Part shown: piece by piece, positions 1-44,982 of the stretch
How positions within the stretch are numbered: the stretch's first letter is position 1
How the letters are laid out: every line of letters begins with the position of its first letter
Origin: a bacterium
Lineage (GTDB): Bacteria; UBP6; UBA1177; JAKLFG01
Length of the DNA stretch: 44,982 bases
NCBI GenBank assembly: GCA_022711315.1
Contig: JAKLFG010000016.1
Location: 1 to 44,982 of the forward strand
Direction of reading: 5' to 3'
The notes under the pieces: model-generated
The model's input: the letters and a program-made list of their open reading frames with translations, nothing else
What the model was told of the DNA's origin: nothing
Database searches by the model: none
Translations under genes and position numbers: made by a program

Positions 1-300
1 CTTATCTACATCGAGCTCACCCGCGAAACGGTCATCTACGCGGGCAACCGCTTCGTTCCCTACGCGCTGTTCCCCTACTGCAACATCAGCGTGACCCGGA
101 TGTGGGGACTCAAGAAGGAAAAGGTCGTGTTCAGCGTCGGCAAATCGATATTCAACCGCACCTCCAAGGCGAACATCGGCGAGATCCTGCTCGCCTACGG
201 CGGCGGCGGACACCGTAACGCCGGCACCTGCCAGATAGAGATCGACCGCGCCGACGCCGTCGAGAAGGAACTGCTGGAAGCCTTCACCCAGACCGTATAG
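1..300 (+). CDS. DHH/DHHA1-family phosphoesterase, C-terminal part
   Basis: The frame is open from the first base of the window to a TAG at 298-300, so only the last 99 residues are seen. The sequence GGGGHRNAGTCQI near the end is the glycine-rich GGGH motif of the DHHA1 substrate-binding domain, found in nanoRNase/pAp phosphatases, RecJ-like nucleases and related exopolyphosphatase-like proteins. The DHH catalytic half lies upstream of the window, so the substrate (oligoribonucleotide, pAp or cyclic dinucleotide) cannot be told. About 80 bases with no clear terminator separate it from the next gene. Confidence 0.75.
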   Translation, partial: LIYIELTRETVIYAGNRFVPYALFPYCNISVTRMWGLKKEKVVFSVGKSIFNRTSKANIGEILLAYGGGGHRNAGTCQIEIDRADAVEKELLEAFTQTV

Positions 301-381
301 CCGTGCACGACCCCATGTCGGGAATAAAACCGCGCCGCACCTCTGTTCTTGTGCCGTGACCGATCATACAGGAGGATAGCC

Positions 382-1359
382 ATGGACCACGCCCAGTTGA
401 ATGAACGGATCGAACGGACCGCGACCGCCATCCGCGCCCTGAAAAGCGAGATACAGAAGATCATCGTCGGGCAGGAGGAGATGATAGAGGCGCTCGTCAT
501 GGGCATCATCGCCGAGGGACACATCCTCCTCGAAGGGGTGCCGGGGCTCGCCAAAACGACCGCCGTCCGGGCCTTCGCCGCCGCGACCGACCTCGATTTC
601 AAGCGGATACAGTTCACCCCCGACCTGCTCCCCGCCGACATCATGGGGAGCCGCATCTTCAACATGGAAAAACGGGATTTCGAGATAAAGCAGGGCGTGG
701 TGTTCAGCAATGTCATCCTCGCCGACGAGATAAACCGGGCCCCCGCAAAGGTCCAATCGGCGCTTCTCGAGGCGATGCAGGAACGGCAGGTCACCATCGG
801 CGACCAGACCATCAGGCTCCCCGACCCGTTCATCGTGCTCGCGACGCAGAACCCCATCGAACAGGAGGGGACCTACCCGCTGCCCGAGGCGCAGATAGAC
901 CGTTTCATGTTCAAGGTGCTTATCGACTACCCCACCGTCGACGAGGAACTGCGCATCATCGAGCGACACGAGAAACGGGAGTTCGACCGTACGCTGGCGC
1001 GGATCGCGAACCGCGAAGCCATCAAGGAGTGGCGTTCGGTGGTCGACCTCATCTACACCGATGAACGGATCAAGAAATATGTGGTGTCGCTGGTGTTCGA
1101 GACCCGCAACCCGCGCAAGAACGATCTGAAGCAACTCATAGAGATCGGCGCCAGCCCGCGCGCCAGTCTCTATCTCGTCCTCGGCGCCCGTATCCGCGCC
1201 TTCATCGAGGGCCGCGGCTTCGTGACCCCCGACGATGTCAAGGAGGTCGCCTATCCGGTCCTGCGGCACCGCATCATCCCCAGTTTCGAGGCCGAAGCGG
1301 AAAAACTCACGACCGATCAGATAATCGAGCAGGTGCTTAATCAAGTGGAAGTCCCCTGA
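382..1359 (+). CDS. MoxR-family AAA+ ATPase
   Basis: This 325-residue protein has the single-domain length of MoxR ATPases. It shows Walker A (GVPGLAKT, about residues 53-60), Walker B with the MoxR-typical continuation (VILADEINRAPAKVQSALLEA), sensor-like ATQNPIEQEGTYPLPEAQ and the C-terminal AAA lid. MoxR proteins act as chaperone-like ATPases that work with VWA or DUF58 partners in envelope-stress or complex-assembly modules. The ATG at 382 is chosen because GGAGG lies at 371-375; an ATG-containing extension upstream lacks such a site. A DUF58 gene follows after 3 bases, so the two are almost certainly cotranscribed. Function beyond the family level is inference. Confidence 0.92.
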   Translation: MDHAQLNERIERTATAIRALKSEIQKIIVGQEEMIEALVMGIIAEGHILLEGVPGLAKTTAVRAFAAATDLDFKRIQFTPDLLPADIMGSRIFNMEKRDFEIKQGVVFSNVILADEINRAPAKVQSALLEAMQERQVTIGDQTIRLPDPFIVLATQNPIEQEGTYPLPEAQIDRFMFKVLIDYPTVDEELRIIERHEKREFDRTLARIANREAIKEWRSVVDLIYTDERIKKYVVSLVFETRNPRKNDLKQLIEIGASPRASLYLVLGARIRAFIEGRGFVTPDDVKEVAYPVLRHRIIPSFEAEAEKLTTDQIIEQVLNQVEVP

Positions 1360-1362
1360 GCC

Positions 1363-2226
1363 ATGCTGCAGGAAGAACTGCTCAAACAGATACGGCTCAT
1401 CGACCTCAAGGTTCGCAAACAGGTCGAGTCGTCCCTGCAGGGGTCCTACCACACCCTGTTCAAAGGACACGGCCTCGAATTTCAGGAGGTCCGCGAGTAT
1501 GTCGAAGGGGAGGATGTCCGGCTGATGGACTGGAATGTCACGGCGCGCATGGGCCGGCCCTTCGTCCGGGTCTACCGTGAAGAGCGGGAACTCACCGTGA
1601 TGGTGGTGGTGGATGTCTCCGCCTCCACGCTGTTCGGCCGCGCATGGTCGGGCCGCGAGGTCGCGGCGACGCTCGGGGCCGCGCTCGCCTTTTCGGCGAT
1701 ACGCAACAACGACAAGGCGGGGCTGATACTCTTCAGCGACCGCATCGAGGAATATATCCCGCCGCGCCGCGGTCGGAACCATCTGCTCACCATCATCCGC
1801 GCCCTCCTCACCGCGCCGGCCAAAGGGCGGCGGACCGACCCCGATGTCCCGTTCCGCTTCGTCAATAAGGCGATGAAGAAGAAATCGCTCCTCTTCTTCC
1901 TTTCCGACATGCAGTTCGGCGCCCTTCCCGACAGCGTCGCCGTCGCGGCGCGCCGCCATGAGATCGTGCCGGTGTCCATCTTCGACCGGATGAGCTATGC
2001 GCCGGAACGCAACTCCTTCATCCGTGTCCGGGATCCCGAAAGCGGCGCGGCGCGGGTGCTCGATCTCTCGGTGGCCGCCGAGGGACGGTGGGGCAACTTC
2101 AGAAAAGAAAAGGACGCCGCCTTCAAGCGGCTTGGCACCACACCGCTGTGGATCGAGAATCGCACTGATTTCATTAACGATCTTGTTCTCGGTTTCAAAA
2201 AGATGCAGCGAAAGGCGGCGCGATGA
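1363..2226 (+). CDS. DUF58 / VWA-like domain protein
   Basis: The 287-residue protein carries the DUF58 signature: GLEFQEVREYVEGEDVR followed by the DWN-TARMG-PFVRVYREERE block (about residues 38-75). A VWA-like fold follows with the metal-site motif DVSAS near residue 85. No signal peptide or membrane segment is seen, so it is cytoplasmic or peripheral. In this family it is the usual partner of a MoxR ATPase, and the 3-base gap to the MoxR gene upstream fits that. Its stop overlaps the next gene in an ATGA arrangement (2223-2226), indicating translational coupling. Confidence 0.9.
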   Translation: MLQEELLKQIRLIDLKVRKQVESSLQGSYHTLFKGHGLEFQEVREYVEGEDVRLMDWNVTARMGRPFVRVYREERELTVMVVVDVSASTLFGRAWSGREVAATLGAALAFSAIRNNDKAGLILFSDRIEEYIPPRRGRNHLLTIIRALLTAPAKGRRTDPDVPFRFVNKAMKKKSLLFFLSDMQFGALPDSVAVAARRHEIVPVSIFDRMSYAPERNSFIRVRDPESGAARVLDLSVAAEGRWGNFRKEKDAAFKRLGTTPLWIENRTDFINDLVLGFKKMQRKAAR

Positions 2227-3089
2227 GGAACGCTCTTTTTCTCATGCTCCTTCTTCCCGCGCTCCTGCTCGCCGAAGACATCACGCCTCGATTGGAGAAA
2301 AAGGAGATCTTCCTCGGCGAACCGGTCGTCCTGACGGTGCCGGTCAAGCCGGGGAAGGAGATGTCGGCCTTCCCGAAAGCGGAGGACGCGGACTTCGCGG
2401 TCGTGGGCGCCGGACCGGCCGGGGAACAGGTACAGATAACCCTCTCGGCGCTCGAGACCGGCGCGCTCAAAACACCGCCGGTCATCCTGCGCGTCGACGG
2501 CGCGGAATACGCCATCCTGCCGGTCGAACTCACCGTCAAGCCCAATACCGTCGAGAGCGACACGCACCTGCGTGACATCAAACCGCCGGTGAAGGCCTAC
2601 GAACCCGACCACACGCTTCTCTGGATACTCGGCGGCATCATCCTCATCGCCCTCCTGTTCTATCTCTTCTGGCGGCTTTCCAAACGGCGACGGAAGCAGG
2701 AACTCATCGCCGTCGCGCAAAAGACCCCCTATCAGGTGGCGATGGAGTACTGTCGGCGCGCCGAACAGGAACTGCGCGACATGGAATTTGAGCGGTTCGC
2801 CGACACGGTGACCGCAGGCATCCGGCATTACCTTGAACTCCAGAAGCACCGGCCGTTCCTTGAGATGACCACCAGCGAGGTGAAACGGGCGCTCAAGAAT
2901 ACCGATCTGCCCCCCGCGACCGCCGAACAGGTGGTCGCCCTGCTCAAGGAGGCCGACCGTTTCAAATACGCCGACGAACATTTCACGACCGACAACTTCA
3001 ACCGGCTCCTCCTCGAATTCCGGGCCATCGTCGATGTCGTCGAAAAACAGAACATTGTCTCGACCACGCCGCAGGAAATAAAGAAATAG
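2223..3089 (+). CDS. BatD/DUF4381-like membrane protein
   Basis: This 288-residue protein starts with a signal peptide (MRNALFLMLLLPALLLAE). A beta-rich extracytoplasmic domain follows (residues about 20-130, with EIFLGEPVVLTVPV like BatD-type domains), then one membrane helix (about 136-157, LLWILGGIILIALLFYLFW). The C-terminal cytoplasmic helical domain contains YCRRAEQELRDMEFERFADTV, typical of DUF4381/BatD-like tails. It ends a MoxR-DUF58 operon, where such proteins are thought to connect the cytoplasmic ATPase with envelope targets. The start overlaps the DUF58 stop (ATGA). It converges with the TPM-domain gene, with only 10 bases between stops. The assignment rests on architecture and context more than on close sequence motifs. 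Confidence 0.75.
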   Translation: MRNALFLMLLLPALLLAEDITPRLEKKEIFLGEPVVLTVPVKPGKEMSAFPKAEDADFAVVGAGPAGEQVQITLSALETGALKTPPVILRVDGAEYAILPVELTVKPNTVESDTHLRDIKPPVKAYEPDHTLLWILGGIILIALLFYLFWRLSKRRRKQELIAVAQKTPYQVAMEYCRRAEQELRDMEFERFADTVTAGIRHYLELQKHRPFLEMTTSEVKRALKNTDLPPATAEQVVALLKEADRFKYADEHFTTDNFNRLLLEFRAIVDVVEKQNIVSTTPQEIKK

Positions 3090-3099
3090 GCAGGCCCGG

Positions 3100-3777
3100 T
3101 CAGGCCTCTTCGGCGTTGTCTTCTTCCTTTCCCACCACCAGATCGGGAAGCTCATTGGCGTGTTCCCGGTAGGCGGGGCAGTGCGCCACGAGCAGTTCGC
3201 CGATACGGCGTATCGCGGCGCAGATCGCTTCGCCCCGTTTTTTCTGTTTGATACCGCGCGTCAGGTCGGCGACGATCTCGTCCCATGTCCCGTCGGGCAG
3301 ATTCGTATTGATGCCGCGATCGGCCAGTATCCAGACGCGCCGCTCGAAGACCGATATGTAGAGCAGGATGCCGCTCTCGTCGCGCGTCTTGTGGAGCCCG
3401 TGGGCGAAGAAGGCGGCCGAGGCGGTCTCGCGGACCTCCTCCTCCATGGTCGCATCGGGAATGAATGCCCGTTTGAGCGCGGGGCAGAGGTTCATGAGCA
3501 GGTAACAGAGCGCAAAGCCCGGCACGAAGGCGATGAGAAAGATCGCCAGTGTATCGTGCTGACCGTATGACATCCAATTCACGAGATAGGCGACGCCGAT
3601 GGCAAGCGGCATCGTCAGCGTGAACGCGCCAAGGAGTTCGTGGGCGCCGTAGTCACTGCTCTCCGGAACGATGAGCGGGACAAGTTCGCCCGAGGTGCGC
3701 CGCTCCACCTCCTTGACGGCGCAACGGATCATCTCCTCTTCGTGCGCGGTGATGAATTTCTTGGTCAGATCGCGCAT
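3100..3777 (-). CDS. TPM-domain membrane protein (second copy)
   Basis: The protein has 225 residues from the chosen ATG. It lacks a signal peptide and begins with a helical stretch (KKFITAHEEEMIRCAVKEVERRTSGELVPLIV) that matches the opening of TPM domains. Two hydrophobic hairpin segments follow (about 52-72 and 80-105), and then the rest of the TPM-type fold (GILLYISVFERRVWILADRGI, TRGIKQKKRGEAICAAI). This is the architecture of the short TPM proteins found next to LemA and a longer TPM protein. The start ATG at 3777 lies one base after the stop of the upstream TPM gene, so the pair is coupled; longer reading into that gene's Gly-rich tail is rejected. Confidence 0.82.
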   Translation of the reverse strand: MRDLTKKFITAHEEEMIRCAVKEVERRTSGELVPLIVPESSDYGAHELLGAFTLTMPLAIGVAYLVNWMSYGQHDTLAIFLIAFVPGFALCYLLMNLCPALKRAFIPDATMEEEVRETASAAFFAHGLHKTRDESGILLYISVFERRVWILADRGINTNLPDGTWDEIVADLTRGIKQKKRGEAICAAIRRIGELLVAHCPAYREHANELPDLVVGKEEDNAEEA

Positions 3778-3778
3778 C

Positions 3779-4501
3779 TCACCACCCTCCCGAGGAGCCG
3801 CCGCCGCCGAAGCCGCCGCCGCCCCCTGAAAATCCACCGCCGCCGCCGCTCCGGAATCCACCGCCAGACCCGCCGAAACCCCCGAAGCCGCCGGGCCGGT
3901 AGTACGACGAACCCCGTGTGAACCGGCCGGGACCGCCGCCGCGCGACCTGAGAATGATGATGAGGATGAAGAACGCTATGAAGAATGCCAAGGCGTAGTG
4001 GTCAGGTATCGTGACGCGCCCGCCCTCCGCCTTGAATTCCCCCTTTGTCGCCGCGATCATCGCGTCGACACCCGCCTCGACCCCTCCTGCGAAATCGTTA
4101 TCGCGGAAACGCGGCACGATGACCTGCCGGATGATGCGCCCCGACACGGCGTCGGTCAGTTTCCCCTCCAGCCCGTAGCCCACCTCGATGCGGAGTTTGC
4201 GGTCCTCCTGCGCAATGACGAGGATCGCGCCGTTGTCGAGCCGTTTCTTGCCCAGTTCCCATCCTTCGGCGACCCGGAGCGAAAAGTCCTCGATGCTGTC
4301 GCCGTCGAGCGATCGGACCGTGAGCACCGCGATCTGGGTCGAATCGCTCGTTTCGAGCGCCGCGAGTTTTGATTCTATCCTTCCCTTCGCGTCGGCCGTG
4401 AGGATGCCGGCATGGTCGGTGACCCGCCCGGTGAGCAGCGGCACCGCGAGCGCGAAGAGCGTCGCGCAGAGGAACGGTATGAGGAATAACAGCCCCCGCA
4501 T
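3779..4501 (-). CDS. TPM-domain protein with Gly-rich tail (YgcG-like)
   Basis: This 240-residue protein has an N-terminal signal peptide (MRGLLFLIPFLCATLFALAVP), then a TPM domain (about 24-150: VTDHAGILTADAKGRIE, NGAILVIAQEDRKLRIEVGYGLEG, RFRDNDFAGGVEAG). One membrane helix follows (about 168-184), and the low-complexity Gly/Ser/Phe tail ends in SSGGW. Family members face the periplasm and often occur with LemA. The start sits 3 bases after the lemA stop and has no clear ribosome-binding site, suggesting coupling. The precise role is unknown; links to envelope maintenance are inference from the family. Confidence 0.88.
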   Translation of the reverse strand: MRGLLFLIPFLCATLFALAVPLLTGRVTDHAGILTADAKGRIESKLAALETSDSTQIAVLTVRSLDGDSIEDFSLRVAEGWELGKKRLDNGAILVIAQEDRKLRIEVGYGLEGKLTDAVSGRIIRQVIVPRFRDNDFAGGVEAGVDAMIAATKGEFKAEGGRVTIPDHYALAFFIAFFILIIILRSRGGGPGRFTRGSSYYRPGGFGGFGGSGGGFRSGGGGGFSGGGGGFGGGGSSGGW

Positions 4502-4504
4502 GAA

Positions 4505-5086
4505 CTAGAACTGCACCGTGGGCACTTCCTTCGCCTTCTCGTCTGCCTTGAAATACTCTTTCTTTTCGAGGTGCAGGAGCCAGCCGTTGATGATGTTGTT
4601 CGGGAAGCCTCGGATGGAGGCGTTGAAGGTGCTCACCGCTTCGTTGTAACGGTTGCGGGCGACCGTTATCCGGTTCTCGGTCCCTTCGAGTTGTGATTGC
4701 AGGTCGCGGAAGTTCTCGTTCGCCTTGAGGTCGGGATACTGTTCGGCGATGACGAGCAACCGGCCGAGTCCCGCCGACAGTTCCCCCTGCGCCTTCTGGA
4801 ACTTCGCCATCGCCTCGGTGCTGCCGAGATCCTTGGCATCTATCTTCGTCTGTCCCGCCTGCGCGCGCATCGCCACGATCTTTTCGAGCGTCTCGGCTTC
4901 GTGAGCCGCGTAGCCCTTGACGGTGCTGACGAGGTTGGGGATGAGGTCGGCGCGCCGCTGCAGGGTCGATTCGAGGTCGCCCCACGCCTTGAACACCTCT
5001 TCCTCCTGTGTCTGCATGGTGTTGTAGCCGCACGAGGTGAGCACGAACGCCGCTACGAGCGCTATGAACAGCGAAAAACTCTTCAT
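4505..5086 (-). CDS. lemA: LemA family lipoprotein
   Basis: The 193-residue product is a LemA protein: an N-terminal hydrophobic segment ending in a lipobox-like LTSCG, then the long helical LemA body with the hallmark block WGDLESTLQRRADLIPNL and the conserved end in AEQYPDLKANENF, GTENRITVARNRYNEAV and FNASIRGFPNNII. LemA proteins are membrane-anchored with the helical domain outside the cytoplasm. The ATG at 5086 is preferred over one 12 bases upstream because GGAGGAG lies just before it. It is the first gene of a LemA-TPM-TPM operon. A good promoter is visible upstream (5116-5143). Confidence 0.93.
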   Translation of the reverse strand: MKSFSLFIALVAAFVLTSCGYNTMQTQEEEVFKAWGDLESTLQRRADLIPNLVSTVKGYAAHEAETLEKIVAMRAQAGQTKIDAKDLGSTEAMAKFQKAQGELSAGLGRLLVIAEQYPDLKANENFRDLQSQLEGTENRITVARNRYNEAVSTFNASIRGFPNNIINGWLLHLEKKEYFKADEKAKEVPTVQF

Positions 5087-5115
5087 CGTCTCCTCCATAC
5101 TAAATAGGCATGGAT

Positions 5116-5143
5116 ACTATAGCGGCATCGCGCTAGGAGTCAA
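5116..5143 (-). promoter_or_regulatory. Predicted sigma-70 promoter of the lemA operon
   Basis: On the minus strand, TTGACT (5143-5138) and TATAGT (5121-5116) are separated by 16 bases; each differs from consensus at one position. Transcription would start near 5109, about 23 bases before the lemA start codon. Confidence 0.6.
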
Positions 5144-5155
5144 TTTCGGCGACGA

Positions 5156-5902
5156 TCACCGAGCCATCAGCGCGAATACGCCCCAGCCGAGATATTCACG
5201 GGTGTATTTGGCGTAGCGCTCCGGGTCCCCGGTCAGTCGGGCGCGGACCTCTTTGGCCATCTCGTCGTTGGGATTGGTCTCAAGCCAGCGGCGCATGGTG
5301 AGCCACTTGGCCGCCTCGTACCGGTCCCAGCCCTCCTGATCGGCCAGCACCATCTCCACGACATCGTAGCCGAGGCGGCCGAACGAGGCGATAAGTTCCG
5401 GAAGCGGGAGAAAGTCGGCGATGGCGACCCCTTCACACCCATTGGCGACCTCTTCGGTCGGCGGCATCTGCCGCCAGTAGGGCTCGCCGATGAGGATGAT
5501 CCCGCCGGGGCGGAGGCTCCGCGCCAGCAGTTCGATGGTGCCGGCGACCCCTCCGCCGATCCAGGTGGCGCCGACACAGGCCGCCACGCCGACTTTCTCG
5601 GCGGAGACATGACCGGCGGCGTCGCCGTGGATGAACTTGACCTTATCGGCGACCCCGAGTTCTTCGGCGCGGCGGTTCGCCTGCTCGGTGAAGAGCGGGC
5701 TCAGGTCGACGCCGGTGCCGGTGATGCCGTGGTCGCGCGCCCAAGTGCACAGCATCTCCCCCGAGCCGCTGCCGAGGTCGAGGATCCGGGTCCCCTTCTC
5801 CATGCGCAGCACCGTGCCAAGGGTGGCGTATTTTTCGGGGGTGAAGGGGTTATGGATGCGGTGGGCGCTTTCGGTGATGGTGAATATCCGGGGAATGTCC
5901 AT
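5156..5902 (-). CDS. Class I SAM-dependent methyltransferase
   Basis: The 248-residue protein carries SAM-binding motif I (ILDLGSGSGEM, about residues 39-49), an acidic residue at the end of strand 2 (GVDLSP), motif II-like HGDA and the post-motif LRPGGIILIGEP. The C-terminal half is helical with several Trp and Tyr residues, which may form the acceptor site. The acceptor is unknown: small-molecule methyltransferases of this type are very diverse. The start ATG is preceded by CGGAGG at good distance. It is a single-gene unit, transcribed away from the small AT-rich gene upstream. Confidence 0.85.
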   Translation of the reverse strand: MDIPRIFTITESAHRIHNPFTPEKYATLGTVLRMEKGTRILDLGSGSGEMLCTWARDHGITGTGVDLSPLFTEQANRRAEELGVADKVKFIHGDAAGHVSAEKVGVAACVGATWIGGGVAGTIELLARSLRPGGIILIGEPYWRQMPPTEEVANGCEGVAIADFLPLPELIASFGRLGYDVVEMVLADQEGWDRYEAAKWLTMRRWLETNPNDEMAKEVRARLTGDPERYAKYTREYLGWGVFALMAR

Positions 5903-5943
5903 GGCAGAGAACCTCCGTAGTTATCTCACAAAAAGACAAGGGA

Positions 5944-5971
5944 ACTCTAGCGCAACGGCGAAGAAATGCAA
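5944..5971 (-). promoter_or_regulatory. Possible promoter of the methyltransferase gene
   Basis: TTGCAT (5971-5966) and TAGAGT (5949-5944) on the minus strand, with a 16-base spacer. Each matches the sigma-70 consensus at four of six positions. It is the best candidate in the spacer between this gene and the small AT-rich gene. Confidence 0.35.
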
Positions 5972-6004
5972 GTAGCATAATTTTCGTGTGACAGCAAAAA
6001 AAAG

Positions 6005-6032
6005 TTGCCTTACTCAATATGAAAGTTAGACT
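6005..6032 (+). promoter_or_regulatory. Possible promoter of the small Cys-rich gene
   Basis: TTGCCT (6005-6010) and TAGACT (6027-6032) with a 16-base spacer, in an AT-rich stretch. A strong purine-rich site AAGGGGG lies about 8 bases before the ATG at 6062. Confidence 0.35.
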
Positions 6033-6061
6033 TGCTCTGAAAATGCAAGGGGGCAAAATGC

Positions 6062-6331
6062 ATGAACTATGATCTTGAAAAAATTCATCAAAGTTGCGGC
6101 TGGCATGAAAAAGACATAAAAAACAGCAAAATCTGCGGCTGCTTTTATTGCCTCACATTGTACCCGCCAAGTAAAATTAAAGAATGGACTGATGAAAGAC
6201 CAGATTGTCCTCGAGGCGCTGGCAAAACGGCACTATGTCCAAATTGTGGTATAGACTCGGTGTTGCCAGACAACATACCATGCAAATTGGACATTAAGCT
6301 TCTTCAAGCAATGCACCAAGAATATTTCTAA
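6062..6331 (+). CDS. Small cytoplasmic Cys-rich (probably zinc-binding) protein
   Basis: This 89-residue protein resembles a widespread uncharacterised family of small cytoplasmic proteins with an N-terminal HEKDIKNSKICGCFYCLTLY-type segment and a C-terminal CPNCGIDSVLPD segment. The pairs CGCFYC (about residues 25-30) and CPNC (about 59-62) look like a zinc-knuckle pair. There is no signal peptide or membrane helix. Base composition and codon use (AAA, AAT, ATT, TGT) are much more AT-rich than in the neighbours, which suggests recent transfer. Function is unknown. A strong ribosome-binding site (AAGGGGG) supports expression. Confidence 0.75.
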   Translation: MNYDLEKIHQSCGWHEKDIKNSKICGCFYCLTLYPPSKIKEWTDERPDCPRGAGKTALCPNCGIDSVLPDNIPCKLDIKLLQAMHQEYF

Positions 6332-6369
6332 TTCGCTATTCCGCCACACAGTATATATGAAATTTTCTC

Positions 6370-6398
6370 TTGACTTCCGTTTTTCTCTCTGCTACAAG
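6370..6398 (+). promoter_or_regulatory. Predicted promoter of the tetR-led operon
   Basis: TTGACT (6370-6375) and TACAAG (6393-6398) with a 17-base spacer. The expected transcription start falls at about 6405, inside the palindrome at 6404-6419, as expected for a promoter repressed by its own product. Confidence 0.5.
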
Positions 6399-6403
6399 TA
6401 GTG

Positions 6404-6419
6404 GACCGGGCGCCCGGTC
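6404..6419 (+). promoter_or_regulatory. Perfect 16-bp palindrome, likely TetR operator
   Basis: GACCGGGCGCCCGGTC reads the same on both strands. It lies immediately after the predicted -10 box and 15 bases before the tetR start codon, exactly where an autorepressing TetR dimer would bind. The link to this regulator is inference from position and symmetry. Confidence 0.6.
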
Positions 6420-6434
6420 AAGACGGAGGAGACG

Positions 6435-7067
6435 ATGACGCAACCCATCGAGAAATGCAGTCACGCACGGCATGAGAAGGGCTGTCAGACGCGCCACCGC
6501 ATCATCGAAGCGGCCACTGCCATCCTCATTGAGGAAGGCAAGCCCGGCTTCACCACCCGCGCCATCTGCGAGAAAGCGGGCATCGGCAAAGGGAGCCTCT
6601 ACCACCACTTCACCGACACCCACGAACTCTTCCTCGCCGTCGCCCGCACCTTCATGGAGCACTACTTCTCCGCGATGGCCGACCAGCAATTCGAGAGCAT
6701 CGATGACTTCTTCCTGAAATTCGGACGGCAGGCGATCACGCAGATCAGCGGCTCCTACCGCATCCGCGAACGCTTCATGCCCTTCCTGATCGAAATGGTC
6801 GAAGATCACGACTTCGTGGACGAGATCATGGCGAAGAACGGCATCATGCAGGAATCGCTCATCGCGAAGCTGGGGGCACTGGCGGGTGGAGAGGTGCCGC
6901 GCGAGGTGCTCGCCGATGCGGTGCTCGCCCTCTTCACTCTTCTTGAAGGGACCGAGAATCTCATGCAGTTCAATCGCGACGAAAAACGGTTCCTCGCGAT
7001 GTGGGAACGGCTGGCGAAACTGCTGGCCGACCATGTGAAACAGAACACCATACGGAGCAAGAAATGA
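6435..7067 (+). CDS. TetR/AcrR-family transcriptional regulator
   Basis: The 210-residue protein has the TetR DNA-binding domain at about residues 17-63: RHRIIEAATAILIEEG, then GFTTRAICEKAGIGKGSLYHHF, the helix-turn-helix with its typical end. The C-terminal helical ligand/dimer domain is unrelated to anything I recognise. The N terminus has an extra Cys/His-containing stretch (EKCSHARHEKGCQ) of unknown use. The start has GGAGGA at 6425-6430. Its stop overlaps the start of the next gene (ATGA at 7064-7067), so it leads the ABC-transporter operon and probably represses it through the palindrome at 6404. Confidence 0.92.
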   Translation: MTQPIEKCSHARHEKGCQTRHRIIEAATAILIEEGKPGFTTRAICEKAGIGKGSLYHHFTDTHELFLAVARTFMEHYFSAMADQQFESIDDFFLKFGRQAITQISGSYRIRERFMPFLIEMVEDHDFVDEIMAKNGIMQESLIAKLGALAGGEVPREVLADAVLALFTLLEGTENLMQFNRDEKRFLAMWERLAKLLADHVKQNTIRSKK

Positions 7068-7801
7068 GAAAAGTGCTGTTTTTGTGTCTCCCCTTCTTCT
7101 CTGTCGCCCTCTGCGCCGCCGAGCCGACGGTCGAGGAGATCGTGAAGAAGAGCGACGAACTCTACCGTTCGAAAACCAGTTATTCCGAGATGGAGATGCA
7201 GATAGAGACGCCCGACTGGAAGCGCACCATGAAACTCAAGGCGTGGACCGAGGGGATGAAGAAGACCTTCATCACTATACTGGAGCCGAAAAAGGACGCC
7301 GGCATCGGCACCCTGCGGATGGACACCGAGATGTGGAACTACTTCCCGAAGATCAACAAGGTCATGAAGATACCGCCGTCGATGATGATGGGTTCGTGGA
7401 TGGGGAGCGACTTCACCAACGACGATCTGGTGAAGGAATCGTCACTGCTGGACGACTACACCTACAAACTCATCGCGGGGCCCGACGCGACCAAATACTA
7501 CATCGAACTCATCCCGAAGGAGAAGACCGCGAGTGTCTGGGGGCGCATCGTCATCACCGCGAACAAGGGCGACTATCTGCCGGTGGCGCAGGAATACTAC
7601 GACGAGAAAGGGACGAAGGTCCGGCTGATGACCTTCAGCGATGTCAAGATGTTCGGCGGCAAAAAGATCCCGGCGGTGATGGAACTGCGGTCGCTCACCA
7701 AGTCGGGCAACAAGACCACTATTATATATGGGGATGTCCAGTTCGATGTGAAACTCGACGCCGACACCTTCAGTCTGCGTAACCTCCAGAAGCAGAGGTA
7801 G
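7064..7801 (+). CDS. LolA-like outer-membrane lipoprotein-sorting protein
   Basis: The 245-residue protein begins with a signal peptide (MRKVLFLCLPFFSVALCAAE). The mature part starts TVEEIVKKSDELYRSKTSYSEMEMQI and contains MWNYFPKINKVMKIPPSMMMGSWMGSDFTNDDLVKES. That block is characteristic of the LolA-like family annotated as outer membrane lipoprotein-sorting protein, a periplasmic half-barrel that carries lipids or lipoproteins. These proteins commonly accompany RND or ABC exporters. The start is set by the ATGA overlap with tetR. Permease genes follow after 3 bases, so it likely acts as the periplasmic carrier for this exporter; the cargo is unknown. Confidence 0.88.
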   Translation: MRKVLFLCLPFFSVALCAAEPTVEEIVKKSDELYRSKTSYSEMEMQIETPDWKRTMKLKAWTEGMKKTFITILEPKKDAGIGTLRMDTEMWNYFPKINKVMKIPPSMMMGSWMGSDFTNDDLVKESSLLDDYTYKLIAGPDATKYYIELIPKEKTASVWGRIVITANKGDYLPVAQEYYDEKGTKVRLMTFSDVKMFGGKKIPAVMELRSLTKSGNKTTIIYGDVQFDVKLDADTFSLRNLQKQR

Positions 7802-7804
7802 CCG

Positions 7805-9031
7805 ATGTTACTATTCAAAATGGCATTTCGCAATCTCCTGCGCCAGCGGCGGCGGAGCCTGCTGACCGGCCTGACGATGCTGGTGGGCTATGTGCTCTTC
7901 GCCATCAACACCGGCTTCAGTCAGGGAGCGTGGGGGATGATGATAGACCTCGTCACCCGCGACCACACCGGCCACGCCCAGATACACGCCACGGGCTATC
8001 TCGACCGGCCGTCGCTCTACAAGAATTTCGCCGACACCCCGGCGCTCTATGCAACGCTCGCCACCGACCCGGCCGTCGTGGCCGCGACGCCGCGCATCCA
8101 CTCTTCGGCGCTCGCCTTTGTCGATACCAAGACCACCGGCGTGAAACTGATCGGCATCGACCCGGAGCGCGAAAAGGTAACGACCCGGATCGCCGATAAA
8201 GTGCGCGACGGGGCGTTCCTCCCGGCGGCCGCCGCGAAACAGGCGCTCATCGGCCGCACGGTCGCCGATGTGCTCAGGGCGCGGGTCGGAAGCGAACTGG
8301 TCCTCATATCGCAGGGGGCCGACGGATCGATCGCCAACGACCTCTTCACCGTCGCCGGCATCCTCGGCGACGCGAAGGACACCTCGGAACAGAACAATGT
8401 CTATCTCCACCTCGCCGATGCGCAGGAATATCTCATGCTCGGCGGGAAGGTGCACGAGATCGCGCTTCTCTTCGCCGACCACAAGAAAGCGGAGAAAATG
8501 ACCGAACGGCTCGGCGCGACCATCGCGGCGGCGGGGTTCCGCGACCTGTCGGCCGAATCGTGGATGGAGGTCGAACCGGAATTCTACCGCACCATGCAGG
8601 CCGACCGCAAGGGCGACAACATCAGCCAGTTCATCATTATGCTCATCGTCGCGGTGGGAGTGCTCAATACCGTCCTCATGACGGTCCTCGAACGGACCCG
8701 CGAATACGGCGTGATGGCGGCCATCGGGACAAGCCCCCGCCGGATATTTTCGCTCATCGTCCTCGAAACGGGGATGTTGGCGCTCGTTTCCTGCTTCATC
8801 GGGGCATTCCTTGCGTCGTTCGCGCTGTGGTATTTCGCCGCGGTCGGCATCTCGTATCCCGAACCGGTGACCATCGCCGGGCTTACCGTCACGACGCTCC
8901 GCAGCGAGTTCTCCGCCATCGCCTACTACAAACCGCTCCTCATCGTGGCGCTGACCGCGCTGTTGGTGTCGCTGCTTCCCGCCATCCGCGCCGCCCGGAT
9001 CCGTCCGATCGACGCGCTACGGTCGCTGTAG
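7805..9031 (+). CDS. ABC transporter permease, FtsX/MacB type (first)
   Basis: The 408-residue protein shows the FtsX/LolC-type plan. It has an N-terminal helix (about 18-40) after the start motif MAFRNLLRQRRRSLLTG, then a large periplasmic domain (about 45-265). Three helices near the C terminus follow (about 273-295, 313-343, 376-395), ending PAIRAARIRPIDALRSL. The MTVLERTREYGVMAAIGTSPRRIF block is the conserved coupling segment for the ATPase. Such permeases work by mechanotransmission and move lipoproteins, lipids or peptides from the outer leaflet. It forms a pair with the next gene, probably a heterodimer, and uses the ATPase at 10281. Confidence 0.93.
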   Translation: MLLFKMAFRNLLRQRRRSLLTGLTMLVGYVLFAINTGFSQGAWGMMIDLVTRDHTGHAQIHATGYLDRPSLYKNFADTPALYATLATDPAVVAATPRIHSSALAFVDTKTTGVKLIGIDPEREKVTTRIADKVRDGAFLPAAAAKQALIGRTVADVLRARVGSELVLISQGADGSIANDLFTVAGILGDAKDTSEQNNVYLHLADAQEYLMLGGKVHEIALLFADHKKAEKMTERLGATIAAAGFRDLSAESWMEVEPEFYRTMQADRKGDNISQFIIMLIVAVGVLNTVLMTVLERTREYGVMAAIGTSPRRIFSLIVLETGMLALVSCFIGAFLASFALWYFAAVGISYPEPVTIAGLTVTTLRSEFSAIAYYKPLLIVALTALLVSLLPAIRAARIRPIDALRSL

Positions 9032-9040
9032 GAGGCCGCC

Positions 9041-10264
9041 ATGACGCTGTTCGTCAAACTCGCGTGGCGCAACCTGTTCCGCAATAAACGACGGACGATA
9101 CTCGCCGGGCTCATGATCGGGCTCGGGCTTGCCGCGATGATCACCACCGACGCCATCACGATAGGGACCATCGACAACATGATCGCGACCGCCACCGCGT
9201 CGTTCCTCGGCGAAGGGCAGGTGCATCGCGAGAACTTCCGCAAGACCTTTGAGGTCGAAGCAACCATCGTGAACGGCCCGGCGCTCTTCGAAAAACTGAA
9301 AAAAGACCCGCTGATACGGCAGACGGCCCCGCGCACCGCCGCCTTCGGGATGATCACGAGCCCCGCCAATGTCCAGTCGGTGATGCTCTACGGCATCGAC
9401 CCGACCTACGAACGCGACCTCTCGAAGATAGACGACCTGCTCGTGTCGGGCGGATACCTCGCTACGGCCGACGAACCGAAGATATTGTTGGGCGAAAAGA
9501 CGGCCGATCTGCTGGAGGTGGGCGTCGGGGACAAGATCGTCGTGACGGTAGCGCAGGCCCACACCGGCGAACTGTCGCAGGAACTCTTCCGCGTCGGCGG
9601 CATATTCAAGTTCGGGTCGCGCCAGATGGACGGCGGCATGGCATTCATCCCACTCAAACGGGCGCAGGAGATGCTGAAACTGGGTAACAACCTCCACGAG
9701 ATCGCCTTCTCCTTCCACGACAAACTGAAAAGCGAGGACAAAAGTCTGCCGCTCTGGGGCGATCTGTCGGCGGGCGGCAATGAGGCGCTCCCGTGGACCG
9801 AACTGGTGTCGGAACTCGCCATGATGCGTTCGATGACCGATTTCAGTCTCTTCCTCGTCGGCATCATCCTCTTCGGCATCGTCGCGGTCGGCATCATTAA
9901 TACCCTCTTCATGTCGCTCTACGAACGGATGTTCGAATTCGGCGTCATGCGGGCCGTCGGCACCCGGCCGCGGCAGGCGGCGCAACTGATGGTGATGGAG
10001 GCAGGGGCGCTGTCGCTCATCGCCATCGTCATGGGGATCGTCGTCGCGATCGTCGTGAACGGCCTGCTCCTGCATTACGGCATCGATTACAGCGGCAGCG
10101 AATTCGTGGTGACCCTGCGCGACCCGATCTATCCGGTGCTCACCGCGAAGCAGTTCACCGTCTATCCTTTTCTGCTGTTCATTTTTACCTGCCTTGTCGG
10201 GCTGTACCCGGCGATCTACGCGGCGAAACTGACCCCCGCCAAAGCGATGAAACGCGGACTTTAA
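9041..10264 (+). CDS. ABC transporter permease, FtsX/MacB type (second)
   Basis: The 407 residues have the same plan as the preceding permease: LAWRNLFRNKRRTILAGLMIG at the N terminus, a periplasmic domain, helices at about 262-290, 325-345 and 375-395, and the coupling segment YERMFEFGVMRAVGTRPRQA. Sequence identity to the first permease is modest, so this is a heteromeric LolC/LolE-like pair rather than a recent duplication. The gene begins 9 bases after the first permease stop with GGAGG upstream. It is followed by the ATPase gene. Confidence 0.93.
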   Translation: MTLFVKLAWRNLFRNKRRTILAGLMIGLGLAAMITTDAITIGTIDNMIATATASFLGEGQVHRENFRKTFEVEATIVNGPALFEKLKKDPLIRQTAPRTAAFGMITSPANVQSVMLYGIDPTYERDLSKIDDLLVSGGYLATADEPKILLGEKTADLLEVGVGDKIVVTVAQAHTGELSQELFRVGGIFKFGSRQMDGGMAFIPLKRAQEMLKLGNNLHEIAFSFHDKLKSEDKSLPLWGDLSAGGNEALPWTELVSELAMMRSMTDFSLFLVGIILFGIVAVGIINTLFMSLYERMFEFGVMRAVGTRPRQAAQLMVMEAGALSLIAIVMGIVVAIVVNGLLLHYGIDYSGSEFVVTLRDPIYPVLTAKQFTVYPFLLFIFTCLVGLYPAIYAAKLTPAKAMKRGL

Positions 10265-10280
10265 CCAGATGGAGCATACG

Positions 10281-10970
10281 ATGGAACAGGTCATTCGCAT
10301 CGAGAAGGTATCGAAGATATACCGCACCGGCGAGGTGACGGTCGAGGCATTAAAGGAGGTCTCGCTCACCGTCGCGAAGGGCGAATTCAGCGCGATCGCC
10401 GGCCCGTCGGGGAGCGGCAAATCGACGCTCCTCAACATCGTGAGCGGTCTGGACAAGCCCGATGGCGGCACGGTGGAACTCGGCGGCCGGGCGATGACGG
10501 CAATGAGCGCGTCGGACCTGTCGGACTTCCGGCGCGACCATATCGGGTTCATCTTCCAGAGTTACAACCTCATCCCGGTCCTCACCGTCGAGGAGAACAT
10601 CGAGTATGTGATGCTCCTACAGGGAGTGCCGAAAAAGGAACGGCGCGAACGGGTGGCGAAGATACTGACCGAGGTGGGACTCGACGGGATGCAGACACGC
10701 CTGCCGATACACCTCTCGGGCGGCCAGCAGCAGCGGGTGGCGGTGGCGCGCGCCATCGTCTCGCGGCCCGACATCATCCTTGCCGACGAACCGACCGCCA
10801 ACCTCGACTCCAAGACGGCCGACGCCCTGCTCGACATGATGCAGGAACTCAATGCGAAACACGGCGTCACCTTCCTGTTCTCGACCCACGATCAGATGAT
10901 CATGGACCATGCGCGGCGGCTCATCACCCTGCGCGACGGCCGGATATTCAGCGACGAGGTGCGCGGCTGA
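10281..10970 (+). CDS. ABC transporter ATP-binding protein (LolD/MacB-like)
   Basis: This 229-residue single-domain ATPase has Walker A (GPSGSGKST), Q-loop (FIFQSYNLIPVLTVEENI, typical of the LolD/MacB branch), signature LSGGQQQRVAVARAI, Walker B IILADEPTANLD and the H-loop STHD. It energises the two FtsX-type permeases just upstream. An ATG at 10269 is also in frame, but GGAG at 10271-10274 fits the ATG at 10281 better. Its stop TGA shares one base with the ATG of the outer-membrane protein gene (10970). Confidence 0.95.
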   Translation: MEQVIRIEKVSKIYRTGEVTVEALKEVSLTVAKGEFSAIAGPSGSGKSTLLNIVSGLDKPDGGTVELGGRAMTAMSASDLSDFRRDHIGFIFQSYNLIPVLTVEENIEYVMLLQGVPKKERRERVAKILTEVGLDGMQTRLPIHLSGGQQQRVAVARAIVSRPDIILADEPTANLDSKTADALLDMMQELNAKHGVTFLFSTHDQMIMDHARRLITLRDGRIFSDEVRG

Positions 10971-12217
10971 TGCGGACGCTTTTCGCCCTGACGCTCCTTT
11001 TCACCGCCACCCTGTCGGCGGTCGAACTGGCCGAGGGGCTCACCCTCTCGGGTTGGGGAAAGCAGTATCTGGGCATCACCGGCATGCAGGAAAATGTTAC
11101 GCCCGACGGCGTCACCCCCTACGAGCCGCAGGGGACGGTCCAGCAGTCGCTCCGCCTGCGCCTCTTCTATAAACCGGCCGACTGGTTCGCGGCCGAGGCG
11201 GCATGGCAGGTCTCGCCGACGGTGTCACAGATGGGCAACGACGGGTACGCATCCTTCTTCACGCCGTCGCTGAACGACTACCGCGTCACCGACCTCAAGG
11301 ACACGCTCTACACCGGCCCCGGCGGACAGATACTCTTCCCCCACACCATCGACCGGATCAATGTCTCGTTCACCCTCCCCTTCATGGACATCTTTGTCGG
11401 GCGGCAGGCGATATCGTTCGGCGCGGCGAAGTTCCTCAACCCGACCGATGTCTTCGCACCGCTCTCTTTCCAGGATATCAACCGCGAGGAGAAGGTCGGT
11501 GTCGACGCGGTCCGCGTGAAATTCCCCATCGGCGAGATGAACGAACTCGACGCCGGGTATGTCTTCGGCCCCGACGGCCGGTTCTCGAAAAGCGCCGCCT
11601 TCCTGCGGGCCAAGTTCGCGCTCCGGGAGACCGACTTCACGCTGATGCTCGTCGAGTATCAGTACAACCTGCTCGCCGGGCTGTCGATCGAACGGGCCAT
11701 CGGCGGCGCGGGGGTCTGGCTTGAGGCGGCCTACACCGCCGACGGCGTCATCGAGGGGCGAAAAAACACCGACGACGACCTGCGGATCTCGGCGGGCGCC
11801 GACTACAACTTCGCCGACGCGAATCTCGTCCTGTTCGGCGAATACCACTATTCGATGGCGGGAGAACTATACCCCTCGAAGTACCTCGCCAACGCCGCGA
11901 GCACGGCGGCCTACCGCGACAGCGGCATCTACCTGCTCGGCGGCCATTATCTCGCGGTCGGCTTCTCGTGGGAGATCGTGCCGCTGTTGAACGGATCGTT
12001 CCAGACGCTCGTCAACCTGACCGACGGATCGCTCCTCATCGCGCCGCGGCTCGAATACAGCATGGCCGACGATCTCTTCCTCGATGTCGGCGCGTCGGTC
12101 GGCGCCGGGGCGACGGCGCGCAGGGACTCGCTCCTCGGCTTTACCTACCCCGTCCCGCGCTCCGAGTTCGGCCTCTACCCCTACACCGTCTACACCACGG
12201 TACGGTTGTATTTCTGA
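10970..12217 (+). CDS. Outer-membrane beta-barrel protein
   Basis: The 415-residue protein has a signal peptide (MRTLFALTLLFTATLSAVE) and alternating hydrophobic/polar strands throughout, ending in an aromatic residue (TVRLYF), the usual outer-membrane barrel signature. Segments such as MDIFVGRQAISFGAAKFLNPTDVF resemble large channel or DUF1302-like barrels that accompany LolA-like proteins and exporters, but I cannot name a close family. It is translationally coupled to the ABC ATPase gene. Together the five structural genes would span the envelope: inner-membrane ABC, periplasmic carrier, outer-membrane channel. Confidence 0.82.
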   Translation: MRTLFALTLLFTATLSAVELAEGLTLSGWGKQYLGITGMQENVTPDGVTPYEPQGTVQQSLRLRLFYKPADWFAAEAAWQVSPTVSQMGNDGYASFFTPSLNDYRVTDLKDTLYTGPGGQILFPHTIDRINVSFTLPFMDIFVGRQAISFGAAKFLNPTDVFAPLSFQDINREEKVGVDAVRVKFPIGEMNELDAGYVFGPDGRFSKSAAFLRAKFALRETDFTLMLVEYQYNLLAGLSIERAIGGAGVWLEAAYTADGVIEGRKNTDDDLRISAGADYNFADANLVLFGEYHYSMAGELYPSKYLANAASTAAYRDSGIYLLGGHYLAVGFSWEIVPLLNGSFQTLVNLTDGSLLIAPRLEYSMADDLFLDVGASVGAGATARRDSLLGFTYPVPRSEFGLYPYTVYTTVRLYF

Positions 12218-12234
12218 GCGTTATCTGTTATAAT
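12206..12234 (+). promoter_or_regulatory. Predicted promoter of the Lcl-domain lipoprotein gene
   Basis: A perfect TATAAT (12229-12234) lies 17 bases after a weak TTGTAT (12206-12211), inside and just after the end of the outer-membrane protein gene. The start codon follows about 25 bases later. Confidence 0.45.
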
Positions 12235-12258
12235 GTGCCGTTCTTTCGTGGAGGCGCC

Positions 12259-13554
12259 ATGAGACACCTGCTTTTTCTCGCGGTCGGCGTGCTGATCTTT
12301 TCCTGTGATGCGCTCTCCCTTCAGGAGCGCGGCTCTGCCGGTCAGCCCTGCTTCACCGACGGCACCTGTCTTGCGCCGCTGACCTGCGTCGAGGATATCT
12401 GCGTGACCGCAGGCGGCGGTGATGCGGACAACGAACAATCTGACGATCAGACCGATCAGCCGGACCAGACCGATCAGGCCGACCAATCGGACCCGTCAGA
12501 CCAGTCTGACGACGCGGCGATCCCCGACGATGACACGGCGGCTCCCAACGACGATACTCCCCTACCCGATGACGATACCGTGATACCCGATGTCGACACT
12601 CTCCCCGAGAACGCCTGCAACGAGGGCGAGATCTGCTGGTTCGTCATCGATACCATCCAGAACGCTTGCTACAATCTGACCGGATCGGTCACCTGCCCGT
12701 CGGAGGGAAGTCAGTTCTACGGACAGGACGGCAACTATGCGGGCGGCGGCCGCGAGTTCCAGAACCGGACCACCTCGGGCCCGACGCTCATCGACGACAA
12801 CCAGACCAAACTGGTCTGGCAGAAAGCGACCGACGGCACCACCCGTTCGTGGAACGATGCCGAGAGTTATTGCACGGGGCTTGCCGGCAGCAACTACGGC
12901 GACCGCACCGACTGGCGGCTCCCGACGCGGCAGGAACTGCTGAGTCTGCTCGCCTTCGACGCGCAGTCGGTCGAGGCGCTGATAGATGGTTTCTATTTTC
13001 CCTCCACCCCCGCCGACAGCTTCTGGACCGGCACAAATCACGGCTATAACTACTACTATGTCGACTTCTCGGGCGACGGCATGTCCTACTCCGACGCCCC
13101 CGGGACGCTCCATCAGGTCCGTTGCGTCAGTTCGCCGTGGAACTATCTTCCCGCGCGGCCGATCACGCGCTGGGGCGAAACGACCGCCGGGGCCGACACC
13201 GTCATCGAGGATGCCCTGACGGGGCTCGTCTGGCAGATGGCCTTCGACTACGACGAACGCCTCTGGGCCGACGCGCTCGCCCACTGCGCCACGCTCGACC
13301 ATGCCCAGAAGAACGACTGGCGGCTCCCTGACATCAACGAACTGGAGAGTCTCATCACCTACGGCGCCCAGCCGGAGCATGTCACCACCTTTCCCACGAT
13401 AGACGAGGACTATTTCTGGAGTTCGACCACCAACGCGAAGGACATCGCGAAGGCGTGGGTAGCCGAATTCAAATACGGCATCATCCGGCCCGACATGGCG
13501 AAAGATGTCAACAGCAACGGCATCCGCACGATCTGTGTGCGGAACAAGGACTGA
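12259..13554 (+). CDS. Lipoprotein with two DUF1566 (Lcl C-terminal) domains
   Basis: The 431-residue protein starts with a lipoprotein signal (MRHLLFLAVGVLIFSCDA; lipid-anchored Cys near residue 16). A short Cys-rich module follows (QPCFTDGTCLAPLTCVEDICV), then an acidic linker of DQTDQ/DDDT repeats (about residues 55-115). Two tandem DUF1566/Lcl domains come last, each with the pattern LVWQ, W-D-A-YC, DWRLPTRQELLSL / DWRLPDINELESL, and ending in VRCVS or IRTICVRN. These domains occur in surface and adhesin-like proteins. The ATG has GTGGAGG upstream; an upstream extension in frame overlaps the barrel gene and lacks a signal peptide. Function is unknown; surface exposure is inferred. Confidence 0.87.
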   Translation: MRHLLFLAVGVLIFSCDALSLQERGSAGQPCFTDGTCLAPLTCVEDICVTAGGGDADNEQSDDQTDQPDQTDQADQSDPSDQSDDAAIPDDDTAAPNDDTPLPDDDTVIPDVDTLPENACNEGEICWFVIDTIQNACYNLTGSVTCPSEGSQFYGQDGNYAGGGREFQNRTTSGPTLIDDNQTKLVWQKATDGTTRSWNDAESYCTGLAGSNYGDRTDWRLPTRQELLSLLAFDAQSVEALIDGFYFPSTPADSFWTGTNHGYNYYYVDFSGDGMSYSDAPGTLHQVRCVSSPWNYLPARPITRWGETTAGADTVIEDALTGLVWQMAFDYDERLWADALAHCATLDHAQKNDWRLPDINELESLITYGAQPEHVTTFPTIDEDYFWSSTTNAKDIAKAWVAEFKYGIIRPDMAKDVNSNGIRTICVRNKD

Positions 13555-13556
13555 AT

Positions 13557-14849
13557 CTAGCGATACAATTCCTTCAGCGCGGCGATGAGCGAAAGATGAT
13601 CACGCGTTCCCGCCGTTTCGCGGACGCTGTGCATCGCCCACATCGGCACCCCGACATCGACGCCCGGCACCGAAAGTGCGGCGGTCGTCATCGGGCCGAT
13701 GGTGCTCCCCGACGGGACATCGGAGCGGTTCGCTATCTTCTGGCACGGCACTCCGGCGCGACGGCAGAGTTCGCGGAAACGCTCGGCCGTGACGGCGGTG
13801 GTCGCGTACTTGAACCCGGCGCTCACCTTGATCACCGGGCCACCGTTCATGAGCGGCGCGTAGGCCGGATCGTGCTTTTCGGGAAAGTTGGGATGTATCG
13901 CGTGGGCCGCGTCGCAGGAGACGAGGAACGACTTGGCGAGCGCCCGGTGGAACTCCTCGCGACCGGCGTCGTGCGCCATCACGATCCGCTCAAGCACCGT
14001 CGCGGTGAAACCGCTGTCGGCCCCCATCGGTGTGCGCGAACCGATCTCCTCGTTGTCGTAGAACAGCGCCACCGCCGTCGCGTCACCCGGCTTTGAATCG
14101 AGGAACGCGGCGAGTATCGCATGGCACGAGGCGAGGTTGTCGATGCGTCCCGACGAATAGAGTTCGTCGTCGCGCCCGAACCGCACCGCCGGCTGCGGAT
14201 CGTAGAGATAAAGGTCCATCTCGCCGACAGCCGTCACCGGCACGCCGAGCGTCTCGGCGAGGAGCGCCTTGAGCACCTGCCAGCCGTCGCCCCCCTTCGC
14301 GTCGGCGCACAGCACCGCCTGCAAATGGTTCTGCGGGTTGTACTCGAACCCCTTATTGACCTCGCGATTCATGTGTATCGCCAGATTAGGGACGATGGCG
14401 ACCGCCCGTCCGGTATCGACGGCCCGCGCCTCCCAGCCTTTTTTACCCTTCACCATCACGCGACCGGCGACGGCAAGGTTGCGGTCGAGCCAGGTCGCCA
14501 CGATGGGACCGCCGTAGATCTCGGTCGCGACGCGGACGACATTCTTGCCCATGCTCTCGGACTCCGGCTTTATCTTGAGGAGCGGGCTGTCGGTATGTGC
14601 CCCGGCCATCATGAAGCCGCTTTCCCACGGGCTTTTCCGGCCGACGCGGAACGCGATGACCGCCGAATCGTTGCGCACGACGAAGTAGCCCGCGCCGCTC
14701 TTCAGCGACCACTCGTCGCCTTCGTCGAGCCGCTCGAACCCCGCCTTTTCAAGACGGCCGATGATCGAAACGGTCGCGTGGAACATGGTCGGGGATCCGT
14801 CGAGAAAAAGGAACAGGTCATCCAGCGGCGCGCGCATCGCTTTGTTCAT
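13557..14849 (-). CDS. M18-family aminopeptidase
   Basis: The 430-residue length is normal for bacterial M18 (aspartyl-aminopeptidase type) enzymes. Metal and catalytic motifs are all present: AHTDSPLLKIKP, RIDNLASCHAIL, YDNEEIGS with the downstream GADSGF, SCDAAHAIHPNFPEKHDP, and the C-terminal VPSGSTIGPM and H-S-VRE. They are dodecameric zinc peptidases in the cytoplasm. ATG 14849 is preceded by AGGAGAA; a start 30 bases upstream would overlap the RCC1 gene's stop. It follows that gene after 16 bases and is probably cotranscribed with it, though the two functions do not obviously relate. Confidence 0.95.
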   Translation of the reverse strand: MNKAMRAPLDDLFLFLDGSPTMFHATVSIIGRLEKAGFERLDEGDEWSLKSGAGYFVVRNDSAVIAFRVGRKSPWESGFMMAGAHTDSPLLKIKPESESMGKNVVRVATEIYGGPIVATWLDRNLAVAGRVMVKGKKGWEARAVDTGRAVAIVPNLAIHMNREVNKGFEYNPQNHLQAVLCADAKGGDGWQVLKALLAETLGVPVTAVGEMDLYLYDPQPAVRFGRDDELYSSGRIDNLASCHAILAAFLDSKPGDATAVALFYDNEEIGSRTPMGADSGFTATVLERIVMAHDAGREEFHRALAKSFLVSCDAAHAIHPNFPEKHDPAYAPLMNGGPVIKVSAGFKYATTAVTAERFRELCRRAGVPCQKIANRSDVPSGSTIGPMTTAALSVPGVDVGVPMWAMHSVRETAGTRDHLSLIAALKELYR

Positions 14850-14865
14850 GGGGTTCTCCTGTCGT

Positions 14866-16398
14866 TTATGGGTACACATCCGTCTTTTTGACGCTCGGGG
14901 CGACCTTCTTCTGTTCCATCCCCGTTATCTCGATGGGCACCGTCCGCGTCTCGTCGGTCCCGTCCCCCAGTTGTCCGAACTGGTTGCGCCCCCAGCAGTA
15001 GAGGATCCCCCGGTTGTTGTGTTCGCGGATGGCGCAGGTGTGTGTCTCTCCGGCCGACATCTGCTGCCAATCGGTGTAGTCGCTTTTCACTTTTTGCGGA
15101 ACGGCCACGCGATCCACCCTGTCCAGCCCGGATTGCCCGTAACGGTTATCTCCCCAGCAATAGATCGCCCGGCTTTCTCCCTCCTGACGGATGGCGCAGG
15201 TGTGGTTGGCGCCGGCGGTCAGCGAAAGCCACGAATCGTTCTCTCCGGCGATGGGGGTCGGCGTCGTTCTCTTGGCGGTATCGCCGGTCCCGAGTTGTCC
15301 CGATCCGGCGCTCCCCCAGCAGTATATTCTCCGTACGCCCTGCTCGTTGCGGATGCCGCAGGTGTGGTAATAGCCCGCAGAGACCGATTCCCAATCGACA
15401 TGGCCGCCGTTGACCTCGACCGGCTCGGCATGTCTCTTTTCGGCCGATCCGTCACCGAGTTGCCCGTCGCCGTTGGCGCCCCAGCAGTACACCCGCGTCC
15501 CGCCGCTATCCTCCCGGAGTCCGCAGGTATGGGAAAATCCGCCCGACACATAGCGCCATCCCCGCAGGTCACCCGCCACCGGTCGCGGAGAGAGGACCCG
15601 CTGGTAGGAAGGGTCACCCGACTGTCCGGCGCCGTTCTCTCCCCAGCAGTAGAGCGTTCTCTTCCCGCCGTCGGTCCGGACGGCGCAGGTATTGGAGATA
15701 CCGGCGGTCATCTGCTCCCAGTCGTTATACGCGCCAGCCACCTCCATCGGCACGAAACCGGAGCGCTCGTCACCGGTCCCCAACTGACCGCTCCCGTTGC
15801 TACCCCAGCAGTACAACCGCTGGTCGGTCCGGTCCTTGCCGCCGATGCCGCAGGTATGAAAACGACCGGCGCTTACCTTGCGCCACCATGCCACGAGGTT
15901 ACGGGGCTCGACCGCAAAGAAACTCTCCTGTCGATCGGAGACACCGAGTTGCTGGGCGTTGTTGTTCCCCCAACAAGAAGGCTTTCCGCCGGCATTCACC
16001 GCGCAGGTATGCTGGTATCCTGTCGAGACATGAACGAACTGGTACGGTATCTCCCACTCGAAAACGATCGGCGCCGCTTCGACATTTCCCGCCCGGTCCA
16101 CGGCACGCACCGTGAAGGTATGCCTCCCTTCGGAAAGCGACTCGTAACGCTCCTCTCCGGTACAGCGATGCCACAGTTCATCGTCAAGCCGGCATTCATA
16201 CCGAAGCACCGGTTCGGATGCCTCGAATTTGAAGAACGCCGAGCGCTCGAGCGTCGGGGAGTCCGGCTTTTCGGTAAGCGTCGTGACCGGCGGCACGGTG
16301 TCTTTGACCTCGACGGCCCCGTCGTTCTCACCCGCAAGAGGGAGAGAGCCCGCGAGCGTCGCACCAAGAATAAGACCCCACGCGACGGAACGACCCAT
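14866..16398 (-). CDS. Secreted RCC1-repeat (seven-bladed propeller) protein
   Basis: The 510-residue protein has a signal peptide, then an Ig-like domain (about 32-115, DTVPPVTTLTEKP ... HTFTVRAVDRAGNVE). Seven RCC1-type repeats follow from about residue 120 to 495. Each repeat has the pattern SAG-HTC-(10-15)-YCWG-N--GQLG-GD. Every blade carries two Cys (HTC and YCWG), so each could hold one disulfide, consistent with an extracytoplasmic site. RCC1 propellers are interaction platforms; the ligand is unknown. A promoter lies upstream (16435-16462). Mature surface or periplasmic location is inferred from the signal sequence. Confidence 0.88.
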   Translation of the reverse strand: MGRSVAWGLILGATLAGSLPLAGENDGAVEVKDTVPPVTTLTEKPDSPTLERSAFFKFEASEPVLRYECRLDDELWHRCTGEERYESLSEGRHTFTVRAVDRAGNVEAAPIVFEWEIPYQFVHVSTGYQHTCAVNAGGKPSCWGNNNAQQLGVSDRQESFFAVEPRNLVAWWRKVSAGRFHTCGIGGKDRTDQRLYCWGSNGSGQLGTGDERSGFVPMEVAGAYNDWEQMTAGISNTCAVRTDGGKRTLYCWGENGAGQSGDPSYQRVLSPRPVAGDLRGWRYVSGGFSHTCGLREDSGGTRVYCWGANGDGQLGDGSAEKRHAEPVEVNGGHVDWESVSAGYYHTCGIRNEQGVRRIYCWGSAGSGQLGTGDTAKRTTPTPIAGENDSWLSLTAGANHTCAIRQEGESRAIYCWGDNRYGQSGLDRVDRVAVPQKVKSDYTDWQQMSAGETHTCAIREHNNRGILYCWGRNQFGQLGDGTDETRTVPIEITGMEQKKVAPSVKKTDVYP

Positions 16399-16434
16399 GA
16401 AATAAACACCACCCTGTTCGAACGATCCGGGGGC

Positions 16435-16462
16435 ACTGTAGCATAAATCATTTTTTTTTCAA
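16435..16462 (-). promoter_or_regulatory. Predicted promoter of the RCC1-M18 operon
   Basis: TTGAAA (16462-16457) and TACAGT (16440-16435) on the minus strand with a 16-base spacer. The start codon lies 37 bases beyond the -10 box. Confidence 0.5.
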
Positions 16463-16482
16463 ACAGATCGGGCGGAAATCTC

Positions 16483-16511
16483 TTGACAACCTTCCCGCGG
16501 GTCGTTACCGT
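16483..16511 (+). promoter_or_regulatory. Possible promoter of the MarR-like gene
   Basis: A perfect TTGACA (16483-16488) is followed after 17 bases by TACCGT (16506-16511), a poor -10. The weak -10 suggests dependence on an activator or low expression. It diverges from the RCC1 promoter about 20 bases away. Confidence 0.4.
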
Positions 16512-16553
16512 GCGGCGGTAGGGTGTCGATATGTTCAACGCGGCGGAGGGATC

Positions 16554-16886
16554 ATGCGGGAACTATGCAGGCTCAAGGAGATATTCCGGGCCATCTATGT
16601 CTTCGAAACGACGCTCAAGAAACGGTTCCGTCTTTCGCTCAACGAGGCGCTTGCCCTCTGCGCGCTGGAACAGAATGAAAAGAACAGCCGCGAACTCGCG
16701 CAGGAGATCGGCATCTCCTTTTCCCGCATGTCCCGCGTTCTCGGTTCACTGGAGCAGAAGGGGCTCATAAAAAGGACCTTCGGCGCCGACGACCGGCGCA
16801 AGATGATATTCTCCCTCTCCCCTGAAGGCCGGAGGAAGATATCGGAACTGCACGACCACCGACCGGAGCTTCCCCTGCTACCCTGA
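16554..16886 (+). CDS. MarR-family winged-helix regulator
   Basis: This short 110-residue protein is built around a winged helix: LSLNEALALCALEQNEKNSRELAQEIGISFSRMSRVLGSLEQKGLIKRTFGADDRRKMIFSLSPEGRRKI (about residues 28-98). The recognition helix and the DDRR wing are typical of MarR regulators. The usual N- and C-terminal dimer helices are abbreviated, so it is at the small end of the family. GGAGGG stands before the ATG. The target is unknown. It sits between the divergent RCC1 gene and the ankyrin gene and might control either. Confidence 0.82.
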   Translation: MRELCRLKEIFRAIYVFETTLKKRFRLSLNEALALCALEQNEKNSRELAQEIGISFSRMSRVLGSLEQKGLIKRTFGADDRRKMIFSLSPEGRRKISELHDHRPELPLLP

Positions 16887-16915
16887 CCCGCACCGAAAAA
16901 TAGGCAACGATTTTC

Positions 16916-16944
16916 TAGATTTCGGGCATAACTGTTGCTATAAT
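16916..16944 (+). promoter_or_regulatory. Possible promoter of the ankyrin gene
   Basis: A perfect TATAAT (16939-16944) with TAGATT (16916-16921) 17 bases upstream; the -35 is weak. The start codon is 33 bases after the -10 box. Confidence 0.4.
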
Positions 16945-16977
16945 GCACCCCAGCATTCAACTTTTCGGGGGCTAGAC

Positions 16978-18234
16978 ATGACAGAGGAAAAAGAAAAGAA
17001 GATGCCCGGGCCGGAAGAAGAGCAAACACCGACGGACCTGTCGGGAACGGTCGAACCCACGGAACCTTCGGCGCCGTCCGAAACCGGGGGAACGGCGGCG
17101 GATGCCCCTCTCCCGCCGGAAGATGATCTTCCCTCCTCGTTGGAAGAGACCGGATCGCCATCGGACGCCCCGGCGTCCCCCGCCGCAGATCCTTCCGCAC
17201 CTCCTCAGGATATCTTCGAGGCGATCCGCCGTCAGGACAAAGAGACGGTCGTTGAATTCCTGAACAAGAAGGTCAATCTCTCCCTCATCAATGAAGAAGA
17301 CAAGACCCCGCTGTTGTGCGCGGCCGAGATAGGCGCGATCGAGATCGTCCGGCTCCTCATCGATCACGGCGCCGCGCTGGAGGCAAAGGCAAAGGACCGG
17401 CGCACTCCTCTCATGCTGGCCATCAGCAACGCGCATCCCGCGGTGGCCGCCTACCTCCTCCAGAAGGGCGCCGATGTCAATGTCCACTCGATAACGCACT
17501 ACACGCCCATCATGCAGGCGGCGGCCAAGGGCTACCTCGACCTCATGCGCGAGATGATCCCCAAGGCGGATAAGATAAACACGCAGAATGACGAAGGGCG
17601 CACCGCCCTCATGATCGCGGCCCGGTTCGGACATCGCGACATCATCGATCTTCTCCTCGCCCGCAACGCATCCCTGAAGATGGTCGACAAGAACGGCAAC
17701 GGAGCGATATCCTTCGCCGAGACCGCCGAACTGAAGGCCTACCTCACCGAGAAACTCGAAGAGGAGAAACGGCGCGGCGAGACCGAAAAGGAAGAGAAAA
17801 AAAGAAAAAAGAAGGAAGCGCACCGCAAGGTGCCGCGGCCGCAATTACTCCTGCTGGCTTTACTGGCGCTTCTGGTCATGGGTTTCGGCTCGTTCTCTTA
17901 CTTCTACTACAAGACAAAGATCAAGAACGCCATCGTCGAGATACCGCCATTCGTGAGAGAGGCGGCCGGTATCGTTTCACACGGTTACTGCAAGAAAACG
18001 GTCGAATGTCGCAACCGCAAAGAAAGTTTCATGACCCTCTGTAAAGAACAGGTCAGAGAATTCTTTGCCGCTCAACTTGTTGAACAAGGAACTGATTTGT
18101 GCGATAAAACCAAGGCGGCGCAGTGTAGCGACTGCCTCGCGACCCTCCCCTGCAACAAGGCAACGCAACTGTCACCCGAACTGCTGAAAAAAGAATGCCT
18201 TTTGTGTCTGAAGGTTTGCGCGCGAAAGGACTAA
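16978..18234 (+). CDS. Membrane-anchored ankyrin-repeat protein with Cys-rich ectodomain
   Basis: The 418-residue protein has no signal peptide. Residues 1-80 are acidic and Pro-rich (disordered). Residues about 80-250 hold four to five ankyrin repeats (for example EDKTPLLCAAEIGAIEIVRLLI, DRRTPLMLAISNAHPAVAAYLL, EGRTALMIAARFGHRDIIDLLL). A highly charged EKLEEEKRR helix follows, then one membrane helix (about 287-309). The last ~110 residues carry ten Cys (for example QCSDC, CLLCLKVC) and would lie outside the cytoplasm by the positive-inside rule. I know no named family with this layout. Its end overlaps the convergent pilin-like gene by four bases. Confidence 0.85.
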   Translation: MTEEKEKKMPGPEEEQTPTDLSGTVEPTEPSAPSETGGTAADAPLPPEDDLPSSLEETGSPSDAPASPAADPSAPPQDIFEAIRRQDKETVVEFLNKKVNLSLINEEDKTPLLCAAEIGAIEIVRLLIDHGAALEAKAKDRRTPLMLAISNAHPAVAAYLLQKGADVNVHSITHYTPIMQAAAKGYLDLMREMIPKADKINTQNDEGRTALMIAARFGHRDIIDLLLARNASLKMVDKNGNGAISFAETAELKAYLTEKLEEEKRRGETEKEEKKRKKKEAHRKVPRPQLLLLALLALLVMGFGSFSYFYYKTKIKNAIVEIPPFVREAAGIVSHGYCKKTVECRNRKESFMTLCKEQVREFFAAQLVEQGTDLCDKTKAAQCSDCLATLPCNKATQLSPELLKKECLLCLKVCARKD

Positions 18235-18659
18235 GGCAACAAGTAGATAGACATTTTCTCGTCCATACAGACACCTTCCCATGCGCTGGGAACTGAAACT
18301 CCAGCTCGGACGACCGCAAGGGCCAACCCTTCTAGGGGCATCGCCCCCATATTACAAGTCTCCATCGCATCGGCGAAAAAGATATAGAAGGAACCCTCCG
18401 CGAGATCGGGGGTGGCGGGGTCATCTCCGCTGGTACTCCACCCCAGAGAGGCGATACTACTGGCAAAGGTCGCCGTCTCGTTGGTCTCCTTAAAAGTGAT
18501 CTGCGCCTCGATGATCTTTTTCAGAGAAAGAGGAACCTCTGAAGTGCGGGAACGAGAGGCGTAATCGGCATACATCGGCATCGCCGTCGAGGAAAGGATA
18601 CCAAGGATGACCAAGACGATCATCATCTCTATCAGCGTAGCACCCCGTGCCATGCGCAT
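18231..18659 (-). CDS. Type IV pilin-like protein (copy 1)
   Basis: The 142-residue product has a very short prepilin leader and an N-terminal helix: MRMARG then ATLIEMMIVLVILGILSSTAMPMYADY, with Glu at position +5. The +1 residue is Ala rather than Phe. After the helix comes RSRTSEVPLSLKKIIEAQITFKE and, near the end, VPSAWEGVCM. Both are shared with the two pilin genes at 41.3 and 43.8 kb. The start at 18659 is fixed by GGGAGGAGAAT just upstream. A terminator-like hairpin sits in its leader (18673-18699). It may be a minor pilin or a pseudopilin. Confidence 0.88.
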   Translation of the reverse strand: MRMARGATLIEMMIVLVILGILSSTAMPMYADYASRSRTSEVPLSLKKIIEAQITFKETNETATFASSIASLGWSTSGDDPATPDLAEGSFYIFFADAMETCNMGAMPLEGLALAVVRAGVSVPSAWEGVCMDEKMSIYLLP

Positions 18660-18672
18660 GATTCTCCTCCCT

Positions 18673-18699
18673 AAAAAAACAACCATCCACGCGGATGGT
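18673..18699 (-). terminator. Terminator/attenuator in the leader of pilin-like gene 1
   Basis: On the minus strand ACCATCC-GCGT-GGATGGT forms a seven-pair stem with a four-base loop, followed by TG and seven T. The T run ends directly at the ribosome-binding site of the pilin-like gene. It could end transcription from upstream or act as an attenuator. Confidence 0.6.
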
Positions 18700-18743
18700 A
18701 GCAAAAAAAAGACCGAAGTCATCAAAAAATCTGATATTTCTTG

Positions 18744-18772
18744 TTGTCTTAAACATCTTTTTGGCATATATT
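18744..18772 (+). promoter_or_regulatory. Predicted promoter of galE
   Basis: TTGTCT (18744-18749) and TATATT (18767-18772) with a 17-base spacer. The start site would be near 18780, 26 bases before the galE ATG. Confidence 0.55.
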
Positions 18773-18805
18773 GGGATGTTTGTCATCATGTTCGAGGTGG
18801 TTTTC

Positions 18806-19789
18806 ATGCACATACTCGTGACCGGCGGCGCCGGATACATCGGCAGCCATCTTATTAAATTGTTGGGGGAAAAAGGCCATCACGCCATCACCGTCCTTGA
18901 CAATCTCTCCACCGGCCACCGCCCGGCGGTCCTCTATGGCGACCTCGTGGTAACGGACCTTGCCGAAACAAAGGCGGTCGAAGATCTTTTGATGCACGGT
19001 CGCTTCGATGCCGTCATCCATTTCGCCGCCCACATCGTTGTGCCCGAATCTGTCGCCGACCCTCTGAAATACTACACGAACAACACTCTCAACACCATGA
19101 ATCTGATACGGCTCTGTGTGAAGCATCGGGTCGGCAAGTTCATCTTTTCTTCGACCGCGGCGGTCTACGGCGAACCAGACGACGGTGTGGTCTCGGAAAC
19201 GAGCCCTCTCTCTCCCATCAATCCCTACGGCATGAGCAAACTGATGAGCGAGCGGATACTCCTCGATACCGCCCGAGCCCACCCCGACCGTTTCCGGGCG
19301 GTCATCCTGCGTTACTTCAATGTGGCCGGCGCCGACCCCGACGGCAAGATCGGCCAGAGTTTTCCCGCTGCCACCCACCTCATCAAGGTGGCGGCACAGG
19401 CGGCTCTCGGCAAACGATCGCAGGTCAACATATTCGGCACCGACTTCCCGACCCCCGACGGCACCGGCATTCGCGATTACATCCATGTGACCGACCTCGC
19501 ACACCTCCACCTCAAAGCGCTCGACCACCTCGCGTCGGGTGGCGATACCGACATATTCAACTGCGGCTACGGCCACGGATACAGCGTTCGGGAGGTGCTG
19601 GGGACCATGAAAAGGGTCAGCGGCGCCAATCTCCGGGTGATCGAGGCACCCCGCCGCGCCGGCGACCCGGCAAAACTCATCGCCGATAACACGAAAGTAC
19701 GGCTGGCATGGAATTGGACGCCGTCCTACGACTCGCTGGAACTTATCTGTCGCACCGCGCTTGATTGGGAACGGGACCGGACCTACTGA
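18806..19789 (+). CDS. galE: UDP-glucose 4-epimerase
   Basis: This 327-residue extended SDR has the NAD-binding GGAGYIGSH at the N terminus, the serine block FSSTAAVYGEP, the catalytic YGMSK (about residues 143-147), and the GalE-type segments RYFNVAGADPDGKIGQ, DFPTPDGTGIRDYIHVTDLA and NCGYGHGYSV. It interconverts UDP-glucose and UDP-galactose (or the GlcNAc pair), supplying the polysaccharide cluster that follows. The ATG at 18806 has GAGGTGG upstream and begins exactly at the Rossmann strand. It is the only sugar-nucleotide gene on the plus strand here, with its own promoter, and its 3' end overlaps the convergent glycosyltransferase gene by seven bases. Confidence 0.93.
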   Translation: MHILVTGGAGYIGSHLIKLLGEKGHHAITVLDNLSTGHRPAVLYGDLVVTDLAETKAVEDLLMHGRFDAVIHFAAHIVVPESVADPLKYYTNNTLNTMNLIRLCVKHRVGKFIFSSTAAVYGEPDDGVVSETSPLSPINPYGMSKLMSERILLDTARAHPDRFRAVILRYFNVAGADPDGKIGQSFPAATHLIKVAAQAALGKRSQVNIFGTDFPTPDGTGIRDYIHVTDLAHLHLKALDHLASGGDTDIFNCGYGHGYSVREVLGTMKRVSGANLRVIEAPRRAGDPAKLIADNTKVRLAWNWTPSYDSLELICRTALDWERDRTY

Positions 19790-20787
19790 ACCCTGCCACC
19801 CATTTCCGACAACAACAGGACGAACTCGTCCTCGTCTTTCAGTATCGCATCGGGTGGCAGATGAGTGGCGATATCGCCGACAGCGAAGGATAATATCGGA
19901 CAGACCCCCTTGAACTCCCAGACCACCACCGGCATGCTTTCTTCCCGCGAGGTGATGCACAGCACATCGATCCGACGGGCATAATAGGCAAGTTCCCCCG
20001 GGCTCACCCGTCCCGCCCAGAGCACGAACCCCTCCCGGGCGGCATCACCGACCATGTCTCCCAGCGACCCCTCTCCGAACACGACAAATACGCTGTCCGG
20101 GCGGACCTTTCGCACCCGCCGGGCTATATGCAGAAAGCGGTCTATACCTTTCACTTTCTCAAGTCTCCCGACGAAAGCGACGACAAAAGCATGTTCCGGG
20201 ATAGCAAGCGGCTTATGCGGGGCGACCGGCTCCGGCAGATGACTGCGGGTGGGCAGTATCTCTATCGCTCTTCCGGTCACATCCCCCATCTGCCCCCGCA
20301 GGTATTCGCTGTTCGCGTATACGCACTCAGCAAAACGGAAGACCATGCGCAAAAGAAGCGGTATCTTCTTGAATTTATTTATGTCAGTCCCCAACGCCCA
20401 AACAGAATAGGGAACACCGGTCACCATTCTGACGAGCAAAGCGGCGAGCCCGCCCGGTATCGCCCAACAGGCGAAGACATGAGAAATGTTATACGCCCTG
20501 ACAATTTTTGTCGCCTCGACGACAAAAATGAGCAACATCTTGATGAAAACAAAGAGGTCGCCCGGGTCGTATATCCGCCGGCCTGCCAAATGACCGTGTT
20601 CCCAGCGGAACCGGTGTATCGTCACCGATCCGATCACATCAACACCGGGCCCTTCGGGGTCGGGCGTCAGGACGACCACCGGCACCGCACCCCCCTGCGG
20701 CAGCATGTCGGCGATAAAGCGTCCGCGATAATCATCCGGCGATAACGGGAATGAGTGCGAGATGACGAGCGTCGGTTTATCGAACAT
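19783..20787 (-). CDS. Glycosyltransferase, GT4-like (GT-B fold)
   Basis: The 334-residue protein shows the GT-B plan: an N-terminal donor-independent domain (LVISHSFPLSPDDYRGRFI, HVFACWAIPGGLAAL) and a GT4-like C-terminal domain with VVAFVGRLEKVKGIDRFLHI and the nucleotide-sugar site DVLCITSREESMPVVVWEFKGVCPILSF. It is the last gene of the long minus-strand polysaccharide operon, four bases after the preceding GT2 gene. The sugar transferred is unknown. The first Glu of the usual E-x7-E is present in REESMPVVVWE. Confidence 0.85.
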   Translation of the reverse strand: MFDKPTLVISHSFPLSPDDYRGRFIADMLPQGGAVPVVVLTPDPEGPGVDVIGSVTIHRFRWEHGHLAGRRIYDPGDLFVFIKMLLIFVVEATKIVRAYNISHVFACWAIPGGLAALLVRMVTGVPYSVWALGTDINKFKKIPLLLRMVFRFAECVYANSEYLRGQMGDVTGRAIEILPTRSHLPEPVAPHKPLAIPEHAFVVAFVGRLEKVKGIDRFLHIARRVRKVRPDSVFVVFGEGSLGDMVGDAAREGFVLWAGRVSPGELAYYARRIDVLCITSREESMPVVVWEFKGVCPILSFAVGDIATHLPPDAILKDEDEFVLLLSEMGGRVQ

Positions 20788-20791
20788 GCGT

Positions 20792-21760
20792 CTACCGGCT
20801 GAAAAAGACTGTCAACATGCGACGCAAGAAAACGGCCGGCGAACGGTCGTCCAGCGAACGGGCCGCGCGGTCACAGGCCATCGCGAGATCCGCCTCGTCA
20901 AAGAAACCCCTGTCCGGGCCATTCTCCCGTACCTGAGCCAACCACCGGAGGGCTTGCCGACGGTCATCCGGCGAGATCGTCGTGGACCGGGCATCGTAAA
21001 AAAGGGCATGCGCCTCAAGTTGCGCCTCATCGGGCATGAACCCCATCGTTTTTTCGATGAACTCCGTCCATATATGTTTGAGGACCTCGCGCCGGCGCAT
21101 CGAGCGGCCACGGTCCGACAGCACCCTTCCGGTAACGCTCCCCAGACCGACACGGTAACGGAGCAACACTTCGGGGAGGACCGCCAGTTCCGTCACGAAC
21201 GCCATCTCGCACCACAGGCGATAATCCTCGACCGTTTCATACCCTTGACGGTAACGCAGGCCATGTTCCGCCAACACCGACCGGCGCATCATCACCGAGG
21301 GATGCACGAAGGGGGTCGCGAAGAGCAGTTCCGCCTTCAGCGCGCCTGAATTCCGGGGCGCCTTCTGTGTCCACCGGGGGCCGAACGGGATGAACTTTTG
21401 CGCCCACGAACCGCACAGACCGACCTCGGGATGCGCTTCCATGAACGAGACCTGTTCTTCCAACCGTCGCGGCACCGAGATATCGTCGGCATCCATCCGG
21501 GCGAGGTAACGACCATGCGCCTCGTCGATGCCGCAGTTGAGTGAAAAGATAAGACCTTGATTACGGTCATTCCGGAGCAGGCGGATCCGCGGATCGTCAA
21601 CTTGCCCTATCTCTTCTGCCGTATCGTCACTCGAGCCATCATCTATGACCATCAGTTCAAAGTCGCTGAACGACTGCGTCAGGATGCTACGGATCGCCCC
21701 CCCGATATGTCTTTCGGCATTATAGGCAGGGAGAATGACCGATACAAGCGGATCGCTCAT
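20792..21760 (-). CDS. Glycosyltransferase family 2
   Basis: The 322-residue GT-A enzyme starts MSDPLVSVILPAYNAERHIGGAI and has VIDDGSSDDT and [18 protein letters not shown], the nucleotide- and metal-binding motifs. GSWAQKF and the VHPSVMMRRSVL/ETVEDYRLW region of bacterial GT2 enzymes follow. The start at 21760 overlaps the stop of the fucosyltransferase gene as ATGA; an ATG 12 bases upstream is less likely. Its close relative at 26128 shares the whole domain layout, so the two may make similar linkages. Donor and acceptor are unknown. Confidence 0.9.
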   Translation of the reverse strand: MSDPLVSVILPAYNAERHIGGAIRSILTQSFSDFELMVIDDGSSDDTAEEIGQVDDPRIRLLRNDRNQGLIFSLNCGIDEAHGRYLARMDADDISVPRRLEEQVSFMEAHPEVGLCGSWAQKFIPFGPRWTQKAPRNSGALKAELLFATPFVHPSVMMRRSVLAEHGLRYRQGYETVEDYRLWCEMAFVTELAVLPEVLLRYRVGLGSVTGRVLSDRGRSMRRREVLKHIWTEFIEKTMGFMPDEAQLEAHALFYDARSTTISPDDRRQALRWLAQVRENGPDRGFFDEADLAMACDRAARSLDDRSPAVFLRRMLTVFFSR

Positions 21761-22590
21761 ATCCGCACCCATCCTTCCGGTATCAAATCACCGGTCTGTT
21801 GTTCCACTTTTTCGTTAGCAAACCATCGCTTCGGCGCAATTACTATCTTTTGGGGGTTTCGGTTCAGCCACGCCCCCCACCACGAAAAGGAACTATTGGC
21901 GATGATCTGGTGTTTGCAGGAACTCATGAGATGCATGTCATGGACCGCCGAGCCGGTGGACACATTACGCACCGGGCGATCGAAACGGAGGTTTTCCTGA
22001 ACCCATGGCATGTCGTCCGAGAAGATATATATGTCTTCGACCGACACCTTTGTGGCGACGAAATCCACTGCCTTTTCATAATATGCGCCACCGAGCAGTC
22101 CGTGAAAGGCACGCGTTGTCGGGTTGTGCGCATAGTCGCCACGGCGAACATGGAGCGCCAGCGAGGCGCGGGAGGACATTTCTTTTTCTAAAAGAGCGTA
22201 TTCCTCCGATAACGGTTCGCGCGGAACGAACTCCGCCAGCAATGTCTCCCTGATGTCCGAGAAGTATCTCTCCGACTGGAAATAGCCCCGTAGCGAAACC
22301 GGGTCGGTCAGCGAGTGGAAGGATTGATCGAACTGGAGATCGCGCTCGGCGAAGATATGCGTGCTTCCGGTGATGCGGCACCGTAGCCGCTCCCACAGGC
22401 CCGGCCGTCCCCACGCAGCTATTATTTGATAACGGGACAGCTCGAAGGGGCGGGGTGTGTCCTCCGACAGTTCCGAGAACCAGTTCAGATCAAGGAAGAG
22501 GGGCTGCTCCAGTCGCAGGGAAAGCGCACGCCCAGCCGCATACTGGAACATCTGGTTGCCCAGACCGCCGCAGAGACGCACCGTGATCAT
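21757..22590 (-). CDS. GT11 alpha-1,2-fucosyltransferase
   Basis: The 277-residue protein matches GT11 from end to end: MITVRLCGGLGNQMFQYAAGRAL at the N terminus, the donor-binding LHVRRGDY (about residues 145-152), DIYIFSDDMPWV and the closing NSSFSWWGAWLN motif. GT11 enzymes transfer fucose from GDP-fucose in alpha-1,2 linkage. GDP-fucose synthesis genes (gmd/fcl) are not in the window and must be elsewhere. The start overlaps the stop of the upstream glycosyltransferase gene as ATGA. Confidence 0.92.
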   Translation of the reverse strand: MITVRLCGGLGNQMFQYAAGRALSLRLEQPLFLDLNWFSELSEDTPRPFELSRYQIIAAWGRPGLWERLRCRITGSTHIFAERDLQFDQSFHSLTDPVSLRGYFQSERYFSDIRETLLAEFVPREPLSEEYALLEKEMSSRASLALHVRRGDYAHNPTTRAFHGLLGGAYYEKAVDFVATKVSVEDIYIFSDDMPWVQENLRFDRPVRNVSTGSAVHDMHLMSSCKHQIIANSSFSWWGAWLNRNPQKIVIAPKRWFANEKVEQQTGDLIPEGWVRI

Positions 22591-24221
22591 CGCGCCGACC
22601 TCTCCGTCCGGTATCGTTCCTGAAGTTGCCGCACCCTCTCATACTGCGACCGGTACCAATCGGCCGGGATCGTGCCATCGTAGCCACCCGGCTTGAACGA
22701 GGCGCTTGCGGCTATCATTTCTTCAAGAATCGCAGCGAAAGACGCATCGTCGGAGGAAAGAATTTCGACCCACTTTTCGTAGAGGACCCCCACATCAAAG
22801 ACTTCTCTGCGTTCTCGAGAAAGAGCCCGGGTACTTAATGCAAAATGGAAGAGCAGTCCTCCAATATTTTGCCCAAAAACACCATCATGCGGTGTAAGAC
22901 CAATAAAGCTAGTAATTGGTATGTTTATTTTAGGACCGAGTCTATTGATATCCATAAAATGATTGGCAGCCACTCCGTTATCGCACCCCTTACGCAGGTA
23001 GGGATAACGATCCTCGGCTAAATTCTGTAGAATGGGGCATTTCTTTTGAAATAAAGCCCGGTAAATGTTCTTAAAGGAAAATCCATGTCTTTCAAACAAA
23101 GCAATTAAGTCTCTGAAATAATGTCCAACAGTTCTCGACTCGCTATTGGCGCGGGTAAATCCTATGCCTTCCGAAACAACGCGCGCATCTGCCGTCCGCA
23201 TGACACGATACAGATTGTTGGTACAAGAGAACCATTCGTTGTCGTACAACGCAAAACCCGGCATGTAGCCCGATTCGGGTTGCCATAAGGGGGAGCCCCA
23301 AGCGTCTTGATAATAACTATTTGAGAGCCCCGTATCGAGTCCGACAGAAACACTGCGATATTTTTCTAAAAGCCATATCGGAAAAGCAATCCAGTCTATA
23401 GACAAAGGTAAAGTGTCAGCATCAAGCATTACTGAAAATTGTTCCGAGACCAGCTTCAAGCCTTCGTCGAGAAGTAAGCCTATATCTGCGGCGTTCTTTT
23501 TGTTGTGGCGCCGTATCTGATAAAACTCTATAAAAGGAAATCGCGCGAATTCCTTACGAGCCAGATCGAAGCTTCCATCCTGACTTTCGTCATCAAGCAC
23601 ATAAATCTTTTCTTTCAACAGCGGATCGCGATTCTTGATGATATGGATAAGGCACGGCTTCAGAAAACGATAACTTTCCCAATGCGGGATCAGCACCGCC
23701 ACGGAACGAGGCACATCAACGGCATCCAGCGTTATAGCCAAAAGTCTTGTATGCCTATTCTTCGCATCACTCACATGTTTATATTTCCTGACGACTGATG
23801 AATCGGCACGAAGAGCATTAAAAGGCAACAATGGGATACGGCACCCCAAGAAATCCTCCAATACCTGCAACTCGATCACGGGCAAGCCCGACTGATCACT
23901 CACAGGCACGACGACCACGACTCGATGCCGAGCGATTCGCATCATTTTCTTAAGGTCTTCTACTAGATCGGCGATCATCCTTCTCCTGGAAAGCAGTGTC
24001 AGGTAATCAGAGCCGCCCTCATCCCCCCGATCACCTGAAGTTGGAGAAAATGACATATTGCCGGCAGATGGAGGGACTTTCGAAGAAAAATATGGGGCTG
24101 CCCATACCTCCTGCCAAGACTTCTGTGATAGTTTATTCTTCTTATTCCAATCTTGCCAAAGAGGCAAAGACAGCTCTCCTTCAGAGGCCCAGCGGATGTC
24201 AGTTACTTGAAAATTTTGCAT
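22587..24221 (-). CDS. Large GT-A-type glycosyltransferase
   Basis: The 544-residue protein has an N-terminal region of about 180 residues with no motif I recognise. A GT2-like catalytic core follows: SVAVLIPHWESYRFLKPCLIHI, KIYVLDDESQDGS, and the metal motif VMLDADTLPL near residue 265. The C-terminal region (GFALYDNEWFSCTNNLYRV, TPHDGVFG) is also unfamiliar. Most of the gene is AT-richer than its neighbours, but the last 70 or so codons return to the local GC-rich style. The start is uncertain: ATG 24221 has GAGG close by, and a GTG 15 bases upstream is possible. It overlaps the methyltransferase gene by about 23 bases. Confidence 0.75.
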   Translation of the reverse strand: MQNFQVTDIRWASEGELSLPLWQDWNKKNKLSQKSWQEVWAAPYFSSKVPPSAGNMSFSPTSGDRGDEGGSDYLTLLSRRRMIADLVEDLKKMMRIARHRVVVVVPVSDQSGLPVIELQVLEDFLGCRIPLLPFNALRADSSVVRKYKHVSDAKNRHTRLLAITLDAVDVPRSVAVLIPHWESYRFLKPCLIHIIKNRDPLLKEKIYVLDDESQDGSFDLARKEFARFPFIEFYQIRRHNKKNAADIGLLLDEGLKLVSEQFSVMLDADTLPLSIDWIAFPIWLLEKYRSVSVGLDTGLSNSYYQDAWGSPLWQPESGYMPGFALYDNEWFSCTNNLYRVMRTADARVVSEGIGFTRANSESRTVGHYFRDLIALFERHGFSFKNIYRALFQKKCPILQNLAEDRYPYLRKGCDNGVAANHFMDINRLGPKINIPITSFIGLTPHDGVFGQNIGGLLFHFALSTRALSRERREVFDVGVLYEKWVEILSSDDASFAAILEEMIAASASFKPGGYDGTIPADWYRSQYERVRQLQERYRTERSAR

Positions 24222-24894
24222 CTTCCTCGCCCGCACTGTCTTTTTTTGTTATTAAAACAGCCATCTGTTGCGGAATTTCCCCTCGCGAAGAATATGTCCA
24301 TCCCGCAGTTCTAAAAACAAACCAATCCAACAAGTAATAATGGAGTTGAAACCCTATTTCGTCGAAACAGAAGACATGCCCCAAACCACCCTCAACTTCA
24401 TACCCATCAGTGACCGATTGCCGGTAAGGAACCAATACTATCAATTGTTTTGAAAATGACAATAGGACATTGCAAACATGCCATGGATCAAGAAAATGCT
24501 CAAGCACATTGGAAGCAATTGCGAGATCATATCTCATATCAGGAGACAATGGCGTTTCTAGAATATTTCTCATCATGAACAGAGTTCTCTTGTTAGAATA
24601 CCTTGCATTGGCATAATCAATAGCATTTTGAGATATATCGACTCCCAAATATTCCGCATTAGTGTATCTTCTCAACATCTTAGAGAGATCTCCTGTCCCG
24701 CAACCAAATTCAAAGATCGATCTGGAATGTGCGATCGTCCGCCGGAAAGGAGCGTGTCTACCAACACCCCACAATGGTACGCGAATTTCAGAAAGAAAAT
24801 CGCGAGATATCTGCAAATTCTGTGCGGAATGGCTTTTCGCCGCTTTTGCGAACGCCTGATCCCAACTATTAACTGCACGCAAAAAGTTCGTCAT
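24199..24894 (-). CDS. Class I SAM-dependent methyltransferase
   Basis: The 231-residue protein has motif I IFEFGCGTGDLSKML (about residues 58-72), the strand-2 acidic residue in YLGVDISQNAI, and the DLAIASNVLEHFLDP segment typical of Methyltransf_11/23-type enzymes. The start ATG overlaps the GT4 stop as ATGA (24891-24894). Strong AT bias compared with flanking genes suggests that it arrived together with the preceding half of the glycosyltransferase gene. Likely substrate is a sugar of the exported polysaccharide, or its reducing or non-reducing end; this is inference. Confidence 0.85.
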   Translation of the reverse strand: MTNFLRAVNSWDQAFAKAAKSHSAQNLQISRDFLSEIRVPLWGVGRHAPFRRTIAHSRSIFEFGCGTGDLSKMLRRYTNAEYLGVDISQNAIDYANARYSNKRTLFMMRNILETPLSPDMRYDLAIASNVLEHFLDPWHVCNVLLSFSKQLIVLVPYRQSVTDGYEVEGGLGHVFCFDEIGFQLHYYLLDWFVFRTAGWTYSSRGEIPQQMAVLITKKDSAGEEDAKFSSN

Positions 24895-26150
24895 GTCTTG
24901 CTCATAAGAAGCGTATGATATAATTGCAAATATTTTATTGCTACAGATTCCCAAGTGAATCGTTCGCGCCACGCGGTGTGCCCCGCATCAGCCATCCTTC
25001 TTCTCCGGTCGGTATCGCGCCATAACTCCTCGATCATCGCGGCAGAACCTCCGATGTCGGCCTGCGCGTAGCCCTTCCGGTCGTGGGATGTCGGCAGTAT
25101 CGCTCCGCCGCCGGTCCACGCCGCGATCTCGGCGGCGTTGCCCACATCGGTGGCAAGGAACGGCGTCCTCGATGCCGCCGCCTCGAACAGGACTATCGGA
25201 GAACACTCGACGCGCGAAGGGAACAAGAACAGGTCGGCCTCTCGGTAGGCCATCACCGTCGCGCACCGCTCCAAATCGGCGAATAACAGTCGCTTCCCGG
25301 CGGAGCGCCAGCGCTCCTTTCCGTTGAAATTCCCCTCGGCGGCGCGGCAGAACCGCGGGCACTCGTCCTGCGCTCTCCGGAGAAGGCGCCGCACGACGCC
25401 GCGCGCCCATGTCCGGATCGAGAAGGCGGGAGCGACGGTGTCGCAGTAGTTCCCCACGATCAGCAGGACAGCGTTCGAGATCCGTGCGTCGTCGAATATC
25501 CTGATCGCTTCACGGTGCCCTTTCATGCCGGTATGCGAACCGACCAGGAGCACCAGGAACGCGTCGGCGGGTATCCTCAGCCGTTCCCGCAGGGAGAAGG
25601 CAGCCTCAGCCTCAAACTCCTCCTCGGAGGCACCGTTGGGTATCAGCACTCGGTTCTCGATGCCGTGCTCTGCAGCAAAGCGGGCATCACGGTAGGTGTC
25701 CGACAGAAGAACATTCATGTCGTACAGCCGCATCCAGCCGGACATCTTTTCGAAATAGTCGCGATAACTTCCGAGGAAGAGACCCGAAAAGCCTGTCGGC
25801 ACAAGCACCTTACGCGCCTTTATCTCGTCGAGTATCGGCAAGGCGAGATCGGTCGCCCACTGTTGCGCCGCAAAATTCGTGACTATATCAAAGTCACCTT
25901 CACGGAGAAGATGTTGATAGCGTTCCCTTTCTGCCAGGTCGCCGCCATACCCGTTCACCATGTTGCCCGAAATGGCGAAACCTTCTACCCTAACGCCGTT
26001 GATAATATTCTCAACGCGTTCGGGATTCGTAGAGGTTGCGACAGTCACCTCATGCCCCATGCGGACGAGCCGTTCCGATGTCTGCGAAACGACTTCCTGC
26101 ATACCGTGCCGTGCAGGCAGGTAAGACTCAACCGTGTGGAGTATGCGCAT
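24891..26150 (-). CDS. Glycosyltransferase family 4
   Basis: The 419-residue GT-B enzyme begins [23 protein letters not shown], the typical GT4 opening. It has VLIPNGASEEEFEAE, FLVLLVGSHTGMKGH, and the donor site ADLFLFPSRVECSPIVLFEAAASRTPFLATDVG with the E-x7-E pair. An insert of about 60 residues rich in Arg and Cys (RRLLRRAQDECPRFCRAAEGN) precedes the donor site and is unusual. It overlaps the upstream GT2 gene by 23 bases. Donor sugar unknown. Confidence 0.9.
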   Translation of the reverse strand: MRILHTVESYLPARHGMQEVVSQTSERLVRMGHEVTVATSTNPERVENIINGVRVEGFAISGNMVNGYGGDLAERERYQHLLREGDFDIVTNFAAQQWATDLALPILDEIKARKVLVPTGFSGLFLGSYRDYFEKMSGWMRLYDMNVLLSDTYRDARFAAEHGIENRVLIPNGASEEEFEAEAAFSLRERLRIPADAFLVLLVGSHTGMKGHREAIRIFDDARISNAVLLIVGNYCDTVAPAFSIRTWARGVVRRLLRRAQDECPRFCRAAEGNFNGKERWRSAGKRLLFADLERCATVMAYREADLFLFPSRVECSPIVLFEAAASRTPFLATDVGNAAEIAAWTGGGAILPTSHDRKGYAQADIGGSAAMIEELWRDTDRRRRMADAGHTAWRERFTWESVAIKYLQLYHTLLMSKT

Positions 26151-27090
26151 GATCTCTGACGAACCGGCGGTTCTGGTGGTAGTTCTTCAGTATCCCGACG
26201 AACATTTTCCCGTACAAACAGAGTCCCCGCGGGTCGAGACCATAGGCGCACCACGCTTTGCTCAGCAGCGTGATCGCAAAACGGATCGTCTCCACCGCAC
26301 CCGTATCATAGGGACCGAACTGCTTGTGGTACATCCGGACGATATCACGGATGAGATGTCCGTACCCCTCCCCGAGCAGCGCCTCGATGTTCGCGACGCT
26401 TATCTCGACGATCGAATCCGCATAACGGTTCTCCCGGCGGTCGGTCACGCTGCCGACCTGCTCGCGGTAGACCTGCAGAAAGAGGGGTATGTTCGCGACC
26501 TTCCGGACCCGCGCGATGCGACTCCAGAACTCGTAGTCCTCGGTAAAACTTCCGGTCCTCCCGACGGCGTACCCCCCCAGTTCGCGCGCCACATCGGCAC
26601 GGAACATGACCGAGCTGTGGACGAAGGGATTGTTAAACAGCAGCAGCGTCCGCAGCAGGGCGTTCGATGCAGGGTGTCGGTGTGCGCGGGGTGATCTCTT
26701 GTCCTCCACCCATATCTCGGCCCATGTCCCCACGAGGCCGTGATCGGGATTACCGCTCAGGAAGGCGACCTGCCGCGCCAGCCGTTCGGGGCGGGCGATG
26801 TCGTCGGCGTCCATGCGCGCTACCAGCGGGGCACGAGCCTCTTCAAGACCGTGGTTCAGGGAGGCGACCAGTCCCCTGTTCGAAGGATTGCGGAGCACCC
26901 GCACCCGGGCATCGCGCGCCGCGTAGCCGGCCAGTATCGCCGGTGTCGCATCGGCAGAACCGTCGTCCACGATAAGGAACTCGATATCGCCGAAGGTCTG
27001 CGCGAGGATGCTCTCCACCGCCGCCGCGAGGTAGCGCTCGCCGTTGTACACCGGCATCAGGACGCTGACGGCGGGCATCCCCTCTCTCAT
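26128..27090 (-). CDS. Glycosyltransferase family 2
   Basis: The 320-residue GT-A enzyme has [53 protein letters not shown] and [19 protein letters not shown] followed by TEDYEFW. It is a clear paralogue-type relative of the GT2 at 20792. The start ATG overlaps the stop of the UDP-xylose synthase gene as ATGA; an ATG four codons later is an alternative. Acceptor and sugar unknown. Confidence 0.9.
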
Positions 27091-28037
27091 CCAAGCACAC
27101 CCCTAAAGTAGTCTATCGTGCGCTTCAGCCCCTCCTCCAACGGGACGGTCGGCTGCCACCCGAGACGATCCTCGGCCAATGTGATGGAGGGCCTCCGGCG
27201 CACCGGATCGTCCTGCGGCAGCGGCTTGAAGCATACCCCGCTGGTTGAGCCGGTGAGCGCTATGATCCGTTGCGCGAGGTCGATCATCGCGATCTCGCCG
27301 GGGTTCCCCAGATTGACCGGCCCGGTGAAATCGCCGTCGCTCTCCATCAGCCGTATCAGGCCGGAGACCATGTCGTCCACATAACAGAAACTCCTCGTCT
27401 GCCGGCCGTCGCCGTAGATGGTGATATCCTCGTTCTTGAGCGCCTGCACGATGAAGTTGCTCACCACGCGGCCATCATTCTCGCTCATGCGGGGACCGTA
27501 GGTATTGAATATACGGGCTACCTTGATGGGGATGTGGTACTGCCGGTAGTAATCGAAGAAGAGCGTCTCGGCACACCGCTTCCCCTCGTCATAGCAGGAA
27601 CGGGGTCCTATCGGATTCACATTTCCGCGATAGTCCTCGGTCTGCGGGTGGACCTCCGGGTCGCCGTACACCTCCGAGGTCGAAGCCTGCAGCGTCCTTA
27701 TCCTTCCCCGTTTCGCCATCTCGAGCATGTTGATGGAGCCCATGACCGAGGTCCGAACCGTCGCAACCGGGTCGTACTGGTAGTGTACCGGGCTCGCCGG
27801 GCAGGCGAGGTTGTATATCTCGTCGACCTCGAGGAAGATGGGAGTGGTAATATCGTGCCGGACCACCTCGAAGAAGGGATCGGGCAAAAGGTGGACTATG
27901 TTATTCTTTCTACCGGTAAAAAAATTGTCTAGGCAGATCACATCATTTCCCGCCCCCAGGAGTCTCTCGCAAAGAGCCGATCCGATGAATCCGGCACCGC
28001 CGGTCACCAACACTCGTTTTCTCGCGTAGGGGGTCAT
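27087..28037 (-). CDS. UDP-glucuronate decarboxylase (UDP-xylose synthase)
   Basis: The 316-residue SDR has [15 protein letters not shown] at the N terminus, the UXS-diagnostic [30 protein letters not shown], and [19 protein letters not shown] with the catalytic Tyr and Lys near residues 147-151. These conserved blocks mark UDP-GlcA decarboxylases rather than simple 4-epimerases. It makes UDP-xylose (via the 4-keto pentose) from UDP-glucuronate, so xylose is a likely component of the exported glycan. ATG 28037 has AGGAGG upstream and overlaps the previous stop (ATGA). UDP-glucose dehydrogenase is not in the window. Confidence 0.92.
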
Positions 28038-28873
28038 CTTGTCCTCCTGAACATTCCGAACATATCCCTGATGGTCTTCTTCTTTCGAGCATTTCGCACT
28101 CCCGGGAGAACGAACCATGTTGCCGTCAACATCCGCATCTTGGTCTCGGTGTCGTTCTGCCGGAGCCCCTTATCGGCCCACGCCTGAAAATCAGCGAAGA
28201 TCAATCGACGCTGCATATCGGTATCGGTCGATGTCTCCCGACGGATCGATTGTGCTGGAGCATCGAGATAATACAACAGGGGAGCCGAGCAGTAAGAAAT
28301 ATCCGTACACGAAGCTACGCGCAACCAAAAGGCATAATCCTCGAGCGCTTTCATTGCCGGGCACTCCGGAAAGAATCCTGTCCGGTCGAAAAGAGAATGG
28401 TGTATCAAGGCGGAACTGCAAATTACCCAATTCGTTTCGACAAGCTCCTTGAATGTAAGAATCTCTTTTTCTCGCGACAGATAAGCTCCTGGTATGTGAC
28501 CATTCGGCAACAAACGCAAGGCATTTGCTGAACACGCCTTTGTTTTCGTGCGATCAAGCAAGGACATCTGCATCATCAATTTATTAGGCAACCAAATATC
28601 ATCGCTATCAAGAAACGCGATCCATTCACCGGACGCCGCTCGAATACCCCGATTCCGCGGAATGGCAGGCCTTCCAGCGCGAGGGCCGGGCAACCATTTC
28701 ACGCGGGGATCTGCGATCCGTCGCACGATATCGGCCGTATCGTCGGTCGAACCATCGTCACAGACGAGCACCTCCAGTTCTCCATGAGTTTGCGAGAGAA
28801 CGCTTTGGATGGTCCGCTCTATACAGTATCCCCGGTTCCATGTGGGAATGATGACCGAGACCCTATCGACCAT
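28034..28873 (-). CDS. Glycosyltransferase family 2
   Basis: The 279-residue GT-A enzyme starts [22 protein letters not shown] and shows [41 protein letters not shown] (DxDD metal motif) and [12 protein letters not shown]. The ATG at 28873 is fixed by GGAGG just upstream. The gene overlaps the upstream FkbM methyltransferase gene by 11 bases, which puts its ribosome-binding site inside that gene. Sugar unknown. Confidence 0.9.
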
Positions 28874-29612
28874 GGAGCCTCCTCGAAACGGCCACCCAGT
28901 TGGAGTAGCGGTAGTGCTCTTGGACCGCTCCGTACGCACAGGGGACCAATCCCTGCGGGCACAGGCGACAGACGATATACTGTTCCGAAAGCAGATCGAA
29001 GGCTTCCTTCAGCGAGGTTCCCGCATCACGGTAGGTACCACCATACTCGAACTGGATCATATCCGCGACGGACCTCTCGATGAGGTGACGCATGCCGCGC
29101 AGCACCGCCGTCTCGTTCCCTTCGGTGTCTATCTTCACCATATCGATGCGCTCAACGCCGCGAGAGACGCAGAAATCGTCAAGCATAACGCAAGGGACCC
29201 TTCTTTCGACAGTATCGCTGCTCCGTCTGAAAAGAGAGCTCTGAGACGGGTCGGCCGTGTTGATATGGATCGTAATATTGTCACCGGTGTCGCCCACGGC
29301 CGTCGTATGGATCTCGGCTATCCTCCTTCCCTGCAGTGCCGGCAGCAGGTCGCGGTTCGGCTCGAAACAGACCACGCGGCAGGCGGGGTTGACCTTCTGC
29401 ACCTCCGCCGCATAGTCGCCTTGATTGGCGCCGACATCCAAGACCAGCGACCAATCGCGAGCCATCTCTTCGAGGAGGAAATATTCACCATTGGTACGGG
29501 GGTTGCAGTCGTCAAGACCATCACCAGTTTTTCTCTCCTCCGCCGCCGACGCCGGTGTACCGGGGACTCTGCCGAAAAAACGCCTTAGCTTGTCTCGCCA
29601 GAGATGAACCAT
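28863..29612 (-). CDS. FkbM-family methyltransferase
   Basis: The 249-residue protein carries the FkbM pattern: LVLDVGANQGDYAAEV, VCFEPNRDL, IHTTAVGDTGDNITIH, VMLDDFCVSRGVERIDMVKIDTEGNETAVLRGM. FkbM methyltransferases O-methylate small molecules and, in many surface-polysaccharide loci, sugars. The ATG at 29612 shares one base with the preceding stop (TAATG), with GGAGAAG before it. It is one of two FkbM domains in the operon, the other being fused to a glycosyltransferase at 32296. Confidence 0.9.
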   Translation of the reverse strand: MVHLWRDKLRRFFGRVPGTPASAAEERKTGDGLDDCNPRTNGEYFLLEEMARDWSLVLDVGANQGDYAAEVQKVNPACRVVCFEPNRDLLPALQGRRIAEIHTTAVGDTGDNITIHINTADPSQSSLFRRSSDTVERRVPCVMLDDFCVSRGVERIDMVKIDTEGNETAVLRGMRHLIERSVADMIQFEYGGTYRDAGTSLKEAFDLLSEQYIVCRLCPQGLVPCAYGAVQEHYRYSNWVAVSRRLHGR

Positions 29613-30259
29613 TACTTCTCCTCTCCCACCGTCATCCGTTCGTATTGGCGGCACCAAGCAACCATCCAGACCTCAAGCAACGCCACCTCGCTCTCATCGA
29701 GAAGGTACTGCCGCAAATAATTCCGTGCTCGTTCGCCGGGATTGATGCCGACCACATCGATCCTTTTGGAAGCGATAATTTCGATATTGTAGGTTCCCTG
29801 CCAATCATTGTAGGTCACCGATCGGACGGCAAACCCGAAATGCTTCAGAAGGTGGCTGAGCGTCGCGGAGGTATACCCCTCGTAGTGGGCAGCCCAACCC
29901 GCCTCGTGTGAGCCAAAGAGGTGGCGGATCCCAACCAGTTTTCGCGCCATCGGCACGAAGCGGGAGTTTATTTTCTTCGCGGTCTTCTCCAGATCGGGAA
30001 CCTCCAAACGCAACACGCCCTCCGGGACGAGCCACCGATGCCAACCCGTCAGAAGAGCGCACGCAACGGGGCGGGTGAAATGCTCAAAGACATGGCGCAA
30101 CCGCACCTCCTCGATGCTGTTGGCGGGATAACGCAACGAGAGCAGGTCGACGCACAGGTCGGCTTTCGTCGTCCTCTGGACCGAATGGGCCTCCAAAGGG
30201 AAGTCTATGTTGACATACCCGTCCAGATATGTCTCGCCACAACCCAGATGCAGTTTCAT
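29612..30259 (-). CDS. Class I methyltransferase (Methyltransf_11-like)
   Basis: The 215-residue protein begins directly with MKLHLGCGETYLDGYVNIDF, motif I of the small methyltransferases common in polysaccharide clusters. It continues with IEEVRLRHVFEHFTRP and LRLEVPDLEKTAKKI. The C-terminal third (from about residue 120) is helical. ATG 30259 has GGAAGG upstream. Likely target is a glycan sugar or a lipid-linked intermediate; not resolvable from sequence. Confidence 0.85.
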   Translation of the reverse strand: MKLHLGCGETYLDGYVNIDFPLEAHSVQRTTKADLCVDLLSLRYPANSIEEVRLRHVFEHFTRPVACALLTGWHRWLVPEGVLRLEVPDLEKTAKKINSRFVPMARKLVGIRHLFGSHEAGWAAHYEGYTSATLSHLLKHFGFAVRSVTYNDWQGTYNIEIIASKRIDVVGINPGERARNYLRQYLLDESEVALLEVWMVAWCRQYERMTVGEEK

Positions 30260-30266
30260 GCCTTCC

Positions 30267-31070
30267 TCACCACCACCACGACCCAATCCTTCCGAATCTT
30301 TTCTCTATACCGCTTCCGGGTCCCGTCTCCTTCTCGATCCAATCACCGATGTCCCTCTTGGCCGGATCGTAGAAGATACCGGTCCACTTCCTGAGGTACC
30401 GTTCCCAGTCCTCATTCTGCGACGCGAGATTCGAGGCCCTCACGCGCATGTTCGCGTGAGAGTAATGCTCCACATAGGAGTCCTCTCCTGCGATGACCTC
30501 GCGGCCGACGCGCCACAGCTTCAGGCTTAGATCGCCGTCGGCATGATAGAACGAAAGGGTCTCCTCGTCACAGTACCCCACGGCGCGCACCGCCTCGTTC
30601 AGGAACAGCCCGTGATTGAGGAACAGTTTATATCCCAGCGTCCTGCCGACCCGGTAGTTCCTCTGCTCGGGCCAATCGCGCCAGTAGAAGGCAACGGCGC
30701 CGACCTTCCGTCCCTCCGCGAGCGATCGCTCGAAGAGTTCGATACCGTTCCGTATGGCGCCGGGGACCACCAGACAGTCGTCGCTCAGCATGCAGATGTA
30801 CTTTCCCTGCGCGCACTTGAAGCCGAGGTTCATGAAGTAACCCCACGAGCGCCGCCGCACCGGACGCCCCTGCCGCTCCCCGCGGTTGTGCTGCAGGATG
30901 GTGATGATGTCCTTCTGCGCGCAGAGCCACTTCAGCGAGCCGTCGGTCGAGCCGCCGTCGACCACGATGATCTCATGCTCGATATTGCGGCACTCCTCGC
31001 GGACGCTTTCTATCGCCAACTTCAAGAATCGCTTGCGGTCGTAACTTCCGATGACGATCGAAACCTTCAT
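30267..31070 (-). CDS. Glycosyltransferase family 2
   Basis: The 267-residue enzyme starts MKVSIVIGSYDRKRFLKLAIESV, with EIIVVDGGSTDGSLKWL and the metal motif YICMLSDDCLVVPGAI. The C-terminal helix region includes LSFYHADGDLSLKLWRVG and ends SWWW. The start overlaps the GT4 stop as ATGA. Compared with the other GT2 enzymes in the operon it has SDD in place of the DxDD form, so it probably handles a different donor. Confidence 0.88.
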   Translation of the reverse strand: MKVSIVIGSYDRKRFLKLAIESVREECRNIEHEIIVVDGGSTDGSLKWLCAQKDIITILQHNRGERQGRPVRRRSWGYFMNLGFKCAQGKYICMLSDDCLVVPGAIRNGIELFERSLAEGRKVGAVAFYWRDWPEQRNYRVGRTLGYKLFLNHGLFLNEAVRAVGYCDEETLSFYHADGDLSLKLWRVGREVIAGEDSYVEHYSHANMRVRASNLASQNEDWERYLRKWTGIFYDPAKRDIGDWIEKETGPGSGIEKRFGRIGSWWW

Positions 31071-32299
31071 GTCAGCACCTGTCGGTAAACATCCACATAT
31101 TGTGCAACGATCTTGTCGATCCCAAAACGCTCGATGACATCGTTCCGTATCCATTTGCCATCATACCTGATATCGAGCGCCTTTTCAATCCCATCTTTGA
31201 GCGATTCGACGGTAAAATCTGCCGTGCGGACACCATTCTTTTCGTTTATCAATTCCTCGGTCCCGCTACACGGGAAGGCGACCACCGGCACGCCGCAGGC
31301 CATCGCCTCCAGCGGCGTCTTCGCAAAACCCTCCTGAAAGGAAGGTAGCACGAACAGATCGGCGGCCGAATAGGCGAGCGACAAGATAGCGGGGTCGTCC
31401 GTCCGTCCCGGAGAAAGGCAGTCGACGCCGGAGACCAAGGGCGACTTGCCTTCGCCTATCGCCAGAACAAGAAGGTCGGTCCTCCCCGATCGCCTAACCG
31501 CCTGAAGCAGTTCCTTGAGACCCTTGCGCTCGTCCTCGAGATAGACCGAAACAAAACAGATGACCTTTTTGCCGCGCGGTATCCCCCAATGCCCCTGCGC
31601 CGTCTCCCGATCGAGAGGACGGAAAACGCGGTGATCGACAAAACTGGGGATGGTATGGACCTTCCGGCCCGCGACAAGTTCGTCACCGCCATAGGTCTCG
31701 GTCATCATGCGCGAGAGGAATATCACGGTCAGGTCCCCGCATCGTGCGACACTCTTTTTCTTCGCCTTTCGCAACTCTTCGTCCAACGCGCGATATCGAT
31801 GATCGGTCCCGCTCAGGGCGATGCGATAATGGAATCCTCCCAGAAAAGGATTCTCGTCGCGCACGGTCCACACAACAGGCTTATTGATCTTCTTGAAAAA
31901 ACTGGGGTAGTCAATGAAGCCAGCCACCCAGTGAAGATGGATAACATCGGCCGCCCTGACGAGCGGGTGACGCGTGAGATCCCGATCGGAGAAAGGCAAA
32001 GTAAAGAACGGGGCGCTCCCGCGGCGCAACCGTTCAAGGCGGTACAGGTAATATTGGGCGCGCGAAAGAGGTATCTTGAACAGTCGTGGCGGAAGAAGGA
32101 TGAACGAAAGTATCTTCTTTGCCCATCGAGACCTCTTTTCTGGCGGCTCCTCGTAGCGATACACCTCCTCCTCGCTCGCCTCCTTTTGTAGCACGAGCAC
32201 CTTGCTGTCGATCCCGCAGGAGCGTAGCCCCGCATGGAGGCGGATGCAGGCAAGAGCCGCGCCGCCCGAATCACCAGTGGAAAGATGCAGCACCCTCAT
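31067..32299 (-). CDS. Glycosyltransferase family 4 (WcaC/colanic-type)
   Basis: The 410-residue GT-B enzyme opens MRVLHLSTGDSGGAALACIRLHAGL, typical of the WcaC-like branch, with DVIHLHWVAGFIDYPSFFKKINKPVVWTVRDENPFLGG. The donor domain has ICFVSVYLEDERKGLKELLQAV and FVLPSFQEGFAKTPLEAMACGVPVVAF with the E-x7-E pair. Start and upstream stop overlap as ATGA. Probably transfers a hexose in main-chain or side-chain synthesis; donor unknown. Confidence 0.92.
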   Translation of the reverse strand: MRVLHLSTGDSGGAALACIRLHAGLRSCGIDSKVLVLQKEASEEEVYRYEEPPEKRSRWAKKILSFILLPPRLFKIPLSRAQYYLYRLERLRRGSAPFFTLPFSDRDLTRHPLVRAADVIHLHWVAGFIDYPSFFKKINKPVVWTVRDENPFLGGFHYRIALSGTDHRYRALDEELRKAKKKSVARCGDLTVIFLSRMMTETYGGDELVAGRKVHTIPSFVDHRVFRPLDRETAQGHWGIPRGKKVICFVSVYLEDERKGLKELLQAVRRSGRTDLLVLAIGEGKSPLVSGVDCLSPGRTDDPAILSLAYSAADLFVLPSFQEGFAKTPLEAMACGVPVVAFPCSGTEELINEKNGVRTADFTVESLKDGIEKALDIRYDGKWIRNDVIERFGIDKIVAQYVDVYRQVLT

Positions 32300-33936
32300 T
32301 TTCCTCTTCGGCTCTTTCTTTCTATGTAAGAATTAACGAAGGTGTACTCCATCCCGCTCGGCGAAATACCTGCGACATCGAAACCAGCAGAGCGAAGTTT
32401 CCTTACCGCGGCTTCCGTCTTATCCATACCGGCATCGAAAAAACGGTGATGGAATTCCACCAAAAGTTGCCCGACCACGATTCGAGAAGAAAGGATATCC
32501 TCTATAATATCGTATTCCGCTCCTTCTACATCCATTTTAAGCACATCAATAATTTTGTGTCTTCGCTCACGCATGACTGTCGCCAACCTTTTCACCGGCA
32601 CCTGAAATGTCTTTTCTTTGGTGGATTCCTTCTTGACGATGCTACAGCTGACATGCTCAGGGTTCTCAGGGGGATAAAATGTCGCTATGCCATCATAATG
32701 AGCTATCCCAAAATCAAAAAAAATGAGATCCGACGGCAATGCGGCCCGGTTCTTTTTTACCCACTCTATCGACTTGGGAGTAGGATCAAAAGCGTAAATC
32801 TTGCAACCATACCTCTCATGCACAGCCATATCAAAAGAAACGTCCTCCCCGACCCCCAAGGAGTAGACAACACTTGATCCGGAAAGAGGCATGTTCATGC
32901 ACAAATAAAATCCGCCGTAATCATTACCCATCCATTCTTTCCGCCAATCAGCGTATAAACCGCAATAAATCCCAACCGACCGCCATTTGGCCCGCATCCA
33001 CTGATACCCCTTTACTATCAGTTGCCTCATCCTCAACACCCGACGCATTACTCTGTCTGAAAGTGGTTCGCGCGGCAGGTCGCGGTAGAACCTTTTCAGA
33101 TAGAACCTCCCTATCCGCGACTGCCGGATCGGTATGCGTCGCACCGGTATCTTTCTTTTCGTCAGCGGCGGCTCGTAGGGGTTTCCCGCACCGAGGACGG
33201 TGCCGCAGTGGATCCCCGTCCCGTCGAAACCGATGTTCTGCGCCAGCGATTCCCGCGGATAGAGACAAAGCCCCTCCTCCAGATAGATCGTGGTGAACCA
33301 CTTGGTTGCCCATGTCCGTATCGTCCCGCTTATGTTGGCCTCAAGTTGATCGTGGAAGGAAAGGACGCCGTCCAGGTTGTAGTCATGGAGAGCCCCCCTT
33401 TTCAAGAGTTCGTCGTAGAGCATTTTCGCATCGGGATTGAACTTCGCCCATGCACGACGCCAGGTGGCCCATCCCCAGCAACTCATAAAGCGCAAGAAGA
33501 AGGTCGGCGGCAAAAGCCACGAAAAGCCCGATCGCGGCAGGAACCCGCTCACATGCATGACCTTTTCGTCGTTCTCATAAAGGTTCAAGGCCTCGTTCAT
33601 ATAGGAAAGAAATACCGGAGAGGTCACGATGTCGTCCTCCAGCACGATGACCCTGCCGAAGCGCTCCACGGTCTGCGTCACCCCTTCGATGATGTTGGCG
33701 GCAAGCCCCCGGTTCCCATCATGTTCAATGATCGTCACCGACCTGAATCCCCGAATATCCTTGAGATATCCACGGACCTTCCCCACAGCCTCCTCGTCCC
33801 CCGGCCTCGGGCCGTCGGAATAAACGACAAGATCGCTCTCGGCGGCTCCGGTATTTCTCTGCAAGGCCTCGACGGTGCGGCGCGCATGCGCCGGGCGATT
33901 GTAGACGAAAAGAACTAGGGGGGCCGGGCCCTTCAC
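32296..33936 (-). CDS. Glycosyltransferase-FkbM methyltransferase fusion
   Basis: The 546-residue protein has two domains. Residues about 1-300 are a GT-A glycosyltransferase of the GNT-I-like/GT2 type: PLVLFVYNRPAHARRTVEAL, VIVLEDDIVTSPVFLSYM (EDD metal motif) and CWGWATWRRAWAKF. Residues about 340-540 are an FkbM methyltransferase: VVYSLGVGEDVSFDMAV, YAFDPTPKSIEWV and DVLKMDVEGAEYDIIEDIL. A basic linker joins them. The best start is GTG 33936: it overlaps the upstream stop as GTGA and has GAGG five bases before it. Longer ATG/GTG starts at 33954 and 33960 lack a good site. The methyltransferase half looks AT-richer than the glycosyltransferase half. Confidence 0.85.
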   Translation of the reverse strand: MKGPAPLVLFVYNRPAHARRTVEALQRNTGAAESDLVVYSDGPRPGDEEAVGKVRGYLKDIRGFRSVTIIEHDGNRGLAANIIEGVTQTVERFGRVIVLEDDIVTSPVFLSYMNEALNLYENDEKVMHVSGFLPRSGFSWLLPPTFFLRFMSCWGWATWRRAWAKFNPDAKMLYDELLKRGALHDYNLDGVLSFHDQLEANISGTIRTWATKWFTTIYLEEGLCLYPRESLAQNIGFDGTGIHCGTVLGAGNPYEPPLTKRKIPVRRIPIRQSRIGRFYLKRFYRDLPREPLSDRVMRRVLRMRQLIVKGYQWMRAKWRSVGIYCGLYADWRKEWMGNDYGGFYLCMNMPLSGSSVVYSLGVGEDVSFDMAVHERYGCKIYAFDPTPKSIEWVKKNRAALPSDLIFFDFGIAHYDGIATFYPPENPEHVSCSIVKKESTKEKTFQVPVKRLATVMRERRHKIIDVLKMDVEGAEYDIIEDILSSRIVVGQLLVEFHHRFFDAGMDKTEAAVRKLRSAGFDVAGISPSGMEYTFVNSYIERKSRRGK

Positions 33937-34802
33937 TTCAACCTCACATAGCATATCCACGTATAGGCGGTCGCCTCTTTCACGAACGCCTCCAACCGGG
34001 GATCTTTTGAGATATCCTCGACTGTCGTCACCGGATCCGGCGTCGGATACACGGCTTCATCCCAATCATCGCCCCAGCGTGTCTTCACGGTCTTTATCAC
34101 GGGGGGGAACTCGCAGTACACCTCGACATTTTTTTCCACCATTTTCGCATCATGTTCATTGGGATGCACTTTAACGGAATCATATTGCGGGGTCAGTGTT
34201 ATGGGGGTAATGCCCATCCTTTCGGCGAGCCTTTCCTTGAGGCGTCCCCATGTCGCTGTTTCTTTTATCTTACCTTTAGAGAATGCAGGCTCGAATCCGG
34301 CGTGGGCAAATGCTTTTTTAAGACTGTAGCAGTCCCCCTGTGTCGTCGGGTAATTGTCCTCGAAGATAATGTGTTTGAACCCGAACCATTTACATTGCTG
34401 AAGTCTCTTGAGCGCATTCTGATGATCATCGAAAAAAACAAGGGATTTCTGTGTGACCTCCGACCAGTCATGTTCGGAGAAGTCCTTGTCCGAATAGGCG
34501 ACCGTCGGTTCGATATGTTCCCTCAAGGCAAGGTTCAGGTCTATGGATACGATCCTCGCATCAGGGCATGCGTTCCTCAAAAGCCACGTGCTCTGCCCCT
34601 TCCAGATGCCGCTTTCCACTATCAGGTCCGGCGACAATTTTCTTGCCATGAACCAGACGGCGAACATATGGGGCGCCCTCATTCCGCCGGCATTGTCTCT
34701 TAGGGGGCGCTTTTCATAGAGGTCGGCGAATGCGCAAAGTTCCCGGGCTATCGAATCCCCGCTCCATGGAGGCACGCCCAGCCGGGCCACATTCTTTTTC
34801 AT
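33933..34802 (-). CDS. SAM-methyltransferase-like protein (CmcI/Methyltransf_24-like)
   Basis: The 289-residue protein has a Rossmann core: DLIVESGIWKGQSTWLL in motif I position, RIVSIDLNLALREHI, LVFFDDHQNALKRLQQC and HIIFEDNYPTTQGDCYSLKKAF. These features resemble the CmcI/TylF-type and Methyltransf_24 branch. Glycine content of motif I is low (ESGIWKG), so it may bind SAM differently or have another role. GGAGGACC precedes the ATG. It lies 12 bases after the fusion gene upstream. Confidence 0.75.
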   Translation of the reverse strand: MKKNVARLGVPPWSGDSIARELCAFADLYEKRPLRDNAGGMRAPHMFAVWFMARKLSPDLIVESGIWKGQSTWLLRNACPDARIVSIDLNLALREHIEPTVAYSDKDFSEHDWSEVTQKSLVFFDDHQNALKRLQQCKWFGFKHIIFEDNYPTTQGDCYSLKKAFAHAGFEPAFSKGKIKETATWGRLKERLAERMGITPITLTPQYDSVKVHPNEHDAKMVEKNVEVYCEFPPVIKTVKTRWGDDWDEAVYPTPDPVTTVEDISKDPRLEAFVKEATAYTWICYVRLK

Positions 34803-34814
34803 CGCAGGTCCTCC

Positions 34815-37800
34815 TCAGATCGTATGCCTTTGTACCACCGAGCGATTCCATATCTCCAACAGAATGATCTTATATAAAAAGAAAAGCCGGTAGTAGTCTT
34901 CCTTCCCCGTCTCTTTCAAGAACCGCTCCAGTAACGCAGCGTCGAATATCCCTGCTGCAACGAGATGCCCACTACGAATCATTTCTTGATAGCGTTCCCG
35001 CGCCCCGTCAAGCCAATCGATGATCGGCGGTTGGAACCCCGCTTTCGGGCGGCTCAACACATTTTCAGGCAACACATTTTTGAGCGCCGCGCGAAGCCAC
35101 GCCTTGTGCCCCAGTTGATGATCGGGGCAACTACGGCGTAGCGTCATGACGCTCTCGATGAGGCGAGCATCGAGGAAGGGAAGCCGCACCTCGACACCGC
35201 ATCCCATAGCAACACGATCTCCCAGTGTCAAGCAATTGGAAACAAGCCATGTGTCAAAAAGGAGCCGGACAACTTCTGCGGGCACATCCTGTCCCGTTCG
35301 GGAGGTGATGGCCGTAGGAAGAAAGACATTGTCAGCGGAGATATCGCGCATGGCGGGGCCGTACACCTCTCCATGCAGCAATCGCGCATTGACAAAGTCC
35401 TTGACCATCTCGTAGAAAAAAAATTGTTTTGATGGCTTATCCATGTCGAGTTCGGCGATCTCCCGGAGGGTCGTCGAGTAAGTATTGATCAAGCGGGAAT
35501 GGCTGCATGCCTTCCACAGCGGCTCATATCTCCACAGCCCCTTGGGCAGGTGCCGCAGCCGGCTCACGAGGGGATGACGGAAGAGGAACTCGTTTATCTC
35601 GACCGACCGGACAACCCACGGGTACCCCCAGAAGACCTCGTCGCCGCCCGTCCCCGAGAGAAGCACCTTGATACCGTGCTCGGCGGCCGCCCGCGGCACC
35701 GCGTAGTGCCCGAAGGCGGCGATGTCGGCGATCGGCTCGTCCATGACCCCGACAAGCGTCGGGAGGAAATCGACGAAGTCGTCGGTCCTGAGTTCGACCT
35801 CATGGAAGGTGATGCCCAGTCGCTGCGCCAGTTCCTTCGCCTGCTCGCGCTCGTCGTACGGGGGACGCCCCGGGTAGCCGACGCCGAACGCATGGAACTG
35901 ATCGGCCGTATGTCGGCGCGCGAGGGCGGCGATCGCCCCTGAATCGATGCCTCCCGAAAGGGCCAGTCCGACAGGGACATCGGAACGCAGCGTCAACGCG
36001 ACCGACTCCTCGAGGCGGCCCCGGATGATGTCGGGGATGTCGCCGGGGCGTACCGATGCGTACTCCGGGTCGGCGGCAGAGCGGACATCCCAGTAGCGGA
36101 CCGGCTCGGCATCCCAATCGTCGCACGACAGAAGAAGTGTGTGCGCCGCCGGCAGTTTGCGGACCCCCTCCAGCAGCGTGAACGGCTCCGGCACATACTG
36201 GTAGTGCAGGTACAGGTCTATCGCCGACGGGTTCAGGGATGGCGTGCGGGGGAGAAGCGGCAGGAGCCCCTTCAGTTCCGAGGCGAAAAAGAAGCGGTCC
36301 GCGTCGCGGTAAAAGAAGAACGGTTTCTCGCCGCAGCGGTCGCGCGCCATGAACAGCGTCCGCGCCTCCCGGTCGTACAGCGCGAAGGCGAACATACCGC
36401 GGAAGCGCGCCACGCAGTCCCTGCCCCAGACGCGGTAAGCCGCGAGGAGGACCTCGGTATCGGAGGCGCCGTGGAAGGTGATCCCCTGCCCGGCGAGTTC
36501 GTGCCGCAGTTCGATGTAGTTGTATATCTCGCCGTTGAAGGTAACGGTGTAGCGACCGTCCCTCGTACTCTGGGGCTGCGCGCCCCCTTCGGTAAGGTCA
36601 AGTATCGAGAGACGCCGGTGCCCGAGAGAGATGGGGCCATCGTTATAGATGCCGTACGCGTCAGGACCACGGTGGCGGAGATTACCCACCTCTTCTTGCG
36701 AGACCCGCCGAGGCGTCTCTGAGCGACGGTCAAAGGTGCCGATTATCCCGCACATCGCACACTCCCGTCCCGCGCACCGTTCAACGCACGCATCGAGGGC
36801 GTCGGCGAACCGTTCCTCGCTGAAATCGGAACGGTAGCCCGAAAAATCGTAGGGAACAACCGGCCCTTTCGCCAGCGCATCGAGCGCCTCCGTCATCTCG
36901 CCGACGGCACCCTCAGCAACAGTCAGGCCCAGCGAGTAACGGCGGACACGCTCCCCCATCACGAAACGGCTGCTGACCAAGAGCGGTCTCTCGAAACAGG
37001 CCGCCTTCGCCAGCATGTTGCTGCTGTGCCGGAAGTCGCGGTACACCGCATAAATGATGTCGGAGGCTCGTATCAGCGCGTTGAATTCGGCCTCGTCGGG
37101 CAGGAATTCCGTCAGCGTAAAGAGGTTCTCGGGCGGGTCCTGCATCACGGCGGCGCGGGCCGCCCGGTCCGCTTCGGTCAGCGTCCCCTCGATGATCTCT
37201 CCCGCCTGTACGAAGAAGAAGCGGCCCCGGTCGGCGGCCCGTATCAGCGCATACCATGTCGCAAGGTCTTTCTGGCCGCCGATGGTCCCTCCCATGAAGA
37301 CGATCTTCCGCCCGGCGCTCCGGCGGCGCACCTCCGTTTCGATCGCGGTCGGCGACGCAGGAGGACGAGTATCGGTCACATCGGGCAGGAAGGAGAAATG
37401 CTTGTCCCCGAAAAGAGCGGCGTACCGCTGCGCCGCCCCTTCGTCAAGGAAAAATGCGCCACGGCAGGATCCGATGCGGCAGAACCCGTCACGGCAGGGG
37501 TCGGCCGGCGGGTCGAAGCGCACCCCGACCCACGGTGTCGGGCACACCGATTCGTAGCGGACCCACGCATCTTCGGTCATGTCGTACATGTCAAGGTACA
37601 GGAGGATAATGAGGTCGGGCTTTCTCGTGGTACCACGCAACGCCCGGACGATCCGGTCAGCGACCGAGCAGGGGGGCGCGAGACGGGGACCCTCCGTCTC
37701 CCCGGGCTGGAAGAACCGCGGGAAGAGCGACTCGACCACCGCGTACAGCGGCGGGACCACCGCACCGAAGAATGCCTTCCTTCTCCGCACGAAAGGGGAC

Positions 37801-38087
37801 ATCTCCGGCCCCGGCACGGCGATCGGCATCCCCGCACCATGCCTCCGCAGAAAGTCGCGTAGATAGTCCCGGGCGCGGGAAGCAACACGAACCGACAGCG
37901 GCCTGAAGTCGGCGGTCCACGGCAGGACAGTCATCCCTTCGCCGTCGGCGGCACCGGGATTCTGCGTCAGCAGGAGGACCTCATGCCCCCGCCGCCGCAG
38001 GTTCCGGGCGAACAGGCCGGTCCACGAATCGAGGTGGCCGCGCCACGAAACGGGATTATAGAGGAGAATGTACCGATTCATCGGCAT
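34815..38087 (-). CDS. Glycosyltransferase-asparagine synthetase (AsnB) fusion
   Basis: One open frame encodes 1090 residues. Residues 1-444 are a GT-B glycosyltransferase (MPMNRYILLYNPVSWRGHLD; KIVFMGGTIGGQKDLATW; SNMLAKAACFERPLLVSSRF). Residues 445-1090 are a complete AsnB-type protein: MCGIIGTFD, RHRGPDAYG, LGHRRLSILDL, VTFNGEIYNY (glutaminase), then the PP-loop LSGGIDSGAI and LLSGTGGDEVFWGYPW. AsnB homologues in O-antigen loci amidate uronic acids. In the fusion the nucleophile Cys446 would be internal, which should block glutaminase activity. A separate internal start is therefore likely (see 36755). The upstream start has TAGGA five bases before ATG 38087. Confidence 0.85.
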   Translation of the reverse strand: MPMNRYILLYNPVSWRGHLDSWTGLFARNLRRRGHEVLLLTQNPGAADGEGMTVLPWTADFRPLSVRVASRARDYLRDFLRRHGAGMPIAVPGPEMSPFVRRRKAFFGAVVPPLYAVVESLFPRFFQPGETEGPRLAPPCSVADRIVRALRGTTRKPDLIILLYLDMYDMTEDAWVRYESVCPTPWVGVRFDPPADPCRDGFCRIGSCRGAFFLDEGAAQRYAALFGDKHFSFLPDVTDTRPPASPTAIETEVRRRSAGRKIVFMGGTIGGQKDLATWYALIRAADRGRFFFVQAGEIIEGTLTEADRAARAAVMQDPPENLFTLTEFLPDEAEFNALIRASDIIYAVYRDFRHSSNMLAKAACFERPLLVSSRFVMGERVRRYSLGLTVAEGAVGEMTEALDALAKGPVVPYDFSGYRSDFSEERFADALDACVERCAGRECAMCGIIGTFDRRSETPRRVSQEEVGNLRHRGPDAYGIYNDGPISLGHRRLSILDLTEGGAQPQSTRDGRYTVTFNGEIYNYIELRHELAGQGITFHGASDTEVLLAAYRVWGRDCVARFRGMFAFALYDREARTLFMARDRCGEKPFFFYRDADRFFFASELKGLLPLLPRTPSLNPSAIDLYLHYQYVPEPFTLLEGVRKLPAAHTLLLSCDDWDAEPVRYWDVRSAADPEYASVRPGDIPDIIRGRLEESVALTLRSDVPVGLALSGGIDSGAIAALARRHTADQFHAFGVGYPGRPPYDEREQAKELAQRLGITFHEVELRTDDFVDFLPTLVGVMDEPIADIAAFGHYAVPRAAAEHGIKVLLSGTGGDEVFWGYPWVVRSVEINEFLFRHPLVSRLRHLPKGLWRYEPLWKACSHSRLINTYSTTLREIAELDMDKPSKQFFFYEMVKDFVNARLLHGEVYGPAMRDISADNVFLPTAITSRTGQDVPAEVVRLLFDTWLVSNCLTLGDRVAMGCGVEVRLPFLDARLIESVMTLRRSCPDHQLGHKAWLRAALKNVLPENVLSRPKAGFQPPIIDWLDGARERYQEMIRSGHLVAAGIFDAALLERFLKETGKEDYYRLFFLYKIILLEIWNRSVVQRHTI
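36753..36768 (-). promoter_or_regulatory. Internal ribosome-binding site and start for a free AsnB domain
   Basis: On the minus strand GGGAG lies six bases before the ATG (36755-36753) that opens MCGIIGTF. Initiation here would give a 646-residue protein, normal AsnB length, whose Cys2 becomes the N-terminal nucleophile after Met removal, as class II amidotransferases need. No stop separates it from the glycosyltransferase frame upstream. Other gene junctions in this operon use exactly this kind of coupled start. Confidence 0.5.
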
Positions 38088-38240
38088 GAAATCCTAACGA
38101 AACGGCGGAGAGTTTCTAGTGGTGACAAATAGCCCGCACACACTATGCATCCCCCTCCAATATCAAGGCACGCGAAGCCATATCGTCTAACGGTAAAATC
38201 GATATTGATGTCCTGGGGCGGCAACCAGAACACCTCAATA

Positions 38241-39035
38241 TCATTCATCATCTTCGGCGACATGATCTACGCCTCCCTTCATGATTACCTTGTCACGGAA
38301 AATGGGACGGTGCCCCGGTGAAAATAGAAACGCCGTGTCTAAAGTATAGGGATTGATGGGACTGAAACCGATCATATCCACCCGGAGAAGACCCGAATCG
38401 ATAAGCCAACGCAGCGTGCGCGGGTACCAATCGGCATTGTCCAGTATGATAAAGCCCTCATCCTTCAGCCGGGGTCTCGCCGTCCGAGCCGCCTGATGTC
38501 GCCAATAGCCGTCAATGATGATGATGTCGTACTTCTCCCGATCACCGATCCGCTCATCAAGGACCGCACGCACATACATCTCGGGGTCGGTGGCCAGATG
38601 CAGATCCACATTGCCCGGGCTCAGAGATCGTATTTTCTCGTACCAGTCGGCGTCGTTCTCGACGGAGGTCACCCGTGCCGCCTTCGACGCCCAGAACAGC
38701 GTCGAGAACCCACACCCGTATTCGAACACCCTCTTGTTGCGAAGGTCCATCTGGTTCAGATAATCGATGGCGGGATAGGTGTACCATGGCAGTGGGGCAC
38801 CGGACGCATCGCGGCATTCCTGCTCCCTGATGGTCTTCATATGCCCCATATCGTAGGCCATCGTTTTCCACATGCCCAAAGAATTGCGATACCAGTCCGG
38901 CAGAAATCGCACGGCACGGAACAGCATGAAATCAAAGATTTTCTTCGCCATATCATCTGTCGGTATCTTTTTCATCCGCGCCATACGGAATAGAACGAAT
39001 TCAAAAAACTTCTCTGCCAGATCAATCTTCGTCAT
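38241..39035 (-). CDS. Class I SAM-dependent methyltransferase-like protein
   Basis: The 264-residue protein has an N-terminal helical part with two related LAEKFFEFVLFRMAR / MAKKIFDFMLFRAVR repeats (about residues 3-45), possibly amphipathic membrane-binding helices. A methyltransferase fold follows: RVFEYGCGFSTLFWA (motif I, about residue 119), VTSVENDADWYEKI, YDIIIIDGYWR and GFIILDNADWYPRTL. ATG 39035 has GGAG upstream; an earlier ATG at 39053 has none. It lies 41 bases after wzt. About 150 bases without a visible gene or hairpin separate it from the next gene. Substrate unknown. Confidence 0.78.
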   Translation of the reverse strand: MTKIDLAEKFFEFVLFRMARMKKIPTDDMAKKIFDFMLFRAVRFLPDWYRNSLGMWKTMAYDMGHMKTIREQECRDASGAPLPWYTYPAIDYLNQMDLRNKRVFEYGCGFSTLFWASKAARVTSVENDADWYEKIRSLSPGNVDLHLATDPEMYVRAVLDERIGDREKYDIIIIDGYWRHQAARTARPRLKDEGFIILDNADWYPRTLRWLIDSGLLRVDMIGFSPINPYTLDTAFLFSPGHRPIFRDKVIMKGGVDHVAEDDE

Positions 39036-39076
39036 CTTTGTTCTCCGAAACATTCGGGGATATCCCCCCGTATCTG

Positions 39077-40372
39077 TTATCTTATTTCTATGGAAGCTCT
39101 CACATATACCTTTCCCTGTTCCGGGAAGGGAAGGATGCCTGTGCCATAGATGTCTGCCGACAAAACATCGAACCGCACTACTCTTTCCAAACAATCGAGG
39201 GTGGTCGTGCCATTTTCCATGATACTCACGGTCAGCGAATAACTGTTCTGCAATAAGAGCAACTCATTGATGCGGAATTCCGCGACGCCGGAAGATAGCG
39301 AACCCTTTTTATCACCTCCGGACACCATATAGTTATTCAGGGAAAATATCCTCTCCCCATACAGGTTCTCGACACCAAAACCGACCCCGCAATTCGATAT
39401 CGGTTTTTTGCTGCTGAAGGCGCAACATATCTTCATCGGCTCTCCTGAAAGGACGGTCCGGGTCCGAAGTCCTTCCTTATTCTCTATCCAGACATCGGTG
39501 ATGATGTGCTCATACCCCCTCTCCCGCGGCATCATGCCCGGCGACACGAGGCCCTCTTCATTTGGAGAACCGGCGTTGCTTAAATAGTCGGCGACCACGG
39601 CCGCTACCGCATCATTCTGCACGATCCTGCCTAATTCTACGCGCAGCCCGCGATCGCAGATGTTTTTGACCGCCGCCATGTTGTGGCTCACAAAGAGCAC
39701 CGTTCTCCCCTCCTTCCGGCTGACATCGCCCATCTTGCCGAGGCATTTCCTCTGGAACTCGGCGTCGCCCACAGTGAGCACCTCGTCCACGACAAGTATC
39801 TCGGGGTCGAGATGGGCCGCCACGGCGAACGCGAGCCGCACGAACATCCCGGACGAATAACGCTTGACCGGAGTATACATGAACCGCTCGACACCGGAGA
39901 AATCAATGATCTCATCCAGTTTCCGATCTATCTCTTTTTTCTTCATCCCGAGGATGGCACCGTTCATGTAGATATTCTCACGGCCGGTAAGTTCAGGATG
40001 AAAACCGGTCCCCACCTCAAGTAAACTACCGATGCGACCTTTTATCTTCACGCATCCCGATGTCGGCGCCGTGACGCGTGACAGTATCTTGAGGAGCGTC
40101 GATTTCCCTGCGCCATTCTTGCCGATGATGCCGAGCACTTCTCCTTGCTTTACCTCGAACGACACATCCTTCAGTGCATGGATGATGCCATTCTCGTCGG
40201 CGAATTGCTCCATTTTTTTGCGGCGGCCGCCATCCACCGGCAGATTGGGGTCATCTTTGCCCCTTCGGCGGGCCCACCACGATTGCAGGTCGCGCTGGAA
40301 GGTACGATGCGAGATGGCACCGAGACTATATTGCTTGGAAAGGCCCTCTACCGCTATCACCACTTTGGACAT
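39077..40372 (-). CDS. wzt: Polysaccharide ABC exporter ATPase with C-terminal glycan-binding domain
   Basis: The 431-residue protein has the Wzt/TagH-type ATPase at residues 1-250: Walker A GKNGAGKSTLLKIL, the segment GTGFHPELTGRENIYMNGAILGM that marks this exporter family, signature YSSGMFVRLAFAVAAHL and Walker B ILVVDEVLTVGD. Residues about 270-431 form the beta-sandwich Wzt-C domain that recognises the finished, often modified, chain end. That implies export of a capped polysaccharide, consistent with the many methyltransferases in the operon. It follows wzm after three bases. Confidence 0.94.
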   Translation of the reverse strand: MSKVVIAVEGLSKQYSLGAISHRTFQRDLQSWWARRRGKDDPNLPVDGGRRKKMEQFADENGIIHALKDVSFEVKQGEVLGIIGKNGAGKSTLLKILSRVTAPTSGCVKIKGRIGSLLEVGTGFHPELTGRENIYMNGAILGMKKKEIDRKLDEIIDFSGVERFMYTPVKRYSSGMFVRLAFAVAAHLDPEILVVDEVLTVGDAEFQRKCLGKMGDVSRKEGRTVLFVSHNMAAVKNICDRGLRVELGRIVQNDAVAAVVADYLSNAGSPNEEGLVSPGMMPRERGYEHIITDVWIENKEGLRTRTVLSGEPMKICCAFSSKKPISNCGVGFGVENLYGERIFSLNNYMVSGGDKKGSLSSGVAEFRINELLLLQNSYSLTVSIMENGTTTLDCLERVVRFDVLSADIYGTGILPFPEQGKVYVRASIEIR

Positions 40373-40375
40373 CGG

Positions 40376-41221
40376 TCACACCGTATCTATAAAGGTTCGT
40401 TCGACTTTGTTGAAAAAGAACAGCCCGGCAACGAGAAGCAGGAGCGTTATGGCAATACCCGTACCAAAAACCGACAACGGCGGCAATCCGGCACCGAAGA
40501 AGATATGTTTGAAAGATTCCATCGCCGGGACAACCGGATTAAGTGTATAGAGTGTCCGCCATTTTTCGGGGACAAGCGAAAAGGGATAGACGATGGGAGA
40601 GCCGTACATCCACAGTTGCACGAGGAACGACAGTCCCACCTGTAGGTCGCGGTAGCGGGTTGTGAAGGCGCTAATGATGAGCCCGACCGCGAACCCGAGC
40701 ACCGCGACATACAGGAGCGTCAGCGGGAACAGGAGGATCGTCCAGTCAAGGGAACTTTTCATACCGATGGAAAGATAAAAAATATAGAGCGAGGCAAACA
40801 GGGCGAACTGTATCGCGAACCGGCCAAGGCCCGCGACCACTTGGGCTATCGGAACGACCAACCGGGGGAAATAGACCTTCGAGAACAGGTGTGCGTTCGA
40901 GGTCAATACCGAAGAGGTCTGGGTAAGGATGCCCGAGAAGTAGTTCCAGACGATAAGACCCCCCATATAGAAAAGTGGCTGAGGGATACCGTCGGTCGGT
41001 ATCTTCGCTATCTTGCCGAAGACCACGAGGAACATGATGGTGGTCATGAGCGGCTGAACGAGAAACCAGACCGGCCCGAGGATGGTCTGTTTGTACTGCG
41101 CGATGAAATCGCGCTTGACGAACAAAGCGATAAGGTCGCGGTACGCAAGCAGTTCTCCGATGTCGACCAGCCGCCGGTCGCGCGTCGGAGTAATGATCGT
41201 TGTCCAATGGTCGTTACTCAA
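40376..41221 (-). CDS. wzm: Polysaccharide ABC exporter permease
   Basis: The protein (281 residues from the chosen start) is an ABC-2 membrane protein of the Wzm/TagG type. LLAYRDLIALFVKRDFIAQYKQTILGPVWFLVQPL is the conserved N-terminal segment, six membrane helices follow, and MYGSPIVYP and LNPVVPAMESFK are family landmarks. TTG 41221 is preferred as start: AGGAGAAGGG lies directly before it. A GTG 51 bases upstream overlaps the predicted -10 box of the operon promoter. It is the first gene of the large minus-strand operon and pairs with wzt. Confidence 0.92.
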   Translation of the reverse strand: MSNDHWTTIITPTRDRRLVDIGELLAYRDLIALFVKRDFIAQYKQTILGPVWFLVQPLMTTIMFLVVFGKIAKIPTDGIPQPLFYMGGLIVWNYFSGILTQTSSVLTSNAHLFSKVYFPRLVVPIAQVVAGLGRFAIQFALFASLYIFYLSIGMKSSLDWTILLFPLTLLYVAVLGFAVGLIISAFTTRYRDLQVGLSFLVQLWMYGSPIVYPFSLVPEKWRTLYTLNPVVPAMESFKHIFFGAGLPPLSVFGTGIAITLLLLVAGLFFFNKVERTFIDTV

Positions 41222-41263
41222 CCCTTCTCCTTTTCCACTCACTCCACTCACAACAGCGCTCCA

Positions 41264-41290
41264 ATTATACACTCGAAAAGAAAAGACACA
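41264..41290 (-). promoter_or_regulatory. Predicted promoter of the polysaccharide operon
   Basis: A perfect TATAAT (41269-41264) on the minus strand with TTGTGT (41290-41285) 15 bases upstream; the spacing is short. It lies just before the TTG start of wzm and after the pilin gene upstream, and would drive the whole operon down to 19.8 kb. Confidence 0.45.
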
Positions 41291-41332
41291 AGGAAAAGAA
41301 AACAGGTGTTCGGGCGAACAAAAAATTGTCGA

Positions 41333-41878
41333 TTAGTGCGATAGACCCTGATGATGAAGGTCTTTCGTAGTGTTCATGCAAGCCCCCTCTGTCCAGTCGT
41401 CGGGGACCATAAGAACATCCCTCGGGATGGCGCTACCGATGCCGACACCCAAGACGACACCAGACCCGCAACTAAAGGTCAGATCGTTGTGCGCGTTGAA
41501 TATCCAATACTTGCCATCCACATTTGTATAACTCTTCGTCGCCATCACCGCTTGCGTGATGGGTTCTCCGTTGTTGTATGTCTGGAGGGAGGTGGTCCAC
41601 TGAAGGGTACCGATAGCCGTCGCGTAGTGATCGGTCCGCCCTCCGTCGGGGTCCTCCCAGAAGACGAACTGCGCCTTCGCTATCTCCTTGAGCATCTCGG
41701 GAACCTCGATGGTGCGGGCCTTTTTGGTGTAGTCGGCGTACATCGGGATGGCGGCGACCGCAAGGATGGCGACAATGGATATCGTTATCATGAGTTCAAG
41801 CAGGGTGAACGCCTTAAAAGACAACCGGATCCTCCTACTGTTCCCTTTCATCAAGCAATCATCATTCCGTCGGCTCAT
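41333..41878 (-). CDS. Type IV pilin-like protein (copy 2)
   Basis: The protein has a prepilin leader of 14 or 23 residues ending SFKA, then FTLLELMITISIVAILAVAAIPMYADY. Glu is at +5, but the residue before cleavage is Ala instead of the usual Gly. TKKARTIEVPEMLKEIAKAQFVFWED, an IGTLQWTTS block and the C-terminal VPDDWTEGACM motif follow, all shared with the pilin at 43789. The total is 181 residues from ATG 41878, which lies three bases after the stop of the GT-C gene; ATG 41851 is an alternative. Neither has a strong ribosome-binding site. It may be a minor pilin or an antigenic variant. Confidence 0.88.
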   Translation of the reverse strand: MSRRNDDCLMKGNSRRIRLSFKAFTLLELMITISIVAILAVAAIPMYADYTKKARTIEVPEMLKEIAKAQFVFWEDPDGGRTDHYATAIGTLQWTTSLQTYNNGEPITQAVMATKSYTNVDGKYWIFNAHNDLTFSCGSGVVLGVGIGSAIPRDVLMVPDDWTEGACMNTTKDLHHQGLSH

Positions 41879-41881
41879 CCC

Positions 41882-43777
41882 TTATATCGGGTCAGGAAGC
41901 GCATCGATCCGATCCTCCGTCTCGCGGGCGCGGACCGCCTCGCGACGCCAGTGGTCGACATCAAGCCCCGGAGCCACCGAAACAAGTTGTAAGTGTTCAG
42001 AAAAACGGAGGTTCGCCGCCGGGATATCGAACCGAAGAAGCGTTTTCTGAAGTCGTTCCGATATCGCGGCCCGGCGATCGGGGGGTATCGCCGCGTCGCC
42101 AACCATCCGTTCCCATATCGGGCGCAGTTCGACCCCGATCCCGGCATCCGCAAGCGCATCGGCCCATGACGGGTCATCCGGGAAACGGTCCCGGCGAAAT
42201 TCCTCGCACCGCGTAGCCATCTTTTTGGCGAACCGGGTCGCCACCGCATCAGGAACACTCGCGGCGACGGTGCGGGCCCTCCCGCAATCACCGGCTACGA
42301 GATGAAGCAGGGAGACATGAGCCGAGGCGGAGAGCGAAAGGGCGCTCCGCGCGCCGAATTCACCGTAAAGCAGAAGCGCCGCGCGATGGTCGCCTTTTAC
42401 GATATGATAATTGATGAGATTGCCGTACAGCGACGCGTCGCGGAACCCAGTATCCCACGCCCGCCAGTAATAGCGGAATGCGCGGTCGGGGAAGCCCGCT
42501 TCGAGATAGAGCGCCCCCATGGTATAGAGCCCCCGGAACGATACGGGGCGCCACCGGCTGTCGGCGATGAGCACCGTGTGGATGTCGCGCATCTCCCCTA
42601 CCCGTGCCAGCGCCTTGCCCGCGAACAGGACCGCAACGAGCACGCAGAGCAGGGCGATCGCCATGACGCGCCGCGAGGCCCCCAAGATGGCGGTGGTCGC
42701 ACCGGCCTCGAACGGCGACACGAACTCACCGATGAGGCCGGCTATGCCGACGAGCGGCAGGTAGAGGTAGTGATCGGCCGCTATCTCGTGAAGCGGCACG
42801 ATCTGGAGGACCGGCAGAAGCGTGACGAGAAAAAAAGCCATAAAGAAGGATGCCGGGCGATATCCCTTGCGGAACAGGAGGACCGTGATCGTTATGAACA
42901 GGCCCGCTCCGAGAAGCGAGGCCGCGAATTTCATGTTCACGGAGGTCACCAGCGGATAATTGGCATTGTCGAGAACAAGTTGCAACGGGAAGAAACTCTG
43001 TTTCAGGTAGTAGGTGAAAAGCGTCGGCGCCGTCAGGTAATGGGTCAGCAGGTCGCCGCCGTGAAAGGAGGGGCGCAGGCCGTGAAGGAACGCGCTACCA
43101 CCGCCCGTTATCGCCAACAGTCCGAGGATCCCGGTCAGCGCTACCGCGGCCACGCTCCAACGCAAGAAGCGCGCTCCGGAGCACTTTTCGTACTGCCACA
43201 GGTAGATCAACGCCACGAGCGGCAACATCGCCGCCATCTCCTTGGCCAAAAAACTGAACAGGCCACAGACCGCAGCGCCCAGCAGGAACAGCGGTCGCCG
43301 TCGCTCCATCGCCACCACGAGAAACAACAGGGCCACCACGAAGAAAAGAGAGGTCAGGATGTCGCGACGCCCCGATATGTAGGCGACCGCTTCGGTATTC
43401 ACCGGATGAAGCGCATAGAAGGACAGTGCGACCAGCGCCGCAAAGGGCGAAGAGGAAAGTCGACGGAACAACATCCAGAGCACGGAAAGCATGCACAGGT
43501 GATAGAGGATGTTCATCGCCCGGAACCCGGCCGGGTTTTTGCCCCAAAGCAGATGGTCGAGTACGAAGGAAACGGTCCGTAGGGGGCGATAGGCGTGCAA
43601 AAGCGCGGGGACCGCAGGGGTCGTCACCAAATCGTTCTCTACGGTGAGTGCCCGATCGTCAAAGATGAAATCGTTGCGCAACGAGGGAAGATAAAGAAGG
43701 ATCGTGACAAAAAAAACAAATCCAAGAACTAAAAAAAGGGGGAGGCGCAAGCGCCCCCCCCCAGCAGAAAGGAACAT
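41882..43777 (-). CDS. TMTC/PMT-like GT-C membrane glycosyltransferase with TPR-like tail
   Basis: The 631-residue protein has many membrane helices in residues 1-400 and a soluble helical C-terminal part. The first loop holds LPSLRNDFIFDDRALTVEND, with the Asp pair expected of GT-C catalysts. RPLRTVSFVLDHLLWG, HPVNTEAVAYISGRRDIL, FLAKEMAAMLPLVAL and HEIAADHYLYLP follow, the pattern of TMTC-type O-mannosyltransferases. C-terminal helices (about 420-520, ALYLEAGFPDRAFRYYWRAWD) look TPR-like. Such enzymes use lipid-linked sugars and act outside the cytoplasm. It sits between two pilin genes, so a role in pilin O-glycosylation is inferred. Codons 6-8 are nine consecutive G. Confidence 0.83.
   Translation of the reverse strand: MFLSAGGGRLRLPLFLVLGFVFFVTILLYLPSLRNDFIFDDRALTVENDLVTTPAVPALLHAYRPLRTVSFVLDHLLWGKNPAGFRAMNILYHLCMLSVLWMLFRRLSSSPFAALVALSFYALHPVNTEAVAYISGRRDILTSLFFVVALLFLVVAMERRRPLFLLGAAVCGLFSFLAKEMAAMLPLVALIYLWQYEKCSGARFLRWSVAAVALTGILGLLAITGGGSAFLHGLRPSFHGGDLLTHYLTAPTLFTYYLKQSFFPLQLVLDNANYPLVTSVNMKFAASLLGAGLFITITVLLFRKGYRPASFFMAFFLVTLLPVLQIVPLHEIAADHYLYLPLVGIAGLIGEFVSPFEAGATTAILGASRRVMAIALLCVLVAVLFAGKALARVGEMRDIHTVLIADSRWRPVSFRGLYTMGALYLEAGFPDRAFRYYWRAWDTGFRDASLYGNLINYHIVKGDHRAALLLYGEFGARSALSLSASAHVSLLHLVAGDCGRARTVAASVPDAVATRFAKKMATRCEEFRRDRFPDDPSWADALADAGIGVELRPIWERMVGDAAIPPDRRAAISERLQKTLLRFDIPAANLRFSEHLQLVSVAPGLDVDHWRREAVRARETEDRIDALPDPI
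43731..43762 (-). terminator. Strong intrinsic terminator inside the start of the GT-C gene
   Basis: On the minus strand GGGGGGGGCGC and GCGCCTCCCCC pair over ten or eleven positions (one G-T), followed by seven T. It begins 26 bases after the pilin stop, so it is the natural end of the pilin transcript. It lies within codons 6-16 of the next gene, which therefore depends on read-through. Confidence 0.85.
43754..43762 (-). repeat. Nine-G homopolymer tract in the GT-C coding start
   Basis: Nine C on the plus strand, reading GGG GGG GGG as codons 6-8 of the GT-C gene. Homopolymer tracts of this length slip during replication, and a one-base change would shift the frame right after the start codon. 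The tract is also part of the terminator stem. Confidence 0.75.
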
Positions 43778-43788
43778 TCGACGGGAAA

Positions 43789-44286
43789 TTAGTAGTGGAT
43801 CAGGCTCAGGCTGTTCCCCATGCACGCGCCATGCACCCAATCATTGGGGACCTGCGCGGAATTGATCGGGAAGCCGGCGCCGATACTGGCGGCCACGGTG
43901 ATGTCGGATGTTGAACCACAACCGCCACCAACGGCATTCTCGCCAGCATTGCCCGACGAATACGCAAAGAACTTACCGCAGGCGTAGGCATAGGTCGCAC
44001 TTGAGATAGTGTCACCCGCCGAACAGTTCGTCGGCGCACTGCCGCTGGTGTTCAGGTTGGTCTTCCAACCGATCGAACCGATGTTGTCAGCCCAGCCACC
44101 GTTACCGCCCTGCGGGTCTTCACGGAAGGCGATCTGCTGTTTCACGATCTCTTTGAGCGAGCCGGGCACCTCGGAGGTACGCGCCTTCTTGGTGTAGTCG
44201 TTGTACATCGGGATGGCGACGGCCGCGAGAATGCCGATGATCGCGATAACGATCATGAGTTCGATGAGCGTAAAGCCTTTCTTCAT
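43789..44286 (-). CDS. pilA: Type IV major pilin
   Basis: The 165-residue prepilin has a classic four-residue leader MKKG and the mature start [27 protein letters not shown], with Glu at +5. [26 protein letters not shown], the IGSIGWKTN block, and a C-terminal [11 protein letters not shown] motif follow. Four Cys could form disulfides in the globular head. GGAGAG precedes the ATG, a sigma-54 promoter lies upstream (44358-44373), and a strong terminator follows, all as expected of a major, highly expressed pilin. The head is rich in Ser, Thr, Asn and Gly, possible glycan acceptor sites. The pilA name is by function, not by close identity to a named gene. Confidence 0.92.
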
Positions 44287-44357
44287 TTGGTCTCTCCTTC
44301 TTTCAAACCATTAATAAACCACGAAACACGCACGGTGTTTTCTTCGGTGCCATAACA

Positions 44358-44373
44358 AGCAACGAGCGTGCCA
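44358..44373 (-). promoter_or_regulatory. Predicted sigma-54 promoter of the major pilin
   Basis: On the minus strand TGGCAC (44373-44368), five bases, then TTGCT (44362-44358). The GG and GC doublets are ten bases apart, matching the -24/-12 consensus TGGCAC-N5-TTGCW. Major pilin genes are commonly transcribed by sigma-54 with the PilR activator. Confidence 0.8.
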
Positions 44374-44385
44374 AAAAAAGGCACA

Positions 44386-44982
44386 TCATCTACGGGCGAT
44401 CGAAATAATTGTTTTTCCTCCACGATTATGGATAGTTATCGGATAATAGTCGGCCCGCTCGGCCGCGCCGCGCAAAAAACCGACGATATCTTTCATGGTG
44501 CGCGCCCCGAAGGCCTGCCCCCGGAATCTCCTCACCAGATGGGCCATCGCGGCGGCCCAGAAACGGTCGGACCGCAAGAGGATCTCTTCGCGGGAGAGCA
44601 GATACCGGAAAGATCGTGGCGATGCACGACGCATATCCCAGAAACTATCGAGCGCCACACCGACGACATCATCGTAACCATACGCGATATCAGATAGTTG
44701 CGCAACATGCTCTCCCACCGAGGATCCCAGGGTCTCCTCAAGGAAGGGTATCACTTTGTGGCGGAACAGATTGCGGCGGATGGCGGTATCGCTATTGGTC
44801 GCGTCCTCTACCCATCTTTTCCCCTGCATGAAGTCCTGTATTTCCTTACGCGAGAAAGACAGTAACGGCCTGACATAACTTATATTTCCGCGCATCAAGA
44901 GATCGGATATGCCCGCAAGCCCTCGCAGGCCGCTCCCCCGGTCGAGGATACGCATCAGGACCGTTTCCACCTGATCGTCACA
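44386..44982 (-). CDS. tilS: tRNA(Ile)-lysidine synthetase, C-terminal part
   Basis: The frame runs off the right edge of the window; the last 198 residues are seen. It begins CDDQVETVLMRILDRGSGLRGLAGI, which is the DDQ-ET-LMR-RGSG-GL block of TilS enzymes. The block RPLLSFSRKEIQDFM, EDATNSDTAIRRNLFRHKVIPFLE follows, also highly characteristic. TilS attaches lysine to C34 of tRNA-Ile(CAU). The PP-loop itself lies outside the window. The stop is about 14 bases upstream of the sigma-54 promoter of the pilin gene. Confidence 0.9.
   Translation of the reverse strand, partial: CDDQVETVLMRILDRGSGLRGLAGISDLLMRGNISYVRPLLSFSRKEIQDFMQGKRWVEDATNSDTAIRRNLFRHKVIPFLEETLGSSVGEHVAQLSDIAYGYDDVVGVALDSFWDMRRASPRSFRYLLSREEILLRSDRFWAAAMAHLVRRFRGQAFGARTMKDIVGFLRGAAERADYYPITIHNRGGKTIISIARR

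What the first reader, a model, noticed from the sequence alone, without database searches (positions are those of the whole stretch)
43731..43777. Nine-G tract and pilin terminator overlap inside the first codons of a pilin-linked GT-C enzyme
The sequence shows a (G)9 run at codons 6-8 of the GT-C gene, and the same run is the left arm of a strong T-tailed hairpin that ends the pilin transcript. Poly-G slippage is an established way to switch surface glycosyltransferases on and off (for example pglA in Neisseria pilin glycosylation). Here one element could set both reading frame and read-through level. Change of tract length would leave the stem largely intact but turn the enzyme off. This combination of contingency tract and attenuator is not one I know to be described.
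Basis: partly seen in the sequence, partly recalled or inferred. Interest (0 to 1): 0.78.

Follow-up and report, generated by a model that had tools for sequence, protein, structure and literature searches.

The report
Pilin terminator inside next gene's start
In an uncultured bacterium, the predicted stop signal that ends the pilus-protein message is written inside the first codons of the neighbouring gene, a likely sugar-transfer enzyme, probably so that much less enzyme than pilin is made; its run of nine Gs is one arm of that signal and shows no sign of being an on/off switch.

Summary
In detail: (G)9 at codons 6-8, an 11-bp hairpin and a T7 run lie 26 nt after the pilin stop codon, inside the GT-C reading frame. 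Under strict settings it is the only terminator in the 45-kb window. The G run alone is not more than chance. It resembles the Pseudomonas pilA-terminator-accessory cassette. The contingency-tract half is not supported: G9 is identical in the one close relative, absent in the second genus and in a 78%-identical homologue, and not enriched in the genome. The unexpected part is recurrence. Three other gene pairs in the sampled half of this genome carry the upstream gene's terminator inside signal-peptide or membrane-anchor codons of the next gene. One does so in 24 of 24 homologues across three families of the order, with compensatory stem changes. Best reading: a fixed-ratio operon attenuator that doubles as codons of a secretory N-terminus, a known kind in an unusual, conserved layout.

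The parts
44359..44373 (-). sigma-54-type promoter motif TGGCAC-N5-TTGC, 87 nt upstream of the pilin ATG
   Evidence: pattern match here and 75-90 nt upstream of the pilin ATG in 7 of 7 loci scanned; promoter function not tested; consensus recalled
43789..44286 (-). pilin gene 1 (165 aa, N-terminal methylation motif)
   Evidence: PF07963 5e-9; TIGR02532; matches in 24 of 28 genomes of the phylum, many by the N-terminal segment only
43737..43762 (-). terminator hairpin, 11 bp, 4-nt loop, coding for GT-C residues 6-14
   Evidence: in the GT-C frame in G000, G001, G002, G004
43731..43737 (-). T7 run of the terminator; codes for the first residues of predicted transmembrane helix 1
   Evidence: sequence; helix from residue 14 in the model
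43754..43762 (-). (G)9 run, 5' arm of the hairpin, codons 6-8
   Evidence: 9 G also in G001; absent in G002, G004 and P0003
41882..43777 (-). GT-C membrane glycosyltransferase gene (631 aa), ATG 11 nt after the pilin stop, no Shine-Dalgarno-like sequence before it (by eye)
43748..43750 (-). in-frame TTG (codon 10) in the hairpin: the only other start after ATG1 and before helix 1
   Evidence: codon 10 is Ser in P0002 and P0003, so this start is not conserved
43676..43738 (-). codons of predicted transmembrane helix 1 (residues 14-34)
   Evidence: AlphaFold2 model
41333..41878 (-). second pilin-like gene, 3 nt after the GT-C stop
   Evidence: PF07963 7e-6
40376..41272 (-). ABC-2 exporter permease (Wzm-like) downstream in the same direction
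   Evidence: PF01061, NF050109 below cut-off
39077..40372 (-). ABC exporter ATPase with Wzt C-terminal domain
   Evidence: PF00005, PF14524

Best explanation
The element is a predicted intrinsic terminator of the pilin gene whose DNA is also codons 6-16 of the next gene, and it likely ends most pilin transcripts while a minority read through, so that the glycosyltransferase and the genes behind it would be made in much smaller amounts than the pilin. Transcription would start at a sigma-54-type promoter upstream of the pilin (motif shown, function inferred). The hairpin starts 26 nt after the pilin stop codon (shown), close to the distance at which a ribosome standing on the stop codon no longer blocks folding (inferred from E. 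coli measurements in PMC4824070). The GT-C ATG lies in that gap, 11 nt after the pilin stop and without a Shine-Dalgarno-like sequence (shown), so its translation is probably by re-initiation after the pilin (inferred). The overlap costs the protein little: the stem codes for a disordered tail and the T run for Leu/Phe residues that begin transmembrane helix 1 (model). The (G)9 run is a by-product of the stem: its partner arm tolerates G-U pairs, and relatives build a hairpin there without it.
For: Hairpin plus T run in the GT-C frame after an orthologous pilin in 4 of 4 family genomes that hold the gene, with different stems in the two genera. The longest identical run between G000 and G001 in about 4 kb, 137 nt at 43848-43712, covers it, although the GT-C CDS is 93.0% identical (1764 of 1896). 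13 of 13 f2 main-pilin loci in view have a terminator 25-31 nt after the pilin stop; 10 of the 13 are not covered by any open frame of 100 codons or more. In G022 the GT-C gene follows further downstream. Stop-to-hairpin gap 22-29 nt at the 19 loci. Same layout at three other gene pairs of G000: in 24 of 24 homologues, 5 of 5 family genomes, and 2 of 4, with compensatory changes at the first two. Precedents: a terminator in the first 100 bp of a CDS works in E. coli (PMC4824070); the terminator after pilA sets accessory-gene stoichiometry (PMC11841053).
Against: No transcript or protein data exist; termination and read-through are predicted. In the sister genus the start is ambiguous: a TTG is the only start between pilin stop and hairpin, and the source's gene call for G004 (P0006) starts at the TTG after the T run. 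f2 GT-C genes (14 of 14 looked at) have no such hairpin, so the enzyme does not need it. A separate GT-C promoter is not excluded, although none matched the sigma-70 scan. Acceptor and sugar are unknown.
Confidence: 0.75

Rival explanations
1. The (G)9 run is a contingency tract: slippage shifts the GT-C frame and switches the enzyme on and off, while the hairpin stays and keeps terminating.
For: G8 and G10 give 15- and 39-codon products and the hairpin stays stable. The tract is at the 5' end of a likely surface-glycan gene. Both genomes of the genus keep nine G.
Against: No length difference between the two genomes that have it. Absent in the sister genus and impossible in P0003, which has W-G-R. 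G9 not enriched: 13 runs in 2.67 Mb, where the window's shuffle rate would give about 32. No frame-shifted homologue among the window's own cluster and the three others at 73-79% identity; all are 631 aa with the start at the same place, but that search admits only proteins of 0.55-1.75 times the query's length.
Confidence: 0.07
2. Translation of GT-C starts downstream of the hairpin arm (TTG codon 10, or the TTG after the T run in the sister genus), so the terminator is an ordinary intergenic one and does not code.
For: No Shine-Dalgarno-like sequence before ATG1. The source's call for G004 starts after the T run (P0006).
Against: In the window's genus-level cluster P0002-P0004 keep M1 at the same distance while codon 10 is not a start codon in P0002 or P0003. 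The first start after the T run is codon 33, which would delete helix 1. At the L109-type locus most homologues have an ATG between upstream stop and hairpin.
Confidence: 0.12
3. The hairpin is a regulated attenuator rather than a fixed-ratio valve: a ribosome re-initiating at the GT-C ATG, 15 nt before the hairpin, blocks its folding and allows read-through, so the ratio follows translation conditions.
For: Start codon between stop and hairpin, 1-11 nt after the stop, at all four loci of G000. Ribosome-controlled attenuators exist (PMC4191407 passages).
Against: In E. coli a terminator 30 bp after a start codon lost only about 10% of its efficiency to translation (PMC4824070 section 12). No antiterminator structure in the short folds; longer ones were not searched.
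Confidence: 0.15
4. The hairpin stabilises the pilin mRNA 3' end after processing and has no role in termination.
For: Stable stems can do this (general knowledge); not tested.
Against: A T run directly after the stem is kept at the GT-C locus in both genera and a T-rich run in the 24 homologues of the L109 gene.
Confidence: 0.05

Closest known systems
Pseudomonas aeruginosa pilin-accessory cassettes (pilA - Rho-independent terminator - tfpO/tfpW/tfpY)
   Same: Pilin gene, terminator, accessory gene (glycosyltransferases TfpO, TfpW) downstream; terminator proposed to attenuate the accessory gene and supported for tfpY by T-tract mutations (PMC11841053 passages).
   Different: There the terminator is described as lying between the genes; here it is inside the enzyme's first codons. 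The enzyme is a PMT_2-like GT-C, with no sequence link to Tfp proteins shown; a second pilin and a Wzm/Wzt-like exporter follow.
Rho-independent terminators placed near stop codons or in the first 100 bp of coding regions (E. coli tR2 constructs)
   Same: Function at these positions and the stop-to-hairpin distance rule (PMC4824070 abstract, passages, sections 12 and 14).
   Different: Engineered constructs; here natural, conserved, and shared with signal-peptide or anchor codons.
B. subtilis bmrB ribosome-mediated attenuator
   Same: Intrinsic terminator inside a translated ORF controls downstream genes (PMC4191407 passages).
   Different: bmrB is a leader peptide gene with antiterminator forms; here the ORF is the enzyme itself and no antiterminator was seen.
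Poly-G contingency loci
   Same: G run at the 5' end of a likely surface-glycan gene.
   Different: No length variation seen and no conservation of the tract; the G run is a stem arm.

Membership tests
pilin-accessory cassette with attenuating terminator | pilin gene with prepilin N-terminus | tested here: met
   PF07963, TIGR02532
pilin-accessory cassette with attenuating terminator | co-directional accessory gene directly downstream | tested here: met
   11 nt from pilin stop to GT-C ATG; same neighbours in G001, G002, G004
pilin-accessory cassette with attenuating terminator | Rho-independent terminator after the pilin gene | tested here: met
   sequence prediction only
pilin-accessory cassette with attenuating terminator | measured read-through that sets accessory level | not testable with these tools
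   no RNA or protein data
pilin-accessory cassette with attenuating terminator | accessory protein modifies the pilin | not testable with these tools
   GT-C fold only
GT-C glycosyltransferase superfamily | GT-C membrane fold | tested here: met
GT-C glycosyltransferase superfamily | acidic motif in the first external loop | tested here: met
   D40 D41 invariant in 44 sequences; loop position from the model, role recalled, not tested
TfpO, TfpW or other named pilin glycosyltransferase | sequence membership | tested here: inconclusive
   no NCBIfam family matched at E <= 0.001; no direct comparison made
poly-G contingency locus | tract length differs between relatives or reads | tested here: not met
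   9 G in 2 of 2 genomes that have it; reads not available
poly-G contingency locus | tract retained in orthologues | tested here: not met
   absent in G002, G004, P0003 and P0005; P0002 and P0004 undecided, no DNA
poly-G contingency locus | on/off frame states seen | tested here: not met
   frame open in G000, G001, G002, G004; 631 aa in P0001-P0004
ribosome-mediated attenuator | alternative antiterminator structure or translation-dependent read-through | tested here: inconclusive
   no competing structure in the short fold; longer alternatives not searched

The most novel reading that the evidence does not exclude
This bacterial order has a recurring class of operon valves in which the upstream gene's intrinsic terminator is written into the signal-peptide or first-helix codons of the next, translationally coupled gene. 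The G/C arms code for the basic or glycine tail, the T run codes for the Phe/Leu start of the hydrophobic segment, and re-initiation at the start codon in the gap of roughly 20-30 nt tunes read-through, giving secreted and membrane partners a built-in low ratio to the gene before them. The pilin/GT-C pair is one member.
Probability: 0.3. Interest if true: 0.68.

Novelty: new variant of a known kind. Interest (0 to 1): 0.55.

Why it matters
Terminators are usually sought in intergenic gaps, and operons are split where one is found (general knowledge). Here conserved terminators sit inside the next gene's coding start, so ordinary annotation could move the start codon or miss the operon; a source's own gene call for the sister genome (P0006) starts after the T run. 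The layout shows that a terminator's T run can serve as the hydrophobic start of a secreted or membrane protein, which would be a simple way to encode a strong-to-weak expression ratio in a compact genome. It extends the Pseudomonas pilin-cassette principle to an uncultured lineage, and it offers a 24-genome natural series in which read-through could be measured against stem and T-run changes.

Tried and rejected
Contingency tract: rejected as the leading reading. G001 has another nine-G run (C110:8599); the matching window stretch is divergent and lacks it. That says nothing about slippage.

Start at TTG codon 10 with the G run as a Shine-Dalgarno mimic: considered; rejected because codon 10 is not conserved.

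Back-translation of N-termini to see whether homologues could encode the hairpin: P0001-P0005 and P0009 could, P0010 and an f2 protein could not, but 52 of 60 residue-shuffled peptides also could, so the test is uninformative.

Weaker overlap calls L167 and L189 (7-bp stems) and L163 are not counted as members. In 500 kb of G004 the same script called 0 overlaps among 25, although that sample holds the GT-C hairpin; so the script misses cases and its counts are rough. Terminator-like hairpins inside coding frames without a gene end upstream also occur (12 of 50 in G000, 8 of 25 in G004), so single cases without conservation prove little. No rate from an unrelated genome was measured.

Rule of the 22-29-nt gap: it holds at the 19 loci, but across all 24 homologues of the L109 gene the gap is 19-36 nt, 20 of 24 within 22-29, and the 13 f2 pilin loci give 25-31. 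Three f2 pilin hairpins (L077, L086, L096) lie in open frames of 157, 329 and 297 codons that I did not follow up.

Rfam gave no match in the window at gathering scores. No named pilin glycosyltransferase family was matched; that is absence of a match only.

Literature searches aimed at terminators overlapping the next gene's start or signal-peptide codons listed no paper whose title or abstract describes this layout; of their hits I opened passages of PMC4191407 and parts of PMC4824070 only. The library is open-access PMC, so this is not proof that none is in print.

Full report
WHAT IS THERE. On the minus strand the window reads: end of a TilS-like gene; a sigma-54-type promoter motif TGGCACGCTCGTTGC (44373-44359); a 165-aa type IV pilin gene (44286-43789); 11 nt; and a 631-aa GT-C gene starting at ATG 43777. 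Codons 6-8 of the GT-C gene are nine G. They are the 5' arm of an 11-bp hairpin (43762-43737) followed by seven T (43737-43731). The fold is -24.7 kcal/mol, z -2.56. A second pilin-like gene begins 3 nt after the GT-C stop, then come Wzm/Wzt-like exporter genes; glycosyltransferase, sugar-modifying and methyltransferase genes lie further on.

IS IT MORE THAN CHANCE. As a terminator, yes: with stem >=8, >=6 G-C pairs and >=6 T in 8 it is the only hit on either strand of 44,982 bases; 20 shuffles gave a mean of 0.1. As a G run, no: 40.5% of 200 shuffles of the window carry a run of nine or more, and 8-G matches are below expectation (2 against 2.82). The genome has 13 distinct runs of nine or more G (30 overlapping matches); the window's shuffle rate scaled to the genome would give about 32.

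CLOSE RELATIVES. G001, the one other genome held of the genus, has the same nine G. The GT-C CDS is 1764/1896 identical and the pilin 479/498, but the longest identical run in about 4 kb is 137 nt at 43848-43712, spanning the pilin 3' end, the gap, the hairpin and the T run. The first changed GT-C codon is 23. In the sister genus (G002, G004) an orthologous pilin is followed, 24 nt after its stop, by GGGGAAG-GYAA-CTTCCCC-T9, again in the GT-C frame (coding GK[VA]TSPFFLLL), without a long G run. So a hairpin is kept and the tract is not. Metagenome homologues P0002-P0004 (73-79% identical) are all 631 aa with M1 at the same place; P0003 has W-G-R where the window has G-G-G, which cannot be nine G; P0002 and P0004 keep G-G-G and are undecided, as I do not have their DNA. 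No homologue with a shifted frame appeared, though the search only admits proteins of 0.55-1.75 times the query's length.

WIDER RELATIVES. 18 of 28 genomes of the phylum have the GT-C gene: four in the window's family and 14 in family f2. In f2, 14 of 14 lack the hairpin at the gene start, and where both genes were found the pilin lies on another contig than GT-C, except in G022. The pilin's own terminator is older than the overlap with GT-C: 13 of 13 f2 main-pilin loci in view have a terminator 25-31 nt after the pilin stop (L088 reads N there). Ten of the 13 hairpins are not inside any open frame of 100 codons or more; three are (L077, L086, L096), not followed up. G022 shows TilS - pilin - terminator - gap - GT-C, which looks like the intergenic version of the window's order. 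The likely history (inferred) is loss of the gap, so that the GT-C start came to lie between pilin stop and terminator.

WHERE TRANSLATION STARTS. In the window's genus only ATG1 and TTG10 lie between the pilin stop and helix 1. M1 is kept in P0001-P0004 and codon 10 is not. The model (mean pLDDT 88.4) has residues 1-10 disordered and helix 1 at 14-34, so the stem codes for a loose tail and the T run for the start of the helix. In the sister genus the start is uncertain: a TTG lies between pilin stop and hairpin, and a source's gene call (P0006) begins at the TTG after the T run. There is no Shine-Dalgarno-like sequence before ATG1 (by eye); with a gap of 11 nt, re-initiation after the pilin is the likely route.

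RECURRENCE. In 1,274,206 bases of G000 (window plus stretches, about 48% of the assembly) there are 19 strong terminators (stem >=9, >=6 G-C pairs; 5 in the same sequence read backwards). Eleven follow the end of a frame of at least 100 codons (one, L163, doubtful) and L198 follows an 82-codon frame. Four run into the first codons of the next gene: the window, L109 (G000:C78), L140 (C22) and L198 (C43). All four next genes begin with what looks like a signal peptide, lipoprotein signal or membrane anchor (read by eye from the sequences).

The L109 pair is the strongest case. The next gene (no Pfam or NCBIfam family at E <= 0.001) has homologues in 24 of 28 genomes, not in G001. In 24 of 24, the upstream gene ends with a matching tail (LLEELK or close) 4-25 nt before the start codon used, and a hairpin plus T-rich run lies in the first codons (typically M..FLKRGALLPLFF), with 13 distinct arm pairs and compensatory changes such as A-T to C-G (G003) and A-T to G-C (G019) (arms compared by eye). 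In 20 of 24 the hairpin starts 15-19 nt after the start used; in G014 and G015 it starts at 20 and 22; in G003 and G006 the start chosen puts it at 2, while an upstream start would put it at 23 and 14. These span families f1, f2 and f3.

The L198 gene (ApbE-like, PF02424) has it in 5 of 5 f1 genomes (in G004 with an imperfect stem) and in 0 of the 3 f2/f3 loci looked at. The L140 hairpin overlaps in G000 and G001, but in G002 and G004 it lies before the next ATG.

MECHANISM. The gap between upstream stop codon and hairpin is 22-29 nt at the 19 loci; over all 24 homologues of the L109 gene it is 19-36, 20 of 24 within 22-29, and over the 13 f2 pilin loci 25-31. In E. coli, termination is suppressed when the hairpin is close to the stop codon and reaches its maximum beyond about 27 nt; a terminator 30 bp after a start codon kept most of its efficiency, translation of that ORF costing about 10% (PMC4824070: abstract, passages, sections 12 and 14). 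So a hairpin here should terminate although it lies in a coding start. The same paper notes that transcripts ending inside an ORF are non-stop messages; weak initiation without a Shine-Dalgarno sequence would limit that cost (inference). Read-through would set a low ratio of GT-C, second pilin and exporter to pilin. In P. aeruginosa a terminator after the pilin gene is a common feature of the pilin-accessory cassettes, including those with glycosyltransferases TfpO and TfpW, and T-tract mutations raised TfpY (PMC11841053 passages).

VERDICT. Terminator/attenuator: supported by conservation. Contingency tract: not supported. New: the overlap of terminator and secretory start codons is a conserved, recurring layout in this order. 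Limits: the genomes are fragmented assemblies and the named ones are metagenome-assembled; homopolymers may be collapsed in consensus; there are no reads, RNA or protein data; gene ends in the sampled stretches come from open frames and a simple codon score, not from a gene finder; no base rate from unrelated genomes was measured.

Noticed in passing
G000:C78:4421-5269 (L109, L243) and 23 homologues L244-L266: Likely secreted protein of unknown family whose signal-peptide codons carry the upstream gene's terminator in 24 of 24 homologues of three families, with compensatory stem changes.
   Followed up: partly
L198:16790-18346 (G000:C43): ApbE-like protein with a terminator hairpin in its first codons in 5 of 5 genomes of the family, and stem changes between genera.
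   Followed up: partly
L140:14708-14730 (G000:C22): Terminator inside the signal codons of a putative lipoprotein in the window's genus but before the next ATG in the sister genus, showing how the overlap may arise or be lost.
   Followed up: partly
window 44359-44373: sigma-54-type motif TGGCAC-N5-TTGC upstream of the pilin, at 75-90 nt from the pilin ATG in 7 of 7 loci of the order scanned.
   Followed up: partly
f2 pilin loci L077, L086, L096: The pilin terminator lies near the opening of frames of 157, 329 and 297 codons; these could be further overlaps or chance frames.
   Followed up: no
f2 pilin loci L078, L081, L083, L085, L086: A second pilin with a different N-terminus lies upstream; its 3' end is followed by a TGGCAC..TTGC motif and the main pilin, with no terminator visible between.
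   Followed up: no
window 41333-41878: Second pilin-like gene starting 3 nt after the GT-C stop; the G001 match is reported with one in-frame TAG, so its start or end differs there.
   Followed up: no
window about 22-39 kb, minus strand: Glycan cluster: glycosyltransferases, GDP-mannose-dehydratase-like enzyme, FkbM methyltransferase, asparagine-synthase-like protein, Wzm/Wzt-like exporter.
   Followed up: no
window 43709-43716: T8 run just downstream of the terminator is interrupted by C in G001; this homopolymer is not conserved.
   Followed up: no
G000:C78:45882-45898, G000:C41:26174-26188, G002:C147:24055-24104: G runs of 17, 15 and 50 bases; the C41 run is 28 bases from a contig end (length 26216), so assembly artefact is possible.
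   Followed up: no
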